A stretch of 64,000 nucleotides of DNA from contig NZ_SJPQ01000002.1 in NCBI RefSeq assembly GCF_007859945.1, positions 474,279 to 538,278 of the forward strand, given 5' to 3'. The stretch is from Pseudobythopirellula maris (GTDB lineage: Bacteria; Planctomycetota; Planctomycetia; Pirellulales; Lacipirellulaceae). Below, one piece after another: positions 1-64,000 of this stretch. The notes beneath the pieces are model-generated. The model saw nothing but the letters and a program-made list of their open reading frames with translations, was not told where the DNA came from and searched no databases. How positions within the stretch are numbered: the first letter of the stretch is position 1; each line of letters starts with the position of its first letter. Made by a program: the position numbers and the translations under genes.

Positions 1-768
1 CTCATCTGGGAACACACCGAGGACGAGCCGGGCGTCCCCTGCCCCAACCCGCGGGTCGTCGTACCACGCGAGTACGTGCCGGGCATTGTCAAGAAAAGCG
101 TGACGGTCGGCATCCGCAGCTTCGGGGTCCGCTGCCCGCCTTGCACCCAGGAGCACCCGACCTACGGCATCCTGGGCATGTTCCACGTGCTGCCGCCGAG
201 CCTCGCATGGCTGTGGCGCTTGGTCGCCCCGCGTGGCCACGGCAACCCGTCGATCGTCGACCAAGGGGGCATGCAGTCCGAGGGAGTCGGCTCGTACTGG
301 CCTTTCGCAACGGGCCGCCGCGTCGACCAGGCGAACATCCTGCTGAAGCAGATCACCGACACCGCCTCGACGCTGTTCGTGCTGATCCCGAACCAGCACA
401 TCGGCGCGTGGGACGTTGGCTTCGCGCCGCAGTGGGTGGCGCGCGAGTACCTGGCCCGCCGCGGCGCCACCGGCTTCCCGGCCGGCGAGCTGAAGGCGGC
501 CCGCTGCCCGCTCTTGGGCTACCACAAAGAGAAGATGACGGTCGAGGGCCAGACGATCGGCAACTGGTTCTTCGACGTCGCCACGCAGCCGGAAGTTGGT
601 GTCGACGCCTACAACACCGGCGCCGAGCTGCTCACGAACTTCTTCAACGAGCAGGTGCAGAAGTTCCTCCACGAGGACCTCGACCCGGAAGGCAAGAAGA
701 TCATCGAGGCGTGCCTCGACGGGGCGTCGGTCGAGGAGTACGACGGGCTGCTGACGTCCGCGGTGTAG
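1..768 (+). CDS. C-terminal part of a large DUF4914-like protein (5' truncated)
   Basis: The reading frame is open from base 1 to the TAG/TGA-bounded end at 768, so the gene begins before the window; a GTG at 76 is probably internal. The visible 255 residues contain conserved-looking blocks such as GVRCPPCTQEHPTYGILGMF, WLWRLVAPRGHGNPSI and EGVGSYWPFATGR, which I recognise as typical of DUF4914 proteins (about 630 residues, function unknown, found in Bacteroidetes and Planctomycetes). No signal peptide can be judged because the N-terminus is missing. The family assignment is from memory of its motifs, not from a search. It is followed after 32 bases by a small membrane-protein gene on the same strand. 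Confidence 0.6.
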   Translation, partial: LIWEHTEDEPGVPCPNPRVVVPREYVPGIVKKSVTVGIRSFGVRCPPCTQEHPTYGILGMFHVLPPSLAWLWRLVAPRGHGNPSIVDQGGMQSEGVGSYWPFATGRRVDQANILLKQITDTASTLFVLIPNQHIGAWDVGFAPQWVAREYLARRGATGFPAGELKAARCPLLGYHKEKMTVEGQTIGNWFFDVATQPEVGVDAYNTGAELLTNFFNEQVQKFLHEDLDPEGKKIIEACLDGASVEEYDGLLTSAV

Positions 769-800
769 GCTACAAGAACCCCGCTACCAAGGACGACAAT

Positions 801-1172
801 TTGAACGCCATCGAGACGAACAAGAAGCCCTCTTGCGCTTTCATCGTCGTCACGGTTTTCGTTTTTTTCGTCGTTGCCTTCATATTGGCGATGTTCTTCG
901 CGCTCGATATAGGCATCCTCGGCACGGCGACACTGCCGGGGGGCGCCGTGATGTCGATCGATGCCGGTACTGAGGGCTTCTCAGCCTCCGAAGGTGCTCA
1001 CGGCACGGTGGTCGAAATCGCCGGCCGCGATCTTGAGTTCACACCGACGGCTGTCCTCGTCGATGGAGCGATACTCCTTGAACTCGAGGACCCGATCCAG
1101 CAGGCGAAGCTGACGACATCGTCTGATGGGGTGCATCTCGAGATCGACGGGAAGTCGTATCCTCTACCGTAG
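801..1172 (+). CDS. small single-pass membrane protein
   Basis: I place the start at a TTG (801) because AAGGA (789-793) lies seven bases upstream and because the frame further upstream is only the shadow of the preceding gene. The 123-residue product has a short charged N-terminus (NAIETNKKP), one strongly hydrophobic segment at about residues 11-38 (FIVVTVFVFFVVAFILAMFF) and a roughly 80-residue hydrophilic tail probably outside the membrane. The tail is rich in beta-type residues but I do not recognise a domain. It may be co-transcribed with the DUF4914-like gene just upstream. Function unknown. Confidence 0.55.
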   Translation: MNAIETNKKPSCAFIVVTVFVFFVVAFILAMFFALDIGILGTATLPGGAVMSIDAGTEGFSASEGAHGTVVEIAGRDLEFTPTAVLVDGAILLELEDPIQQAKLTTSSDGVHLEIDGKSYPLP

Positions 1173-1176
1173 CGGC

Positions 1177-1206
1177 CTCCGGTCGCTGACGCTCGCGGTT
1201 CACCTA
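1177..1206. repeat. dispersed intergenic repeat, single arm
   Basis: The block starting CTCCGGTCGCTGACGCTCGC matches one arm of the long hairpin at 10031-10117 and related blocks at 2406-2435 and 30609-30694. Only one arm is present here, just after the stop of the small membrane-protein gene. Confidence 0.6.
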
Positions 1207-1274
1207 CTCCAATTGCTCGACAGCCCCCCTGCGTAGCTGCTCTTTTCTAAGACGTAACAACGACGGGGGTCTCG

Positions 1275-2402
1275 ATGTCACGCCAACCTCGCGTACGAGC
1301 AAGCATGCGCCGTTTACGCATGATTCTTTTCGTCGGCGCCTTGGTTGCAGGCTGCTCCGATCCTAAAGAGGATGAAGCGGCCCGCCGGGAATCTTACTTG
1401 AGCCTTGAAAGATTCGAAACGACTGGCGAGCCCTCTCTGACGGACTTGCCGCCGATTCGCCCTGCTTCAGAGATACCGCGCACCGATGTCCTGCCACACA
1501 TGGGAGGGGAGATCACGCGTGGTCGCAATTACGTTTTCTGCGCGACGGCTAAATTGGCCTGGGACGCATTTGGCGTACAGAAGGGCCAAGCTCCGACCGA
1601 CTTGGCGCAAGCCATGTCGCGTCTGGAGTTCTCTGGGGATGACCTCAACCCTTCTTGTTACCTCACCATGAAAGGCAGCCGCGCCCAAGTTGCTGCGAGG
1701 ATGAATGAGAAGTTCCCCGGTGTTGAGATTGAGTTGGCTGCTGACGATCCATCGGCCATGATTTCATACGCCTACCTGCAGAAGCAGCTTCCATTTCGTG
1801 AAAAGTTCGACCGGCTGGAATCGCCCCTGGAATTCCACGGCGATGAAGGTGCGACGCCGGTCGCTGCATTCGGGGTCGAGAAGTTTCACGAAGAGGGTGT
1901 GCGCGAGACGCTTCACCGTTGGCAGATAACGGTGCTTGACTATAAGAACAAGGACGATTTTGTCGTTGAGCTGAACACTCTTTCGAAGCAGGACCGCATG
2001 ATACTTGCAAAGGTCCCCCCCGAATCCACTCTTGAAATGACCGCAGTTCGCGTGGCCTCTCGGGTGAGTTCGGGATACCAACTTGGCAGCGAGAAGTCTC
2101 TGCTGCAGGAACAAGAGGATTTCGTCGTTCCGATAATATCTCTGGGGGTGCTGAAAACCTTTGGCGAACTAGGGGCTACAGCATTAGCCCAAGTAATCCA
2201 GTTTCGATTGGACGAATCAGGGGCAAAATTACGATCCGAATCGGACTACTCCTATTTAGGCGAAGATGGCCGCCCGCGTGAGTTCGTCTTCGACAAGCCG
2301 TTCTTGATCTACCTCGTCGAGCGGCAGAGCGAGCATCCCTATCTCGCGATGTGGATCGCCAACGAGGAGTTGCTGGAAACGGCGGACGATTCGGCGGAGT
2401 GA
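1275..2402 (+). CDS. putative lipoprotein with serpin-like C-terminus, paralogue A
   Basis: The 375-residue protein has a basic N-terminus, a hydrophobic stretch and a lipobox ending VAGC (Cys27), so it is probably a lipoprotein. The body is paralogous along its length to the next gene (2745-3815): both share DVLPH..GEI..GRN, AYL.KQLPFR, Q(V/I)..LDY, QFRLDESGA and a C-terminal FVFDKPFL..LVER....PYLAMWIANEELLE. The order VPxxSLG, xxFRLDESGA, FVFDKPFL resembles the C-terminal third of serpins (sheet strands, the E-G-x-A hinge region and the FxADHPFLF motif), but the similarity is weak and I treat a serpin fold as a hypothesis. It is followed by a decayed copy of the lhgO tail, which reveals a segmental duplication. 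Confidence 0.7.
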   Translation: MSRQPRVRASMRRLRMILFVGALVAGCSDPKEDEAARRESYLSLERFETTGEPSLTDLPPIRPASEIPRTDVLPHMGGEITRGRNYVFCATAKLAWDAFGVQKGQAPTDLAQAMSRLEFSGDDLNPSCYLTMKGSRAQVAARMNEKFPGVEIELAADDPSAMISYAYLQKQLPFREKFDRLESPLEFHGDEGATPVAAFGVEKFHEEGVRETLHRWQITVLDYKNKDDFVVELNTLSKQDRMILAKVPPESTLEMTAVRVASRVSSGYQLGSEKSLLQEQEDFVVPIISLGVLKTFGELGATALAQVIQFRLDESGAKLRSESDYSYLGEDGRPREFVFDKPFLIYLVERQSEHPYLAMWIANEELLETADDSAE

Positions 2403-2405
2403 TTC

Positions 2406-2435
2406 GCTGCGGACGCTGACGCTCACGGCTCGCCT
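2406..2435. repeat. dispersed intergenic repeat, single arm
   Basis: The block containing GGACGCTGACGCTCACGGCT matches the arm at 1177-1206 and the right arm of the hairpin at 10031-10117. It sits directly after the stop codon of the serpin-like paralogue A. Confidence 0.55.
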
Positions 2436-2437
2436 GT

Positions 2438-2541
2438 TCTAGCCGCTCGCCGATCTTGAGCGACGCCGTCGCCACAGGCGAGGGGGCGTTCAGTACGTTG
2501 GCGAACCGCTTGTCGATCTGGAAGTCTCCGGCCCGCTGCAT
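2438..2541 (-). pseudogene. remnant of an lhgO C-terminus
   Basis: Read on the minus strand this segment encodes GDFQID followed by ANVLNAPSPVATASLKIGER, which closely matches the end of the intact lhgO product downstream (DDFLID, then VVNVLNAPSPAATAALKIGE, then RL). About four codons are missing between the two blocks and about nine bases near the end. Nothing else of lhgO remains. The remnant begins ATGCAGCG, the same eight bases as the intact gene's start, which could mean an internal deletion, but eight bases may be chance. Together with the flanking serpin-like paralogues it marks an old tandem duplication of [serpin-like gene + lhgO]. Confidence 0.75.
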
Positions 2542-2744
2542 TCTTTACGTTGGCCGATTCTGCCCATAAGCAATAGCAGGCCTAACAGTATGCGAAATCT
2601 TTGAGAGCCGCGTCCCGAACGCTTCTGGTTCACTCCTTAATTTGTGTATGCTGTGAAAGAGTAATAACTTGGCGCGACGCCGCGCTCAGAAGCGAGGCTG
2701 ATCGGCGACGGCTTTTCTCAGGCTAGCTTCTAGCCGCTAGAACA

Positions 2745-3815
2745 ATGCGGAGGCGCTTGATGCGACACTTGGATGCAACGATGGCTGTGGGCGTGGCGTG
2801 GGTGCTCGCAACGGCGCCGGCGATCACTCTAGCGGGATCGAGCGAAGGGCAACCGATTGCCGATCGATTGCCCCAAATCCGCGACGCGAGCGGCTACCAG
2901 AGGACCGACGTACTCCCTCACCTGGAGGGCGAGATCGTTGAGGGTCGCAACCACATCTACTGTGCGACGATGAAACTCGCCTGGGACGCGGTCCCCGGGA
3001 TACGCCGAACCGACACCCCCATGACGCGAGCGCTTGATCGCCTGCAATTCAGCCGACAAGACCTCGACGCGACGAGCTATTACATCGGTTGGGGACGAGC
3101 GAACAACGTTCAGAGGCGCCTCGCTCGCAGTTTTCCATCGGTCGAGTTCCCCATCGATGGGCTTACCGGGCGGGAGTCGATCTCGTTGGCTTACCTCGCA
3201 AAACAACTCCCCTTCCGCACAAGGTTCAATCTATCGAGCGATCCGATTGCGTTCGAATCGTCCGCGGGCGAATCGAAGCTCAAGGGATTCGGAGTCGAGC
3301 ACTTCTCCAAAACTGAAAAAGCTCACAAGCTCCTCAGCAAACAGGTAAGCGTGCTCGACTACCAGAACGAAGACGACTTTACGATCGAGTTGCACTCGCG
3401 ATCACTCAAAGATCGGATTCTGCTTGCGAAGGTCGCGCCCAAAAAAACGATGCGGGAGACCCTTTCCGCGATGCAACATCGCATCGCTGAATCGAAGCTC
3501 AAAGACGAGGAAGCGCTGCTCCAACAGGAAGAGTCGCTCCTCGTGCCGGTCGTCTCTCTTGGGGTCCGGCAAAATTATCCCGAGATCGAACTGCCGCTGG
3601 CGTTCCAGATCATCCAGTTCCGCCTCGATGAATCGGGGGCGGTGCTCAAGTCCTTCGGAGGGGTCGGCTTTGGCTCACTCCCTGGCGACGGCCCACGCAG
3701 CTTTGTGTTCGACAAGCCGTTCTTGCTTTGCCTGGTCGAGCGCGGCAGCGACAATCCGTATTTAGCGATGTGGATCGCGAACGAGGAGTTGCTGGAAACG
3801 GCGGAGGAGAACTGA
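2745..3815 (+). CDS. secreted protein with serpin-like C-terminus, paralogue B
   Basis: The 356-residue product has an Arg-rich start, a hydrophobic core (MAVGVAWVLATAPAITLAG) and a likely signal-peptidase I site, with no lipobox cysteine, unlike paralogue A. It shares the conserved blocks described for paralogue A, including GRNHIYCATMKLAWDA near the N-terminus and FVFDKPFLLCLVERG near the C-terminus. A second ATG at 2760 would also leave a signal peptide. It converges on lhgO with a GC-rich hairpin between the two stops. If the serpin-like reading is right it would be a periplasmic or surface protease inhibitor; this remains inference. Confidence 0.7.
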   Translation: MRRRLMRHLDATMAVGVAWVLATAPAITLAGSSEGQPIADRLPQIRDASGYQRTDVLPHLEGEIVEGRNHIYCATMKLAWDAVPGIRRTDTPMTRALDRLQFSRQDLDATSYYIGWGRANNVQRRLARSFPSVEFPIDGLTGRESISLAYLAKQLPFRTRFNLSSDPIAFESSAGESKLKGFGVEHFSKTEKAHKLLSKQVSVLDYQNEDDFTIELHSRSLKDRILLAKVAPKKTMRETLSAMQHRIAESKLKDEEALLQQEESLLVPVVSLGVRQNYPEIELPLAFQIIQFRLDESGAVLKSFGGVGFGSLPGDGPRSFVFDKPFLLCLVERGSDNPYLAMWIANEELLETAEEN

Positions 3816-3825
3816 GACGCCAGTT

Positions 3826-3850
3826 CTCCCTCCCCCCGTGGGGGAGGGGA
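3826..3850. terminator. GC-rich hairpin between convergent genes
   Basis: CTCCCTCCCCC...GTGGGGGAGGGG forms a short, strong stem between the stop of the serpin-like gene and the stop of lhgO. A near copy sits at 55306-55330 in the same type of convergent junction. There is no T-run, so it is a candidate bidirectional transcription barrier rather than a textbook terminator. Confidence 0.45.
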
Positions 3851-5053
3851 TTACGTAGCCAGCCGCTCGACAATCGTCTCGCCGATCTTCAGCGCCGCCG
3901 TCGCGGCGGGCGACGGGGCGTTCAGCACGTTGACGACCCGGGCGCCGGGGCGTCCCGACTCGTCGATCAGGAAGTCGTCGACCAGCTTGCCGTCGGGCGT
4001 GAGCGCCTGGGCGCGCACGCCGGCGGGCGCCGGCTCGAGGGCTTCGGCCGTGATCTCGGGCACCAGCCGCTGGAGCGCGCGGACGAAGGCCGCCTTGCTC
4101 ACCGAGCGCCACATCTCGCCCGCGCCCATCCGCCAGTGCCTGATCGCCATGCGGACGAAGCCGCCGTACGTGAGCGAGCCAGTCAGTTCGCCGAGGTTGA
4201 TCGTCCGCTTGTCGTAGCCCTCGCGGGCGAAGGCCAGCACGGCGTTCGGACCGCACTCGATCGAGCCGTCGACCATCCGCGTGAAGTGGACCCCGAGGAA
4301 CGGGAACGCCGGGTCGGGCGTGGGGTAGATCAGGTCGCGGCACAAGTGCTTGGCGTTGTCCTTGAGTTTGAAATACTCGCCGCGGAAAGGCACGATCCGC
4401 GCGGGGTTCTTCGAGCCGGCCATCCGGGCCACCACGTCGCAGTGCAGTCCCGCGCAGTTGATGACCGTGGGCGCCGTGAACTCGCCCGCCGGCGTGGTGA
4501 CAGTCACGCCGTCGTCGTGCAGATCGATCGCCGTCACCCGGGCCGAGAGCGTCAGCTCGCCGCCCGCCAGGCGGATCTGTTCGGCGAGCTTGTCGCACAC
4601 GCCCAAGTAATCAACGATGCCCGCCTCGGGCACGTGCAGCGCGGCGACGCCGCGGGCGTGTGGCTCGAGTTCGGCGAGACGCTCGACGCCGATCCGCTCG
4701 CAGCCGACGCCGTTCTCGTGGCCGCGTTGCTCGATCCTCTCGAGCGCCGGGAGGTCGCTCTCGTCGACCGCCACGATCACCTTGCCGCAGGTCTCGAAAG
4801 CGACTTCGTGCTCTCGGCAGAACGCCTCCATGGCGGCCTTGCCCTCGCGGCAGTTCACGGCCTTGAGCGACCCCGGCTTGTAGTAAACGCCCGAGTGCAG
4901 CACGCCGCTGTTGCGTCCCGTTTGGTGGCGGGCGACGGCGGGCTCTTTCTCGAGCACACGCACCGTGTTGCCGGGGAAGCGTTGGGTGTACCGATAGGCG
5001 GTCGCCAGTCCGACGATGCCGCCGCCGATCACCAGGAGGTCGCTGCGCTGCAT
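3851..5053 (-). CDS. lhgO: L-2-hydroxyglutarate oxidase
   Basis: FAD-dependent enzyme that oxidises L-2-hydroxyglutarate to 2-oxoglutarate, passing electrons to oxygen or the quinone pool. The 400 residues match the family length. The N-terminal Rossmann motif is GGGIVG (residues 10-15), followed by a conserved HQTGRNSGVLHSG block and, near the C-terminus, VVNVLNAPSPAATAALKIGE. The start ATG gives the dinucleotide-binding fold immediately, with no signal peptide. The gene is monocistronic or the last of a minus-strand group with the flavin reductase 99 bases upstream. A decayed fragment of a second copy lies at 2438-2541. Confidence 0.9.
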   Translation of the reverse strand: MQRSDLLVIGGGIVGLATAYRYTQRFPGNTVRVLEKEPAVARHQTGRNSGVLHSGVYYKPGSLKAVNCREGKAAMEAFCREHEVAFETCGKVIVAVDESDLPALERIEQRGHENGVGCERIGVERLAELEPHARGVAALHVPEAGIVDYLGVCDKLAEQIRLAGGELTLSARVTAIDLHDDGVTVTTPAGEFTAPTVINCAGLHCDVVARMAGSKNPARIVPFRGEYFKLKDNAKHLCRDLIYPTPDPAFPFLGVHFTRMVDGSIECGPNAVLAFAREGYDKRTINLGELTGSLTYGGFVRMAIRHWRMGAGEMWRSVSKAAFVRALQRLVPEITAEALEPAPAGVRAQALTPDGKLVDDFLIDESGRPGARVVNVLNAPSPAATAALKIGETIVERLAT

Positions 5054-5152
5054 GGGGGAGGATCGGGAGCGGAAGGCGGGGGAGCGAGCGGCGTAGGGAT
5101 CGATGGGTCGACGCCGCAGTCGACGACCTCCTTAAATTTACTCGCTCGCCGC

Positions 5153-5632
5153 CTAGTAGTGAGCGCCCGATTTGCGCACGTGAACCATGGGTTCGCCCTC
5201 GCCGCTCATCGAGCCGCGTACGACGCGAGCGAGGAACACGCGGTGGTCGCCCGAGTCGAGGTGCTCGCCCGGCTCGCACTCCAGGTGGCCCAACGCCGCG
5301 CTGAGGACCGGAACGCCGCGAGGGCAGGGCGTGGTGGCGATCCCCTCGAAGGCCGGCTCGCCGGGCTCGAAACCGCGGCCGAAGTGCTTGAGGAAATCGG
5401 TCTGCCCCTCGCCCACGAGGTTCAGGACAAACGGTTCGCCGGCGGTGAGCCTCTCGCACGCGTGGCGCCCGAGCTTCACCGCGACAGAGACCATCGGCGG
5501 CTCGAAACCGGCCTGCACGGCCCAGCTGGCGAGCATGCCGGTGGCCTTCTCTCCCCCGCCCAAGGTGAGGATGTACAAGCCGCTCGCCACGCGTCCGAGG
5601 GGGGCGTCGTACGGGGGTTTCGTGTCGGGCAT
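5153..5632 (-). CDS. flavin reductase-like FMN-binding protein
   Basis: The 159-residue protein has the flavin reductase split-barrel pattern: an N-terminal LGRVASGLYILT block, GMLASWAVQAGFEPPMVSVAV, then FVLNLVGEG and a C-terminal LGHLECEP followed by GDHRVFLARV. The family binds FMN and either supplies reduced flavin to a partner monooxygenase or acts alone. No partner enzyme is adjacent. It is encoded on the same strand as lhgO and the thiamine-binding protein, and co-transcription is possible. Confidence 0.85.
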   Translation of the reverse strand: MPDTKPPYDAPLGRVASGLYILTLGGGEKATGMLASWAVQAGFEPPMVSVAVKLGRHACERLTAGEPFVLNLVGEGQTDFLKHFGRGFEPGEPAFEGIATTPCPRGVPVLSAALGHLECEPGEHLDSGDHRVFLARVVRGSMSGEGEPMVHVRKSGAHY

Positions 5633-5720
5633 CGGGTCTCCGGGTTGCGAGTGAATAACAGGGCGGCGGATTGCTGCGGGTCAGTTGCCGCGGCTGGTGT
5701 GTGAACGATTGATGAAATGG

Positions 5721-6032
5721 TCACTGCGGATCGGCGCGGCGGCCGAGCCGGCGCTCGACGCTCTCGACCTTGCCCCGCATACGCCCGGCGGCGCCGTGGC
5801 GGTAGTCGACCTTCGCGGCGCAGGTGACGCGCGGGTGGTTCTCGGCGACCTTCTCGATGCAGCGACGCATCACGCCGAGAACCTCGTCGAGCTCTCCCTC
5901 GACGATCGTCCCCATGGCGTGCAATTCGAACGGCAGGCCGCTCGCCTCGATCACCTCGACGCAGCGGGCCACCTCGGCGCTGACGCTCTCGCCCGCGCCC
6001 ATCGGCGTGACGCTCAATTCAAGTAGAACCAT
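5721..6032 (-). CDS. thiamine-binding protein, MTH1187/YqgV family (DUF77)
   Basis: The 103-residue product has the family's opening strand (VLLELSVTPMG) and the blocks GLPFELHAMGTIVEGE and VMRRCIEKVAENHPRVTC. Members form small ferredoxin-like-fold oligomers and bind thiamine. The length is normal and there is no signal peptide, so it is cytoplasmic. It is separated by 88 bases from the flavin reductase on the same strand. Confidence 0.85.
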   Translation of the reverse strand: MVLLELSVTPMGAGESVSAEVARCVEVIEASGLPFELHAMGTIVEGELDEVLGVMRRCIEKVAENHPRVTCAAKVDYRHGAAGRMRGKVESVERRLGRRADPQ

Positions 6033-6269
6033 GCGGAGTCTCTCGTGCTAGCGTTCGCGGCGTCCCGTTCCAAGGCTTTGACTGCGGCGCCGGCACAGCT
6101 TTCGTAAGCCCACTTCCCCCAACAAGCGTCGCACTTTAGGGAGCGCAGGGAAAGTGGTAAACCGTCGGCGCCAGAATAACTGCGAGTCCCCCACGCCGCG
6201 GGTCGATACCCCCATAGTCGCTTAGCCCGCCGGTCGAACGCCGACGTTGCTAGCGTAAGCCGATCGATC

Positions 6270-6299
6270 TTGAATGATCATTCACAAGATTGGTATACC
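6270..6299 (+). promoter_or_regulatory. putative promoter with an overlapping perfect palindrome
   Basis: TTGAAT (6270-6275) and TATACC (6294-6299) are separated by 18 bases upstream of the DUF1207 gene. The perfect 14-base palindrome TGAATGATCATTCA (6271-6284) overlaps the -35 region and could be an operator. The rest of the 6033-6377 gap shows no gene. Confidence 0.35.
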
Positions 6300-6377
6300 G
6301 TCGCGTCGATAGAATGTCTGGGCGCCGCTTCGCGCCCTTCGCCTTCACGATCCAGCCTCTCAATCGCCCGCCTCGCG

Positions 6378-7430
6378 ATGCCTCGCACCACTCACCGCCG
6401 GCTCACCGAACTCGCACTGCGCGCCAGTGCGTTGGCGGTCGCTGTGTTCGTGTCGCTCGGCGACGCACGGGCCGCGGACCGGTCGCCGCGCGACCCGTTC
6501 CTGATGGCCGACGCGTCGGCCGCCAGCAGCGTGTGGATCGGCGACAACGCCAACGACCTCATCGACCCGCTCGTCAGCACGGTGTCGCGTGAAGAGTCGA
6601 TCGCCAGCACGGCTCGGATCGACAACACGATCGTCCCGACGCATTACGTGCAGTCGCAGGGCGGCTGGGGTTGGGAGATCATGCCCGACGGTCTGATCTA
6701 CCGCTCCTACCAGGCGGGCCCGCGTGAGTCGCGGCTCGCGCTGCACCAGATCAGCAACAGCACACCGCTGGGCGAAGAGACCCTGTGGGACGCCACGCTC
6801 GGCGGACGCCGGGGGCTGCTGCGTTACGGCAACGGCGACAGCTTCCGCCCCCAGGGCTGGCAGCTCGACATCGAGGGCGCCACGATCGTGCGGCTCAACC
6901 TCGACAACGACCGCGACGTCGACTCGTCCGACTTCCGGTTCGGCGTGCCACTGACCTACGGGTCGGGCAACTGGCAGTACAAGACGGGCTACTACCACCT
7001 CAGCTCGCACCTGGGCGACGAGTTCATCGCCCGCACGCCGGGGGCGACGCGCATCAACTACGTCCGCGACGCGATCATCCTTGGCGCCTCGTACAACCCG
7101 AACCCCTGCTGGCGTTTGTACGGCGAGACCGCCTACGCGTTCTTCACCGCCGGCGGGGCCGAGCCGTGGGAGTTCCAGTTCGGGGCCGAGTACTCGCGGC
7201 CCGGCATGACGGGGATCTACGGAACGCCGTTCTTCGCCACGAACGCCCACCTGCGTGAAGAGACTGATTTTAGCGGCGACTGGACCGCCCAAACCGGCTG
7301 GCTGTGGCGTGGCGCCACGGGCAGCACGATGCGGCTCGGCCTGCACTACATGAACGGCAAGAGCACGCAGTACCAGTTCTTCAACCGCAACGAAGAGCAA
7401 ATCGGCCTGGGCATCTGGTACGATTTTTAG
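6378..7430 (+). CDS. DUF1207 protein, probable outer-membrane beta-barrel
   Basis: I choose the ATG at 6378 rather than an upstream in-frame ATG at 6270, because it starts a classic signal peptide (RTTHRRLTELALRASALAV, cleaved near ARAADR). The 350-residue product has the DUF1207 pattern: a GWGWEIMPDGLIYRSYQAG opening, GGRRGLLRYGN, alternating aromatic strands, and a C-terminus ending in IWYDF, a final aromatic residue typical of outer-membrane barrels. Known only as a family of unknown function widespread in Planctomycetes; the barrel interpretation is inference from the strand pattern and the terminal Phe. Confidence 0.75.
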   Translation: MPRTTHRRLTELALRASALAVAVFVSLGDARAADRSPRDPFLMADASAASSVWIGDNANDLIDPLVSTVSREESIASTARIDNTIVPTHYVQSQGGWGWEIMPDGLIYRSYQAGPRESRLALHQISNSTPLGEETLWDATLGGRRGLLRYGNGDSFRPQGWQLDIEGATIVRLNLDNDRDVDSSDFRFGVPLTYGSGNWQYKTGYYHLSSHLGDEFIARTPGATRINYVRDAIILGASYNPNPCWRLYGETAYAFFTAGGAEPWEFQFGAEYSRPGMTGIYGTPFFATNAHLREETDFSGDWTAQTGWLWRGATGSTMRLGLHYMNGKSTQYQFFNRNEEQIGLGIWYDF

Positions 7431-7525
7431 CTCATTGCTATCGGCTCTTGGCCATTAGCTCTTGGGCTCAAGCCGTCTGGCCGTGCTCGTCGGACCCCCG
7501 CTCCGCGCGGCGGGGGCCGCTCGGT

Positions 7526-7531
7526 TAGAAT
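7526..7531 (+). promoter_or_regulatory. TAGAAT -10-like element next to a start codon
   Basis: TAGAAT ends six bases before the ATG of the S41 protease gene. If it is a real -10 box the transcript would be leaderless. The same hexamer lies seven bases before ogt on the other strand. Confidence 0.35.
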
Positions 7532-7537
7532 CGGGCG

Positions 7538-8830
7538 ATGCCCCAAGCCCTCACTCTCCGTCGATTGTTGCTCGCCACGCTCGTTTGCTCCGCCGCGGCG
7601 GACCTGCGCGCCGACGAGCCCGCCCCGCAGGATGAGCAGGAGTACCTGCGGCTCTACGGCCTGTTTGCCGAAGCGCTCACCGAGGTCGAACTCAACTACG
7701 TCGAGCCGGTCGACCGGCGGCGGCTGGTCGAGGCCGCGATACGCGGCATGGTCGGCGAACTCGACAGGCACAGCCGGTACCTCACCGGGCGTGAGTTCGA
7801 GAAGGCCCGCGACCGCAACGCCCCGCAACGCGACCCCCTCGGGCTGCTGCTGGGGATCGACCCGGTTGGCTGGATCGTGGCGGTGGGTGTGGAGCCCGGT
7901 TCGGCGGCCGAACGCGCCGGCCTCAGGCCGGGGGACCGCGTGGTCTCGATCGGCGGCCGCCCGATCGAAGACGGCGAGCTCACCACGGCTGAGGAACTGA
8001 TCTCGGCCAAGCCGCAAGTGAGCGTGGTATTGCAATCGCCCGATGGCGCAGTGCGGCGAACCCGCATCGAGGCGATCCGATCCCCCCGCACCACCGTGCA
8101 CGGCTTCGCCACGGACGAAGGGGATGGGCCCGCTTGGATGCTGCCGCAGAGCGAGATCGGCTACGCCTGGCTGAGCGCGTTCGGGGCGGCGACGGCGGCC
8201 GACCTGCGTGTGGCGCTCGACGACGCCACGCGGCGTGACGCCCAAGGGTTCATCCTTGACCTGCGCGACAACGCGGGCGGGCTGCTCGAGGGGGCGGTCG
8301 ACGTTTGCGACCTGTTTCTCTCCGAAGGCGAGATCGTCTCGGTCGAGGGTCGCGACGACCGTCGCCGTGTCTGGAAGGCGAGTGCGGAGCCCAACGACGT
8401 TTCGACGCCGCTCGTCGTGCTGGTGAATCGCTACAGCGCGAGCGCCAGCGAAGTGACCTCGGGCTGCCTGCAAGACCGCGGCCGGGCGACGCTCGTTGGC
8501 GAGCGGACCTGGGGCAAGGCGAGCGTGCAAACGATCATCGCACTCGACGGCGGCGAGGCGGCCCTGAAGCTGACCACGGCCGCCTACCGCCGCCCCAGCG
8601 GCCGTTCGATCGACCGCCCACCGAGCGCCAGGCCCACCGACAGCTGGGGCGTCGAGCCCGGGGCCGACGGCCTGGCGGGAGTCGACGACGCCACGCGTCG
8701 CCGGCTGTTCGAAGCCCGCGCCGCGCGGACCCCCCTGCCGGTGGCGGACGACCCACAAATCGCTGCGGCCGTCGCGCTGCTCACCGCCCCCGCAAAGAAC
8801 GCGGCCACGAACGAAGCCCCTTCGCCATGA
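7538..8830 (+). CDS. ctpA: S41 family C-terminal processing protease
   Basis: A serine protease of the CtpA/Prc type, probably exported: the N-terminus has a signal peptide ending near LRADEP. A helical N-terminal segment is followed by a PDZ domain at about residues 98-182 (VEPGSAAERAGLRPGDRVVS) and the S41 catalytic domain. The nucleophile is Ser302 in NRYSASASEVTSG and the base is Lys327 in GERTWGKASVQ; the 25-residue spacing equals that of E. coli Prc. The stop overlaps the tsaD start by four bases (ATGA), suggesting coupled translation. The last 60 residues are low-complexity and unassigned. Confidence 0.87.
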   Translation: MPQALTLRRLLLATLVCSAAADLRADEPAPQDEQEYLRLYGLFAEALTEVELNYVEPVDRRRLVEAAIRGMVGELDRHSRYLTGREFEKARDRNAPQRDPLGLLLGIDPVGWIVAVGVEPGSAAERAGLRPGDRVVSIGGRPIEDGELTTAEELISAKPQVSVVLQSPDGAVRRTRIEAIRSPRTTVHGFATDEGDGPAWMLPQSEIGYAWLSAFGAATAADLRVALDDATRRDAQGFILDLRDNAGGLLEGAVDVCDLFLSEGEIVSVEGRDDRRRVWKASAEPNDVSTPLVVLVNRYSASASEVTSGCLQDRGRATLVGERTWGKASVQTIIALDGGEAALKLTTAAYRRPSGRSIDRPPSARPTDSWGVEPGADGLAGVDDATRRRLFEARAARTPLPVADDPQIAAAVALLTAPAKNAATNEAPSP

Positions 8831-9864
8831 CCCTCATCCTCACGATCGAATCGACCTGTGACGAAACCGCCGCCGCGGTGGTCAACGAAAAGCTCGAAGC
8901 GCTCGGATCGGTCGTCGCCTCGCAAGACGAACTGCACCAGCGGTTCGGCGGCGTCGTGCCGGAGATCGCCTCGCGGGCCCACGTCGAGCGGATCTTGCCG
9001 GTCATCGACGAGACGCTCCAGCGGGCCGGGGTCAGACTGGCCGACCTCGACGCCATCGCGGTGGCCAACATGCCGGGGCTCTCCGGTTCGCTGCTGGTCG
9101 GGCTGAGCGCGGCCAAGGGGCTGTGCGTCGCGACGGGGCTGCCGCTGATCGCGATCAATCACCTGCAAGCGCACGTGTACGCCTGCAAGATCGCCAGCGG
9201 CGAGGAGGTGTTTCCTTGCGTCGGGCTGATCGCCAGCGGCGGGCACTCGAATCTCTACCGCTGCGACGGGCCGACCGACTTCACGCCGCTGGGCGGCACG
9301 ATCGACGACGCCGCCGGCGAGGCGTTCGACAAGGTCGCCAGCTTGCTCGGACTGCCCTACCCCGGCGGGCCGTCGGTGTCGCGCGCCGCCGAGCGTGGCG
9401 ATCCGAAGAAGATCCGCTTCCCGCGTCCGCTGCTCAATGACGACTCGCGGCTCGCGTTTAGCTTCAGCGGCCTGAAAACGGCGGTCCGCTACCGACTGAT
9501 CGGCCCCGGCAAGCTCCAGGACTCGGAAGCGTCCCCGCCCAGCGAGCAGGAGATCGCCGATATCGCGGCGGGCTTCCAGGAGGCGGTCGTCGATTGCCTC
9601 GTGGGCAAAGCGGAGCTCGCCCTCAAGCAGAGCGGCTACCGCACGCTCTGCGTCGGCGGCGGCGTGGCGGCCAACGGCCGGCTGCGCGAGCGGCTCGAGC
9701 AATCGGCGGCCGAGCACGGCCACCGCCTGTTCATCCCGCCGATGTCGCTATGCACCGATAACGCCGTGATGGGCGCCATCGCCGTTGAACGCTTTAAGGC
9801 TGGGAAGTTCGAATCGCTCGAGCTCGATGTCTTCCCGGGGCAGGAACGCGTGGCGGCTAGCTAG
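8827..9864 (+). CDS. tsaD: tRNA N6-adenosine threonylcarbamoyltransferase
   Basis: TsaD transfers the threonylcarbamoyl group to A37 of ANN-reading tRNAs, with TsaB and TsaE, in the cytoplasm. The 345-residue length is normal. Visible family features: the N-terminal LTIESTCDETAAAVV, metal ligands His112 and His116 in NHLQAHVYA, IASGGHSNLY, FSFSGLKTAV, GGGVAANGRLRE and the final CTDNAVM Asp. The ATG overlaps the protease stop by four bases. The stop codon TAG (9862-9864) is also the first three bases of a 157-bp mobile element, which appears to have inserted into the original stop codon. Confidence 0.95.
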   Translation: MTLILTIESTCDETAAAVVNEKLEALGSVVASQDELHQRFGGVVPEIASRAHVERILPVIDETLQRAGVRLADLDAIAVANMPGLSGSLLVGLSAAKGLCVATGLPLIAINHLQAHVYACKIASGEEVFPCVGLIASGGHSNLYRCDGPTDFTPLGGTIDDAAGEAFDKVASLLGLPYPGGPSVSRAAERGDPKKIRFPRPLLNDDSRLAFSFSGLKTAVRYRLIGPGKLQDSEASPPSEQEIADIAAGFQEAVVDCLVGKAELALKQSGYRTLCVGGGVAANGRLRERLEQSAAEHGHRLFIPPMSLCTDNAVMGAIAVERFKAGKFESLELDVFPGQERVAAS

Positions 9865-10018
9865 AGCGGTATTCGAATTGGTGTGGACGAGCGGGGAAGC
9901 GATTGGCGGCGTGGCGAGGAAGCCGAAGCAGGCAATGCGGTGCATTGTCGATGCAGGCTGACGAAGCCATGACGCCGATCGCGAGCCGAGCGTCTACACC
10001 AATGAGCAAACCGCTCTA
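9862..10018. mobile_element. 157-bp MITE-like element, copy 1
   Basis: The element begins TAGAGCGGTATTCGAATTGG and ends CAATGAGCAAACCGCTCTA; the two ends form a 23-base terminal inverted repeat with 19 matches. TA stands at both outer ends, fitting a TA target duplication of the IS630/Tc1-mariner type. It is identical over its length to copy 2 (48026-48182, inverted) and differs from copy 3 (58521-58677) at one base. It has no gene. Removing it leaves AGC-TAA, an intact stop codon for tsaD. Confidence 0.85.
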
Positions 10019-10030
10019 ACACGCTTGCGT

Positions 10031-10117
10031 GGCGAGCCGTTCGCGTCAGCGACCGGAGTTGCTTGCGCGCCGCAGAGTGCTCCACGCCGCTCCGGTCGCT
10101 GACGCGAACGGCTCGCC
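10031..10117. repeat. perfect 28-bp inverted repeat (long hairpin)
   Basis: The left arm 10031-10058 (starting GGCGAGCCGTTCGCGTCAGC) and right arm 10090-10117 are perfect complements around a 31-base loop. The right arm ends on the first base of the ogt stop codon. Related single arms occur at 1177 and 2406 and a degenerate pair at 30609-30694. No T-run follows. Confidence 0.8.
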
Positions 10118-10659
10118 TAGAACAGTCGCGCGCCCTCGTGCTCGAGCAATTGCTCCTTGCGGCGCAGCCCGCCGGTGTAGCCCCCCAGGCCGCCGTCGGT
10201 GGCGATCACGCGGTGGCACGGCGTGATGATCGAGAGCGGGTTCTTCCCGTTCGCCGAACCAACGGCCCGCGAAGCCTTCGGCTGATCGATCGCCTCGGCG
10301 AGTTGGCGGTAACTGATCGTCCGGCCGTAAGGGATCGCCATCAAGGCGCGCCACACCCGGCGTTGAAACGCCGTGCCGACGCCACAAGATTCCTCGAGCG
10401 GCCCGAGCGGCAGGTCGAACGCGGTGCGCTGGCCGGCGAAATACTCGCCGAGCTGGTCGGACGTGCGGCGTGTGACGGCGTTGCCCGCCGTCGTCTCCGC
10501 GGCGGCCGTCACGACGGCTTGGTCCTGGTCGGCGTACTTGAGCCGCAGCAACCAGGCGTCGCTCGCCACGGCGACCAGCAGCCCCAGCGGAGTCGGGATC
10601 GGCTGGGCGGCGGTCGGCCGGGCGACGGGCGTTTCGGTCGGTGGGGGAAGGATCGCCAT
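10117..10659 (-). CDS. ogt: methylated-DNA--protein-cysteine methyltransferase
   Basis: Repairs O6-alkylguanine by transferring the alkyl group to its own cysteine. The active-site block PCHRVIA is present, preceded by GSANGKNPLSII and IPYGRTISYRQLAEAI, and followed by GGYTGGLRRKEQLL. I use the ATG at 10659, which gives 180 residues, a normal length; the open frame continues upstream without homology. A TAGAAT sits seven bases before this ATG. The gene has the same orientation as pfkA upstream but is separated by 56 bases that contain this element, so it may have its own promoter. Confidence 0.92.
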   Translation of the reverse strand: MAILPPPTETPVARPTAAQPIPTPLGLLVAVASDAWLLRLKYADQDQAVVTAAAETTAGNAVTRRTSDQLGEYFAGQRTAFDLPLGPLEESCGVGTAFQRRVWRALMAIPYGRTISYRQLAEAIDQPKASRAVGSANGKNPLSIITPCHRVIATDGGLGGYTGGLRRKEQLLEHEGARLF

Positions 10660-10666
10660 GCGCGTT

Positions 10667-10672
10667 ATTCTA
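10667..10672 (-). promoter_or_regulatory. TAGAAT -10-like element next to ogt start
   Basis: Minus-strand TAGAAT ends seven bases before the ogt ATG, the same geometry as at 7526-7531. No convincing -35 is seen. A leaderless transcript is possible. Confidence 0.3.
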
Positions 10673-10715
10673 ACGCAAGGCGCACGCTCGGTCTTGATAG
10701 CGCCGCGTACCGCCA

Positions 10716-12038
10716 TCACCACCGCTCTTGCCCGGTGATCGTGAGCACGGCGGACCACATGTCGCGACCGGTCGACAGCCGGCGTTCTTGACCGCACGAC
10801 GCGCTGAGCGGCACGTGGACCATGTGCCCCTGCCAGATCCCGATAAACAGATCGGTCTTGCCCGCCATGGCGGCGTGGACGGCGTGGCGGGCGAACTTCT
10901 CGGTCATCAGGCTGTCGTACGCGTTGGCGTGGACGCTGCGCACGTAGTAGCTCGGGTCGATGTACTTCAGCTCAACCGGGTTGCCGATGTCGGCGAAGTG
11001 CTGCTTGATCCGTTTCCGCAGGTAGAGGCCGATGTCGCTGAGCAATTCGTTGCCCGAGGCGTCGACCCGCGGCGCGTGGTCGCCCTTCTCGGCTCGCAGC
11101 AACTCTTGCCCGGCGCCCTCGGCGACGACCACCACGGCGTGGTCGCTGGCGTCGAGCCGGCGCCCCAAACGCGCGAGCAGGCCGTCCTGGCCGTCGAGCA
11201 CTAGCGGGGCCTCCGGGATGATGGTGAAGTTGACCTCGCCCGATGCGATAGTCGCCGAGGCGGCCAGGAACCCTGCGTGACGCCCCATCAGCTTCACGAG
11301 GCCCACGCCACGCGGCACGCTGATCGCCTCGACGTGCGCCCGATCGATCACCCGCTCGGCCTCGGCCACGGCCGACATGAAACCGAAGGTTTGGTAGCAG
11401 TGGCGGATGTCGTTGTCGATCGTCTTCGGCACGCCCACCACGGCAATGTCGGCCCCGCGACGGGCGACCTCCTGGGCGATGGCGTGGGCGCCGCGTTGCG
11501 TGCCGTCGCCCCCGATCGTGTGCAGGATGTTCACCCCCTGCGATTGCAGAAAATCGACCGTCACGCGCGGGTCTTGCGGGCCGCGGCTCGTGCCGAGCAG
11601 CGTGCCCCCTTGGTGGTGGATCGACGACACGAGGCTGTCGGTAAGCGTGATCGGCTCTTGCCCCTCGGCGGGATTGAGCCCCTGGTAGCCGTTGCGGATG
11701 CCGAGCACTTCGGCCGTGCCGTAGTGGCGACGGTGCATGTAGAAGAGGTTGCGCACCACGTTGTTCAGGCCCGGGCAAAGGCCGCCGCAGGTGACGATCG
11801 CCGCTTTCGACTTTGCCGGCTGGAAATGGATCTTCTCACGCGGGCCGGCCCGCTCGAAACCGATGGCCGGCTTGGGATCGTGCCCCTCGTGGAACACGAC
11901 GTCGTACATCACACGCGTGTCGTCTTCGATGAACCTCCCGTGGCCCCCCTTCGCTTCGGCAAGCGGGGTGGGGATCTCGCAAGGTCCAAGGGTCGAAACG
12001 GCCAGCTCCTGCTGGGTGGGCGTCGGGGAGTCGGGCAT
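10716..12038 (-). CDS. pfkA: ATP-dependent 6-phosphofructokinase (long, plant-type)
   Basis: Phosphorylates fructose 6-phosphate in glycolysis. The 440-residue protein, counted from the ATG at 12038 (MPDSPTPTQQ), is longer than E. coli PfkA. Key motifs: IVTCGGLCPGLNNVVR (nucleotide loop), GGDGTQRGA, GVPKTIDNDI and LMGRHAGFLA. The Gly in GGDGT (equivalent to position 104) points to ATP as donor, while Lys before TIDND (equivalent to 124) is usual in PPi-dependent enzymes; this Gly/Lys combination is that of plant-type ATP enzymes. It is transcribed divergently from gluQ. Donor preference is an inference from these residues. Confidence 0.85.
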   Translation of the reverse strand: MPDSPTPTQQELAVSTLGPCEIPTPLAEAKGGHGRFIEDDTRVMYDVVFHEGHDPKPAIGFERAGPREKIHFQPAKSKAAIVTCGGLCPGLNNVVRNLFYMHRRHYGTAEVLGIRNGYQGLNPAEGQEPITLTDSLVSSIHHQGGTLLGTSRGPQDPRVTVDFLQSQGVNILHTIGGDGTQRGAHAIAQEVARRGADIAVVGVPKTIDNDIRHCYQTFGFMSAVAEAERVIDRAHVEAISVPRGVGLVKLMGRHAGFLAASATIASGEVNFTIIPEAPLVLDGQDGLLARLGRRLDASDHAVVVVAEGAGQELLRAEKGDHAPRVDASGNELLSDIGLYLRKRIKQHFADIGNPVELKYIDPSYYVRSVHANAYDSLMTEKFARHAVHAAMAGKTDLFIGIWQGHMVHVPLSASCGQERRLSTGRDMWSAVLTITGQERW

Positions 12039-12244
12039 GGGGTGCGATGTCCGCAGGGCAGCGATGGAAGGGCGGGGGAGGAACGCCTGGCGGGCGCCGT
12101 CTCTCATCAAAGGTGAGAAACGGCCGACCCACAAGATAGCAACCTCGCCGCGTCTGCCGAGTCACTCGCTCGCATAATTCTGCGAGGAAACCTGTTATTC
12201 TGGCGGTTCCGCTGGCCCTCCCCCCGCCGCCAAGGAAGCGACTC

Positions 12245-13192
12245 TTGCCGACGACCCGACTCGCCCCGTCACCGACCGGCGCCCTGCACCTGGGCAACGC
12301 CCGCACGTTCCTGGTTAACTGGGCGTTGGCCCGACAGAACGGCTGGCGTGTGGTGCTGAGGATCGACGATCTCGACGGCCCACGCATCAAAGCGGGAGCC
12401 GATCGCATGGCGGTCGACGACCTCGCTTGGCTCGGCCTCGACTGGGACGAAGGCCCCCGCTACCAATCGCACGACAAGTCGCCCTACCGCGCGGCGCTCG
12501 AGCGGCTGCTCGCCGAAGGCGAGATCTATCCCTGCCGCTGCACCCGCTCGCAGATCTTGGCCGCGAGCCTCTCGGCGCCGCACGCCGAGGGCCACGACCT
12601 CCGCTACCCCGGCACCTGCCGCCCGCAGCCCGGCGTGCGGCATGACCCCGCCCTGCTCGACGACCCGCAACTCGCGTGGCGACTGGTCACGCCCGACAAG
12701 ACGATCGCCTTCAACGACCACTACGCCGGCGAGCAAACGCACAACCCGCAAGAGGTGGTGGGCGATTTCCTGGTCGCAACAAAAACGTGCCTGCCGTGCT
12801 ACCAGCTCGCGGTGGTTGTTGACGACCATGGCGAAGGTGTCGACCGCGTGGTGCGCGGCGACGACCTGCTCGCCTCGACGCCGAGGCAGGTGCTGCTTTA
12901 CGACCGACTCGCTCTGGGCGCGCCGCCCGAGTACTGGCACTTGCCGCTGGTGGTGGGCCCCGACGGGAGGCGGCTCGCCAAGCGCCACGGCGACACGCGC
13001 ATCGACGCGTACCGCCAACGCGGCGCGAGCCCCGAACGCGTTGTCGGCCTGCTCGCCGAATGGTGCGGGTTGGGCCCACGCGAGCCGATGACCGCCGGCG
13101 AGTTTGCCGAGCGCTTCGACCTCGGCAAGCTCCCCCGTGCGCAATCGGTGTTCACCGACACGGACGACGCTTGGCTCGCCGCTGTAGAATAG
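12245..13192 (+). CDS. gluQ: glutamyl-Q tRNA(Asp) synthetase
   Basis: A GluRS-like enzyme without anticodon-binding domain that attaches glutamate to queuosine-34 of tRNA(Asp). The start is a TTG eight bases after AAGGA. The class I signature HLGN (residues 15-18, in SPTGALHLGNAR) and an AKRHGD block replacing KMSKS are visible. Zinc ligands match the YadB pattern: Cys97, Cys99, Tyr121 and Cys125 (YPCRCTR, then YPGTCR). The length of 315 residues is normal for GluQRS and too short for full GluRS. Divergent from pfkA. Confidence 0.9.
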   Translation: MPTTRLAPSPTGALHLGNARTFLVNWALARQNGWRVVLRIDDLDGPRIKAGADRMAVDDLAWLGLDWDEGPRYQSHDKSPYRAALERLLAEGEIYPCRCTRSQILAASLSAPHAEGHDLRYPGTCRPQPGVRHDPALLDDPQLAWRLVTPDKTIAFNDHYAGEQTHNPQEVVGDFLVATKTCLPCYQLAVVVDDHGEGVDRVVRGDDLLASTPRQVLLYDRLALGAPPEYWHLPLVVGPDGRRLAKRHGDTRIDAYRQRGASPERVVGLLAEWCGLGPREPMTAGEFAERFDLGKLPRAQSVFTDTDDAWLAAVE

Positions 13193-13242
13193 ACGCGTGT
13201 TGTGCGACGACCCCCATCGCCCCCGACTCAAGGACCAGCGTC

Positions 13243-13743
13243 ATGCGTTTCCTATCGATCGCCCTATGCCTCGCCGCCGCTGTGCACGCCAACGCCCAGC
13301 AGCCGGTCGCGATGAACGACGCCGAGCGGGCGTTGGCCGCGACGCTCAGCGGGGCCGAGTTGGTGGGGCACTTCACGGTCGACGCCGCCGAGCCGGGCGC
13401 TGAACCGTCGCTGCGCTCCGAGCGGTACTCGCTCGGCGAGGTCCGCAAGCTCGAGAACGGCCAATGGATGCTCCAAACCCGCATCCGCTACGGCGAGAAC
13501 GACGTGACGATCCCGATCACGCTGCCGATTGATTGGGTCGCCGCCGAGGGGGCGAACCCGACGCCGGTGATCGTGGTCGATAACGTGATGTTCCCCGGGC
13601 TGGGGACCTACTCGGCGCGGGTGATGTTCCACCAGGGGAGCTACGTCGGCCGTTGGTCGGGCGCGAGCCACGGCGGCTGCCTGTTCGGCCGCGTCGTCGA
13701 GGCGACCCCCGCGAGCGAATCCGCCGGCAAGACCGCCCGCTAG
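13243..13743 (+). CDS. small secreted protein of unknown function
   Basis: The ATG at 13243 follows AAGGA by nine bases and starts a signal peptide (RFLSIALCLAAAVHANAQQ). The 166-residue protein is otherwise soluble. Blocks ELVGHFTVD, WMLQTRIRYGENDVTIPITL and SHGGCLFGRV suggest a compact beta-rich domain; I have seen similar proteins in other planctomycetes but cannot name a family. TAGAAT at 13185-13190, at the end of gluQ, could be its -10 box. Confidence 0.6.
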   Translation: MRFLSIALCLAAAVHANAQQPVAMNDAERALAATLSGAELVGHFTVDAAEPGAEPSLRSERYSLGEVRKLENGQWMLQTRIRYGENDVTIPITLPIDWVAAEGANPTPVIVVDNVMFPGLGTYSARVMFHQGSYVGRWSGASHGGCLFGRVVEATPASESAGKTAR

Positions 13744-13815
13744 GCGCCGATCGCCGAAGGCGTGGTGCGTCAAACGCCTTGATTTCCAGCTATTCCGGGG
13801 ACTCCGCGGGCGTTC

Positions 13816-13844
13816 TTTACCCGCTCGCAAACAAGTAGTAAGAT
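13816..13844 (+). promoter_or_regulatory. putative tRNA promoter
   Basis: TTTACC (13816-13821) and TAAGAT (13839-13844) are 17 bases apart, ending 54 bases before the tRNA-Met gene. The spacing and hexamers fit a housekeeping sigma factor. Confidence 0.45.
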
Positions 13845-13897
13845 TTGGGGCTCGCCGCCGTTCGCGGCGACGGGCTTGCCGAACGGCTGGCCCACGC

Positions 13898-13971
13898 GGC
13901 GGAGTAGCTCAGTTGGTTAGAGCAGCGGAATCATAATCCGCGTGTCGGGGGTTCGAGTCCCTCCTCCGCTA
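13898..13971 (+). tRNA. tRNA-Met (CAT), elongator type
   Basis: A complete cloverleaf can be drawn: acceptor GGCGGAG paired with CTCCGCT (first pair G-U), D stem GCTC/GAGC, anticodon stem GCGGA/TCCGC with loop ATCATAA, T stem GGGGG/CCCTC with loop TTCGAGT, discriminator A. The anticodon is CAT. G-U at the top of the acceptor, rather than the C-A mismatch of initiators, and overall resemblance to bacterial elongator tRNA-Met decide against initiator; tRNA-Ile2 (lysidine) is the remaining alternative. CCA is not encoded. Confidence 0.9.
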
Positions 13972-14317
13972 CTTGCTTCACTGTAGGAAGCTCTCTTGCG
14001 TTCTCGCATCCGCGCCCAATCGCCACATCTTCGGATGGGTGCTTGGGCGTTTCTCGTAACGGCTTGTCTGTAGCGGTTGGTCGCAAACTGCTTGGAAAGC
14101 GGAAAGCCGCGAACGCATTGTGCACGCTGGGCTGCGCATCTCGTGCGCCATATCGCGACACCGCTGCGCTCATGCGCAAGCATTCTTGGGAGCCAATATT
14201 TATGATGCGCTGTAAGAGTTTTCTGCGGCGTGGTCACGGACCCCACGCCCGCTTCTTCCATTGACGGCACAACTGGCCGCCCCCAGGCCGAGCATCTAGC
14301 TAACCGGAGAAAACCCC
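13972..14317. other. intergenic region without a recognised gene
   Basis: 346 bases between the tRNA and a PEP-CTERM gene. I see no coding frame with planctomycete codon pattern. A CGGAG sequence close to 14318 serves as the ribosome-binding site of the next gene. Confidence 0.6.
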
Positions 14318-15430
14318 ATGGCTCGTCGGATGAAATTGATCGCAAGCCTCGCAACCAGCGCGGCGTTTGGACTGGGACTGGTCGCTACGGCGTCGGCCCA
14401 GGTGCTCGTGATGGAAGACTTCGAGTCGTACGCCGACACCTCGGCGCTCAACGCGGTCTGGGATTCGGGCAACGGCACCGGAGAGCTGATCGACGAGGAC
14501 TACGAGGTCTTTGTGTTCGGCGAAGATCCGGATCCGGTTGGCATCCGCGCTTACCCGGAAGGTGGCCAAGGGGTCTATCACCCCGGTGGCACGGCGATGG
14601 AGTACCTGCCGACCTTCGCCGGTGGCGAGCCGCTGCTGCCGACCACTGAGAAAAGCATCGTCGTCCAGGGCGAGATGTTCGACATCGGCGTCGCTGGCAA
14701 CAAGCGGATGTCGATCGGCCTGCGCAGCAATGCCCCCGAAAACCTCATCGAACTGGGGCAGTACAACGATCCCGCCTCGGGGCCTTACTACCGCGCCGTC
14801 TTGTTCCCCGCTCCTTCGGAGGCTCTCGACCCGTCGTGGCAGCAATTCGAGTTGCCGCTCGAGCTCGATGGAGACGACGAGAACGAAGAGGTCTCGTTGG
14901 GCGACATTGGGGAGGTCTGGTACACCTATCGCGCCACGATCACGCCCACCGACATCACTTTCCAGCTCGACGTCTTTAGCGACGGGCTCGACGCGGCCAC
15001 CGGCGAAGCGGGTTGGGACTCGACCGTAACCCACCCGATCATCACCGGCCCGAACGGCTACGACAGCCTGCGGATCGGCGGCCCTTCGGGCATCGGCTCG
15101 GGCGGCGGCGGCATGATCTTCGACAACCTCTTGCTCGAGCTCGTCGACGCCGCCGTCGACACGTCGGGCGACTACAACGGCAACGGCATTGTCGACGCCG
15201 CCGACTTCACCCTCTGGCGCGACTCGCTAGGCGATGAGGTCTCGGCCGGCACGGGCGCCGACGGCAACGGCGACGGGTTCATCACCGATCTCGACTACGA
15301 CGTGTGGGTCAACACCTTTGGCAACGGCGAGCTAAACGAGTCGTTCGCCACGGCGGTCCCCGAGCCGGCTTCCGCGCTGCTCGCGATCCTCTCGATCGGC
15401 CTGTTCGCCACGCGGGGGCGCCGGGCTTGA
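14318..15430 (+). CDS. secreted protein with dockerin-like repeat and PEP-CTERM tail
   Basis: The 370-residue protein has a signal peptide (LATSAAFGLGLVATASAQ), a beta-sandwich-like body beginning MEDFESYAD, a dockerin type I-like pair of calcium loops (GDYNGNGIVDAADFTLWRDS and DGNGDGFITDLDYDVW, about residues 283-335) and a C-terminal sorting signal: VPEPASALL, hydrophobic helix, then RGRRA. PEP-CTERM tails are processed by exosortases. DFESYADTSALNAVW resembles carbohydrate-binding or concanavalin-like domains but I cannot assign one. It is followed 32 bases later by another PEP-CTERM gene. Confidence 0.8.
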   Translation: MARRMKLIASLATSAAFGLGLVATASAQVLVMEDFESYADTSALNAVWDSGNGTGELIDEDYEVFVFGEDPDPVGIRAYPEGGQGVYHPGGTAMEYLPTFAGGEPLLPTTEKSIVVQGEMFDIGVAGNKRMSIGLRSNAPENLIELGQYNDPASGPYYRAVLFPAPSEALDPSWQQFELPLELDGDDENEEVSLGDIGEVWYTYRATITPTDITFQLDVFSDGLDAATGEAGWDSTVTHPIITGPNGYDSLRIGGPSGIGSGGGGMIFDNLLLELVDAAVDTSGDYNGNGIVDAADFTLWRDSLGDEVSAGTGADGNGDGFITDLDYDVWVNTFGNGELNESFATAVPEPASALLAILSIGLFATRGRRA

Positions 15431-15462
15431 GGATCCTACGAAGGGGTAGTTGGAGGACCGGC

Positions 15463-17067
15463 GTGCGTTCACTTGGAGCAGCGATGGTTTTGGTCGTTCT
15501 TGCGTGCGGGCACAACGCCCGCGCGCAGTTCGACCAGCGTACGAGCATCAGCGTCAACGGCGTGGGGCCGGTCGCCACCGAGACCGACTACGTGCCGAAC
15601 GTCTGCAACTGCGAAAACGGCGCCGCGAGTTTCGAGGCGCTCAAGGCTCAGGCCGTCGCCGCACGGACGTTCGCGTACTTCAAGATGAACACCTCCGGCT
15701 CGATCAACAACGGCACGAGCGACCAGGTTTACAGCTGCTCGGGAACGGCCCAATCCATCCACTACGCGGCCGCGGCCGCCACGGAAGGGGAGATCCTCTC
15801 GATCGAGAATTTTAGCAACAACGAGATCCTGCTCGCCTCGTTCTACGTGGCCGGCGCCATCCCCACCGGGCCGTTCAACCCGGCGGCGCCGAGCGCCATC
15901 CCGAACCCGGGCGACTCGGACCCGACCAGCACCCAGCAGTGGGTCACCTATCCGTACGAGGCGGGCGTCACGAGCGGCGACAATACAGGCACGCCGCTCG
16001 GCTTCGTCGGTACCCCGAGCAACCCGAACTGGCCCAACCGCGGCGCCAAGAGCCAGAACGGGGCCGACTTCCTGTCGGACAACAGCGTGTCGTACGTCGA
16101 CATTCTGAAGTACTTCTACGGCGCCGACGTGCAACTGCGGACCGCTTCGACCGACCAGACCGCCGGCAGCTACAACGGCATAAAACCCCTTACCAACTTC
16201 GACGACTACGGCCAGCGCAACGGCGCCACCTTCGACGGCCACGAGGGATACTTCAGCCGCTCGCCAACTTTCTCGGGCAGCACGACCGCCAACATCGCCG
16301 GCTCGACGGCCGAGCGGTCGTCGGCCGAGAGCCAGTCGGGCGGCCACTCGCAACTGATCACGATCGACTACGACGAGTCTTCGGGGACCGACTTCCTGAT
16401 GCGACATGTCGCCGGCGCCCGGCTGAGCGACTTCGACGGCTCGAGCAACGCCGCAACCGGCGTGGCGAACCTGAAGTTCGAGTCGCACGGCGCCGTGGGT
16501 CTGTGGCTCAAGACCGACGATCCTGGCTTGCAAGTGTCGATCGCGTTGGACGACCCGACCACCGGCGACCGCGGCGTGCTCCGCGACGTGGTGGCCGACG
16601 GCCAGTGGCGTGAGTACCGCTGGCGCCTCGACCGCCCGAGCGACTGGGAGGCGTGGACCGCGGGGGGCAACGGCGCGATCGACGGCGACCTTGTGTCGCT
16701 CGATTCGATCCAACTGATCGGCGCGTCGGACGCGGAGGTTTACCTCGACACGGTGTTCTGGGACCCGGCGGACATTTTCACGCCCGCCTCGGTCGGCGAC
16801 TACAACGACGACGGGCGAGTGGACGGCGCCGACTTCACCGTGTGGCGCGACCACTTCCTGCAAATGGGTGAGAACCTGCCAGGCGATGGCGACGGCAACA
16901 AATTCGTCGGTAACAACGATCTCAAAATCTGGCGTGACAACTACGGGCTGGTCCTCGCCACCAGCCAGAGCGTTCCCGAGCCCGGAGCGCTCGCCACAGT
17001 GTTGTGCGTCGCAGTTGCTTTAGCGGCAGCACGGGTTGCGCCGGCGAGAGACAGAGCTGCGCGATAA
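15463..17067 (+). CDS. SpoIID/LytB-like domain protein with dockerin-like repeat and PEP-CTERM tail
   Basis: I choose the GTG at 15463, six bases after GGAGG, because it gives a signal peptide ([18 protein letters not shown]). The 534-residue product has an N-terminal region (about residues 30-210) with [32 protein letters not shown] and [11 protein letters not shown], the pattern of the SpoIID/LytB amidase-enhancer domain. A DNPNWPN-like stretch and a possible carbohydrate-binding domain (about 290-440) follow, then a dockerin-like repeat ([20 protein letters not shown]) and a PEP-CTERM tail ([11 protein letters not shown]...RDRAAR). SpoIID acts on peptidoglycan glycan strands in spore formers; its role here is unknown. 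Likely exported and surface-anchored. Confidence 0.75.
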
Positions 17068-17165
17068 CTGATTGCCCTGAGCGTCGCGTTCACGGCATGC
17101 TGGAACTAGTGCCCCCGGTCGCTTCGACTGGTGCGGCCACTCACGTGAAGCGGAGAGAAGGAACT

Positions 17166-18314
17166 ATGCGGCAAAGCAACACTAAGTCGAACAACGGATT
17201 CACCCTGGTCGAGTTGCTGGTGGTGATCGCCATCATCGGCATCTTGGTCGCGCTCTTGCTGCCGGCGGTCCAGGCGGCCCGCGAGGCCGCACGACGCAAC
17301 AGTTGTGTGAACAACCTGAAGAACTGCGGTCTCGGCGCGCTCAACTACGAGTCGACATTTAACTACATGCCGGCCGGAGCCCTCTACATCGGCAACCAGG
17401 GAGCCGGGCAGAATGGCTTCAGTTGGAATGTCGAGCTGCTCCGTTTCATGGAGGAGACCGCCGCCGCCGACGTGATCGACGCCGCTGAAGAAGAGGCGTT
17501 GGCGAACAACCCCAAGCAGCCGCTCCACCACTTGCTCACGAACACCAATATCTCGGCAGCCACCAGAGACAAGCTCACCGAGATCAGCCGATCGACCTCG
17601 TCGATCTTCCGCTGCCCTTCTGACGACCCCCTGAAACTCGCAACCGAGGGGGGCATAGAAACGGCGCTCGGGGCGACGAACTACACGGCCGTGATGGGAT
17701 CGGGCTTCAGTAGGGGGACCGAATTCGACGGCGACCCCTTCCCGGCGAATCCCCAGATCTTCGCCACCAGAGATGAAGACTATTACGGAGGGGCTGCTGA
17801 CAGCGCCATCAATCTCGACGGCATCATGCTGCCCGGCCGCGGTGTGAAGCTCGCTAAGTGTACTGACGGAACGAGCAAGACGCTGCTGATCGGCGAGCGA
17901 GTCTACCTCCTATCCGCCTGGACCCGCGGCGGCTACTGGCTGTTCAACGTCATCCCGGGAGATATTCGCAATCGTCTCAACGCGAAGTACCTGAACGAGC
18001 ACAACATCTGGGATCCGCCGCTCGAGCCGATCCCCAGCAGCTACATCTCTTCGGCCAAGTGCATCAGCGGCAGCTTGACGCCTAGTTCGAGCCCAAGCTT
18101 GGGGCAATATTACGTCCAGGATGCTAACCGTCCTGCAGATGATACCGGTGACGGACGGGGCTTCAACGAGCTGATGTTCGGCAGCCTGCACCCCGGTGGC
18201 GCCAACTTCGTCTACGGCGATGGCAGCGTCCACTTCATCAACGAAGGCATCGAACCGGCGGCGTACGTGTCGCTCGCCTCGCGCAACGGCGGCGAGACAC
18301 TCGGCGACAACTAG
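17166..18314 (+). CDS. DUF1559 prepilin-like protein 1
   Basis: The 382-residue product starts at an ATG after GGAGAGAAGGA. A 10-residue leader precedes [20 protein letters not shown], a prepilin cleavage motif with Glu5. The C-terminal DUF1559 body has the usual [12 protein letters not shown] and [19 protein letters not shown] blocks. Such proteins are amplified by the dozen in planctomycetes; they are thought to be type IV pilin-like but their function is unknown. The gene ends before a strong rho-independent terminator at 18441, so it is transcribed separately from the next prepilin-like gene. Confidence 0.88.
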
Positions 18315-18440
18315 CCGACCGGATTTACAGGAGCAGGTGAAGCGTTTGGGAAGCTGAGCTGTATTTCAGCGGTGAGCCTAAGGGGCGGGCTCGCTTTATG
18401 CTCCCCACACGCAAGCTTACAGGCGAGAACTGGGCGTCGA

Positions 18441-18478
18441 AGGGCGTGTCGGACCACAGTCCGACACGCCCTTTTTTT
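18441..18478 (+). terminator. rho-independent terminator
   Basis: A perfect 14-base stem (AGGGCGTGTCGGAC, loop CACA, GTCCGACACGCCCT) is followed by a run of T. It closes transcription of the first DUF1559 gene. Confidence 0.92.
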
Positions 18479-18853
18479 GCGTCTGCAGTGCTCACTTGAA
18501 CCAGAACCCGGCGCCCTAGTCAGGTGGTTTTCCATGCTCACTCGCGATCTGAATCTCTCAAGAGGGTCTTTTCCACCAGTCCGAACTTCGACGAAAGCAC
18601 GTAAATCGCAGGGTCGCTAGCAACCTTAACGCCAAGCCAATCGAACCTTCATCGATCATTTACGAATCCTTCACCTTCCCGCCTAGGCACTCCGCTAAGA
18701 TCACCGCCCTAACGAGATTGGTGAGTCGCACACAATGTGTGAGGACTCGCCCCCAGAGCCCCGCAGGCCGGATGCCTGTGGCGATTCGCGGCATATAGCC
18801 GCGAGCGCTTGTGGTCTCTGGTTTGTGGCCCTAACCGGCCTTTGGGGGGATAT
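18479..18853. other. leader region with potential RNA structure
   Basis: No gene is evident. GAGTC-GCACACA-ATG-TGTG-AGGACTC (about 18724-18750) and CGCGGCATATAGCCGCG (18787-18803) can fold into hairpins directly upstream of the second DUF1559 gene. A regulatory leader is possible; I recognise no known riboswitch. Confidence 0.3.
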
Positions 18854-20065
18854 ATGGTTTTCACTCGCTTTGCCGAGTGCTGCGCTACAGCTGCGCGCGT
18901 CGCACATGAGTCGGCGTCCTGGGTTCACTCCTCGGCGACGTGCTGTGCGTCTCACGGTTTTGATTTGTCCCGCCGGCAACGGTCCGAGCGAGGGTTCACG
19001 CTCGTCGAGCTGCTCGTAACGATCAGCATCATTGGCGTGCTGGTGGCGTTGCTGATCCCGGCCGTGAACATGGCTCGCGGCGCCAGCCGCAGCATCACGT
19101 GCATGAACAACTTGCGCCAGTTCGGCGTGGGTCTCCAGTCACGCGCCGGCCAGCACAACACGTTCACCTCGGGGGCCACGGACTGGGAGTACGACGGTGT
19201 CGTGACCGAGGTGGGATGGGTTTCCGACCTCGTCGCCCAGACCATCCCGGTGGGCCAGATGCTCTGCCCCACGAACGAAGCGCGGGTTTCGTCTTCGGTG
19301 AACCAGATGCTGGAGCTCGCCGAGAGTGACTTCTCGGGCTGCGTCGACCCGCGAGGCTCTCAGCCGAGCACGCTGCCGGACGGCACGCCGGTCATCAACC
19401 CCTGCCGCAAGATCCTCGACGAGTCGCTCGACCCGCTCAGCGCGGAGCGGGTCGCGGTGGTCGAGTCGCTGATGATCGAGCGGTTCTACAACACGAACTA
19501 CGTGGCCAGCTGGCTGATGGTGCGGTCGCGGCCGCGGCTCGACCGCGGCGGCAACCCAGAGAGCAAGAATCCCGCCTGCGTGGCGTCGCTCAAGGCGGTC
19601 GAATCGACCTACGGACCGCTGAGCCTCTCGGTGCTCGACACAGCGAAGGTCCCCTCCAACACGATCCCGCTGCTGGCCGACAGCGCGGTTGATCAGCTGC
19701 TCAAAGCGGATGTTGGCGAGTTCCAAGCCGGCGAGGGGACGGCGGGGCGGTTCACACGGGGGCCGGTCCAGACTCTGACCCTCAAGGCGCCGACGTTCGA
19801 CGACGGAAAACCCCGCAACGGCGCGGGCGGGTGGTGGGCCGTGTGGGACAAGACCCGGCAAGACTACCGCGGCTTCGCCCCGCTGCACCGCGGTGCGTGC
19901 AACGTGCTGATGGCCGATGGCGGGGTCCACACATTCGTCGACACGAACGGCGACGGTTATATCAACAACGGCTTCCCGGCCAGCGCCGAGAGCGGTTTCA
20001 CCGACGACGAGGAAGAGGTTAGCGACGCGACGCTCTTCAGCAAAGCAGCGCTCGGCAGGATCTGA
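18854..20065 (+). CDS. DUF1559-like prepilin-like protein 2 with calcium-loop motif
   Basis: A prepilin helix ([20 protein letters not shown]) is preceded by a 46-residue leader if the ATG at 18854 is used. A TTG at 18965 would give a normal nine-residue leader (SRRQRSER), so the true start is uncertain. The body shares with the next gene the blocks [16 protein letters not shown] and VRSRP, and a C-terminal [20 protein letters not shown]. The DTNGDG loop resembles an EF-hand or dockerin calcium loop. The two genes form a subgroup distinct from DUF1559 protein 1. Function unknown. Confidence 0.75.
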
Positions 20066-20183
20066 CCCCCGCCCACGAGAACTGGGGCGTCGCTCATCTA
20101 CTCCACCCACTGCTTTTTTGTATTTCGTTGCCGGTCGAAACCGGCGGAATCACCTTCTGCTACGAAAGGCTTAGAACGGATCC

Positions 20184-21497
20184 ATGGTTAAAGGAACGAA
20201 CCGCCGCACGATGCGCGGCACGAACCAAGAGCGGACGAGCGGCTTCACGCTGGTCGAGCTGCTCGTTGTGATCGCCATCATCGGCATCTTGGTGGCCCTG
20301 CTGCTGCCGGCCGCCGCCAAGGCCCGCGAGGCCGCCCGCCGCGCCCAGTGCCAGAACAACCTGCGTCAGTTCGGCACGGGCTTCCTGCTGTTCGCCGATC
20401 GCGACGCCCAAGGCCGCCTCTGCTCGGGCGCCAGCGACTACCGTCGCGACGGCTGCATGGACACCTGGGGCTGGGTCGCCGATCTGGTGAACATCGGCGC
20501 CGCCCGTCCGTCCGAGATGCTCTGCCCCACCAGCCCGTTGCGCGGGTCGGAGAAACTCAACGACCTACTAGGAGGTATCGATACGTCGGACGCTAAGGGT
20601 GGCGCAGATGCAGAGCGTCTCGCCGACGGCGTCTGCGGCTCGCCCACCTTCGCGGGCGTGTCGGGCGGATCCGGCTCGACGTTCGGCGGCACCGAAGAGG
20701 CCACCCAAGAGCGCGCCAACTTGGTGGCTCGGGCTTTCATCGCCAAGGGTTACAACACGAATTACGCCGCGAGCTGGTTCTTTGTCCGCAGCGCGCCGAA
20801 GTTCGACCCCGCCTCGCCCGACCCCACGGACCCGGTCACCCTGACCGGCACCGACCTGAAGGGGCTCGGCGGCTCGGCGGGCCCGCTCCGGATCCGCATC
20901 CTGGAGAGCTCGCCGATCATCACGTCGCGTGTTTCTCTGCTCGGTTGCGCCGCCCCCGGCGACATCGACGAGGCGATTGCCGCTCGCGATATTGAGTACG
21001 GCCCGTCGGACCCGTTCGCCCAGGGCACGGAAGACTCGGCCTCTTACATCCAAGCGGGCGATTTACTCGCCGAGGCCTTCAACGACGGCCCCGCTTACTT
21101 CGATCCGTCGGACAACTCGGTTCGCTTGATCGGCGAGGGCATCAGCCTCAAGTCGCAGGCCGCTGTCGAGTCGGGCGACTCTGGCAGGATCAACACGGTC
21201 CCGCTCGGCGAGACCGCGTCGGCCCCCAACGACGTCTACATGCAGGACACGCGCGATTGGTACGCCTGGCACAACGGCTTGGTCAACGTGCTGTTTGCCG
21301 ACGCTTCGGTCAAGCAATTCAATGACGTCAATAGCGACGGGTTCTTGAACCCCGGTTTCCCGGTGCCCAAGGGGCTTACCGACACGGTTTACCAGGGAAT
21401 CGGCTACCGCAGCGACGACGTGGAGCTGCCGCAGACCGAAATTTTCAACGGCGTTTTTCTCACCGGCAACACAAAGCGTGGTGCTTTCGAGGACTGA
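20184..21497 (+). CDS. DUF1559-like prepilin-like protein 3 with calcium-loop motif
   Basis: The 437-residue product has a 19-residue leader and then [20 protein letters not shown] with Glu5, followed by [21 protein letters not shown]. It parallels protein 2 ([28 protein letters not shown], then [20 protein letters not shown]). The DVNSDG loop matches the position of DTNGDG in protein 2. A small hairpin GCCGGT-CGAA-ACCGGC lies upstream near 20130. A strong hairpin at 21531 ends transcription. Predicted to sit in the inner membrane or a pilus-like fibre; role unknown. Confidence 0.82.
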
Positions 21498-21530
21498 GCC
21501 GCTTGAAGCTTGGTTGATGATTTGTCTACG

Positions 21531-21564
21531 AGCGGCCGGCGCCATCTGGCGCCGGCCGCTTTCT
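21531..21564 (+). terminator. rho-independent terminator-like hairpin
   Basis: A 13-base stem (AGCGGCCGGCGCC, loop ATCT, GGCGCCGGCCGCT) followed by a short TTCT lies between the third prepilin-like gene and the DUF1573 gene. The T-run is short but the stem is very stable. Confidence 0.7.
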
Positions 21565-21603
21565 GGCGTTTACCTCTCTGTCTTGCTGGGAGCTACCCAC
21601 ACT

Positions 21604-22830
21604 GTGAAGACACGACCTCGGAAGCGACAACGGCTGGTTGTCGTATTTTTAGCCACGTTCGTGACTGTGGCAGCGCCGAGCAATGCGGCGCCCGAAAAGG
21701 CATCCGGACATACCTCGCGTGAATTGGGCCCGCGCGCCGTCTTCGACAGCACCCGATACGACTTTGGCGTGGCGCCCCCCAAGGAGCCGCAGGAACACAC
21801 CTTCCTAGTCCGCAACGAGGGCGACGCCCCGCTCACCGTCAAGCAGGTGGCCACCAGTTGCAAATGCGTGGTCACCGAGATGCCCGAGGGACCGATCGTC
21901 CCCGGCCAGAGCGCCCGCATCACCGCCGGCTGGTTCGGGCGGGTCGACACGCCCGACTACAGCCAGACGATCACGCTGAAGACCAACGACCCGCGGCAGG
22001 AGATCGTCGAGCTGCGTGTGGTCGGCACGATCGCCTTTCCGGTCACCTTCCGCCCGAACCTCCTCTCGCTGCGCGACGTGCTGAAGGGCCAGCCCTACGA
22101 GACAAGCGCCGAAGTGGTTTCGACCACTTGGGAGCACTTCGAGATCAAGGACATTGACGCCGAGACCCACGGCTACACCCACCGCCTCGAGCCGCTCGAC
22201 GCCGACGAGCTGCGTCGGGCCGGCGCCAAGAGCGGCTACCGCCTTCACCTCACGATGGGCGAGGGCCGCCCGGTCGGTGAGTTCCAGGAGTCGATCAAGA
22301 TGAGCGTGCACCCGCCGAACGACTCCGCTGCCGCCACCGGAACCGAGAACGAAGCCGAGAACGAAGCCGAGGCCGAGGCCGAGCCGTTCGACATCTACCT
22401 GCCGATCTTCGGCAAGGTGTCGGGACGGATCAGCGTGATCGGCAAAGACGTTCAGAACGACGGAACGGTGCGGGCGTTCGCCGATCGCAAACCCGGCGCG
22501 CGGACCACCCGGTTGATGGTAAAGGTGCGTGACCCAAAGAAGGGGCTCGGCTTGGTCGGTTTCGAATCGGCCCATCCCGGTCTGACCGCACGGCTCGAGC
22601 CGCTCGGCAACGGGCTCGACGCGAAGGGGTTGCACTACCTTTATCTCGATGTCGAGGGCCTGAAGTTCAAGCAATCGCGCATGGGCGACCGCGCCATCGC
22701 TCTCCGTCTGGAATTCGAACACCCGCGGATCGAACGGCTGGAACTCAAGGTCGAGGTCGTGCTGGAAGACAGCGTGATCTCCGGCCAAGGTCTCCCGGGC
22801 CGTCGCCACACCGCTCGGCGGGGAGGTTGA
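21604..22830 (+). CDS. secreted DUF1573 domain protein
   Basis: I choose the GTG at 21604, which starts a signal peptide (RLVVVFLATFVTVAAPSNA). The 408-residue protein then has the DUF1573 pattern: FDSTRYDFGVAPPKEPQEHTF at about residues 45-65, a Cys motif TSCKCVVTEMP, and PGQSARITAGWFGR. DUF1573 is an immunoglobulin-like fold (ASPM/SPD-2/Hydin type) common in exported proteins. An acidic low-complexity stretch (ENEAENEAEAEAEP) splits it from a second beta domain. It precedes the zinc-ribbon-PilM gene by four bases, so the two are almost certainly co-transcribed. Confidence 0.82.
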   Translation: MKTRPRKRQRLVVVFLATFVTVAAPSNAAPEKASGHTSRELGPRAVFDSTRYDFGVAPPKEPQEHTFLVRNEGDAPLTVKQVATSCKCVVTEMPEGPIVPGQSARITAGWFGRVDTPDYSQTITLKTNDPRQEIVELRVVGTIAFPVTFRPNLLSLRDVLKGQPYETSAEVVSTTWEHFEIKDIDAETHGYTHRLEPLDADELRRAGAKSGYRLHLTMGEGRPVGEFQESIKMSVHPPNDSAAATGTENEAENEAEAEAEPFDIYLPIFGKVSGRISVIGKDVQNDGTVRAFADRKPGARTTRLMVKVRDPKKGLGLVGFESAHPGLTARLEPLGNGLDAKGLHYLYLDVEGLKFKQSRMGDRAIALRLEFEHPRIERLELKVEVVLEDSVISGQGLPGRRHTARRGG

Positions 22831-22834
22831 TCCG

Positions 22835-25051
22835 GTGGAGCACACCAGCAGAAAAGAAACCGACCGGCGGCCCGGCGACGGCGAGCCGCGCCCACACTTC
22901 CGACTGATCGGCGGCGAGGGGCCCACCGAAGCGGCCGCGGCCGACCTGTTCTGCGCGTCCTGCGGCAAGCAGGGGTCGTCGAAGTCACGTTTCTGCGGCG
23001 GCTGCGGCTCGCTCCTGTGGGAGCCTTGCCTCGCCTGCGGCGAGGTCAACGCGGTGGGCTTCGCCTACTGCGGCTCTTGCGGCGGCGACCTGAAAGCGAC
23101 GCTCGACGAGGCCACGGCCTCGCTCAGCCACACGGTCGAGCAGGCTAAATCGCTCTTCGGCGAAGGGCGAGTGCAGTCGGCCGTCGAAACGCTCGACGCG
23201 GTGCGCACGCCCGAGCACACGGCGCTGCGCACGCTGGTGAGCACCGCCCGCCGGCTGCGTGACGAGTTCCTCGAGATGAAGGAGCGGGCGGCGACCGACT
23301 CGTTAGAGATCGGCGCCACGGCCCAGGCGTTGATCGACGAGAGCGATTTCGGCGGCGCGATCGAGACGATCAGCAAGATCCCGGCAGGCTTGCGCGACTC
23401 GAAGCTGACGGACCTGCACAACCGTGCGACGAGCAGCCTGGCCGACGCGAAGAAACTGCGTGCCGAGATCAAACAGCGGATCGCCGACAAGGAGTACGAC
23501 GGCCTGCTGCCGGTCGTGCTGCGTCTGAAGACCCTCGCGCCGGCCGACGCGCAGGTCGCCAAGCTGTACTCTCAGCTCGAAGCGCGTGAGAAGCAGGCGA
23601 GCGGCAAGCGTGGCAAGGTGCTCATTGGCCACGCTCTCAAGGCGCTCGCGGTCAATGATTATCCCACCGCAGGCAAGCTGCTAGAGCAGGCGCCCGCCGA
23701 ACCCAACGACCCTGAGGTGGCGCGTGCGGCGGCGGAGGTGCGCGAGACGGTTTGGCTCGCCCGGCAGCTGGCCTTGGCGCCGCACGCCGACGCGAACGCC
23801 GCCGCTCTGGCCCAGAAATTCGCCAAGCGCCAGCCACGCGACGAGCGGCTGCAGAAAACCGTCGTCGACTTCGTCGCCCGGGCGCGACGGAAGCCGACCG
23901 TCGAGACAACCGGCCCCACGCCTTGGGCGAAGCCTCCGGCGGTCGCGGCGATCGGTGAGTCGATTGATCTCCTCCCCTTCACCGTGGGGCTGGCCCTGGC
24001 GGCCGAGGGAACCGGAGCAGCGCCCGCCCAACTCACCCCCTCCTACGGCCTGGCGCTGCAGGCTCTCGGCCGGGCCGAGTTGGTCGTCGACCTTTCGCCC
24101 AAGCCCTCGGGCGGTTGGGCGAAGAAGCTGGCGCTCGGGCTGGGACGCAAGGGAGCCGCCGCGGGGTGGGGCGTCGACGCGGGCGCTCGCGTGCTCAAGG
24201 CGGTGAAACTCGTCGCGTCGGAGGAGGGGCAAGGCCCGCCGAAGATCGAGGCCATCTACACGGCCGACATCGCCGACACCCCCGAGGGTCACGCCGACGC
24301 CGTCGGGGCGTTGCTCGCCGAGCACGAGTTCCGAGGCCTGCCGGTGGCGATCAACATCCCCGCGATCCAGACCTTGGGCCGCTTCTTCAGCGTCCCCGTG
24401 CCGGACAGCAAACAAGCGAAGTTCGACGAGGTGGTTCGCTACGAGGCCCGGGCGCGGATCCCGCTCGAGACCGAAAAGTCGGTCCAGGGCTATTACAGCG
24501 TCGACGAGAAAGGGGAAGACCCGGGCCTGGCCTGCCCCCAGCGCCGCGTGGCGCTCATGGCGGCGAAGCTCGAAGACGCCCAGCTGCGCGTCGCGCCGTG
24601 GCGGACCGCGGGGGCCTCGCGAGTGACCGTCGCCAGCGAGGCCCTCGCCCTCGTCAACGCCGAAGCCTGCCGCCGCGGCGGCGTGTTCGAGCCGGGCGAG
24701 GCGATCCTCGATGTCGGCCACAAGTCGTCGATCGTGGCTGCCTACGGAGTCTCCGGGCCTTGGTTCCGCAGCTTCTACGGCGGCGTGGAAGATTTCAATC
24801 GGGAGATCGCCAAGGCGAAACAAATCACGCTCGCTGAGGCAGACGCTCTCCGGCGAGAAATCCACAAGGCGCCCCTGTCGCACGAGATCGACGCCCTGCT
24901 AGTCGGCGCCTACGAGGCGTTCGCCGGCCGGCTCGTGCGGGTGCTCAATACGCACCACAGCGAGTGCGGCGCGCCGATCACGAAACTCCTGCTATGCGGC
25001 GGCGGAGCCGAATCGTACGGGCTCGTGCGCTACCTGAGGAACGCGAAATGA
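22835..25051 (+). CDS. double zinc-ribbon protein fused to a PilM-like ATPase
   Basis: Starts at a GTG eight bases after GGAGG. Of the 738 residues, 40-82 hold four CxxC pairs (Cys40/43, 54/57, 65/68, 79/82), a double zinc ribbon. A long alpha-helical region (about 90-420) follows. From about residue 444 the sequence turns into a PilM/GspL-like actin fold: WGVDAGARVLKAVKLV, VAINIPAIQTLGRFFSVP, VVRYEARARIPLE, ILDVGHKSSIVA and LLLCGGGAESYGLVRYL. PilM is the cytoplasmic protein that binds PilN at the base of type IV pili. No PilN, PilO, PilB, PilC or PilQ is nearby. Its stop overlaps the next start by four bases, joining it to a lipoprotein. Confidence 0.8.
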   Translation: MEHTSRKETDRRPGDGEPRPHFRLIGGEGPTEAAAADLFCASCGKQGSSKSRFCGGCGSLLWEPCLACGEVNAVGFAYCGSCGGDLKATLDEATASLSHTVEQAKSLFGEGRVQSAVETLDAVRTPEHTALRTLVSTARRLRDEFLEMKERAATDSLEIGATAQALIDESDFGGAIETISKIPAGLRDSKLTDLHNRATSSLADAKKLRAEIKQRIADKEYDGLLPVVLRLKTLAPADAQVAKLYSQLEAREKQASGKRGKVLIGHALKALAVNDYPTAGKLLEQAPAEPNDPEVARAAAEVRETVWLARQLALAPHADANAAALAQKFAKRQPRDERLQKTVVDFVARARRKPTVETTGPTPWAKPPAVAAIGESIDLLPFTVGLALAAEGTGAAPAQLTPSYGLALQALGRAELVVDLSPKPSGGWAKKLALGLGRKGAAAGWGVDAGARVLKAVKLVASEEGQGPPKIEAIYTADIADTPEGHADAVGALLAEHEFRGLPVAINIPAIQTLGRFFSVPVPDSKQAKFDEVVRYEARARIPLETEKSVQGYYSVDEKGEDPGLACPQRRVALMAAKLEDAQLRVAPWRTAGASRVTVASEALALVNAEACRRGGVFEPGEAILDVGHKSSIVAAYGVSGPWFRSFYGGVEDFNREIAKAKQITLAEADALRREIHKAPLSHEIDALLVGAYEAFAGRLVRVLNTHHSECGAPITKLLLCGGGAESYGLVRYLRNAK

Positions 25052-27135
25052 TCTACCGCTACCCATTCTCCTTCCTACACAAGGGCCAGGCGAACTGCTC
25101 CGTGGCCGCCTTGGCGATCTTCGCTCTCATTCTCAGTGTTTCCGGCTGCGGCGGTTACAGCCAGGCGGACGTGAAGCAGCTGGCGATCCGACGACCGCCT
25201 GACCCCTACGACGAGCCCAGGAAGAACGACGCCGCACAACCGGCTGGAGCGCCCAAAACCATTGCAGCGCCGCCGTCGTCCGCAAATCCCGCGGTGGCCG
25301 CGTCCGCGCAAGAGGCCACTGCCGCGCAGGAGGGCGCCCGGCCCGATCTCGGCGGCCTGAGCGACACGCAACCCCCGCCCGCCACGCCCCTCACGCCTGC
25401 CGAGCAGGCGACGCGTTCCGCGGAGAACCTCGAGCGTATCGCTGCGGCGTTGGTGGCGTTCCGCGAAGAGAAAAGACACTTCCCCCGGTACGCCGTGCGA
25501 GACAAAACGGGCGTCTCGCTGCTGAGCTGGCGTATCGAGCTGCTGCCCTACCTGGGGCACCAACAGCTCTACGATCAATTTGACCTGAGCCAGCCGTGGT
25601 ACGCGCCGGTGAACAAGCGGCTGCTGAAACACATCCCAGCTGTGTACCAATCGCCGGCCCACTTCGACGAGCAAACGTGCTACCGAATCCCGATAGGGAA
25701 TCGAACGATCTACCAGAAAAGACGGAGCGTCCCCCCGGGTCTCGTGGAAGACGGCATGAGCAACACGGTGATGCTCGTCGAGACCGACGACGCCGTCCCC
25801 TGGACCGCGCCAACCGAGTACGAGTTCGACGGCGATCACCCCGCCAAGGGGCTTGGCTCGCTTCGCGCGGGCGAGATTTACGTGGCATGGGCCAACGGCA
25901 TGGTTGGCAGCGTGCCGGTCGATGCGCCCGAGGATTCTTTACGGGCCATGTACACCCCCGACGGCGGAGAGCGGTTCAGCTCGGCGGCGATCAACAAGCC
26001 GATCGACCCCAGCCGATTCGCCGAGGCCACGCTGGCGGTCGAGCAGCCGGGCGCCGCGAACGGGAGCGGGGTTGCCGCCTCAACCCTGAGCGTTTCTCGC
26101 GGCCGGGTGGCGCCCGACGCGTCCAAGCTTGCGTCGGACTACCAGCGGGTCGCGGCCCTCGCTTTGGCCGAGGGCGACCACGCCGACGCGTGGCGATGGC
26201 TCTACGGCGCCGCGTCGCTCGGGGCCATGCCGCCGCAGCAGTTCCAGTGGTACCCCGCCTTGCGTCGGCCCGCCTTCGGCATTCATTACGCCATCGCGGT
26301 GGTCGATCCCGAGGCCGCCAGTCGCAGCGGCGCGAGCCGGGCGGACGTGCTGCCGGACACGGCGCAATCAGTAACCCAATTGGTCGCGATGACCCAGCCG
26401 TTCGGCGGGCCGCTGCTGCTGCCGCTCGAGGGTCCGGCCACGGAGTCGTCGATCGCGCGGCTCTTGCCCGCCCCGCCGGCGGCCCTCCCCACAAGGCGGG
26501 GCTTAGAAACGGGGCCGCGTGTGCGGGGCACTTTCCTCGTGGGCCGTTCCGTCACGGAGCTGCGCCGCGCGGCCAACGAACACAGCTGCGACGTGCTGCT
26601 GGTGCTCGACGTCAACCGCCCCGGTCGCAACAACCGCTCGGACAACCGCGAAACGAGGTTCAGCTTCTTCGCTTACGATCTGGCCCAAAGCAAGCCGCTG
26701 CTGCGTTCGCCGAGGTTCTCGTTTGAATCCGCGACGCTGACCGCCGACGAGTTGGTTCGCGACGATGATTATCAAGACTTCCTGTGGAAATGGCGCGACC
26801 TGCTCGAAGACGGGCTCACGAGCCACGACTGGCCGGTCGCGCTGAGCGACACGATCGCGGCGAAGCGCGTCGCGGCGCTCGGCGAGTCGGACGACCCGTT
26901 CCCGCCGCGTGTGCTGGCCGAGATGACCTACTACCGCAACCGCGGCATGGTCGACAACCAGCAGCTGCTAGTTGCGATGCGCAAGGCGATCACCGAACCC
27001 GCGGCGATGGCGCTGCTGCTCGGATCGGCCAAGAAGAAAGAGCGGGCGTTGCGAGAATGGTTGCCGGTCGGCGACCCCGAGCAAATCCTCGAGCGCGCCG
27101 CACGCGTGGCCACGACCCGCCGCAGCGACGACTGA
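25048..27135 (+). CDS. lipoprotein with a DUF1559-type body
   Basis: The ATG overlaps the PilM-like stop (ATGA). The 695-residue product has a lipoprotein signal with Cys34 (ILSVSGC) instead of a prepilin helix, then a Pro/Ala-rich linker. Residues of about 120-290 carry the DUF1559 body: LERIAAALVAFREEKRHFPR, SWRIELLPYLGHQQLYDQFD, LVEDGMSNTVMLVETDDAVP and AWANGMVGSVP. The remaining half (about 300-695) is unassigned. It therefore looks like a prepilin-like domain moved onto an outer- or inner-membrane lipid anchor, co-translated with a cytoplasmic PilM-like partner. Function unknown. Confidence 0.72.
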   Translation: MIYRYPFSFLHKGQANCSVAALAIFALILSVSGCGGYSQADVKQLAIRRPPDPYDEPRKNDAAQPAGAPKTIAAPPSSANPAVAASAQEATAAQEGARPDLGGLSDTQPPPATPLTPAEQATRSAENLERIAAALVAFREEKRHFPRYAVRDKTGVSLLSWRIELLPYLGHQQLYDQFDLSQPWYAPVNKRLLKHIPAVYQSPAHFDEQTCYRIPIGNRTIYQKRRSVPPGLVEDGMSNTVMLVETDDAVPWTAPTEYEFDGDHPAKGLGSLRAGEIYVAWANGMVGSVPVDAPEDSLRAMYTPDGGERFSSAAINKPIDPSRFAEATLAVEQPGAANGSGVAASTLSVSRGRVAPDASKLASDYQRVAALALAEGDHADAWRWLYGAASLGAMPPQQFQWYPALRRPAFGIHYAIAVVDPEAASRSGASRADVLPDTAQSVTQLVAMTQPFGGPLLLPLEGPATESSIARLLPAPPAALPTRRGLETGPRVRGTFLVGRSVTELRRAANEHSCDVLLVLDVNRPGRNNRSDNRETRFSFFAYDLAQSKPLLRSPRFSFESATLTADELVRDDDYQDFLWKWRDLLEDGLTSHDWPVALSDTIAAKRVAALGESDDPFPPRVLAEMTYYRNRGMVDNQQLLVAMRKAITEPAAMALLLGSAKKKERALREWLPVGDPEQILERAARVATTRRSDD

Positions 27136-27236
27136 TGCGCACAGCCTAGCGGCGGGGGCAGCCGCACGACGCGGCGAGCCCCTGATCGCTGATCCACTCC
27201 CGCTCTCGACGAACAGCTCTCCACGAAAAGGCAACC

Positions 27237-29423
27237 ATGATGCGAATCCATCACTACGGCCACCTCGCCTGGTCCCGCGCCCTGTTGATCGTCCTGGCCT
27301 GTGCGGCGCCGGCCATCGGAGCCGACACCACCGCCTCTTGGAACGGCGAGTTCCTTGAGAATTGGTCCGACACGACCCAGTGGACCCCGGCCGAGATCCC
27401 CAACAATGGCGCAGTGACCTACAACGTATCGCTCACGCACGGCAACGTGCTCCAGGACGTGGAGGGCGGTGTGACGATCAACAACCTGACTCTCACCGAC
27501 GCGTTCCTCAGCGGCTCGGAGCCGCTCACCATCGTGGGCGAGGAGCTCGCGCCCGAGGTTGTTTCCACCTGGACCGCGGCGTTGCAAAACTCCGAGATCC
27601 GCAACACGGGCGGGGTGACCGTGGGCGCCGGTGCGACGCTCGAGGTGCAAGGCTCGGGCCCGAAGAACCTCGGCTCTCCTTCCGGCGGGGGCGTCACGAC
27701 GCTCGCCGTCGACGGCGCGGTGCGGGTATTCGGATCAGGGAGCATCAACGCCACCGGTGGGGGCGCCGTGATCGAGACCTCGGCCACGGGCGTGTTCGAT
27801 CTGAAGAGCGACGCCGACTTCGGCTCGGTCGGTCCCAGCGGCGTGATCAACAACGCCGGCGTCTTCAGCAAAACAGCCGGGACCGGCCTCACGCGACTCA
27901 ACTCGAGCTGGACGGTGAGCAACACCGGCGTGGTGCGCGTTGCGGCGGGCGCGTTGGAAGCGCGAGGCGTGGTGAACAACGACGGGGAGTTCATCGTCGA
28001 GCCGACCGCCACGCTCGCCGAGATCGCCGGCGGCACGAGCAGCGGCTCGTTCGCGGTCGGCGCCGGCGCGACACTCGAAGTCAGCGCTCCGACCTTCGCA
28101 CCTCAGGTTTTCAGCGGCGCAGCGTTCACCGGCGACGGGGAGCTTAGCATCACGGGCTCGGCCGATTTCGAGCTCGACGCCACGGTGGCCGACACCCTGG
28201 CGGTGTCGTTCAGCGGGTCGCGGCTCAGGACACTATCCCCGCTTTCGCTCGGCTCGGTCGATTGGTCGGCCGGATCGCTCATGGGTTCTGGAGGCCTGAC
28301 GATCGCGCCGGGGGGATCGGCTACGATCTCCGGCTCGCAGGACAAGACGATCACAACCGGCGCCTCGCTAGTTGTCGCTGGCTCGGTCGCAGTGACCGGC
28401 TCGGGCGACATCAACACGAACGCAATCGGCGACGGCGCGACCATCACCGTCCCCTCCGGGGGGCTGTTCGATCTCCAAGCCAACGCCCGCTTCAGCGACA
28501 CGCTTGCGGGGTCCAACCCCAATAACGTTTCGGGCGAGGTGCACAACAGCGGCGTGTTCCGCAAGAGCGCCGGTGGGGGCGCGGCGTGGCTGCAAGACAT
28601 GTGGTCTTTCGTGAACGATGGCTCGGTCGAGGTTGAAGATGGCCAACTCCGCTTCGACGGGACGTTCGTCAACAACGGAGTGGTCGAACTGTCTGGCGGC
28701 GGCGTGGTTCTGAACGGCGACGCCAGCGGTCCCGGGGACTTCACCGGCTCCGGGCTCGCCACGTTCAACGGCTCGTTCGGCACGGGCGAATCGCTCGCCA
28801 CGGTAGGCTTCGGCGGTGACGTGCAGTTCGGCGACCAAGCGACGCTGCACATCGGCGTCGCCGGGAGCGATGATTTCGACGCCCTTTCGATCGCCGGCTC
28901 GTTGAGCCTCGACGGCGACTTCGTCGCATCGCTCCTCGCTCCCGGAGACACCGAAGAACCCTTCACCCCAATCGGTCAAGAAGACTTCACGATCCTGATC
29001 GCCGAAGACGGGGTGACCGGAGCATTCGATTCCGTGGCCCTGCCCGACTCCGCCGAGGGATACGAATGGGTGCTCGACATCGGCGCCAACTCGGTTGTGC
29101 TCAGCCACGTGCTGATCCCCGTGCTTGTGGGCGACTACAACGAGAATGGCGTGGTCGACGCCGCCGACTTCACCGTCTGGCGCGACCACCGCGACACGGC
29201 GTTCGATCTGGCCAACCGCGCGCCGGGGCTCTCTGGCGCTGTGTCGCAGGACGACTACGACGCGTGGGTCGCTCATTTTGGCAAAACACTCGACGCCATC
29301 TCCCCGGCGACGAACGTTCCCGAGCCGACGGCGCTCCTGCTCGTGACGATCGCCAGCGGCGCGTTCGGCTGTCGCCGCCGCGCCGAGACCGACAAGAACA
29401 GCACGCCAGAAATAGGCTTGTAA
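27237..29423 (+). CDS. beta-helix-like surface protein with dockerin-like repeat and PEP-CTERM tail
   Basis: Two adjacent ATGs (27237, 27240) begin a signal peptide (ALLIVLACAAPAIGA). The 728-residue product opens with SWNGEFLENWSDTTQWTP, as in planctomycete autotransporter-associated beta-strand proteins, and continues with Gly/Ser/Thr/Val-rich repeats (NNAGVFSK, NNDGEFIV, NNGVVELSG) expected to form a right-handed beta-helix. A dockerin-like pair ([20 protein letters not shown], about residue 628) and a PEP-CTERM tail (VPEPTALLLV, helix, RRR) close the protein. It is the third PEP-CTERM protein in this region and is likely a large surface or extracellular-matrix protein. Confidence 0.75.
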   Translation: MMRIHHYGHLAWSRALLIVLACAAPAIGADTTASWNGEFLENWSDTTQWTPAEIPNNGAVTYNVSLTHGNVLQDVEGGVTINNLTLTDAFLSGSEPLTIVGEELAPEVVSTWTAALQNSEIRNTGGVTVGAGATLEVQGSGPKNLGSPSGGGVTTLAVDGAVRVFGSGSINATGGGAVIETSATGVFDLKSDADFGSVGPSGVINNAGVFSKTAGTGLTRLNSSWTVSNTGVVRVAAGALEARGVVNNDGEFIVEPTATLAEIAGGTSSGSFAVGAGATLEVSAPTFAPQVFSGAAFTGDGELSITGSADFELDATVADTLAVSFSGSRLRTLSPLSLGSVDWSAGSLMGSGGLTIAPGGSATISGSQDKTITTGASLVVAGSVAVTGSGDINTNAIGDGATITVPSGGLFDLQANARFSDTLAGSNPNNVSGEVHNSGVFRKSAGGGAAWLQDMWSFVNDGSVEVEDGQLRFDGTFVNNGVVELSGGGVVLNGDASGPGDFTGSGLATFNGSFGTGESLATVGFGGDVQFGDQATLHIGVAGSDDFDALSIAGSLSLDGDFVASLLAPGDTEEPFTPIGQEDFTILIAEDGVTGAFDSVALPDSAEGYEWVLDIGANSVVLSHVLIPVLVGDYNENGVVDAADFTVWRDHRDTAFDLANRAPGLSGAVSQDDYDAWVAHFGKTLDAISPATNVPEPTALLLVTIASGAFGCRRRAETDKNSTPEIGL

Positions 29424-29558
29424 CCCGGCCAAGCCTGGCCTCGGCTAGCTTTAGCATTCGCCCCGAGGGCGTGGCGACGACCGGTCGTGTCGCACCCCAG
29501 CCAACCGCCGAGTAGAATGTCGCGGAGCACCACTTCTCACTCCGCGTCGAGGCCCTTG

Positions 29559-30593
29559 ATGCGCCGACTCCTCCGATCGTTGCTTCTCGCCACCCTGACA
29601 TTGTTGCCGGGCGTCCTGGTCGCTGAGGAAGCTCTGGTCGCCGGCAAGCCGCTCTACCGCGACCCGGTCTACGACGGCGCCGCCGACCCGGTGGTCATTT
29701 GGAACGCCGAGCGCAAGGCGTGGTGGATGTTCTACACCAACCGCCGGGCGAACGCCGAAGGGCTGCCGGGCGTGTCGTGGGTGCACGGCACGCCGATCGG
29801 CATCGCCGAATCGACCAACGGCGGCGCCACCTGGGCGTACTTCGGCGACGCTCAGTTCTCGGGAATCGACAGCGTGCTTGGCGCGGGCGACGGGTCGATC
29901 GACAAACCGACCTACTGGGCGCCCGAGGTGATAGAAGCCGAGGGGGCGTACCACATGTTCCTCACCGTCGTGCCGGGCGTGTTCAAGGACTGGGGCCACC
30001 CGCGGTCGATCGTCCACCTCACGAGCGACGACCTGCTCCACTGGCGCGCCGAGAGTGAGTTGAAACTCGTCAGCGACAAGGTGATCGACGCCTGCGTCGC
30101 CCCGCTGCCCGATGGCGGCTACCGGCTTTGGTACAACAACGAGCGCGATCGCAAGTCGATCTACTACGCCGACAGCGACGACTTGCTGACTTGGTCCGAC
30201 CGCGGCCAGGCGGTCGGCGACCAATCGGGCGAGGCGCCCAAGGTGTTCCGTTGGGGCGACCGCTACTGGATGGTGACCGACGTGTGGGACGGCCTGGGCG
30301 TCTACCGCTCTGACGACATGGAGAGCTGGGAGCGGCAGAAGGAGAACTTGCTCCGTGAGCCCGGCAGCGGCGCCGACGACCGGGTGAAGGGGGGCCACCC
30401 CGACGTGGTCGTCAGCGGCGATCGGGCGTACCTGTTCTACTTCACCCACCCCGGCCGCCGCGGCCCCGACGCGGGCGCCGACCAAACCGAGCAGCGCCGC
30501 AGTTCGATCCAAGTGGCTGAGTTGCGTTTAGAAAACGGCTGGCTCGCGTGCGACCGCGACGCGCCGACGCGGATCGATCTGCGAGTCGAATGA
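29559..30593 (+). CDS. secreted GH43/GH32-like five-bladed propeller protein
   Basis: The ATG at 29559 gives a signal peptide (RRLLRSLLLATLTLLPGVLVA) and a 344-residue protein. Repeated blades contain D-P-V at DGAADPVVIWNAERKAWWMF, GIAESTNGGATW, KPTYWAPEVIEAEGAYHMF, IVHLTSDDLLHW and VFRWGDRYWMVTDVW. This is the pattern of GH43/GH32/GH68 propellers; the DPV and the Glu in APEVI could be two of the three acidic catalytic residues. Substrate unknown, probably an arabino- or fructo-type polysaccharide. TAGAAT at 29513-29518 is a possible -10 box 40 bases before the start. Confidence 0.75.
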   Translation: MRRLLRSLLLATLTLLPGVLVAEEALVAGKPLYRDPVYDGAADPVVIWNAERKAWWMFYTNRRANAEGLPGVSWVHGTPIGIAESTNGGATWAYFGDAQFSGIDSVLGAGDGSIDKPTYWAPEVIEAEGAYHMFLTVVPGVFKDWGHPRSIVHLTSDDLLHWRAESELKLVSDKVIDACVAPLPDGGYRLWYNNERDRKSIYYADSDDLLTWSDRGQAVGDQSGEAPKVFRWGDRYWMVTDVWDGLGVYRSDDMESWERQKENLLREPGSGADDRVKGGHPDVVVSGDRAYLFYFTHPGRRGPDAGADQTEQRRSSIQVAELRLENGWLACDRDAPTRIDLRVE

Positions 30594-30608
30594 GCGTCCA
30601 TTCACAAG

Positions 30609-30694
30609 ACGAGCCGGTCGCGTGAGCGACCGGAGTTGCTGGCGCGCCGCTGTGGCGAGCCTGCCACTCCGGACCCTTACGGGGCCGGCTCGCC
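30609..30694. repeat. degenerate dispersed hairpin repeat
   Basis: The left arm (GACGAGCCGGTCGCGTGAGC...) and the facing right arm (CTCCGGACCC...GGCTCGCC) are a diverged version of the hairpin at 10031-10117, with a matching loop start (TTGCTGGCGCGCC). The left arm also folds on itself (CCGGTCGC/GCGACCGG). It separates the propeller gene from the oxidoreductase gene. Confidence 0.55.
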
Positions 30695-30787
30695 GGTGGG
30701 ATCATTGGTCATTCCGATGGCGTGCGTTAAATTGTCGGTCTCTCGTGGCGGCAGCCCCCTTTTCCCAAACCCCGACCCCTTCTCACT

Positions 30788-31945
30788 ATGGCATCGATCA
30801 ACGTCGGTCTCGTCGGCTACAAGTTCATGGGCAAGGCGCACTCGAACGCCTACATGACGGCCCCCAAATTCTTCGACATGCCCGCCCCGCCGGTCATGAA
30901 GGCCGTGTGCGGCCGCGACGCGGCGGCGGTCAAGGAATTCGCCGACACGTTCGGCTGGGAGTCGACCGAGACCGACTGGCGCCAGCTCATCGCCCGCAAC
31001 GACATCGACATGATCGACGTCGGCTCGCCGGGCGACACGCACGCGGCGATCGCCATCGCGGCGGCCGAGGCGGGCAAGCATGTTTTCTGTGAGAAGCCGC
31101 TCGCCAACTCGCTCGCCGACGCCAAAGAGATGCTCGCCGCGGTCCGCAAGGCGGGCGTGCGGCACATGGTGAACTTCAACTACCGCCGTTGCCCGGCCGT
31201 CTCCCTCGCCAAGCAGATGATCGAGGCGGGCGAGATCGGCGAGGTCCGCCAGTTCCGCGCGGTCTACTTGCAGGATTGGCTCGTCGATCCCCTGTTCCCG
31301 ATGAACTGGCGGATGCGTAAGGAGATCGCCGGCTCCGGCGCTCACGGCGACCTGAACGCCCACCTCATCGACTTGGCTCGGTTCCTGGTCGGCGAGGTGA
31401 CCGATGTGGTCGGCATGATGAAAACGTTCATCACCGAGCGGCCCGAAGAGGGCGCCTCGACCGGCTTGTCGGCCACCGCCGGCGAGGGCATGGGTCAGGT
31501 CACGGTGGACGACTCCGCGTTGTTCCTCGCCCGCTTCGCCGGCGGAGCGCTCGGCTCGTTCGAAGCGACACGGCTGGCCCCCGGGCGCAAGAACTACAAC
31601 CGCTTCGAGATCAGCGGCTCGAAGGGTTCGCTCGTTTGGATGTTCGAGGACATGAACGAGTTGCAGTACTACTCGTGCGATGACGCCGACGGCCGGCAAG
31701 GCTTTCGCAAAATCTTGGCGACCGAGGGATCGCACCCCTACGTGGCCGCCTGGTGGCCGCCGGGGCACATCCTCGGCTACGAGCACAGCTTCGTGCACGC
31801 GATCCACGACTTCTGCCAGGCCGTGTCCAGCGGCGACGACTGCCGCCCCGACTTCCGCGACGGCGCGCAGTGCGTGGCGGTGCTCGACGCGGTCGAGAAA
31901 TCGGTGGAAACCAAGGCTTGGCAGAGTGTCGAAACAGTGGAATGA
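30788..31945 (+). CDS. Gfo/Idh/MocA family oxidoreductase
   Basis: NAD(P)-dependent sugar or inositol dehydrogenase type. The 385-residue protein has the N-terminal Rossmann loop GLVGYKFMGKAH, then VGSPGDTHAAIAIAA and the catalytic EKPLA (VFCEKPLANS). C-terminal domain residues include GSGAHGDLNAHLIDLARFLVG, where the Asp and His fit the catalytic/ligand residues of the family. No signal peptide. No companion sugar-use gene is adjacent apart from the secreted propeller protein upstream, so the substrate cannot be told. A strong terminator follows at 32021. Confidence 0.9.
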   Translation: MASINVGLVGYKFMGKAHSNAYMTAPKFFDMPAPPVMKAVCGRDAAAVKEFADTFGWESTETDWRQLIARNDIDMIDVGSPGDTHAAIAIAAAEAGKHVFCEKPLANSLADAKEMLAAVRKAGVRHMVNFNYRRCPAVSLAKQMIEAGEIGEVRQFRAVYLQDWLVDPLFPMNWRMRKEIAGSGAHGDLNAHLIDLARFLVGEVTDVVGMMKTFITERPEEGASTGLSATAGEGMGQVTVDDSALFLARFAGGALGSFEATRLAPGRKNYNRFEISGSKGSLVWMFEDMNELQYYSCDDADGRQGFRKILATEGSHPYVAAWWPPGHILGYEHSFVHAIHDFCQAVSSGDDCRPDFRDGAQCVAVLDAVEKSVETKAWQSVETVE

Positions 31946-32020
31946 CTTCCCGCACGAGACGCGGAAAGCCGCAGCAAGCCCTGGGACACACTCCCCTAAC
32001 AAAGTAGAATCACCCAATTG

Positions 32021-32053
32021 GCCACGGCGGGCCTGTGCCCGCCGTGGCTCTTT
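32021..32053 (+). terminator. rho-independent terminator
   Basis: A perfect 12-base stem (GCCACGGCGGGC, loop CTGT, GCCCGCCGTGGC) followed by TCTTT ends the oxidoreductase transcript. Confidence 0.85.
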
Positions 32054-32343
32054 GCGTTCCCGGCATGGTCCGCTGCGAATCGCATCCGCTGGAGCCACGG
32101 ATTTCACGGATGGGCATGGATTGAAAAAAGGTAGATAGATAGCCACGAAAGGGCACGAAAATACACGATAGGAACTACAGGTAAGACATTCCCCCAGCCG
32201 CTGAGTTGTTCAGGCGCGGTTGAGGCTGGATTCTTCTCGTGCTTTTTCACGTCTCTTTGCTGCCAGCGTCCCTCCGTCCTTGCCATCCGTGGTTCGTCAA
32301 AAAACGCTCGGCCCCCGTCCCCTGGCCCCCGACCCCTCACCGC
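32054..32343. other. PKS upstream region with degenerate cassette-type repeats
   Basis: No gene is seen. CCACGAAAGGGCACGAAAAT (from 32143) and the facing GTCCCTCCGTCC...CCGTGGTTCG (about 32268-32298) resemble the inverted repeats that flank the GxxExxY loci at 60158-60629 and 61877-62234, but nothing coding remains between them. This may be the scar of a third such cassette; the match is weak. Confidence 0.3.
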
Positions 32344-39810
<7,467 letters not shown>

Positions 39811-40005
39811 GTCGCGCAGGCTCTGCTGGCGCGCATGCGTTGCTGGCGCCGCGGCGGCCGAATTTGAGAGTTGCCCTCAAGCGTCGTGCGCCGCTGGCCG
39901 ATGCGGAAGATAGGCGATCTTTATCGATTGCCCGGCCTGTGCGGGCCGGAGGGACGCCTCCGCCACCGACGCACGGGCCGATACACGCAGCAAGGAAGCA
40001 AGCGG

Positions 40006-41574
40006 ATGGCCCACGAAGATCACTCTCCCAGCGGACCGCGCTCGTCACGCATCGACTCGGCGCACAGCGTACGCCGCGCCCAAGCGACCGACGCGGCGGA
40101 GCCGATCGAGTTTGTCGAGGTCGGCGCCGAGCAGGCCGCCCACCGGTCGTCGGCCGACACCGACGCCACGTCGTCCGCCCTGCCGGCCGAACCGGCGCCG
40201 CTGGAAGGCCACGCCGGTCACGCCGCCGACCTTTCGGCGCGGCTCGTCGAGCGGCAGGCCGACATCGACCGCCGCCACGAGGCCGTCGTCGCCCAAGAGG
40301 CCGAGACCGAGGCCAAGCTCCGCGCCGCGCGGCTCTGGATGGAGGAGCGTCGGCACGAACTCGACGAACGCGAGGCGAGCCTCGACGCCCGCGAGCAAAC
40401 GCTGGAGCGAGACGGCGACAGCGAATCATCGGCGCCCACCCTGGCGGTCGAAACCGCGCGGCGCGAGGTCGCTGAGCGTGAGCAAGAGCTCGACGAGCGA
40501 CAATCGGACCTGCACCGCCGCATCGAAGATTTCGCCAAAGAGCGCGCCGAGTTCTCCGAGCGGATCGGTCGGTTGGACGCGCGTGAGAAGCTGCTCCGCG
40601 AGCAGGCCGACCAGGTCGAAGCCACCGTCGAGGAAGCGCAGCAAGAGTTGCAGGCCAACCGCATGGCCGAGGCCGAGCTCACCCGTCAGCGGGCCGAGGT
40701 CGAGCAGGCGGCCGAGGACATCGGCCTGCGGGCCGACGAACTCGCTTACCGCGAGCAACAACTCGCCGCCCGCCGGCAAGAGCTCGAACTCGCCCTGAAG
40801 CGGTTCGAGCGGATGGGCCTGAACGAGGAACGGATGGCCGAGCTCGAGGAGCAGGTCGGGCAGTTCGCCGCCCGCGAACGCTACCTCAGCGACGCCGAGG
40901 CGCTCATCGCCGAAGAGCGTGCGTCGCTCGACAAGGCCCGCCAAGAGCACCGCGATCAGGTCCGCCACGCCGACGAGCGGCTGGTCGCTGACCGGCAGCG
41001 GGTCACGTCGGACCGGGCCGCCTTCCAGGTCGAGTCCAAGGCCCGCAACACGCAACTCGACCGCCGCGAGGCGGAGCTCGACCAGCGGCAGGCGTCGCTC
41101 GAGCGGATCGAGACGGAGCTGCGGGCCACGCAGCGCGAGGCGCTCGAGATGCGATTGGCCACCGAAGAGACCTGGTCGCAGCTCACCGGCGCGTTGGCGC
41201 CGGCGGCGCTCACTCGATCGATCTCACAGGTCAGGGCCCGGCTGTCCGACTGCTACCAGCACACACTCGAGGCGATCGTCGAGCAGCGCGGCGAGCTCCG
41301 CGACGCCGCCGCCCAAGTGTCGCGCGAGTTCGAGCTGCTCGAGCGGCAACGCGACGAGCTGACGGGCTGGGCCAAGCGACGCAACGACGAACTCGGCCAA
41401 TTGGCCGCCCGGCTCGAGGAACGCGAGAAAGAACTCGACCGGCAGCAGTACGCGTTCGAGAAGCGCGAGGCCCGCTGGCGCGTGGAACGCGACGACTACC
41501 GGGCCCAAATCCGCAAGCTGCTCGCCGAGCTACGCGAGCAGCAGGACGGGCCGGCGCTGCGGCTGGTGGCTTGA
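40006..41574 (+). CDS. long coiled-coil protein of unknown function
   Basis: I choose the ATG at 40006, which follows AAGGA (39990s) closely; the frame upstream lacks the coiled-coil bias. The first 75 residues are polar and disordered. The remaining 440 are an almost unbroken coiled coil rich in Glu, Arg, Gln and Ala (EEAQQELQANRMAEAELTRQ is typical), with one non-helical break near TGALAPAALTRSI. There is no signal peptide or membrane segment, so it is likely cytoplasmic, perhaps a scaffold. It starts 195 bases after the polyketide synthase but no functional link is evident. Confidence 0.75.
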   Translation: MAHEDHSPSGPRSSRIDSAHSVRRAQATDAAEPIEFVEVGAEQAAHRSSADTDATSSALPAEPAPLEGHAGHAADLSARLVERQADIDRRHEAVVAQEAETEAKLRAARLWMEERRHELDEREASLDAREQTLERDGDSESSAPTLAVETARREVAEREQELDERQSDLHRRIEDFAKERAEFSERIGRLDAREKLLREQADQVEATVEEAQQELQANRMAEAELTRQRAEVEQAAEDIGLRADELAYREQQLAARRQELELALKRFERMGLNEERMAELEEQVGQFAARERYLSDAEALIAEERASLDKARQEHRDQVRHADERLVADRQRVTSDRAAFQVESKARNTQLDRREAELDQRQASLERIETELRATQREALEMRLATEETWSQLTGALAPAALTRSISQVRARLSDCYQHTLEAIVEQRGELRDAAAQVSREFELLERQRDELTGWAKRRNDELGQLAARLEEREKELDRQQYAFEKREARWRVERDDYRAQIRKLLAELREQQDGPALRLVA

Positions 41575-41586
41575 ATCCCCTCCCCA

Positions 41587-42054
41587 TCAAGAAGAGGGGA
41601 GCGCCTCATAACGCCACCGCAGCGTTTGGGGATAGCCGCCGAGGGGAGTCGGCGGACGCACCACGAGCAGATCACCCTCGCGCTCGAACGTTGGCGTCGC
41701 GCCGTCGGTCGCGAGCGGCGTGATCGCAATCCCCTCGCCCTCCACGGCGTACACGCTCGCCAAGTGCTCAGCCGACGACTTCGCCCGGCAGGCGGCGTCG
41801 AACACGAGACGGCCCTCGGCCGTCGCCTCGACGCTCATCGACCAATGCCGGTCGGCCGACATGCCGGAGAGGAACAGCAGCGGCTGCTGTTCGTGCAGCT
41901 CGACGTAAACGGGCGACTCGGCGCCGGGCGCCTCGGCCCAAGCGATCGCCCCCCCCCGTGCGTCTCGCAACACGTGCGTGAAGCGGTCGACGTTCCATGT
42001 GAACTCGACGGAGAGCGGGCCGGCGGCGAGTGAGATGGGGGACGGGGACAGCAT
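41587..42054 (-). CDS. hypothetical protein, 155 residues
   Basis: The start is the ATG at 42054; the frame further upstream runs through a repeat. The product looks like a compact beta-rich domain (LSVEFTWNVDRFTHVLRDA, VYVELHEQQPLLFLSGMS, WSMSVEATAEGRLVFDAACR), without signal peptide or membrane helix. I do not recognise a family. It converges on the coiled-coil gene, with only 12 bases between the stops. A plus-strand frame over the same region exists but has poorer composition. Confidence 0.55.
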   Translation of the reverse strand: MLSPSPISLAAGPLSVEFTWNVDRFTHVLRDARGGAIAWAEAPGAESPVYVELHEQQPLLFLSGMSADRHWSMSVEATAEGRLVFDAACRAKSSAEHLASVYAVEGEGIAITPLATDGATPTFEREGDLLVVRPPTPLGGYPQTLRWRYEALPSS

Positions 42055-42081
42055 GGCGATCGGGTTCGGGGGGGGCGGCGT

Positions 42082-42161
42082 GCTCCGCTTACTTCGTGCG
42101 CGGCTCAGACGCGGCGGCTGGCGAGCGAGTGATTCTGAGCCGCGCACGAAGTAAGCGGAGC
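42082..42161. repeat. perfect 28-bp inverted repeat (long hairpin)
   Basis: Arms 42082-42109 (starting GCTCCGCTTACTTCGTGCGC) and 42134-42161 are perfect complements around a 24-base loop. It lies just upstream of the 155-residue hypothetical gene. Its sequence is unrelated to the hairpin at 10031 although the arm length is the same. No T-run. Confidence 0.85.
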
Positions 42162-42320
42162 GGTCGGTATCAGTAAATCGGCTTCCTAGTGCAATCGCAC
42201 GAAGGAACCAACGCGCCAACATGCTTCAGCGTCGAGACGGCAAAAGTCGCACTAAGGCTAAGGGCAGTTCGTCCCAGGCACGGCCCCCCAGCCCTCCCCC
42301 GCAGGGGGAGCGGGACGCCA

Positions 42321-43440
42321 TCAATCCTCGTCGTCGTCCTCGATCGGCTGCCCCGCACGCCAGCGGAGCGTCGCCTCCAGGAAGCCCTGGATGTCGCCGT
42401 CCATCACGGCGTTGAAGTTGCCCTGGTAGTACTTCGTGCGGGCGTCTTTCACGCGCTGGTCGGGGTGCAAGAAGTAGTTGCGGATCTGCGAGCCGAAACC
42501 GGTCTTGGCCACCTCTTGGTACTTGGCGGCCTCTTCGGCCTCGCGTTTCTCCTCCTCGAAACGCGCCAGCCGGGCGCGGAGCATCTTCCAGGCGCTCGCC
42601 CGGTTCTTGTGCTGCGAGCGGTCGTTCTGGCACTGCACGACGATGCCCGTCGGCTCGTGCGTCAAGCGGATCGCCGAGTCGGTTTTGTTGACGTGCTGCC
42701 CGCCGGCGCCGCTCGCGCGGTAGGTGTCGGTCCGCACGTCCGCCTCGTCGATATCGACCTCCACGCTGTCGCTGATCTCCGGCGACACGTCGACCGCCGC
42801 AAAGCTCGTCTGCCGGGTGCCGGCCGAGTTGAACGGGCTGATGCGCACCAGCCGGTGGATGCCCGATTCGCCCCTCAGGTAGCCGTAAGCCATCGGGCCG
42901 CGGATGGCGACCGAAGCGTTGTTGATGCCCGCCTCCTCGTTGTCCTGGCGGTCGAGCAGTTCGGCCTTGTAATCGTGCTTGGCGGCCCACTGCAGGTACA
43001 TGCGCAGCAGCATCTCCGTCCAGTCGTTCGCGTCGGTGCCGCCGTCGCGGGCGTTGAGCGAGATGATCGCCCCCGCCGCGTCGTGGCGACCGTTGAGCAG
43101 CGCCGCGAGCTTGAGCTTCTCGAGCAGCGCCTCGATGCGCTCGATCTCGGCCGGCGCCTCCTCGGCGAACGAGGGGTCCTCCTCGGCCATCTCCACGAGG
43201 GCGTCGAGGTCTTCCTGCGCGGCGATCGCCTCGTCGAGCGGACCGAGCACGGCGGTCAGGCCCTTGAGCTCACCGATGACGGCCTGCGCCTTCTCCTGGT
43301 CGTTCCAGAAGCCGGGGTCGGCCTGCTCGGCCTCGATGGCTGCGATGCGTTCCTTCTTGGCAGCGTAGTCAAAGAGAGTCCCTGAGCTGCGTCAGGGCCT
43401 CCTGGATCGCATCGGCGCGATCGGTCCATTCCTTGTCCAT
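42321..43440 (-). CDS. prfB: peptide chain release factor 2 with programmed +1 frameshift
   Basis: RF2 recognises UAA and UGA stop codons and triggers peptide release. The gene begins at the ATG at 43440 and reads 23 codons to CTT followed by an in-frame TGA (43371-43369); skipping one base (43371) continues into the main frame, giving about 372 residues. Main-frame landmarks are the stop-codon-reading tripeptide SPF (RISPFNSAGTRQTSF) and the catalytic GGQ (SGAGGQHVNKTDSAIRLTH). The slippery CTT-TGA-C with an upstream AGG matches the classic autoregulatory site. TAGAAT on the minus strand at 43488-43483 is a possible -10 box. mnmA is transcribed divergently. Confidence 0.95.
43369..43380 (-). 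promoter_or_regulatory. prfB: prfB programmed frameshift site
   Basis: Minus-strand sequence GACTCTCTTTGA, preceded by AGG, contains CTT TGA C. When RF2 is scarce the ribosome slips +1 at the UGA and completes RF2. The remaining spacing to the AGG resembles E. coli's AGGGGGTATCTTTGAC. Confidence 0.9.
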
Positions 43441-43604
43441 CGTGGCAGTCGCTCCGCCTGAAGTTTATGGGTTAAGCCTCGTATTCTACCGCGACCCCTC
43501 CCCGCCAGCGAGGGCGCCCGCCGCGGCCTCTTCTGCGTAAACTGGGGAGAAGTCGCAATGTCCTTCCCATCCCACCTCCCCCCTACCCTTCGACTTTCTT
43601 GACC

Positions 43605-44735
43605 ATGCTCGTTGTGCTCGCCATGTCCGGAGGCGTCGATTCGAGCGTCGCCGCCCACCTGCTGCTCGAGCAGGGGCACGACGTGGTCGGCGTGTTCATG
43701 CGCCACGGCGAGCAATCGCCCGCGGCGTGCGGCGGCGAGACGCCCGATTCGGCGCTGCCGATCGTTCAGCGGCTCGATCATAAACAGGGCTGCTGCACCG
43801 CGTCGGACGCCGAAGACGCCCGCCGCGTGAGCGACCGGCTCGGCATCCCGTTCTACGCGATCGATCTGAACGCCGAGTTCGGCCGCATCATGGACTACTT
43901 CGTAGAGGAGTACGCCCACGGCCGCACGCCGAACCCCTGCGTGCAGTGCAACAACTGGATCAAGTTCGGCAAGCTGTTCGACTACGCCGACTCGATCGGC
44001 GCCGAGTGCGTGGCGACCGGCCACTACGCCCGGCTGGAGCATCGTGAAGACGGGCCGGCCCAGAAGGAGTACGCCCTGCTACGCGGTGTCGACGGGGGCA
44101 AAGACCAGTCGTACGTGCTCGCCGGGATCTCCAAAGAATTGCTGCCGCGCATGATGCTGCCGGTTGGCGGCTACGAGAAGCCGCGCATCCGCGAGCTTGC
44201 GGCCGGCGTCGGGCTCAACGTCGCCGAGAAGAAGGACAGCCAGGAGATCTGCTTCGTCACCCAGGGACGCTACGACGCGTTCGTCCGCCGGCGGCTCGAC
44301 TCGGACGAAGACCGCTCGGGCGAGCTGGTCACGACCGCCGGTGAGGTGGTCGGCCGCCACCCGGGGATCGAGGGTTTTACCATCGGCCAGCGCAAGAAGC
44401 TCGGCGTCGCCTTGGGCGAGCCGGCGTACGTCGTCAAGATCGAACCCGACACGCGCCGCGTGGTGCTCGGCAGTCGTGAGGAGCTCGGCCGCAGCGAACT
44501 CACGGCCGAGGGCGCCAACTGGCTAGTCGATGTCGCCCAGGGCGAATCGCGCCGCTGCATGGCCCAGATCCGCTACAACTCGCCGGCGACGCCGGCGGAG
44601 CTAACGGTGCTCGACGGCGACCGCCTGCGTGTCGTCTTTAACGAGCCGGCCCGTGGCGTCACACCGGGCCAGGCGGTCGTTTGCTACGACCACGCGGAGC
44701 CCGATCGCGTGCTCGGCGGCGGCTGGATCGAATGA
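43605..44735 (+). CDS. mnmA: tRNA-specific 2-thiouridylase
   Basis: MnmA thiolates U34 of Lys, Glu and Gln tRNAs using ATP and sulfur relayed from cysteine desulfurase. The 376-residue product has the PP-loop SGGVDSSVAA at residues 8-17, the nucleophilic cysteine in NPCVQCN, ATGHYARL, GKDQSYVLAG and the second cysteine in SQEICFV. The ATG at 43605 is preferred over an upstream TTG at 43599. The family is normally about 360-370 residues, so the gene is complete. Divergent from prfB. Confidence 0.95.
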   Translation: MLVVLAMSGGVDSSVAAHLLLEQGHDVVGVFMRHGEQSPAACGGETPDSALPIVQRLDHKQGCCTASDAEDARRVSDRLGIPFYAIDLNAEFGRIMDYFVEEYAHGRTPNPCVQCNNWIKFGKLFDYADSIGAECVATGHYARLEHREDGPAQKEYALLRGVDGGKDQSYVLAGISKELLPRMMLPVGGYEKPRIRELAAGVGLNVAEKKDSQEICFVTQGRYDAFVRRRLDSDEDRSGELVTTAGEVVGRHPGIEGFTIGQRKKLGVALGEPAYVVKIEPDTRRVVLGSREELGRSELTAEGANWLVDVAQGESRRCMAQIRYNSPATPAELTVLDGDRLRVVFNEPARGVTPGQAVVCYDHAEPDRVLGGGWIE

Positions 44736-44810
44736 TGTCGTTTCGCGAGGCCGCTCCTTGCTGGATCGCTGTCTGACAGTCGCTCAGGGCACCTATCGCA
44801 TCGCACGCCC

Positions 44811-45185
44811 CTAGCTATCGCCTTGCAGGCTCGCGATCCGCAATTCGAGACGCTTGATCTCACGGGCCAACGTTTGGCGACGCCATTCGCCCCAGATCCA
44901 AATCTTGCAGAGGCCAACCGACAGGCCGCAGAGCTGGATCCCGACGGCCCAGGCGATTTGGTGCTTGGTGATCTCTGCCAAGTAAAAGCGATAGCAGCAC
45001 CATGCCAGCAGGCCCGTGTAGACCAGCGACAGGAACATCGGGAAGATCGTCAGCCAGCGCTTTCGGCCGCGGAAGGCGTGCACGATCGCCTCGGTCATGA
45101 GAGGGTCTTCTTGGAGCGAGGACTTCAGCCAAGCGTCCTCTTCGTGGAGCGTGTCTCGGATCAGCTTGTCAACGTCTTCACTCAT
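44811..45185 (-). CDS. membrane protein paired with an ECF sigma factor (DUF6768-like)
   Basis: The 124-residue protein has an acidic N-terminus (SEDVDKLIRDTLHEEDAWL), two membrane segments (about residues 44-68 and 76-96) and a charged C-terminal helix. The start overlaps the end of the sigma factor gene by eight bases, so the two are translationally linked. This arrangement, and the HEEDAWL-type start, fit small two-helix proteins that accompany planctomycete ECF sigma factors; it may be an anti-sigma factor, though no anti-sigma domain motif is visible. Confidence 0.7.
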   Translation of the reverse strand: MSEDVDKLIRDTLHEEDAWLKSSLQEDPLMTEAIVHAFRGRKRWLTIFPMFLSLVYTGLLAWCCYRFYLAEITKHQIAWAVGIQLCGLSVGLCKIWIWGEWRRQTLAREIKRLELRIASLQGDS

Positions 45186-45768
45186 CGTGCTGCTCTCCAG
45201 AATAGGGGGAATTGGGATCGCGGCGGATCGCGGCGGCCAGTTTCTTCCGGGCGTGGTAGAGCCGCGACTTCAACGTGCCGACCGGAACCGTCATCGCCTC
45301 GGCGATCTCCGCGAGCGGCATCGTGTCGAGGTAATGCATCGCTAGCAGGGTGCGTTCTTGCGGCGACAAACGGGTGAGCGCCTGACGGAGCGCGTCGGTT
45401 CGGTCCGAAGCGCCGTCGCTGTCGCTTGCCGCGGGTGGGTCGTGCAGCAACGGCGCGGCTCGCTCTCGATTGGTCTGCTGCCGCCGCACCCAGTCGGCGC
45501 ACTTGTTGCCCACAATCCGGTAGGCCCAGCGGCGGAAGCAGGCCGGGTCGTCGAGCCGCGTCAGGCCGCGGATGATCGCCAGCCACGCCTCTTGCGTGGC
45601 GTCGGCCGCCGCGTCGGGCCGTCCCGTGAGCCTCAATGCCTGGCGTCGCAGCCGGGGGCCCCAGCGCTCGACCAACCGGCGCAGGGCCTGCTCGTCGCCG
45701 TCCTGCACGCGCAACACCAGCCACTGGTCGTAAGTCTCTTCGGTGCTGTGGCTGTCGGGCGGTTTCAT
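45178..45768 (-). CDS. ECF-type RNA polymerase sigma factor
   Basis: The 196-residue protein has region 2 (DATQEAWLAIIRGLTRLDDP, RRWAYRIVGNKCADWVRR) and region 4 (RLSPQERTLLAMHYLDTMPL, IAEAMTVPVGTLKSRLYHAR), joined by a variable linker. This is the normal ECF layout for switching transcription in response to a signal. It overlaps the downstream membrane protein gene by eight bases, a typical sigma/regulator pair. The target regulon cannot be read from the sequence. Confidence 0.92.
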   Translation of the reverse strand: MKPPDSHSTEETYDQWLVLRVQDGDEQALRRLVERWGPRLRRQALRLTGRPDAAADATQEAWLAIIRGLTRLDDPACFRRWAYRIVGNKCADWVRRQQTNRERAAPLLHDPPAASDSDGASDRTDALRQALTRLSPQERTLLAMHYLDTMPLAEIAEAMTVPVGTLKSRLYHARKKLAAAIRRDPNSPYSGEQHDE

Positions 45769-45925
45769 TGTTTCGTTGCATGCCTAGTCGCAGCGGCGGG
45801 CCCTTGGTTCAAAGATTCCAAAGGCTCGCAGCGGAATAGCACAAAACCCCGTGTTCTGAGATTTGATAGTATGCGGGCTGACCGCACTCGATTCTCCCCC
45901 GACTCCTGACTCCTCCCCCTCCGTT

Positions 45926-48028
45926 ATGCCCAACCGCCTCGCCAACGAGTCGTCGCCCTACCTGCTCCAACACCAGAACAACCCGGTCGATTGGTTCCCC
46001 TGGGGCGATGAGGCGCTCAAGAAGGCCCGCGACGAGAACAAGCCGATCTTCTTGTCGATCGGCTACTCGGCGTGCCACTGGTGCCACGTGATGGAGCACG
46101 AAAGCTTCGAGAACGAGAAGATCGCCGCCTACATCAACGAGCACTTCGTGCCGGTGAAAGTCGACCGCGAGGAGCGTCCCGACCTCGACCAGATCTATAT
46201 GAACGCCGTGCAAACGCTCACCGGGCGCGGTGGTTGGCCGATGAGCGTGTTTCTGACGCCCGACCAGAAGCCGTTCTACGGCGGCACCTACTGGCCCCCC
46301 ACTGCCGGGCGCGGCATGCCGGGTTTCGACCAGGTGCTCACCGCGGTGAACGACGCCTGGACCAAACGCCACGAGGAGGTGCTCGGCACGGCCGACCAGC
46401 TGACCGCGCGGCTGGACGACATCGCCCAGTCGGCCGGCGGCGGCGACGGCCCGCCGCTCACACACGCCCTCTTGGAGGGCGCCGTCAGGCAACTCGAGCA
46501 GGAGTACGACCCCGAGCACGGCGGCTTCGGCCCGGCGCCTAAGTTCCCCGCTTCGATGGACATGGCTTTGCTGCTGCGGATGCACGCGCACACGAGCCGT
46601 CCGGCGCTCGTCGACATGGTCCATCACACGCTCAATCAGATGGCGAACGGCGGCATCTACGACCACCTCGGCGGCGGCTTCGCCCGCTACAGCGTCGACG
46701 AGCGTTGGCTCGTGCCGCACTTCGAGAAGATGCTTTATGACAACGCGTTGCTGGCGGGCGTGCTCGTCGATTCCTACCTCGCCACCGGCGACGAGACCCA
46801 CGCCCGGGTCGCCCGCGAGACGCTCGACTACACGTTGCGCGGCATGACCGCCCCGGCGGGCGGGTTCTACTCGACCGAAGACGCCGACAGCGCGCCGCAC
46901 GACGATCCCAACGGCCACAAGGAAGAGGGTCTCTTCTACAGCTGGAAGCCCGCTGAGATCCGAGCGATCCTCGGCGAGGAAGCGGCCGACCGCTTCTGCC
47001 GCGTCTACGACGTGACGCCGCTAGGCAACTTCGAGGGCCGCAGCATCCTCAACCTGCCGAAGCCGATCGCCTTGTGCGCTGAAGAGTTCGGCGTGCCGGC
47101 CGGCGAGCTGGAGAAGGAACTCGCCGCTTCCCGTGCAAAACTGTTCGACGCCCGTGAGAAACGCCCCCGGCCGGGGCTCGACGACAAGGTGCTCACCGCC
47201 TGGAATGGCCTCATGATCGAAGCGATGGCCCGGGCCGGCGCCGCGTTCGGCGAGCCGCGGTACGTCGACGCCGCCGGCAAGGCGGCCGACTTCATCCTCA
47301 CCGAGCTGCGTACAGACGACGGCCGCTTGCTCCACTCCTGGCGCGGCGGATCGGCGAAGCTCGACGCCTACCTCGACGACTACACGGCGATGGCCGACGC
47401 GCTCGTGACGCTCTACGAAGTGACCGGCGACGAGCAGCGAATCGATCAGGCGGCCGGGCTGCTCGACACGGTGCTTGCCGACTTCGCCGACCCCGACGCC
47501 GGCGGGTTCTATTACACCGCCACGGGGCACGAGACGCTCATCACCCGTAACAAGGAGCTCACCGACAACGCCACGCCGTGCGGCAACTCGCTGGCTGCCT
47601 GCGCGCTGATGCGTCTCGGCCAGCTCACCGGCGAGGCGCGCTATCTCGACGCCGCCCACCGCACGCTCGAGGTGTCGTCGCTGCTGATGCAGCGGGCGCC
47701 GCGGGCGATGGGCAACATGCTCGCCGCGCTCGACCGTCAGCTGGGGCCAAGCCGCGAGCTGGTGCTCGTGGGCGGGGGCGACGACGCGAAGAAGATCGCC
47801 GGCGAGATACGGCGTCGCTACCTGCCGCGCTGCGTGCTCGCCATGCGAACGGGCGAAGAATACCGCTCACCGCTGCTTGCGGGCGCCTTCGAGGGCAAAG
47901 AGGCGATCGGCGGCGAGCCGACGCTCTACGTCTGCGAGAACCACGCCTGCCAGGCGCCGGTCGCGGGCGCCGAGGCGATCCGCCAAACACTCAGCACGTT
48001 GTCCCCACCCCCTGGTGGGGAGGGTTAG
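45926..48028 (+). CDS. thioredoxin domain-containing protein, YyaL/SPATA20 family
   Basis: The ATG at 45926 starts directly with the family signature [20 protein letters not shown]. The N-terminal DUF255 thioredoxin fold has CxxC at Cys50/Cys53 ([16 protein letters not shown]), followed by [12 protein letters not shown] and YWPP. The rest is an alpha/alpha barrel like that of glycoside hydrolases and N-acylglucosamine epimerases ([38 protein letters not shown]). The 700-residue length is normal. The catalytic role is not known. The last residues (SPPPGGEG) look like a read-through of a GC hairpin; the stop TAG is also the left end of a 157-bp element. TAGTAT at 45867-45872 may be its -10 box. 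Confidence 0.9.
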
Positions 48029-48182
48029 AGCGGTTTGCTCATTGGTGTAGACGCTCGGCTCGCGATCGGCGTCATGGCTTCGTCAGCCTGCATCGACAAT
48101 GCACCGCATTGCCTGCTTCGGCTTCCTCGCCACGCCGCCAATCGCTTCCCCGCTCGTCCACACCAATTCGAATACCGCTCTA
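48026..48182. mobile_element. 157-bp MITE-like element, copy 2 (inverted)
   Basis: Exact inverted copy of the element at 9862-10018, with its first TAG serving as the stop codon of the thioredoxin-domain gene. Removing the element and one TA leaves GGT-TAG, so the original gene also ended in a stop at this site. No gene inside. Confidence 0.85.
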
Positions 48183-48283
48183 GGCAGGGGGGCGGCCCGG
48201 GGTACTCGTTCTGTTTCGCTCGGCGCCGGAGTCCGCTTCACCCCCACCCCAGCCCCTCCCCACCAGGGGTAGGGGAGCCAGTG

Positions 48284-48715
48284 TCACTTCGTTCCTTTGT
48301 TGCTGCGCGATTCAACCGCTTCCGCCTCGGCGAGCAGTTCCTCGAGCCGATCGATCTGCTGCTGGCTGCGCGTGACGAGTTCTTGCAACACGATCAGCTT
48401 GCTGTCGATTCGGCCCATGTATTCGCGGCCGACCTCATGGAGTTCAACCTTGGCGCGCTCGACCTGGGCGACGCTGTCGTGCTGGACGCCCGACCATTCG
48501 CTCTCGGGCCGCGGGAGGGTGGCGATCGGCCTGACGTCGGCCCGCTTGCGCGCGCCGAGCCGGCCGTAGCTGCGCCTGAGCAAGATCATCGTCAGCAGCG
48601 CGATCCCGGCGGTGAACATCAGCGCGGGGAGCACTGTTGCAAGCGGCACTACGGGGGCCAGCGGCAGCACGGGGGCCAGCGGCAACAGGGCGGCGATCGA
48701 CGATAGGGGCGACAT
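48284..48715 (-). CDS. small membrane protein with coiled-coil tail
   Basis: Starting at the ATG at 48715, one base after the larC stop, the 143-residue product begins with a Pro/Leu/Val repeat (PLAPVLPLAPVVPLATVLP) encoded by imperfect tandem repeats, followed by a membrane helix (ALMFTAGIALLTMILL) and a cytoplasmic coiled coil (QQQIDRLEELLAEAEAVESR). It appears to be in one transcript with larC. I do not recognise a family. Confidence 0.6.
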   Translation of the reverse strand: MSPLSSIAALLPLAPVLPLAPVVPLATVLPALMFTAGIALLTMILLRRSYGRLGARKRADVRPIATLPRPESEWSGVQHDSVAQVERAKVELHEVGREYMGRIDSKLIVLQELVTRSQQQIDRLEELLAEAEAVESRSNKGTK

Positions 48716-48716
48716 A

Positions 48717-49889
48717 TTATTCGACTCGACCGAACGCCGCGGCGGCGGCCACATAAACCTTGCCAAGCGGCTCCCCGGCCCTCTCGGCCAAGGCCTTGCA
48801 ATCGTCGTATTCCGGCGTGAACCGCTCCGAGCCGTCGGGCAGTGTGGCTACCACGCCCGTGGTTTCGCCCCACGGCGTGGCGACGGTCGCCTTGCGGCGG
48901 GCGAGCACAAGCCGCTCCACGGTCTGCTTGCGGAGGCCTAGGGCTGTCGTCTCGGCCAGCACGATCGCGGCAAGTTTGTCCGCGTCGGCCGGTTGGGCCT
49001 GCACCGTCACGAGCACGCCGGGCCGGCCCTTCTTCATCTGGATCGGCGTGAGCGCCACGTCGAGCGCCCCGGCTTGCCACAACCGCTCGCAACAATGAGC
49101 GATCGCCTCGCCGGGGCAGTCGTCGAGGTTGGTCTCCAAGAGCACGATCGTATCGGCCGCCGTCGACGGCGTGTCGGCCGACTCGCCCACCATCAGCCTA
49201 AGCAGGTTGGGATGCTCAAAGTCCTTCTGTCCGGCGCCGTAACCGATCGATTCGACCGTCATCGCCGGCATCGGCCCGAACCGCTCGGTGAGCGTGGCGA
49301 TGATCGCGGCGCCGGTCGGCGTGGTGAGCTCGCCGTCGACCGGAAAGTCGACCAACGGCACGCCGCGCAGCAGGTCGGCCGTGGCGGGCGCCGGGATCGA
49401 GCAGCGGCCGTGGGCGATCTGGATGAACCCCGTGCCGGTCGGCACCGCCGAGCAATAGATTTTCTCCACGCCGAGCAAATCCCATCCGATAGCGGCGCCA
49501 ACGATGTCGGCGATCGAGTCGACCGCTCCCACCTCGTGGAAGTGGACTTTCTCGATCGTGGTCCCATGAGCCCGCGCCTCGGCCTCGCCCAGCCGGGTGA
49601 AGATCGCCGTGGCGAGCTCCTGCTGGCGCGGCGTGAGCGCGCTGCCGTCGATCATCGCCGTGATGTGGTGCAGGTGGCGATGGGCCTGCTCCGGCTCGTG
49701 CTGCACGGTGACCTGCGTCGCCCGGAATCCGCGTTTCTTAACCTCCGCGGCCACGAGTTGGCAACTCGGCAACCCGAGCGAGTCGACGCCCGATTGGATG
49801 GCGGCCAAGTCGACGCCGGCGTCGACCAAGGCGCCGAGGGTCATGTCGCCGCTGATGCCGCTCGCGCAGTCGAGGTAAGCGATTCGCAT
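48717..49889 (-). CDS. larC: nickel pincer cofactor biosynthesis protein
   Basis: LarC inserts nickel into the pyridinium-dithiocarboxylate pincer cofactor of lactate racemase-type enzymes. The 390-residue protein starts RIAYLDCASGISGDMTLGAL and has VHFHEVGAVDSIADIVGAA, TPTGAAIIATL and GYGAGQKDFEHPNLLR, all characteristic. In lactobacilli the gene is split by a frameshift (larC1/larC2); here it is one frame. Neither larB nor larE nor a larA-like gene is nearby, so the cofactor's client is not known. Confidence 0.9.
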   Translation of the reverse strand: MRIAYLDCASGISGDMTLGALVDAGVDLAAIQSGVDSLGLPSCQLVAAEVKKRGFRATQVTVQHEPEQAHRHLHHITAMIDGSALTPRQQELATAIFTRLGEAEARAHGTTIEKVHFHEVGAVDSIADIVGAAIGWDLLGVEKIYCSAVPTGTGFIQIAHGRCSIPAPATADLLRGVPLVDFPVDGELTTPTGAAIIATLTERFGPMPAMTVESIGYGAGQKDFEHPNLLRLMVGESADTPSTAADTIVLLETNLDDCPGEAIAHCCERLWQAGALDVALTPIQMKKGRPGVLVTVQAQPADADKLAAIVLAETTALGLRKQTVERLVLARRKATVATPWGETTGVVATLPDGSERFTPEYDDCKALAERAGEPLGKVYVAAAAAFGRVE

Positions 49890-49971
49890 GCTAGCAGTGG
49901 GGAGGGGTGAGGATTCAGGGGGCGGAGGTCAGCGAGCCGTTCAATATAACGGGACAGGCTGCTGGCGACAC

Positions 49972-50078
49972 GGAGGGCAAAATAGCCGCCGAGCTACGCT
50001 CGCCGGGAAGAATCGCCGGAAAGTATCGCAGCCTGTGGCGTGGTCCGACGAGCGTAGCTCGTCGGCTATGTGCCCTCC
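49972..50078. repeat. 31-bp imperfect inverted repeat (long hairpin)
   Basis: Arms 49972-50002 (starting GGAGGGCAAAATAGCCGCCG) and 50049-50078 pair with a few mismatches. The right arm also contains the inner palindrome CGAGC-GTA-GCTCG. It sits in the promoter-side gap between the divergent larC and receiver-like genes. Confidence 0.7.
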
Positions 50079-50096
50079 GGTGAGGCTGGGTCTTGC

Positions 50097-50159
50097 TTGC
50101 CGCGTTGACGCTCAAGGTTGCCGCGATGACGCACGTGCTTGCCGCGTTGACGCACAGGG
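50097..50159. repeat. three tandem 21-bp repeats
   Basis: TTGCCGCGTTGACGCTCAAGG-type units at 50097-50117, 50118-50138 and 50139-50159 differ at a few bases. They lie 25 bases upstream of the receiver-like gene start and could be protein-binding sites. Three units and no spacers rule out CRISPR. Confidence 0.75.
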
Positions 50160-50183
50160 CCTGTTTATCCTACTCTCCGCGCA

Positions 50184-51191
50184 ATGCCCGCCACGCTTGT
50201 CACGCCGCCGAACGAGACGACGCCCGTCGAGGCGCCCGCTGCGCGCGCGGGGCGGCTGCGGGTGCTGTTCGTCACCACGCCGCAGCGGCCGGGCGACTGG
50301 CTCGCCGAGGCGTTTGCGAGCGAGGGCGCCGGCAACGTGGGGGTCGAACAGGCGGTGGGCGTCACGTCCGCCGTCGGCCGGCTCCGCGACCGGCCGTTCG
50401 ACGCGGTGCTGGCCACCCACCAACCGGGCGAGCTCGACGCCAGCGAGCTGTCCCGGGCGATCCGGGCGATCGGCTGCCTTGCGCCGGTCGTCGTGCTGGG
50501 CGACGCGTCGCCCGCCGAGGCGGAGGCCGACTTGTGCGCCGCCGGCGCCGACGCCTACTGCTGGGTCGCGCAAACCACGCCCCGCACGCTGCTGTGGGCG
50601 ATGTCGCGGGCGATCGAGTCGCGACGCCTGCGCCGCGAGAACCAACAGCTGCGACAAGCCGAACGGCGTCGCCTGGCGCTCGAGCACAGCGAGGCCGACC
50701 GCCTGCTTGCCGAGCAGCGTCAGTTGATCGACAGCCTCGAGATGCTGGGCCAGCCCTCGGTGGTCGAGTGCGAGGCAAACGACCCAATCGCGACGAACGG
50801 CGACCTCGACCCACGGCTAGTCGAACGCTACCGCGAGCTGCTGCGGGCCTACGCGATCATGGGATCGAGCGGCATGGCGGACGAGATGGCCGACCTGGCC
50901 GAGCGTTTTGCCGGGCTCGGACTCTCGCCGCGCCGGGCGGTGGCGTTGCACCTTGGGGTGCTGGAGGAAATGGTCGCGGGTCTTGGCTCGCGGAGCGCCC
51001 GCCACGTGATGGGCCGCGCCGATCTGCTGGCGCTCGACCTGACGGTCCACTTGGCGGAGGCGTACCGGGGGCGTTACCTTGACCGCACGCACCCGCCCAG
51101 GCAGCTCCCGCTGCCCGGATTCGACGCGGGCGACTTGCCCCCCGATCCCCCGCCCACGCCCGCCGATGCCCACGGATACGCCCCCCTCTAG
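50184..51191 (+). CDS. receiver-like protein with helical C-terminal domain
   Basis: The 335-residue protein has an N-terminal alpha/beta domain (residues about 24-150) shaped like a response-regulator receiver: RLRVLFVTTPQ, FDAVLATHQPGE with the Asp in the phosphoacceptor region, LAPVVVLGDAS and GADAYCWVAQTTP. The acidic pair normally found after the first strand is absent, so phosphorylation is uncertain. An all-helical region (RRLRRENQQLRQAERRR, VERYRELLRAYAIMGSSGMA) follows, then a proline-rich tail. The stop overlaps the following pyrophosphohydrolase gene by 26 bases. Probably planctomycete-specific; role unknown. Confidence 0.65.
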   Translation: MPATLVTPPNETTPVEAPAARAGRLRVLFVTTPQRPGDWLAEAFASEGAGNVGVEQAVGVTSAVGRLRDRPFDAVLATHQPGELDASELSRAIRAIGCLAPVVVLGDASPAEAEADLCAAGADAYCWVAQTTPRTLLWAMSRAIESRRLRRENQQLRQAERRRLALEHSEADRLLAEQRQLIDSLEMLGQPSVVECEANDPIATNGDLDPRLVERYRELLRAYAIMGSSGMADEMADLAERFAGLGLSPRRAVALHLGVLEEMVAGLGSRSARHVMGRADLLALDLTVHLAEAYRGRYLDRTHPPRQLPLPGFDAGDLPPDPPPTPADAHGYAPL

Positions 51192-51576
51192 CGATCAAAC
51201 GACCACCGTGGCCGAGCTGCGTGAGCTTGTCGACGAGTTCGTCGCCGAGCGCGAATGGTCGTGCTACCACTCGCCTAAGAATTTAGCGATGTCGATCGCC
51301 ATCGAGGCGGCCGAGCTGATGGAGCACTTCCAGTGGATCGGCGACGACGAGTCGCGCGCCGTAGCCGACGACCCGCAACGACGGGCCGCCGCCGGCGAGG
51401 AGCTGGCCGATGTGATCGGCTACGCCCTGGCGATGTCCAACGCGCTGGGCCTCGACCTGTCGGAGACTATCCGCGACAAGATGCGGAAGAACCACGCGAA
51501 GTACCCCGCCGAGGTCTACCGCGGACGCCCCAGCTACGAGCGACCGAACGGCAAACAACCGCCGGCTGGTGGCTGA
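51166..51576 (+). CDS. MazG-like nucleotide pyrophosphohydrolase
   Basis: The 136-residue protein starts at the ATG at 51166 inside the end of the preceding gene. Metal-binding helices carry SIAIEAAELMEHFQWIGDDE and GEELADVIGYALAMSNAL, the EExxE/ExxD pattern of the MazG/dCTPase fold, closest to the dCTP pyrophosphatase (XTP3TPA/DCTPP1) type. Such enzymes remove non-canonical or excess dNTPs. A strong bidirectional terminator follows. Co-transcription with the receiver-like gene is likely from the overlap. Confidence 0.85.
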   Translation: MPTDTPPSSDQTTTVAELRELVDEFVAEREWSCYHSPKNLAMSIAIEAAELMEHFQWIGDDESRAVADDPQRRAAAGEELADVIGYALAMSNALGLDLSETIRDKMRKNHAKYPAEVYRGRPSYERPNGKQPPAGG

Positions 51577-51593
51577 AGTCTCTCACGGCGCAT

Positions 51594-51628
51594 AAAAAAC
51601 CCCCGACCAACCTTGGCGGGGGTTTTTT
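51594..51628. terminator. bidirectional rho-independent terminator
   Basis: AAAAAACCCCCG pairs with CGGGGGTTTTTT around an 11-base loop, with A and T runs giving termination for both strands. It separates the pyrophosphohydrolase gene and the convergent rimI. Confidence 0.92.
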
Positions 51629-51702
51629 AGTTGGTTTGTCGTGGCATGAGGCTTTCCGCAGCCCCGACCAAGCCTAGCCGAGCCGAACAGGCCCCGCTGC
51701 AC

Positions 51703-52218
51703 TCACCCAGCGAGCCGGCGGTACCCGCCATCCATCATCGAGTGGCTCTTCGTCTCGTGCGTGAGCTGCATCAGGTAGGCGTCTTCGGGCGAATCGTCGT
51801 AGTAGTCGCGGAGCACGTCGACCGCCACGAAACCGCTCTGCCGGAAGAACAGCTGGGCGTCGAGATTCGTCTCACGCACCTCGAGCGTGATCTTCGTGCG
51901 GCGTTGGCTCGAGAGCTTGCCGACGAGCTTGCGGATCATCTGGTCGCCGACCGCGCGACGGCGGACGTTCGGAGCCACGGCGAAATTCAGCAAGTGCAGC
52001 CTTGTCTTGTGCAACTCGTAAATCATGAAGCCCACGACCCGGTCGCCCTGCTCGGCGACCATGCCGATGCAGTTGCGTTGCCGCAGGCTGCGGATGAAGT
52101 CTTCTTCCAGCCACGGGAATTCAAAACTCAGGCGCTCGATGTCGAGCACCTCGGTCATGTCGCGGCGGATCATCCAACGGATATGGACACGGAGCTTCGT
52201 GCTCATCGTCATCGCCAT
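51703..52218 (-). CDS. rimI: GNAT acetyltransferase, RimI-like
   Basis: Acetylates the N-terminus of a protein, classically ribosomal protein S18. The 171-residue product is called from the ATG at 52218, six bases after GGAG. The GNAT core is visible: WMIRRDMTEVLDIERLSFEF, FMIYELHKTRLHLLNFAV, the acetyl-CoA loop VAPNVRRRAVGDQMIRKL (R-R-x-G-x-x-M variant) and LEVRETNLDAQLFFRQSGF. The Q/RxxGxG/A loop is changed to RRRAVG, still plausible. Whether S18 or another protein is its target cannot be read from sequence. Confidence 0.8.
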   Translation of the reverse strand: MAMTMSTKLRVHIRWMIRRDMTEVLDIERLSFEFPWLEEDFIRSLRQRNCIGMVAEQGDRVVGFMIYELHKTRLHLLNFAVAPNVRRRAVGDQMIRKLVGKLSSQRRTKITLEVRETNLDAQLFFRQSGFVAVDVLRDYYDDSPEDAYLMQLTHETKSHSMMDGGYRRLAG

Positions 52219-52627
52219 GCTTGGCTCCTGGATCACTCATCCCGACAGGCGTTCCCGTCGGTCGTTCACGTAAATCGACAAGTCCCCGTCGGTCGCCCCC
52301 GAGGGGGGTCTCTTCGGGTGATGGGGGCAGGCTAACAGACCACGAAAACCCCGCCAAGCGAAGAATTTACAAGCGCCGATTCCTTGGCCGATTGGCCTGG
52401 ACACCCCCCGCAGCTAGCGTCCTGCCCAGGGAACGCTGGCGCGGTTTGCGAGGCTCCTGACGGCTGTGCGGCGCGAGTTTGTGGCGAGGTTTGCCGCGAA
52501 GGCAAAGCACGACGGTTTTGGCGGGGTATTGTTTCTTGCCCCATTGCGCGCGTCGCCTCGACCGGCGCCGTTGGGGCCGCCACTCTACTCCCGCCAATCA
52601 CTCCCCCCCCGATGGCAGCCCCCCCCC
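52219..52627. other. intergenic region upstream of a membrane protein
   Basis: No gene with a planctomycete-like frame is seen here. It must contain the rimI promoter and that of the downstream operon. An alternative GC-rich frame opens at 52466 and runs into the membrane protein, but its first 54 residues show no conserved features, so I start the gene at 52628. Confidence 0.45.
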
Positions 52628-54379
52628 ATGCCCAGCGGCGTCGTCACCACCGAAGCCCAGCTCGAAGAGGCGAAACGCGACTATCGCCTGATCAAGCGAC
52701 TGCTGGTAGCGATGCTCGTGGCGAGCTGCGCCGTGCCGTTGACGCTCAACCTGGTCGACCCCGACCTGTGGGGCCACGTGCGCTACGCCCAAGACGCGAT
52801 GCGCGAGGGGCGGCTGCCGGAGCACGCCACCCACACGTTCACCGCTGCGAACCACCCGTGGATCAACCACGAGATCTTGGCCGAGTTCGCCCTGGCGTTC
52901 GGCTACCAAGGGCTTGGCGTTTATGGCCTGCTCGCCGCCAAGCTGGCGCTCGGCATGGGCGTGCTGTGGCTCGCCTGGCGCCTGGCGGCACGGAAGGGCG
53001 TTCGCCCGATCGCCTGCTGGACTCTGCTGCTGCTAGTGGCGACCAACCTGCAACCTTTCTGGATCTTGCGCCCGCAGCTGCTGAGCTTCGTCGCCTGCGC
53101 GGCGATGCTCGCCCTGCTCGACCGGGCGTTCTCGGGAGATACAATCCGCTGGCGCTGGCTCGCTGGGCTGCCGCTGCTGATGGCCCTGTGGGTCAACTCG
53201 CACGGGGCGTTCGTCGCGGGGCTCGGAATCGCGGTCGTCTACCTGGTGGGCAAGGCGATCGAGTTGCTGGTGGCGAGCCGTGCGGCGTGGCGACCGGCGG
53301 CGGGGCTCGCGGCGTTAGCCGCCTTGTGCGTTGCCGCGACGCTCGTCAATCCGTACGGCCTGGAGATGTGGCGTTGGCTCGCCGATTCGCTCGGCACGCC
53401 GCGGCCGGAGATCACCGAGTGGCGCCCGCCACGCTGGGGCGGCCCGACTTTCGGGCCCTTCGTCACGCTCGTCGTTGTCGCCACAGCCGTGCTCATCGCG
53501 AGCAAAGCGCGGCGTGACTGGACCAATCTCGTGGTGCTCGCGCTCGTCGGCTGGCAGGCGTCTGAGCACCTGCGGCACATCGCGTTCTTCGCTCTGCTGT
53601 GCGCTTTCTGGCTGCCGGTGCATGTGCAGTCGGTCGCCACGCGGCTGCGCGCCAAGGCGGCCGAGGGGCTGCCCGTCGTGGGGCTGAGCCGGTGGGCGAT
53701 GGCGGTCGCCGTCGTGGCGATGTCCGGCGCGTTCGCGCTGAAGGGCGTGACGGTAGGCGACCGGCTCTCGCTGTTCACCGTCAGCTGCGCCCAATACCCG
53801 GTCGACGCGCTCGACTACATGCACCAGGAGCGGCTGCGCGGCAAGCTGGTGGTCTGCTTCAACTGGGCCCAGTACGCCATCGCGGCGCTCGCGCCCGAGG
53901 TGACCGTGTCGTTCGACGGGCGGTTCCGCACCTGCTACCCGCAGGAGGTGGTCGACATGAACATGGATTTCTTGCTCGGCGACGAGACCGGCCCACGCTG
54001 GCGGTCGCCCGACTCGGGGCCGATCGATCCGTCACGCGTGCTCGAGTACGGCGAGCCCGACTACGTGCTTGTCGACCGGCATTACAAGACGCCGAGCCGG
54101 CTGATGGCCGAAGAGTCGGAAAAGCCCGACGGCCAGTGGTCGCTCGTCTACCAAGACGGCGTCGCCCAGCTGTGGGGCCGCAAATCGGTAGTCGACGCCC
54201 CCGAGAGCACGCAATTCGTACCGGCCGACCGGCGGATCGTCCACAACGAGGTCTCGCCGCTGGGCGCCACCTGGCCGGCGTTGCCGCGCCGTCTCACGCC
54301 GAGCCGTGACGAGACGATCAAGACGGTGGCTCAACGCACCGCCGACTTCGAAAACAACACGCCCGAAAGCGACAGGTGA
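52628..54379 (+). CDS. multi-spanning membrane protein, GT-C-like
   Basis: The 583-residue protein has about ten membrane helices after a short N-terminus. The first loop reads LVDPDLWGHVRYAQDAMREG, THTFTAANHPWINHEILAEF, an acidic/aromatic pattern like that of GT-C membrane glycosyltransferases and related planctomycete and myxobacterial proteins (DPD-W, HPW-NHE). The last 170 residues are soluble. It is followed six bases later by a GT2 glycosyltransferase gene, so the pair probably modifies an envelope glycan or lipid carrier. A GT-C function is inference. Confidence 0.7.
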   Translation: MPSGVVTTEAQLEEAKRDYRLIKRLLVAMLVASCAVPLTLNLVDPDLWGHVRYAQDAMREGRLPEHATHTFTAANHPWINHEILAEFALAFGYQGLGVYGLLAAKLALGMGVLWLAWRLAARKGVRPIACWTLLLLVATNLQPFWILRPQLLSFVACAAMLALLDRAFSGDTIRWRWLAGLPLLMALWVNSHGAFVAGLGIAVVYLVGKAIELLVASRAAWRPAAGLAALAALCVAATLVNPYGLEMWRWLADSLGTPRPEITEWRPPRWGGPTFGPFVTLVVVATAVLIASKARRDWTNLVVLALVGWQASEHLRHIAFFALLCAFWLPVHVQSVATRLRAKAAEGLPVVGLSRWAMAVAVVAMSGAFALKGVTVGDRLSLFTVSCAQYPVDALDYMHQERLRGKLVVCFNWAQYAIAALAPEVTVSFDGRFRTCYPQEVVDMNMDFLLGDETGPRWRSPDSGPIDPSRVLEYGEPDYVLVDRHYKTPSRLMAEESEKPDGQWSLVYQDGVAQLWGRKSVVDAPESTQFVPADRRIVHNEVSPLGATWPALPRRLTPSRDETIKTVAQRTADFENNTPESDR

Positions 54380-54384
54380 ACCGC

Positions 54385-55299
54385 ATGGCTACGACCGAAG
54401 AAGAGCTGTTGGCCCGCACCGCGCCGCCCGCTAATCCCATGGCCGCCAATCCCACGGCCGCTGGCGTCGACGCGCAAGAGCGTCAGCAGGCGATGATGGA
54501 CCGCATCAACGCCACGCTGGCCGAGGCCGACGCGGCGATCGACGAGCACCACCAGGCCGAGGCCGCGCTGGCTGACAAGCTGGCGAACGAGCCGGCCCCG
54601 AAGACCCGGTTGATGGTGTCGGTTCTGATGCCGGTGTTCAACGAGCGGGGGACGATCCGCGAGATCATCGAGCGGGTCCGTCGCCAGGGGCTGCACCACG
54701 AGCTGGTGATCGTCGACGACTGCAGCACCGACGGCACGCGCGACCTCTTGATCGAGCTCGAGCAGGAGTTCGAAGACGTCCACGTCGTGCTGCACGGCTA
54801 CAACAAGGGCAAGGGCGCGGCGCTCAAGACGGCGATGTGGGCCGCCGACGGCGACACGTTCCTCATCCAAGACGCCGACCTCGAGTACAACCCCGCCGAC
54901 TACGCCCGGCTGATCGCGCCGATCGAGCGAGGCGAGGCCGACGTGGTCTACGGCTCGAGGTTCCTCGAGAACGCCGCCGAGCAGGACCCCTCATGGTTGC
55001 ACCGCTTCGGCAACGGCATGCTCACGCGGATGTCGAACCTGACGACCGGCCTCGCGCTGACCGACATGGAGACCTGCTACAAGGTCATCCGTCGCGACAG
55101 CCTCCGCGGCATGGTGCTGCGAGAGAAGCGGTTCGGCTTCGAGCCCGAGATCACGGCCAAACTCGCCCGCCGTGGCAGTCGCGTGGTCGAGGCGCCGATC
55201 GCCTACCACGGCCGCGGCTGGGAAGAGGGAAAAAAGATCGGCCTGCGCGACGCGTTCCGCGCGGTGTGGTGCATCCTGCGCTACGCTTGGGTGGACTAA
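54385..55299 (+). CDS. glycosyltransferase family 2
   Basis: The start is the ATG at 54385; a GTG at 54376 overlaps the preceding stop and is an alternative. The 304-residue protein has an Ala/Glu-rich N-terminal extension (about 70 residues), then the GT-A fold: VLMPVFNERGTIREIIER, VIVDDCSTDGTRDLL, GYNKGKGAALKTAM and the metal-binding DADLEYNP. This resembles dolichol- or polyprenyl-phosphate sugar transferases. No C-terminal membrane helices, so it may hand over product to the membrane protein upstream. Both genes form an operon closed by the hairpin at 55306. Confidence 0.85.
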   Translation: MATTEEELLARTAPPANPMAANPTAAGVDAQERQQAMMDRINATLAEADAAIDEHHQAEAALADKLANEPAPKTRLMVSVLMPVFNERGTIREIIERVRRQGLHHELVIVDDCSTDGTRDLLIELEQEFEDVHVVLHGYNKGKGAALKTAMWAADGDTFLIQDADLEYNPADYARLIAPIERGEADVVYGSRFLENAAEQDPSWLHRFGNGMLTRMSNLTTGLALTDMETCYKVIRRDSLRGMVLREKRFGFEPEITAKLARRGSRVVEAPIAYHGRGWEEGKKIGLRDAFRAVWCILRYAWVD

Positions 55300-55305
55300 C
55301 AACTG

Positions 55306-55330
55306 CTCCCTCCCCCTGTGGGGGAGGGGA
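55306..55330. terminator. GC-rich hairpin between convergent genes
   Basis: CTCCCTCCCCC-TGT-GGGGGAGGGG, a near copy of the hairpin at 3826-3850, lies between the convergent GT2 and glutathione peroxidase genes. It lacks a T-run; a bidirectional barrier role is suggested by its repeated position. Confidence 0.5.
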
Positions 55331-55332
55331 TT

Positions 55333-55947
55333 TCACTTCGCCAGCTCCGTCTCGATCGCGCTCACCACCTCCACCGCGTCGGGCTTGGTGCGCGGACCGA
55401 AGCGGCCGACCACCTCGCCGCTGCGGCTGATGACGAACTTCTCGAAGTTCCAGCTGATGTTGCCCGCGAAGCCGGGGTTCGTGTCCTCGGATGTGAGAAA
55501 CTCGTACAGCGGGCACTGGCCCGGCTTGTTGCTCTTGACGTTCACCTTGGCCATCAGGTCGAACGACACGCCGTACTTCCGCTTGCAGAACTCCTGGATC
55601 TCAGCAGCCGTGCCGGGCTCTTGGCTGAGGAACTGGTTGCACGGCACGCCGACGATCGCTAGGCCTTGGTCGGCGTGCTTGCTGTAGAGCGCTTCGAGCT
55701 GCTCGTACTGAGGGGTCAGGCCGCAGCGGCTCGCGACGTTCACCAGCAGCACCACCTTGCCCTGGTACTTCTCGGCGAGGTTGACCAACTGGCCGTCGAT
55801 CGTCTCCATGTCGAAGTTCAGCGCCGCCGGCGGCGCCTGGGCTTGGGCCTCGGCGATCACTTTCGGTTCCGTGGGCGGCGTTTCTTGGGCCATGGTCATC
55901 GTCGGGGAGATAAGGGTGCAGAGAAGTGCGATTGCTACAGCGCGCAT
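55333..55947 (-). CDS. secreted glutathione peroxidase-like protein
   Basis: Thiol peroxidase of the GPx family. The 204-residue product from the ATG at 55947 has a signal peptide (RAVAIALLCTLISPTMTMA), so it works in the periplasm. The peroxidatic residue is a cysteine, not selenocysteine (VASRCGLTPQYEQLE, Cys75); GVPCNQFLSQEPG carries the Gln and likely second Cys, and SWNFEKF the Trp of the active-site tetrad. It follows purK on the same strand; TATAAT (56011-56006, minus strand) just upstream suggests its own promoter. Confidence 0.9.
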   Translation of the reverse strand: MRAVAIALLCTLISPTMTMAQETPPTEPKVIAEAQAQAPPAALNFDMETIDGQLVNLAEKYQGKVVLLVNVASRCGLTPQYEQLEALYSKHADQGLAIVGVPCNQFLSQEPGTAAEIQEFCKRKYGVSFDLMAKVNVKSNKPGQCPLYEFLTSEDTNPGFAGNISWNFEKFVISRSGEVVGRFGPRTKPDAVEVVSAIETELAK

Positions 55948-56005
55948 GGTGGTCGGTACCTTGGTGGCGTTTGGTCGGGCGGAGGCGTGTCGTCGAGCGA
56001 AACAG

Positions 56006-56011
56006 ATTATA
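56006..56011 (-). promoter_or_regulatory. TATAAT -10-like element before the glutathione peroxidase gene
   Basis: A perfect TATAAT on the minus strand, 58 bases before the start and 24 bases after the purK stop. No clear -35 is seen. Confidence 0.4.
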
Positions 56012-56034
56012 GGCGCGCCGACTCGAACCGACAC

Positions 56035-57195
56035 CTAACTCGGCCCAAGCCGCCGCCGCGCCTCGAGCACCGCGTCGCGGGCCGCCTCGACCGTGTCGGC
56101 CACGGCCGTGAGGTGCCCCATCTTCCGCCCCGGCCGGGCCGAGCCCTTGCCGTAGAGGTGCAATTGCACGCCATCGACGGCCTTGGCGGCGTCCCAGTCG
56201 GGCTCGCCCGCCGACCAAAGATCGCCCAGCAGGTTGGCCATCGCCGCCGGCCGTGGGGCCTCGAAAGAGCCGAGCGGCATGCCGGCGATCGCGCGCGCTT
56301 GTTGCTCAAACTGTGAAGCGGCACACGCTTCGATCGTCAGGTGCCCCGAGTTGTGCGGCCGTGGGGCGATCTCGTTCACCACGACTTGGCCATCGGTCGT
56401 CTCGAAGAACTCGACACAAACAACCCCGACCAGGTCGAGCTCCTTGGCCACGAGCTCCGCCACGCGGCGCGCCTCGGCGGCGACCGACTCGTCGCAGGCG
56501 GCCGGCAGCAGCGACAGGTCGAGGATGTGGTTCTTGTGGTCGTTCTCGATCGGCCCGCAAACGGCCGTGGCGCCGTCCATGCCGCGGGCGACGACGACCG
56601 ACACCTCGCGGCGGAACTCAACGAACTGTTCGAGCACACACTTGTGGCGACCGAGGTAGGCCCACGCGTCGGCCGCCTCGGCCGCGTCGTGGAGCACGAC
56701 CTGGCCCTTGCCGTCGTAGCCGAACTGCGTGGTCTTGAGCACCGAGGGGGCGCCGATCAGGTCGACCGCCGCCAGCAGTTCGTCGTTGTTGCGGACCATG
56801 GCGAACGGCGCGCACGGCACGCCGGCGCCGAGCAAGAACCGCTTCTCGCGGCCGCGGTTCTGCACCATGAACAGCGCCTCGCCGCTTGGGGCGACGCGGG
56901 TGTGCCGGGCGGCCGCCTCGGCCGTGGCCACGGGCACGTTCTCGAACTCGAGCGTCACGGCGTCGACCGATTCCGCGAAGCCCGCCACGGCGGCGAAGTC
57001 GTGGTAGTCAGCCACGGTGTGGGCGTCGGCCGCTTGGCTCGCCGGGCAATCGCCCTCGGGCGCGAACACGTGCGTCTTGAAGCCGAGCGCCGAGGCCGCC
57101 TCGCAAAACATGCGGCCGAGCTGCCCGCCGCCGAACACGCCAAGGGTCGAACCCGGCGGCAACGGTTCGTGAGGCGTCGTGTCGGCGTTGGCCAC
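56035..57195 (-). CDS. purK: 5-(carboxyamino)imidazole ribonucleotide synthase
   Basis: Step in purine synthesis: ATP-grasp enzyme carboxylating AIR to N5-CAIR, which PurE then rearranges. The protein has the N-terminal loop LGVFGGGQLGRMFCEAASAL, LEFENVP, ATP-grasp blocks VLKTTQFGYDGKGQVV and VVCVEFFETTDGQVVVNEIA, and APRPHNSGHLTIEAC. I use the GTG at 57195 (386 residues). The frame extends to an ATG at 57252 that lies inside the long inverted repeat, so the true start is uncertain. purE lies just upstream, separated by that 31-bp inverted repeat. Confidence 0.9.
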   Translation of the reverse strand: MANADTTPHEPLPPGSTLGVFGGGQLGRMFCEAASALGFKTHVFAPEGDCPASQAADAHTVADYHDFAAVAGFAESVDAVTLEFENVPVATAEAAARHTRVAPSGEALFMVQNRGREKRFLLGAGVPCAPFAMVRNNDELLAAVDLIGAPSVLKTTQFGYDGKGQVVLHDAAEAADAWAYLGRHKCVLEQFVEFRREVSVVVARGMDGATAVCGPIENDHKNHILDLSLLPAACDESVAAEARRVAELVAKELDLVGVVCVEFFETTDGQVVVNEIAPRPHNSGHLTIEACAASQFEQQARAIAGMPLGSFEAPRPAAMANLLGDLWSAGEPDWDAAKAVDGVQLHLYGKGSARPGRKMGHLTAVADTVEAARDAVLEARRRLGPS

Positions 57196-57235
57196 AGGCT
57201 TTGCGGTGGTGAGAAGGAGACAGGGAAGTTGCTGG

Positions 57236-57316
57236 GAATGACCAATGACCAAGCCCCAATGACCAAGAAGGCTTGTCAGCGAGTATTGGTCATTGGGGCT
57301 TGGTCATTGGTCATTC
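57236..57316. repeat. perfect 31-bp inverted repeat between purE and purK
   Basis: Arms 57236-57266 (starting GAATGACCAATGACCAAGCC) and 57286-57316 are perfect complements around a 19-base loop. The arms are built from the ATTGGTCATT word. Its place in the purE-purK mRNA could make a stable stem separating the two coding parts. Confidence 0.88.
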
Positions 57317-57319
57317 GCC

Positions 57320-57817
57320 CTAGGTGAGTTTCTGCGCAAGCACCTTGTCGGTCTGCGCCTGCTGAAAGGCGTGCAGCTTCTTGCGCAGCTCCGGGCGGCT
57401 CGCCGCCAGGATGCGCGCCGCCAGCAGCCCCGCGTTCTTGGCGCCGGCGGCGCCGATCGCGAGCGTTCCTACGGGCACGCCGCCCGGCATCTGGGCGATC
57501 GACAACAGCGAGTCGATCCCGCTGAGCGCCTTCGACTGCACCGGCACTCCGAGCACGGGCAACACGGTCATCGACGCCACCATGCCGGGCAGGTGGGCCG
57601 CCCCGCCGGCGCCGGCGACGATCACCTCCAACCCGCGGCCCTCGGCCTCCTTGGCGTACTCGACCATCAGCTCCGGCGTGCGGTGGGCCGACACCACGCG
57701 GTGCTCGCACGGCACGCCGAGCTCCTCGAGCGCCTCGACGGCGCGGCGCATCGTCTCCCAGTCGCTCTGGGAGCCCATGATCACGCCCACCAGGGGCGAT
57801 TCGCTGTCGGCTGGCAT
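57320..57817 (-). CDS. purE: N5-carboxyaminoimidazole ribonucleotide mutase
   Basis: Converts N5-CAIR to CAIR in purine synthesis. The 165-residue length is normal. Conserved blocks [39 protein letters not shown] and [11 protein letters not shown] are all visible. It is upstream of purK on the same strand, in line with a purEK unit, and 146 bases downstream of the GlcG-like gene with a further inverted repeat between. Confidence 0.96.
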
Positions 57818-57847
57818 CGACGGCCCTTTCTCGAAACGGATCAAACT

Positions 57848-57954
57848 CTGTAGGGAACGCTCTCGGTGGCGTTCCGACCCCCGGCGGGCTGGCTCGCCCC
57901 AACAGGAGAACCTGTACCCGGCGCCAGGAACGCCACGGAGGGCGTTCCCTACAG
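57848..57954. repeat. 28-bp near-perfect inverted repeat (long hairpin)
   Basis: Arms 57848-57875 (starting CTGTAGGGAACGCTCTCGGT) and 57927-57954 pair at 26 of 28 positions around a 51-base loop. It lies between the GlcG-like gene and purE. Confidence 0.82.
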
Positions 57955-57963
57955 CTCTTATCG

Positions 57964-58374
57964 TTACAGCGCCGCTGCGCCCGCTTCGGCCACGGCGTGG
58001 TCGTCTTCCACGGTGCTGCCCGAGACGCCGATCGCGCCGATCAGCTCGCCGTCGGCGCCCGTGACCGGCACGCCGCCGGGGAACGTGATCAAGCCGCCGT
58101 TCGAGTGCTCGATGGCGTAGAGCGGGCCGCCCGGCTGCGACAAACCGCCGATCGCGCCCGTGGGCATGTCGAACATCCGCGCCGTGCGGGCCTTCTTGAT
58201 CGAGATGTCGATCGACCCCAGCCAGGCGCCGTCCATGTGGGCGAACGCCGTGAGGTTGCCGCCGGCGTCGACCACCGCGACGTTCATCAGCACGCCCATC
58301 TCGGTGCTCTTGGCCACGGCCGCCGCGACCATCTTCTGAGCCTGTTCCAACGTTACGCCAACAGCAGCCGCCAT
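57964..58374 (-). CDS. GlcG/HbpS family heme-binding-like protein
   Basis: From the ATG at 58374 the product is 136 residues, the usual size. It has [60 protein letters not shown] and [15 protein letters not shown], the full GlcG/DUF336 pattern. Members bind heme or flavin-like ligands or act in glycolate-related operons; the role here is unknown. No signal peptide, so it is cytoplasmic. The frame upstream of the ATG runs through a mobile element and is not coding. Confidence 0.88.
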
Positions 58375-58486
58375 AGTGATTCTCCGTGTGTCCGCTCGGG
58401 TTTCCGTTTGGGGGGAGTAAGCCTGCCGCGAGGATACCGCCGCGCCAGCGGGCCGCCAAGCGTCCCGGTCCCCCAAGAGGTTGGCC

Positions 58487-58725
58487 GTGGGAGGGGTCTC
58501 TGACCCCGATAACGCGCTCTTAGAGCGGTATTCGAATTGGTGTGGACGAGCGGGGAAGCGATTGGCGGCGTGGCGAGGAAGCCGAAGCAGGCAATGCGGT
58601 GCATTGTCGATGCAGGCTGACGAAGCCATGACGCCGATCGCGAGCCGAGCGTCTACACCTATGAGCAAACCGCTCTAGCCTTATGCGGCTCACACACCGC
58701 TATCGGCGTCAGAGACGCCTCCCAC
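58487..58725. repeat. long hairpin split by a MITE insertion
   Basis: Left arm 58487-58513 (starting GTGGGAGGGGTCTCTGACCC) and right arm 58699-58725 pair at 24 of 27 positions. The 157-bp element copy 3 lies in what was the loop of about 28 bases. The hairpin is therefore older than the insertion. Confidence 0.75.
58521..58677. mobile_element. 157-bp MITE-like element, copy 3
   Basis: Identical to copy 1 (9862-10018) except for one base near the right end (CACCTATGAG for CACCAATGAG). TA at both outer ends. It is intergenic, between the GlcG-like gene and the Y-family polymerase gene, inside an older hairpin. Confidence 0.85.
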
Positions 58726-58862
58726 ATCAATCCCTTCTTATTCCCTTACCCGCGCTGATCCGCTCGATCCGCGCTAACCCGCGTCTCATTCTTTGCCCCT
58801 TCTCCAACCCGAGGCTCATTTTTCTTGACGCGGGGGCCGATACCGAAGTAGTGTACGCATGT

Positions 58863-60203
58863 ATGGTAAACGTCGACTGGCTCTTTCTCGACATGAACGC
58901 CTTCTTCGCCTCGGCGGAGCAGCAGCTGCGGCCCGAGCTGCGCGGTCGGCCCGTGGCCGTCGTGCCGACGATGACCCACCGCACCTGCTGCATCGCCGCC
59001 AGCTACGAGGCCCGGCCGTACGGCGTCCGCACCGGCACGAACGTGGGCGAGGCGCTGAGGCTCTGCCCGCGCCTGGTGCTGGTCGAGGCCCGCCACGAGC
59101 GCTACGTCGATCTGCACCACGCGATCATCGCCGCGGTGGAGACCGTGCTGCCGGTCGAAAAGGTCTGCTCGGTCGACGAGATGGTCTGTCAGCTCTCGCC
59201 GCAGCACCGGAGCGTGGCCGAGGCGGTGCTGCAGGGCCAGCGCGTCAAAGAGGCGATCTACCGCGACGTGGGCGAGGCGATGCGTTGCTCGGTCGGGCTG
59301 GCGACGAACCGCTTCCTCGCCAAGGTGGCCAGCAACCTCAAGAAGCCCGACGGCCTCACCGTGCTCACCCGCGAGGGGCTGCCGAAGAGCCTCTACCGGA
59401 TGAAGCTCGACGATTTTCCCGGCATCGCGCGCAACATGCGCGCCCGGCTCGAGCGGCGCGGCGTGCGCAGCGTAAGGCAGCTGTGCGGCCTGAGCCGCGA
59501 CGACATGGTCGACATCTGGGAGAGCGTGCTGGGCGAGCAGTGGTGGCACTGGCTGCGCGGCGACGAGGTTCCCGATCGGCCGACCAAGCGCCGCACGGTG
59601 GGGCACTCGCACGTGCTGCCGCCCGAGCTGCGCACCGACGGAGGATCGCGCGGCGTGATGGTGCGTCTCTTGCACAAGGCGGCCGCCCGCTTAAGAAAAC
59701 TCGAGCACTGGGCCGGGCGGATGGACCTGTCGGTGAGCTACGCCGACGACCGCCCGCGTTGGAAGGTGACGATCAAGCTCGGCCGCTGCCAAGACACGCC
59801 CACGATGCTCCGCGCCTTGGACGAGGCGTGGCAAACCCGCACGCCGAGCGAGGTGCGCCACGGCCGGCCGATCCAGGTGGCGATCACGCTCTACAAACTC
59901 ACCCCCTCGGTGTGCGCCACGCCGTCGCTGTTCGTCGAAGAACGCAAGGCGCTCGAGGCGGCCCGCACGATGGACATGGTCAACGACCAACTCGGCGGCG
60001 GCGCCCTCTACTTCGCGTCGATGCACAACACCAAGGAGACGGCGCCGATGCGGATCGCGTTCACCAACATCCCCAACCTGGAAGACGAGCGCGGCGCGGT
60101 GGGGGGCAGCACGCGCGAAGGGAAAGAAGAGAGACCGCTTATCGCCACGGAGTTGAAGGGAACCACAAAGGAACTAAGGAACAAAGAGAAACGGCATGCC
60201 TGA
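58863..60203 (+). CDS. Y-family DNA polymerase
   Basis: Translesion polymerase of the DinB/UmuC type. The ATG at 58863 gives 446 residues with catalytic Asp10 in LFLDMNAFFASAEQ, the steric region AASYEARPYGVRTGT, and Asp105/Glu106 in CSVDEM. A helix-hairpin-helix block (FPGIARNMRARLERRGV) and a little-finger-like C-terminal domain follow. The last ~25 residues (EERPLIATELKGTTKEL...) are encoded by the left inverted repeat of the GxxExxY cassette, and the stop overlaps the GxxExxY start by eight bases. So cassette insertion probably replaced the original C-terminus. No beta-clamp motif could be identified with confidence. Confidence 0.85.
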   Translation: MVNVDWLFLDMNAFFASAEQQLRPELRGRPVAVVPTMTHRTCCIAASYEARPYGVRTGTNVGEALRLCPRLVLVEARHERYVDLHHAIIAAVETVLPVEKVCSVDEMVCQLSPQHRSVAEAVLQGQRVKEAIYRDVGEAMRCSVGLATNRFLAKVASNLKKPDGLTVLTREGLPKSLYRMKLDDFPGIARNMRARLERRGVRSVRQLCGLSRDDMVDIWESVLGEQWWHWLRGDEVPDRPTKRRTVGHSHVLPPELRTDGGSRGVMVRLLHKAAARLRKLEHWAGRMDLSVSYADDRPRWKVTIKLGRCQDTPTMLRALDEAWQTRTPSEVRHGRPIQVAITLYKLTPSVCATPSLFVEERKALEAARTMDMVNDQLGGGALYFASMHNTKETAPMRIAFTNIPNLEDERGAVGGSTREGKEERPLIATELKGTTKELRNKEKRHA

Positions 60204-60629
60204 GTTTGAACCGATTCCTGAAGGCGATGAGAAGCTGGCGAAAGTGGTTCTCGACGCCGCTTTTCGAGTCCACACGAAGCTCGGACCCGGGCTGCTTGAA
60301 TCGGTGTACGAGCAGTGCCTTTGCCACGAATTGTTGCAGGCCCGCATCCTGTTCCAGTCCCAGCTCATGTTGCCTATTCAATACGACCAGATTGTGATTG
60401 ATGCCGGACTGCGTCTCGACTTGCTAGTCGGAGAAAGAACCGTTGTAGAACTCAAAGCGGTCGAGTCCGTGCTTCCAATCCACAAGGCGCAGCTCTTTAC
60501 CTACCTAAAGCTGACAAAGTGCCGCCTAGGCCTCTTGCTCAATTTTAACGTCCCCCAGTTCAAGCACGGCTTTACGAGAGTCGTTTGCTGACCCTGCTTT
60601 CGTCGTTCCTTTGTTCCTTCGTGGTTCCC
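60158..60629. mobile_element. GxxExxY cassette bounded by inverted repeats (intact)
   Basis: Left 60158-60186 (starting GGGAACCACAAAGGAAC) and right 60601-60629 form a 29-base imperfect inverted repeat (25 matches) around a single GxxExxY gene. The same repeat brackets the decayed copy at 61877-62234. The two cassettes are in opposite orientation. No transposase is present. Confidence 0.65.
60196..60591 (+). CDS. GxxExxY protein (PDDEXK_3 family)
   Basis: The 131-residue product has the name-giving motif G32-L-L-E35-S-V-Y38 within HTKLGPGLLESVYEQCLCHE, then a nuclease-like core: LRLDLLVGERTVVELKAVES (Asp, then Glu-x-Lys of the PD-(D/E)XK fold) and HKAQLFTYLKLTKCRLGLLL. Function is unknown; the fold suggests a nuclease, and such genes are common in planctomycete and verrucomicrobial intergenic repeats. 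The start overlaps the polymerase stop by eight bases. It is bounded by the inverted repeats described for the cassette. Confidence 0.9.
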   Translation: MPEFEPIPEGDEKLAKVVLDAAFRVHTKLGPGLLESVYEQCLCHELLQARILFQSQLMLPIQYDQIVIDAGLRLDLLVGERTVVELKAVESVLPIHKAQLFTYLKLTKCRLGLLLNFNVPQFKHGFTRVVC

Positions 60630-60635
60630 TTCTTC

Positions 60636-61868
60636 TCACCTACCAATCCACCAAGGCATCGCCTCCCACCCCTTCGCGAACACCAGCGACGACTCCGCCG
60701 CGTTCGTGTCGCCGTAAGAATCGAAGCCGTCCGCTTCGATCCCCACGCCGGCCATCACGACCGGCACGTCGCCGTGGGTGTGCTTCTTGGTGGATAGGAA
60801 CGTCGGGTGGTCGGGGCTGATCATCACGCGCCAGTCGTCGCCTCGCTCTTGGAGGGCCTCGACGAGCGGGCCGACGACGTCGGCGTCGATCCGCTCGATC
60901 GCTTTGACCTTCTCGTCCGCGCGGCCCTCGTGCGACGCCTCGTCGGGCGCCTCGACGTGGACACAAACCAGGTCGTACTCGTCGAATGCCTTGATGGCCG
61001 CGCGGCCTTTCGCCGCGTAGTCGGTGTCGAGGTAACCGGTGGCGCCCTCCACTTCGATGCGGTCCCAGCCGACCAGCGCCGCGATGCCGCGCAGCAGGTC
61101 GACGGCCGTGATCATCGCCCCGCGGGGGCCGAACTTCGTGGCGAACGGCTCGAGGCTCGGCGCGCCGCCCAGGCCCCACAGCCAGAGGTGCGTGGCCGGC
61201 GATTTTCCTGCTTTCACGCGGGCCTGGTTCACCGGGTGGTCGGCCAGCAGCGTTTCGGACTTCTCCATCAGTTCGACCAGCACGTCGCCGCCCGGCCCAC
61301 GCGGGTGGGCGCCCTCGACGCTCAGATCGGTCCAGTCGTGCGGCGCCTCGGTCCGGGTGTCGGTCGAGAAGGGCGAGGGGAGCTTCTCGCCACGCCACAA
61401 CAGCAGGTTGCGGTAGCTCACGCCCGGCACGAACTCCAGGGCGCCACAGAACCGCGGGTCGCTCGCCAGTTGCTCCTGGCAGTCTGCCAAGATCGCGGCG
61501 CCCTCGGTCGAGGTGATGTGGTCGGCGGTGAAGTCCTTCATCACCGGGCCGTCGTCGCCGTGGGTGATCGTCACGAGGTTGCAACGCACGGCCCAGTCGC
61601 TGGGCCCGAGTTCGATCCCTTGGGCGGCCGCCTCCATCGGCGCCCGGCCGGTGAAGTGGGCATGCGGGTCGTAGCCCAGCAGCGACAGGTTGCCGATCTC
61701 CGACCCGGCCGGCAGAGCCTTAGGCGTGTGGCAGGCCCGCGCGACGACCCCCGCCGCCGCGAGCGCGTCCATGTGCGGCGTGCGGGCCGCCTCGAGCGGC
61801 GTCTTGCCGGCGAGAGAATCTTGCGGCTCGTCGGCTGCGCCGTCGGGGATGATGATTGCGTACTTCAT
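60636..61868 (-). CDS. apgM: cofactor-independent phosphoglycerate mutase, archaeal type
   Basis: Interconverts 3- and 2-phosphoglycerate in glycolysis. The 410-residue protein starts KYAIIIPDGAADEP, with the metal-binding Asp in PDG, and has LPAGSEIGNLSLLGYDP carrying the nucleophilic Ser, RCNLVTI, GWDRIEVEGATGYLDTDYAAK, VHVEAPDEASHEGRA and ISPDHPTFLSTKKHTHGDVP. These Asp/His motifs are the alkaline-phosphatase-like metal site. I use the ATG at 61868. The gene lies between the intact and decayed GxxExxY cassettes, both of which abut it. Confidence 0.92.
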   Translation of the reverse strand: MKYAIIIPDGAADEPQDSLAGKTPLEAARTPHMDALAAAGVVARACHTPKALPAGSEIGNLSLLGYDPHAHFTGRAPMEAAAQGIELGPSDWAVRCNLVTITHGDDGPVMKDFTADHITSTEGAAILADCQEQLASDPRFCGALEFVPGVSYRNLLLWRGEKLPSPFSTDTRTEAPHDWTDLSVEGAHPRGPGGDVLVELMEKSETLLADHPVNQARVKAGKSPATHLWLWGLGGAPSLEPFATKFGPRGAMITAVDLLRGIAALVGWDRIEVEGATGYLDTDYAAKGRAAIKAFDEYDLVCVHVEAPDEASHEGRADEKVKAIERIDADVVGPLVEALQERGDDWRVMISPDHPTFLSTKKHTHGDVPVVMAGVGIEADGFDSYGDTNAAESSLVFAKGWEAMPWWIGR

Positions 61869-61876
61869 AGAGAGAT

Positions 61877-62234
61877 GAACCACGAAGGAACAAAGGAACG
61901 ACGGGAAGCACTGGCAAGCAGACTACTCGGGTGAAACCGTCTTTGAATTGTGAGAAGTTGAAGTTCAGTAGGAGGCCCAAACGACACGTAGTGAGTTTCA
62001 GGTAAGTAAACAGATTGGCCTTGGGGAAGGGGACCCGAATGTTCCTCAACTCCTGACAAAGGCAATGCTCGTAGACCGCCCCCAATGAGCCCGGTCCCAA
62101 TTTGGTGTGCAACCGGAATGCCGCGCCGAGTAGGCAGTCGCGTACCTCTCGTCGCCCTCAGGAATCGGCTCGTACTCGGGCACAGTTTTCCCCCGCAAAG
62201 AGTTTCTCGTCGTTCCTCCGTGCCGTCGTGGTTC
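61877..62234. mobile_element. GxxExxY cassette, decayed copy
   Basis: Left 61877-61903 (starting GAACCACGAAGGAACAAAGG) and right 62208-62234 pair at 23 of 27 positions and match the repeat around the intact cassette. Between them lies a broken GxxExxY gene in reverse orientation. Confidence 0.6.
61915..62183 (-). pseudogene. broken GxxExxY gene
   Basis: Reading the minus strand, PEYEPIPEGDE matches the start of the intact protein. A frameshift follows, then HTKLGPGSLGAVYEHCLCQE and, after a jump, NLFTYLKLTTCRLGLLLNFN and GFTRVVC. About 45 codons corresponding to the nuclease core are deleted, the motif Glu is replaced (GSLGAVY), and the stop codon is lost. The product would have no PD-(D/E)XK residues, so it is not functional. 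Confidence 0.85.
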
Positions 62235-62242
62235 AACAAGCC

Positions 62243-63532
62243 TCAGCCCCGCACGCGCATGCCGACCGGGGTGGAGCGTACGCAGTCGAGAGCCGCGATG
62301 TCGCAGCACGCCTCGACGGCTTCGCCTTCGGTCGTGTCGTGGGTCATGATCACCAGCGGGGCCGAGCCGTCGCTCGCCTCGTGTTGCAGGACGCTGGAAA
62401 TCGAGATCGCGTGCTCGCCCAGCACGCCGGTGATCTTGGCCAGCACGCCCGGTGTGTCGTCGACCATGAACCTCAGGTAGTAGCCGCCCACCGCCATCTT
62501 GGGGTCGGCCATCTCGACGCGGCTCGAGCGGTCGCTCCACAGCTCGAGTGTTTGGAACGTCACACGCGTGCGGCCGGCGGCCGTGTCGATCAGGTCGGCC
62601 ACCACGGCCGAGGCGGTCGGCATCTGCCCGGCGCCGGGCCCTTGGTAGAACAGCTCGCCGACGGCGTCGGCGCGCACGTGCACGGCGTTCATCGGCCCCG
62701 ACACGTCGGCCATCGCTCCGCCGCGGCGGACCAGGGTCGGCCCGACCGACAGTTGCACCCCGTCGGGAGTGAGCTCGGCGACGCCCAGCAGCTTGATGAC
62801 GTAGCCCATCTGCTGGGCGTGTTGGATGTCCGCCACGTCGAGCGTGTCGATGCCGACGCACGGGATCTCCTCCCAGGCGACTCGGGCGCCGAACGCCAAG
62901 TGGGCGAGGATCGCCAGCTTCTGGGCCGTGTCGGCGCCGTTCACGTCGAGCGCCGGGTCCGCCTCGGCGTAGCCCAGACGCTGCGCCTCTTCGAGCGCCT
63001 GCCCGTACGGCGTGCCTTCGGAGTGCATCTTAGCAAGGATAAAGTTGCACGTGCCGTTGAGGATGCCGGTGAGCGACGTGACCTGGTTGGCCGACAGGCA
63101 CTGGCTGAGGTTCGTGATGATCGGCACGCCGCCGGCGACCGACGCCTCGAAGGCGATCGTGCGGCAATGCTTGCGTGCGGCGTCGCACAGCTCCGGCCCG
63201 TGGGCGGCCAGCAACGCCTTATTGGCGGTGACCACGTCCTTGCCGGCTGCGAGCGACCGCAACACGACCTCGCGGGCCAGGTCGACGCCGCCCATCAGCT
63301 CGGCCACGACCTCGATCTCCGGGTGGTTGATCACCTCGTCGAGCTGGTCGGTGAGCACCCCGGCGGGGAGCTCGCAGTCGCGCGGACGGTTGAGGTCCCG
63401 TACGGCGACCTTCTCGAGCCACAGCACCCTTCCGGCATGACGTGCGGTGCGGTCGCCGTGGTCTAGCAGCAGCTGGGCGACGCCCGAGCCAACGGTTCCG
63501 AGGCCGATGAGGCCAATCTTGGTCTTATCCAC
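62243..63532 (-). CDS. hom: homoserine dehydrogenase
   Basis: NAD(P)-dependent reduction of aspartate semialdehyde to homoserine, for Thr and Met synthesis. The 429-residue protein has the Rossmann loop GLIGLGTVGSGVAQ (residues 7-20), ELMGGVDLAREVVLRSLAAG, GKDVVTANKALLA, GILNGTCNFILAKM and the family block GYAEADPALDVNGADTAQKL with its catalytic Asp/Lys. A C-terminal ACT domain (FMVDDTPGVLAKITGVLGEH) implies amino-acid feedback. Length is normal. Divergent from leuS. Confidence 0.95.
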   Translation of the reverse strand: MDKTKIGLIGLGTVGSGVAQLLLDHGDRTARHAGRVLWLEKVAVRDLNRPRDCELPAGVLTDQLDEVINHPEIEVVAELMGGVDLAREVVLRSLAAGKDVVTANKALLAAHGPELCDAARKHCRTIAFEASVAGGVPIITNLSQCLSANQVTSLTGILNGTCNFILAKMHSEGTPYGQALEEAQRLGYAEADPALDVNGADTAQKLAILAHLAFGARVAWEEIPCVGIDTLDVADIQHAQQMGYVIKLLGVAELTPDGVQLSVGPTLVRRGGAMADVSGPMNAVHVRADAVGELFYQGPGAGQMPTASAVVADLIDTAAGRTRVTFQTLELWSDRSSRVEMADPKMAVGGYYLRFMVDDTPGVLAKITGVLGEHAISISSVLQHEASDGSAPLVIMTHDTTEGEAVEACCDIAALDCVRSTPVGMRVRG

Positions 63533-63627
63533 GGTCGAAGATACGGGGCTAACGGTTGCGGTGAATCGAGTGAGACAGACCCCACATCGTAGTTAGCCGT
63601 TCGCCCAAACGTCAACGCTGGGCATGG

Positions 63628-63656
63628 TTTGCGCCGATGCGGGGGGCGGGTAGAAT
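63628..63656 (+). promoter_or_regulatory. putative leuS promoter
   Basis: TTTGCG (63628-63633), 17 bases, TAGAAT (63651-63656), 62 bases before the leuS ATG. The -35 is weak. Confidence 0.3.
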
Positions 63657-63718
63657 CGCCATTCTTCGCCAAATGCTTGCGATTCCCCTTTCGACTCTCG
63701 CCTTTCCCCGTTTGCTAG

Positions 63719-64000
63719 ATGCCCCGATACAACCCTGCGACGATCGAGCCCGAGTGGCAAGCCTATTGGGACAAGAACCGCACGTTCGCCGCGCCGCGAC
63801 TGCCGAAGGAGGGCGCTGAAAAGTTTTACGCGCTCGACATGTTCCCCTACCCCAGCGGCGACGGCCTGCACGTGGGCCACCCCGAGGGGTACACGGCCAC
63901 CGACATCGTTTGCCGCGCCAAGCGGATGCAGGGCGTGTCGGTCGTCCACCCGATGGGCTTCGACGCCTTCGGCCTGCCGGCCGAGGAGCACGCGATCAAG
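63719..64000 (+). CDS. leuS: leucine--tRNA ligase, N-terminal part
   Basis: The gene runs off the window end; 94 codons are visible. The start [20 protein letters not shown] is typical, and the class I HIGH motif appears as HVGH in [15 protein letters not shown], followed by [20 protein letters not shown]. It attaches leucine to tRNA(Leu) in the cytoplasm. Divergent from hom. Confidence 0.95.

Follow-up and report, generated by a model that had tools for sequence, protein, structure and literature searches.

TA termini and long stem-loops are familiar features of bacterial MITEs (PMC2229807). RUP of Streptococcus pneumoniae, linked with IS630-Spn1, is about 100-160 bp long and gene-free, has short terminal repeats and TA ends, forms a hairpin, and occurs in roughly 100 copies that are presumed to be mobilised in trans (PMC2229807). 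ERIC and Correia (NEMIS) elements, of 127-155 bp, likewise have TA termini, long stem-loop transcripts and a largely intergenic location (PMC2229807), and bcr1 of the Bacillus cereus group is also counted among bacterial MITEs (PMC3733652). The ends of GTAG-tagged REPs often provide a TAG stop to flanking ORFs (PMC3733652), so a mobile palindrome that supplies stops is nothing new. Among insertion sequences, the IS427 group (IS1248, ISPpa2 and others) consists of elements of 830-865 bp that mostly make 2-bp duplications (PMC3281130), and YTAR is a known target-duplication motif for IS5 (PMC10359306).

The 157-bp element described here, from Pseudobythopirellula maris (Lacipirellulaceae, Pirellulales; genome of 5.07 Mb), is a non-autonomous transposon of the MITE kind: it is short and non-coding, with terminal inverted repeats, a TA duplication and dispersed near-identical copies. 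Unlike RUP, it has a YTAR target, ends like those of IS5/IS427 elements, and a core conserved across the phylum; the combination of a fixed apical core with arms and ends that diverge also sets its family apart from ERIC and Correia elements as these are described. The bcr1 element, of about 155 bp and with a conserved RNA structure, belongs by its description to another phylum and another target. GTAG-tagged REPs differ in being 20-40 bp long, associated with RAYT, and without terminal repeats with TA duplication. The local IS427-like copies begin GAGC in YTAR, although IS427-group elements carry a transposase, and the apical core was not found in the loci from these genomes (see below).

Copies in the window and in the genome

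The window is the whole stretch of DNA analysed, 64,000 nucleotides of contig NZ_SJPQ01000002.1 (positions 474,279 to 538,278). A preliminary description had reported three 157-bp copies, identical or one base apart, and all were found where it placed them (Table 1): by comparison of the window copies, copies 1 and 2 are identical and copy 3 differs from them by 1 base. Both ends of each copy read TAGAGCGGT inwards, giving 6 matches in the window against 0.26 expected. Gene calls and Pfam matches bear out the reading that the element's TAG is the stop codon of tsaD and of the YyaL-type gene, and re-derivation of the excised sequences, leaving one TA, gave the TAA (tsaD) and TAG (YyaL-type) stops that had been claimed. 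We agree also that the window holds no transposase matching the 157-bp element. The terminal inverted repeats of about 23 bases were described too small, although the terminal match is real: all 157 bases fold into a single hairpin, at -95.9 kcal/mol on the plus strand (z -11.8) and at -70.1 kcal/mol on the opposite strand.

Table 1. Element copies, their parts and the adjoining genes in the window
Feature	Position	Strand	Remark
MITE copy 1, 157 bp	9862..10018	+	first TAG = tsaD stop codon
MITE copy 2, 157 bp, inverted	48026..48182	-	outer TAG (48026-48028 on +) = stop codon of YyaL-type gene
MITE copy 3, 157 bp, one base different	58521..58677	+	divergent intergenic region; stop overlap absent
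Conserved apical core of copy 1, CGAAGCAGGC-N13-GTCGATGCAGG	9924..9957	+	(nearly) invariant across hairpin family
Conserved apical core of copy 2	48087..48120	-	
Conserved apical core of copy 3	58583..58616	+	
Y + TA, left half of YTAR target, copy 1 (C-TA ... TA-A)	9861..9863	+	
TA + R, right half of duplicated YTAR target, copy 1	10017..10019	+	
tsaD, stop from MITE copy 1	8827..9864	+	Pfam TsaD PF00814, E 9.5e-92
YyaL/Thioredox_DsbH-type gene, stop from MITE copy 2	45926..48028	+	PF03190, E 4.6e-79

A core-match search detected 85 copies genome-wide, on contigs C1-C4 and C6; 64 of the genome's copies have perfect 9-bp TAGAGCGGT ends at both sides. Among the aligned near-complete copies of the genome the mean pairwise identity is 97.2%, with 25 identical pairs, which speaks for recent amplification and supports the recent movement proposed from the near-identity of the window copies. 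No curated Rfam family matches the element at the six loci scanned. A pair of TAGAGCGGT ends 1776 bp apart (C1:283038-284813) was considered as an autonomous copy and rejected: it combines a truncated MITE with a chance match and contains no transposase.

A separate hairpin whose 29-bp arms are nearly perfect (window 10031-10118, -76.9 kcal/mol) lies directly after MITE copy 1, between tsaD and a convergent methylguanine-methyltransferase gene; arms related to it occur also at about 2407 and 30608 in the window.

Target site

A YTAR target flanks 76 of the 79 own-genome copies with intact TA ends (CTAG 25, CTAA 23, TTAG 19, TTAA 9; the other three ATAG), where YTAR makes up only about 15% of the TAs of the window. 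The same motif was found at 63 of 69 insertions in other genomes. The TA duplication that had been proposed is shown by paralogous empty sites in the same genome. The copy at C2:900031 interrupts another small repeat, and a single TA stands at the junction in the repeat's other copies, which gave five hits, two of them one place seen in overlapping loci. A single TA when empty and a TA at both ends when filled mean a 2-bp target duplication.

A second small repeat, about 93 bp long (TAGTGCGAATCGCACGGATGCGTAGCG...GTAGTGCGATCTA) and with MITE-like TA ends, occurs in the genome at L007, L063, L078, L079, L090 and L104; three copies of this repeat carry the 157-bp element inside them or at their edge.

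Stop codons and insertion context

Genes were called with a codon-usage caller trained on the window. None of the 85 copies lies inside a called gene, and about 20 of them overlap an upstream stop codon, two at both ends. Stop overlap was compared with that of unoccupied noncoding YTAR sites, the background being taken from the window and the copy flanks, not the entire genome: it occurs at 19/74 insertions against 43/518 such sites in P. maris (p 4.6e-5) and at 15/29 against 68/285 in MB_PLM_2 (p 0.003), an enrichment of 3-4x over background in both genomes. The suggestion that stop overlap is more frequent than random thus holds against a YTAR null in two genomes, with the qualification that the enrichment lies mostly at tight convergent gene pairs. 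Once conditioned on the intergenic region hit, stop overlap in P. maris is 19 against 15 expected (p 0.025).

The arithmetic of the site explains how stops survive. With A or G following the target TA, any in-frame hit falls on an existing TAA or TAG, and because the target is YTAR no tyrosine codon is hit in frame. The earlier statement, that landing in TAA, TAG or TAx recreates a stop every time, is therefore right about the rebuilding and too loose about TAx, as YTAR gives TAA and TAG only. Where one YTAR serves two convergent genes, both stops are rebuilt, since the motif forces TAA or TAG and the ends supply TAG. Such sites, at which a single YTAR provides both stops, account for 10 of 120 insertions in several genomes and for none of 803 background sites; the genes concerned are mostly long with good coding scores, and three shorter ones are weak (scores 11, 17 and 20).

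Convergent regions are favoured overall (combined OR 5.4, p 1e-15), as are stop sites within convergent regions (OR 3.2, p 0.003). Together with the double-stop sites, these two excesses are what would favour a transposition machinery actively directed to stops or to the ends of convergent genes, with supercoiling or transcription termination as possible guides. We nevertheless think this unlikely: only surviving insertions are visible, and the lack of copies in called genes indicates selection that is evidently strong, and sufficient; any TAA or TAG stop after a pyrimidine is already a YTAR target; and divergent and long intergenic regions carry copies too. Selection against insertion elsewhere can explain the stop excess without any targeting of stops, survivors being concentrated at tight convergent stops because insertion there costs nothing.

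Source of mobility

The preliminary description looked to an IS630/Tc1-type transposase. Such a Tc1/mariner-like source, as argued for pneumococcal RUP, would share with RUP and IS630-Spn1 the 2-bp TA duplication and the TA termini (PMC2229807), but three observations make it very improbable here. First, the IS630 transposase domain DDE_3 (PF13358) has no match in the whole P. maris genome, in a profile search that covered DDE_3, DUF4096 and DDE_Tnp_1. Second, the strict pyrimidine/purine rule around the TA fits IS5 (PMC10359306). Third, IS427-like elements of the same genomes start TAGAGC in YTAR sites, so that target and ends alike point away from IS630.

IS427-like transposase genes (DUF4096) were found in P. 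maris and in five of the seven relatives searched, and it is several of these genes that are flanked by the TAGAGC-starting ends in YTAR sites. P. maris itself has L116, an IS427-like copy of 851 bp with two ORFs, and L257 (C1:994722-995279), an internally deleted IS427-like copy with ends TAGAGCGTATCTCA and target T-TA-G. In several relatives 14-16 of 18 positions match between MITE ends and IS427 ends; in P. maris the MITE ends share TAGAGCG with L257 and match at 10-11 of 18 positions overall, and beyond TAGAGCG their agreement with local IS427 ends is no higher than that of shuffled ends (p 0.4). No autonomous IS427 copy with ends identical to TAGAGCGGT was found in the P. maris genome: GAGCGGT ends are present at none of its four DUF4096 and four DDE_Tnp_1 places. 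The apical core was not found inside the 23 IS427-like loci of these genomes, apart from one weak chance match (L114).

From target, duplication and end type we infer IS427-type mobilisation: judged by these sequence features, an IS5-family transposase of the IS427 group probably moved the element, although a transposase of another family may have done so.

At roughly 556 bp and in a YTAR site, L257 has the look of a possible intermediate between IS and MITE.

A conserved hairpin family

Among 196 relatives searched, nine had weak similarity to the central part of the element. Most of these matches belong to elements 156-167 bp long, which have TAGAGC termini and fold over their whole length into a hairpin but differ in their arms; the matches in G172 and G084 look like chance. 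The hairpin tip, CGAAGCAGRC ... GTCGATGCAGG, is nearly invariant across the family. Across 20 diverse members, both sides vary in 36 of the 48 pairs. Their covariation score of 0.497 compares with 0.162 for shuffles and with no more than 0.11 for slid partners. The same strand always folds better (81/81 own elements and 36/36 others, and 20/20 with DNA parameters), a preference that owes part to the shared core. On pairs predicted from both strands, the G-U versus A-C asymmetry (22 against 11, p 0.08) is only suggestive.

With E of at most 1e-4, a covariance model detected the core in 31 of 392 Planctomycetota genomes (about 8%), although some of the weakest hits are doubtful. Outside the phylum, whole hairpins with the core were found in bins labelled Omnitrophica (E 8e-19), Verrucomicrobia (1e-11) and Chlamydiae (3e-9), where contamination is possible because the sources are metagenome bins. 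The core motif was absent from IMG/VR viral contigs.

Two further sets of loci may be recorded. L138, L155 and L227 have the same core with other ends, as whole hairpins in bins labelled Verrucomicrobia, Chlamydiae and Omnitrophica. L272 and L274 are core variants with the CGAAGCAGG and CGATGCAGG sides of the tip swapped, which suggests that the two tip halves may be interchangeable.

Since the bulged tip and the pairing of the arms are kept while the sequences of the arms change, we propose a constraint on the folded strand. Palindrome correction in replication may contribute to the pairing and covariation, but it does not account for the fixed bulges. The constraint might come from recognition during transposition, or from an effect at the RNA level through which copies become tolerable.

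One alternative is that the hairpin has been domesticated, kept at the 3' ends of genes because it forms mRNA ends in both directions or insulates convergent genes from one another. A very stable hairpin adjoining stop codons, the excess between convergent genes, the uniform strand preference and the pairing kept by compensatory change would all suit this, and an influence of MITE hairpins on mRNA stability is documented for other bacteria (PMC2229807). The element shows no orientation bias relative to the reading gene, however (54 versus 46, p 0.48), an argument against any effect on the upstream mRNA that depends on the strand, and it has no terminal U-run of the kind typical of intrinsic terminators; we regard domestication as rather unlikely.

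A REP-like element, moved as a single-stranded hairpin by a RAYT (Y1/HUH) transposase, would also present a strand-specific hairpin with fixed bulges, and GTAG-tagged REPs likewise give flanking ORFs their TAG stops (PMC3733652). Against this, our element is several times longer than REPs (157 bp versus 20-40 bp) and has perfect terminal repeats and a 2-bp duplication in YTAR. To our knowledge, single-strand HUH transposition would not be expected to involve such repeats or to duplicate 2 bp of the target, and we give the RAYT route hardly any credence.

Discussion

We consider it likely that an IS427-moved MITE, inserting at YTAR with TA duplication, rebuilding stops, sifted by selection and constrained in its folded strand, is the explanation of these observations as a whole. 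In this mechanism an IS5-family transposase of the IS427 group would act in trans on the GAGC... ends and insert the element into YTAR, duplicating the TA. When the site is a TAA or TAG stop after a pyrimidine, the upstream protein would be unchanged, because each end reads TAG inwards and A or G follows the target TA; when the YTAR is common to two convergent genes, both stops would be rebuilt at once. Selection would then clear copies from genes and regulatory spacers, leaving survivors between convergent genes and on stops. The phylum-wide retention of the tip (CGAAGCAGGC ... GTCGATGCAGG, with its fixed bulges) and of the pairing suggests that the folded single strand, as RNA or as single-stranded DNA, would itself be acted on.

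More tentatively, the conserved strand-specific tip could be a functional module that a transposase or host factor binds, with arms and IS5-type ends exchanged around it; the family would then be one ancient parasite riding different transposases and specialised on convergent stops. We hold this as a possibility, on balance doubtful.

Bacterial MITEs are usually limited to a genus or family, and their ends alone suffice for movement; it is unusual for a MITE to keep its apical core and pairing as its arms and ends diverge. A literature search that covered few subscription journals found no published description of this repeat family, and the phylum-wide conserved core with covariation, the linkage to YTAR and IS5, and the double-stop insertions appear to be new. 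With the hairpin tip and its pairing preserved across the Planctomycetota, the question of what reads the folded form of a MITE becomes testable. The combination of a YTAR target with TAG ends gives a simple and general reason why a transposon can hit even overlapping stops free of cost, a rule that should apply to any IS5/IS427 element with G-starting ends.

What the first reader, a model, noticed from the sequence alone, without database searches (positions are those of the whole stretch)
60158..62234. GxxExxY genes carried in a small inverted-repeat cassette
Two GxxExxY loci 1.3 kb apart, one intact (60196-60591) and one decayed (61915-62183) and in opposite orientation, are bracketed by the same ~27-29-bp inverted repeat (GGAACCACGAAGGAAC-type). 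The repeats at 60158-60186/60601-60629 match at 25 of 29 positions and those at 61877-61903/62208-62234 at 23 of 27. The cassette carries only the GxxExxY protein, a PD-(D/E)XK-like fold of unknown function, and no transposase. It looks like a mobile unit in which this nuclease-like protein could itself be the mobilising enzyme. A gene-less, weaker pair of similar repeats lies at about 32140-32300.
Basis: partly seen in the sequence, partly recalled or inferred. Interest (0 to 1): 0.8.

Follow-up and report, generated by a model that had tools for sequence, protein, structure and literature searches.

The report
Nuclease genes in mobile hairpin repeats
Many bacteria carry a small nuclease-like gene (GxxExxY) inside a matched pair of short inverted repeats that also occur without the gene all over the same genome, which makes it a good candidate for an undescribed type of tiny mobile DNA that uses a nuclease instead of a known transposase.

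Summary
Two GxxExxY genes, one intact and one decayed, sit inside inverted repeats that also occur about 54 times in this genome (3 control hits), mostly as gene-less hairpin pairs.
The pattern is general. Across planctomycete-phylum genomes, 51 of 68 GxxExxY loci are flanked by inverted arms (1.4% of shifted controls). Unrelated SUKH genes are flanked in 1 of 26 cases. RAYT transposase genes are flanked by REP repeats in 17 of 24, so GxxExxY stands to its repeats as RAYT does to REPs.
GxxExxY arms are built of 8-10-nt units. An unrelated family, the four-helix S23/IVP proteins, sits in arms of 7-nt units (21 of 28). Arm type follows the GxxExxY sequence rather than the host genome, and genomes with GxxExxY have many more such arms.
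Bacteroides species are occupied or empty at one junction, with divergent GxxExxY lineages.
The active-site residues are invariant, and AlphaFold2 gives a confident PD-(D/E)XK fold.
Best reading: a REPIN-like mobile element whose partner is a PD-(D/E)XK nuclease. Mobility of the unit is well supported; that the nuclease moves it is inferred. No consistent target duplication was found, and some repeat-rich draft genomes lack GxxExxY.

The parts
60155..60182 (+). left inverted arm of cassette 1 (GAAGGGAACCACAAAGGAACTAAGGAAC); weaker complementarity extends over 60150-60187
   Evidence: the repeat finder; census
60196..60591 (+). intact GxxExxY gene, 131 aa, PD-(D/E)XK nuclease-like; D75, E85-x-K87, Q99-x3-Y103
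   Evidence: TIGR04256; PF13366; conserved residues; AlphaFold2 pLDDT 92.7
60605..60632 (-). right inverted arm of cassette 1
61876..61907 (+). arm of cassette 2 (TGAACCACGAAGGAACAAAGGAACGACGGGAA); its inner 27 nt equal the right arm of cassette 1
61915..62183 (-). decayed GxxExxY pseudogene; the middle with D75/E85/K87 is deleted
   Evidence: two tblastn fragments; frames
62204..62235 (-). other arm of cassette 2
57236..57316 (.). gene-less hairpin with 7-nt-unit arms (GAATGACCAATGACCAAGCCCCAATGACCAA, 31/31 complementary, 19-nt loop); same arm family as the IVP cassette L080 elsewhere in this genome
32105..32291 (.). possible decayed gene-less pair (CCACGAAAGGGCACGAAAA-type motif); not significant as an inverted repeat

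Best explanation
The cassettes belong to a family of very small mobile elements that work like REPIN-RAYT pairs but with a different enzyme. Each element is a pair of inverted arms made of two to four tandem 8-10-nt units (consensus about ACCAC-RRA-K, N1-3, CRC-RRA-K). Most elements are gene-less hairpins. Some carry in the loop the gene for GxxExxY, a PD-(D/E)XK nuclease, which most likely recognises the arms (as DNA, perhaps as an extruded cruciform or single-strand hairpin), cuts there and lets host repair or replication copy the element, in cis and in trans. SHOWN by computation: the anatomy, its generality, arm-gene linkage, occupied and empty junctions, conserved catalytic residues. INFERRED: recognition, cleavage and transposition by GxxExxY. 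A parallel set with 7-nt units is partnered with S23/IVP four-helix proteins.
For: Arms at 51/68 GxxExxY loci (50/67 without one duplicate) against 23/1601 shifted controls; IVP 21/28 against 4/672. Controls: SUKH 1/26; RAYT 17/24 with REP palindromes instead. GxxExxY arms have period 8-10 in 45/51 and never 7; IVP arms have period 7 in 16/21. Two-unit motif inverted on both sides: 38/67 GxxExxY, 1/28 IVP, 1/928 controls. Arm similarity follows protein similarity (Mantel p 0.016; nearest protein neighbour in another genome has the same unit type 25/49 against 11.9 expected, p 0.0005), while arms of one genome are no more alike than arms of different genomes. Arm pattern 2736 hits against 66 control; at least 4 hits in 48/70 GxxExxY+ and 11/79 GxxExxY- genomes (OR 13, p 5e-12), independent of RAYT. 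All four arm types around GxxExxY in the own genome also occur as gene-less hairpins. Bacteroides radA-FAD junction: occupied in several species, empty in close relatives, GxxExxY 53-60% identical between lineages where radA is 91-95%. Invariant D75, E85, K87, Q99; PD-(D/E)XK fold, best match Cas4 SSO0001 Z 9.5.
Against: No biochemical or mobility data. Some draft genomes are rich in arms but have no GxxExxY or PDDEXK_3 over threshold (G039 115 hits, G051 58, G079 42), and 22 GxxExxY genomes have fewer than 4 hits of this particular pattern. Other single genes also sit in such arms. No consistent target duplication. Exact empty sites were obtained for an IVP cassette, not for GxxExxY. Linkage of arm and protein type could come from joint inheritance without recognition. 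Two of seven loci in other phyla (Fusobacteria, Prevotella) have similar units as direct rather than clear inverted flanks.
Confidence: 0.55

Rival explanations
1. Gene-cassette view: the hairpins are a general single-gene vehicle moved by an unidentified host or mobile-element enzyme, and GxxExxY (like IVP, SUKH, DUF1877 or macro-domain genes) is cargo.
For: Within 1.26 Mb of the own genome the same arms frame SUKH, DUF1877 and two unknown ORFs, and 7-nt arms frame a macro-domain gene. Arm-rich draft genomes without GxxExxY exist.
Against: SUKH as a family is not flanked (1/26), whereas GxxExxY and IVP are flanked in about 75%. Each family has its own arm grammar. RAYT does not explain arm counts once GxxExxY is known.
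Confidence: 0.2
2. IVS-like RNA element: the arms act in transcripts as stems removed by RNase III, as with the 23S rRNA intervening sequences that encode S23/IVP; spread is RNA-mediated or passive.
For: IVP is the protein of rRNA intervening sequences, which are bounded by complementary termini (PMC4990558). Insertions lie inside operons or tight gene pairs (fabD-fabG, cas10-cmr3, radA-FAD).
Against: Paired arms of one element are no more alike than arms of different elements (0.798 against 0.794, p 0.36), so pairing itself does not appear to be maintained. No rRNA near 20 loci tested. GxxExxY resembles DNA nucleases.
Confidence: 0.1
3. Homing-like spread: GxxExxY cuts gene-less hairpins and its gene is copied into their loops using the arms as homology.
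For: Hairpins nested in loops of hairpins; the same junction occupied independently in related species.
Against: Arms differ between GxxExxY copies of one genome and follow the protein, not the resident hairpins. Empty junctions found had no hairpin or a single arm.
Confidence: 0.1
4. Non-autonomous derivatives (MITEs) of an ordinary insertion sequence or RAYT.
For: Inverted ends and dispersed short copies; Y1 transposases are present in the genome.
Against: 24 RAYT loci were tested; those with repeats carry REP palindromes, not these arms. No target duplication.
Confidence: 0.05

Closest known systems
REPIN-RAYT system (REP doublets with Y1 tyrosine transposase; Bertels and Rainey 2011, PMC3116915)
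   Same: Short repeats in inverted pairs forming hairpins, mostly gene-less, dispersed in intergenic DNA; a small nuclease gene flanked by the same repeats; similar flanking frequency (RAYT 17/24, GxxExxY 51/68).
   Different: Arms are tandem 8-10-nt units, not REP palindromes; the enzyme is PD-(D/E)XK, not HUH/Y1; no RAYT found in these cassettes.
23S rRNA intervening sequences with S23/IVP protein (Coxiella, Leptospira; PMC4990558)
   Same: A small ORF in the loop of a long stem; IVP is the partner of the 7-nt arm class found here.
   Different: The loci here lie in intergenic or intra-operon DNA, not rRNA; GxxExxY is unrelated to IVP.
TAACTGA heptamer repeats of Beggiatoaceae (MacGregor 2015, PMC4679880) and STRR repeats of heterocystous cyanobacteria (own knowledge)
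   Same: Intergenic heptamer tandem repeats, like the IVP arms; [quoted passage not shown]
   Different: They were not linked to IVP or to inverted arms around a gene in the text read here.
MITEs proposed to derive from PD-(D/E)XK_2 (Rpn/YhgA) elements in Thiomargarita (PMC4853749)
   Same: Inverted-repeat miniature element with a suspected PD-(D/E)XK source.
   Different: Different nuclease family (PF12784), with 10-bp direct repeats at the ends.
Integron gene cassettes
   Same: One small gene per unit, with hairpin-forming ends (own knowledge).
   Different: Here arms stand on both sides and units are scattered singly; no array seen. Integrase was not searched for.

Membership tests
GxxExxY protein family (TIGR04256 / PF13366) | match over the curated cut-off with the GxxExxY motif | tested here: met
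   137.8 bits against cut-off 35; GLLESVY motif
PD-(D/E)XK nuclease superfamily, RecB/Cas4-like | D, ExK and QxxxY residues on the conserved fold | tested here: met
   D75, E85, K87, Q99 invariant in 26 sequences, 64-65 of 68; fold pLDDT 92.7, best Z 9.5 to Cas4 SSO0001
PD-(D/E)XK nuclease superfamily, RecB/Cas4-like | metal-dependent nuclease activity | not testable with these tools
   needs purified protein
REPIN-RAYT | Y1/HUH tyrosine transposase (PF01797) as partner inside the repeats | tested here: not met
   the gene inside is PF13366; RAYT loci carry other repeats
REPIN-RAYT | repeat doublets in inverted orientation, dispersed genome-wide | tested here: met
   54 sites against 3 control, mostly convergent pairs
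DDE insertion sequence or its MITE | target-site duplication of fixed length | tested here: not met
   no excess of direct repeats at 18 own elements; a weak k=5 excess at GxxExxY loci, p 0.045
DDE insertion sequence or its MITE | transposase gene between the same ends | tested here: inconclusive
   none seen among gene-bearing pairs in 1.26 Mb; the whole genome was not scanned
23S rRNA intervening sequence | located within an rRNA gene | tested here: not met
   no rRNA within 20 IVP and GxxExxY loci
23S rRNA intervening sequence | removal of the stem by RNase III | not testable with these tools
   needs RNA data
Integron cassette | attC site and integron integrase array | not tested
   no search for IntI was run; anatomy (paired arms, scattered single units) argues against

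The most novel reading that the evidence does not exclude
A class of autonomous mobile DNA in which a PD-(D/E)XK nuclease of about 130 residues (GxxExxY) is the only encoded enzyme and acts on tandem-unit inverted arms, maintaining populations of gene-less hairpins in trans; and an independent parallel class in which a four-helix S23/IVP protein does the same for 7-nt-unit arms, which would also explain heptamer repeats such as STRR and TAACTGA and the rRNA intervening sequences.
Probability: 0.4. Interest if true: 0.88.

Novelty: new variant of a known kind. Interest (0 to 1): 0.74.

Why it matters
GxxExxY is annotated in very many bacteria without any function. If it is the enzyme of a REPIN-like element, one of the commonest kinds of unexplained bacterial repeat gets an owner, a transposase-free route of DNA mobility with a compact PD-(D/E)XK nuclease becomes testable, and the long-standing question of what the S23/IVP proteins of rRNA intervening sequences do gets a concrete hypothesis. 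Bacteroides species that are occupied or empty at one junction offer a genetic test system.

Tried and rejected
Concerted or compensatory evolution of the two arms: tested within the ACCACGAAGGAAC family and not seen (0.798 against 0.794, p 0.36; three of the 23 rows are shifted registers of the same element). Target-site duplications: none consistent; an apparent GTAAT at both ends of one IVP cassette remains a single case. RAYT as owner of the repeats: rejected. Insertion in rRNA: none at 20 loci. A divergent PDDEXK_3 in arm-rich genomes lacking GxxExxY: none over threshold. Defence system: PADLOC gives only a weak Cas4 match (E 0.018). Phage origin: no match in 50,697 phage records with a Bacteroides GxxExxY query, PHROGs only E 0.12. 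Foldseek against the PDB gave no match at E <= 0.001, so the fold assignment rests on sequence profile, conserved residues and VIA-align. Literature: the searches found no paper linking GxxExxY to repeats and none printing these repeats as bacterial elements; subscription journals were not searchable, so earlier description cannot be excluded.
Full report
OBSERVATION. The window holds an intact GxxExxY gene at 60196-60591 (+) and a decayed one at about 61915-62183 (-), each inside inverted arms. The 27-nt arm GAACCACGAAGGAACAAAGGAACGACG occurs twice in the window and in none of 100 shuffles. The decayed copy has lost residues 54-92, which contain the catalytic D, E and K. The suspected pair near 32140-32300 is not significant as an inverted repeat.

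THE REPEAT IS A GENOME-WIDE FAMILY. The own genome (5.07 Mb, 6 contigs) has 54 matches of the arm pattern against 3 for the reversed control. Reading the sites shows mostly convergent pairs 44-215 bp apart without a gene, often with a second hairpin family (CCACGAATACGCGCGAATAA; 25 hits, 0 in the control) nested in the loop, and sometimes a third. They look like REPIN or MITE hairpins.

OTHER COPIES HAVE OTHER ARMS. The three further GxxExxY genes of this genome have their own arms: ACCACAGAGAGCACAGAG, ACCGCCAAGACGCCAAG and GCCACRAAAAGGCAC. Each of these arm types also occurs as gene-less hairpins in the 1.26 Mb surveyed. The five S23/IVP (PF05635) genes of the genome also lie between inverted arms, but of a different kind, such as GACCAATGACCAAGCCCC or GGGAGGTGAGAGGTCGGAGG.

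GENERALITY AND CONTROLS. GxxExxY is in 70 of 149 genomes of the phylum, IVP in 48 of 99. With 300-bp flanks, 51 of 68 GxxExxY loci (one locus counted twice, so 50 of 67) and 21 of 28 IVP loci reach an inverted-repeat score of 14 or more, against 1.4% and 0.6% of shifted windows in the same loci. The unrelated SUKH family reaches it in 1 of 26 (the one in this genome), and Y1 RAYT genes in 17 of 24, with REP palindromes rather than these arms. GxxExxY therefore stands to its arms about as RAYT stands to REPs. IVP arms repeat with period 7 (16/21, mean lag-7 self-match 0.66); GxxExxY arms repeat with period 8-10 (45/51) and never 7. A strict two-unit motif lies inverted on both sides in 38/67 GxxExxY loci, 1/28 IVP loci and 1/928 controls.

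ARMS BELONG TO THE GENE. Across genomes arm similarity rises with protein similarity (Mantel p 0.016). The nearest protein relative in another genome has the same unit type in 25 of 49 cases (11.9 expected, p 0.0005), while arms within one genome are no more alike than arms of different genomes. Arms and gene thus travel together. Genomes with GxxExxY have at least four pattern hits in 48/70 cases, those without in 11/79 (odds ratio 13, from the counts); RAYT presence adds nothing among GxxExxY genomes (p 0.73). Exceptions are arm-rich draft genomes without GxxExxY or any PDDEXK_3 over threshold.

MOBILITY. Among same-family relatives the two junctions beside apgM carry different GxxExxY cassettes, gene-less nested hairpins or nothing. 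In Bacteroides the radA-FAD junction is occupied in B. finegoldii, B. acidifaciens, B. fragilis, B. neonati, B. rodentium and two uncultured species, and empty in close relatives such as B. congonensis (radA 98% identical to B. finegoldii). GxxExxY proteins of different lineages are only 53-60% identical while radA is 91-95%, so the junction was probably entered more than once. In a same-genus planctomycete pair one genome has the cassette and the other a single leftover arm. For IVP there are near-exact empty sites: in Nostocales conjugative plasmids the sequence AAAAAGTAATTAACAAA is split by the cassette with GTAAT at both ends, and between cas10 and cmr3 PCC 7003 is occupied where PCC 7002 is empty. 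No fixed target duplication shows in the GxxExxY-type elements.

THE PROTEIN. D75, E85, K87, Q99, E35 and Y38 are invariant in 26 sequences, Y103 nearly so (similar in 68). AlphaFold2 gives pLDDT 92.7. Foldseek has no match at E <= 0.001; VIA-align puts Cas4 SSO0001 first (Z 9.5, 100 residues, rmsd 4.3), then restriction enzymes and Hjc resolvase at Z 6-7. This is a PD-(D/E)XK nuclease of the RecB/Cas4 sort, expected to be active.

MECHANISM. The most likely model is a REPIN-like element whose partner nuclease binds and cuts the arms, perhaps as a cruciform, and leaves copying to host repair. Arms within an element are no more alike than between elements, as expected for ends recognised by sequence and not for stems kept by pairing. 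Recognition, cleavage and transposition are inferred. The chief rival is that GxxExxY is cargo: SUKH, DUF1877 and unknown ORFs occur in the same arms and a macro-domain gene in 7-nt arms, but these are occasional whereas GxxExxY and IVP are regular.

BREADTH. Arms are clear at GxxExxY of Gemmatirosa, Bernardetia, Sphingomonas and Bacteroides, partial in Treponema, and direct rather than inverted in Fusobacteria and Prevotella; all eight IVP loci from cyanobacteria, Azospirillum and Riemerella have arms, mostly heptameric.

COMPARISON AND NOVELTY. It works like REPIN-RAYT but fails its defining feature (Y1 transposase). IVS elements share the IVP partner but lie in rRNA. MacGregor (PMC4679880) suggested that a binding protein of heptamer repeats might be the mobile element. 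No paper found links GxxExxY to repeats. I rate it a new variant of a known kind, with a fair chance of being a new class.

Noticed in passing
window 57236-57316: Gene-less perfect hairpin with 7-nt-unit arms (GACCAATGACCAAGCCCC), the same arm family as an IVP cassette elsewhere in this genome (L080).
   Followed up: yes
window 58683-60203: The DinB-like reading frame runs through the left arm of cassette 1 and ends just inside the cassette, so the insertion appears to have replaced its original end.
   Followed up: no
window 10031-10117, 42082-42161, 49982-50069: Further inverted-repeat hairpins of other types (GGCGAGCCG..., GCTCCGCTTACTTCGTGCGC..., ATAGCCGACGAGCTACGCTCG...), the last resembling REP repeats of RAYT genes.
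   Followed up: no
window 57848-57954: Inverted repeat CTGTAGGGAACGCYCTCSGTGGCGTTCC, part of another family dispersed in this genome.
   Followed up: no
L420 (Picosynechococcus sp. PCC 7003 plasmid) 1480-1836: An IVP four-helix cassette inserted between cas10 and cmr3 of a type III-B CRISPR operon; empty in PCC 7002 pAQ6.
   Followed up: partly
L268 / L424 (Nostocales conjugative plasmids): Near-exact empty site of an IVP cassette, GTAAT present at both ends; Nostoc sp. C052 has a single arm at the same point.
   Followed up: yes
L271 1513-1941 (Sphingomonas parapaucimobilis): GxxExxY cassette inside the fab operon between fabD and fabG; the annotated reading frame overlaps the right arm.
   Followed up: partly
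own genome C1:1643184-1643801 (L217): Macro-domain gene framed by two nested inverted repeats, an outer 7-nt-unit pair and an inner REP-like pair.
   Followed up: partly
Chrysochromulina parva virus BQ1 (PMC12085832): A GxxExxY gene is listed among the replication and repair genes of this algal virus.
   Followed up: no
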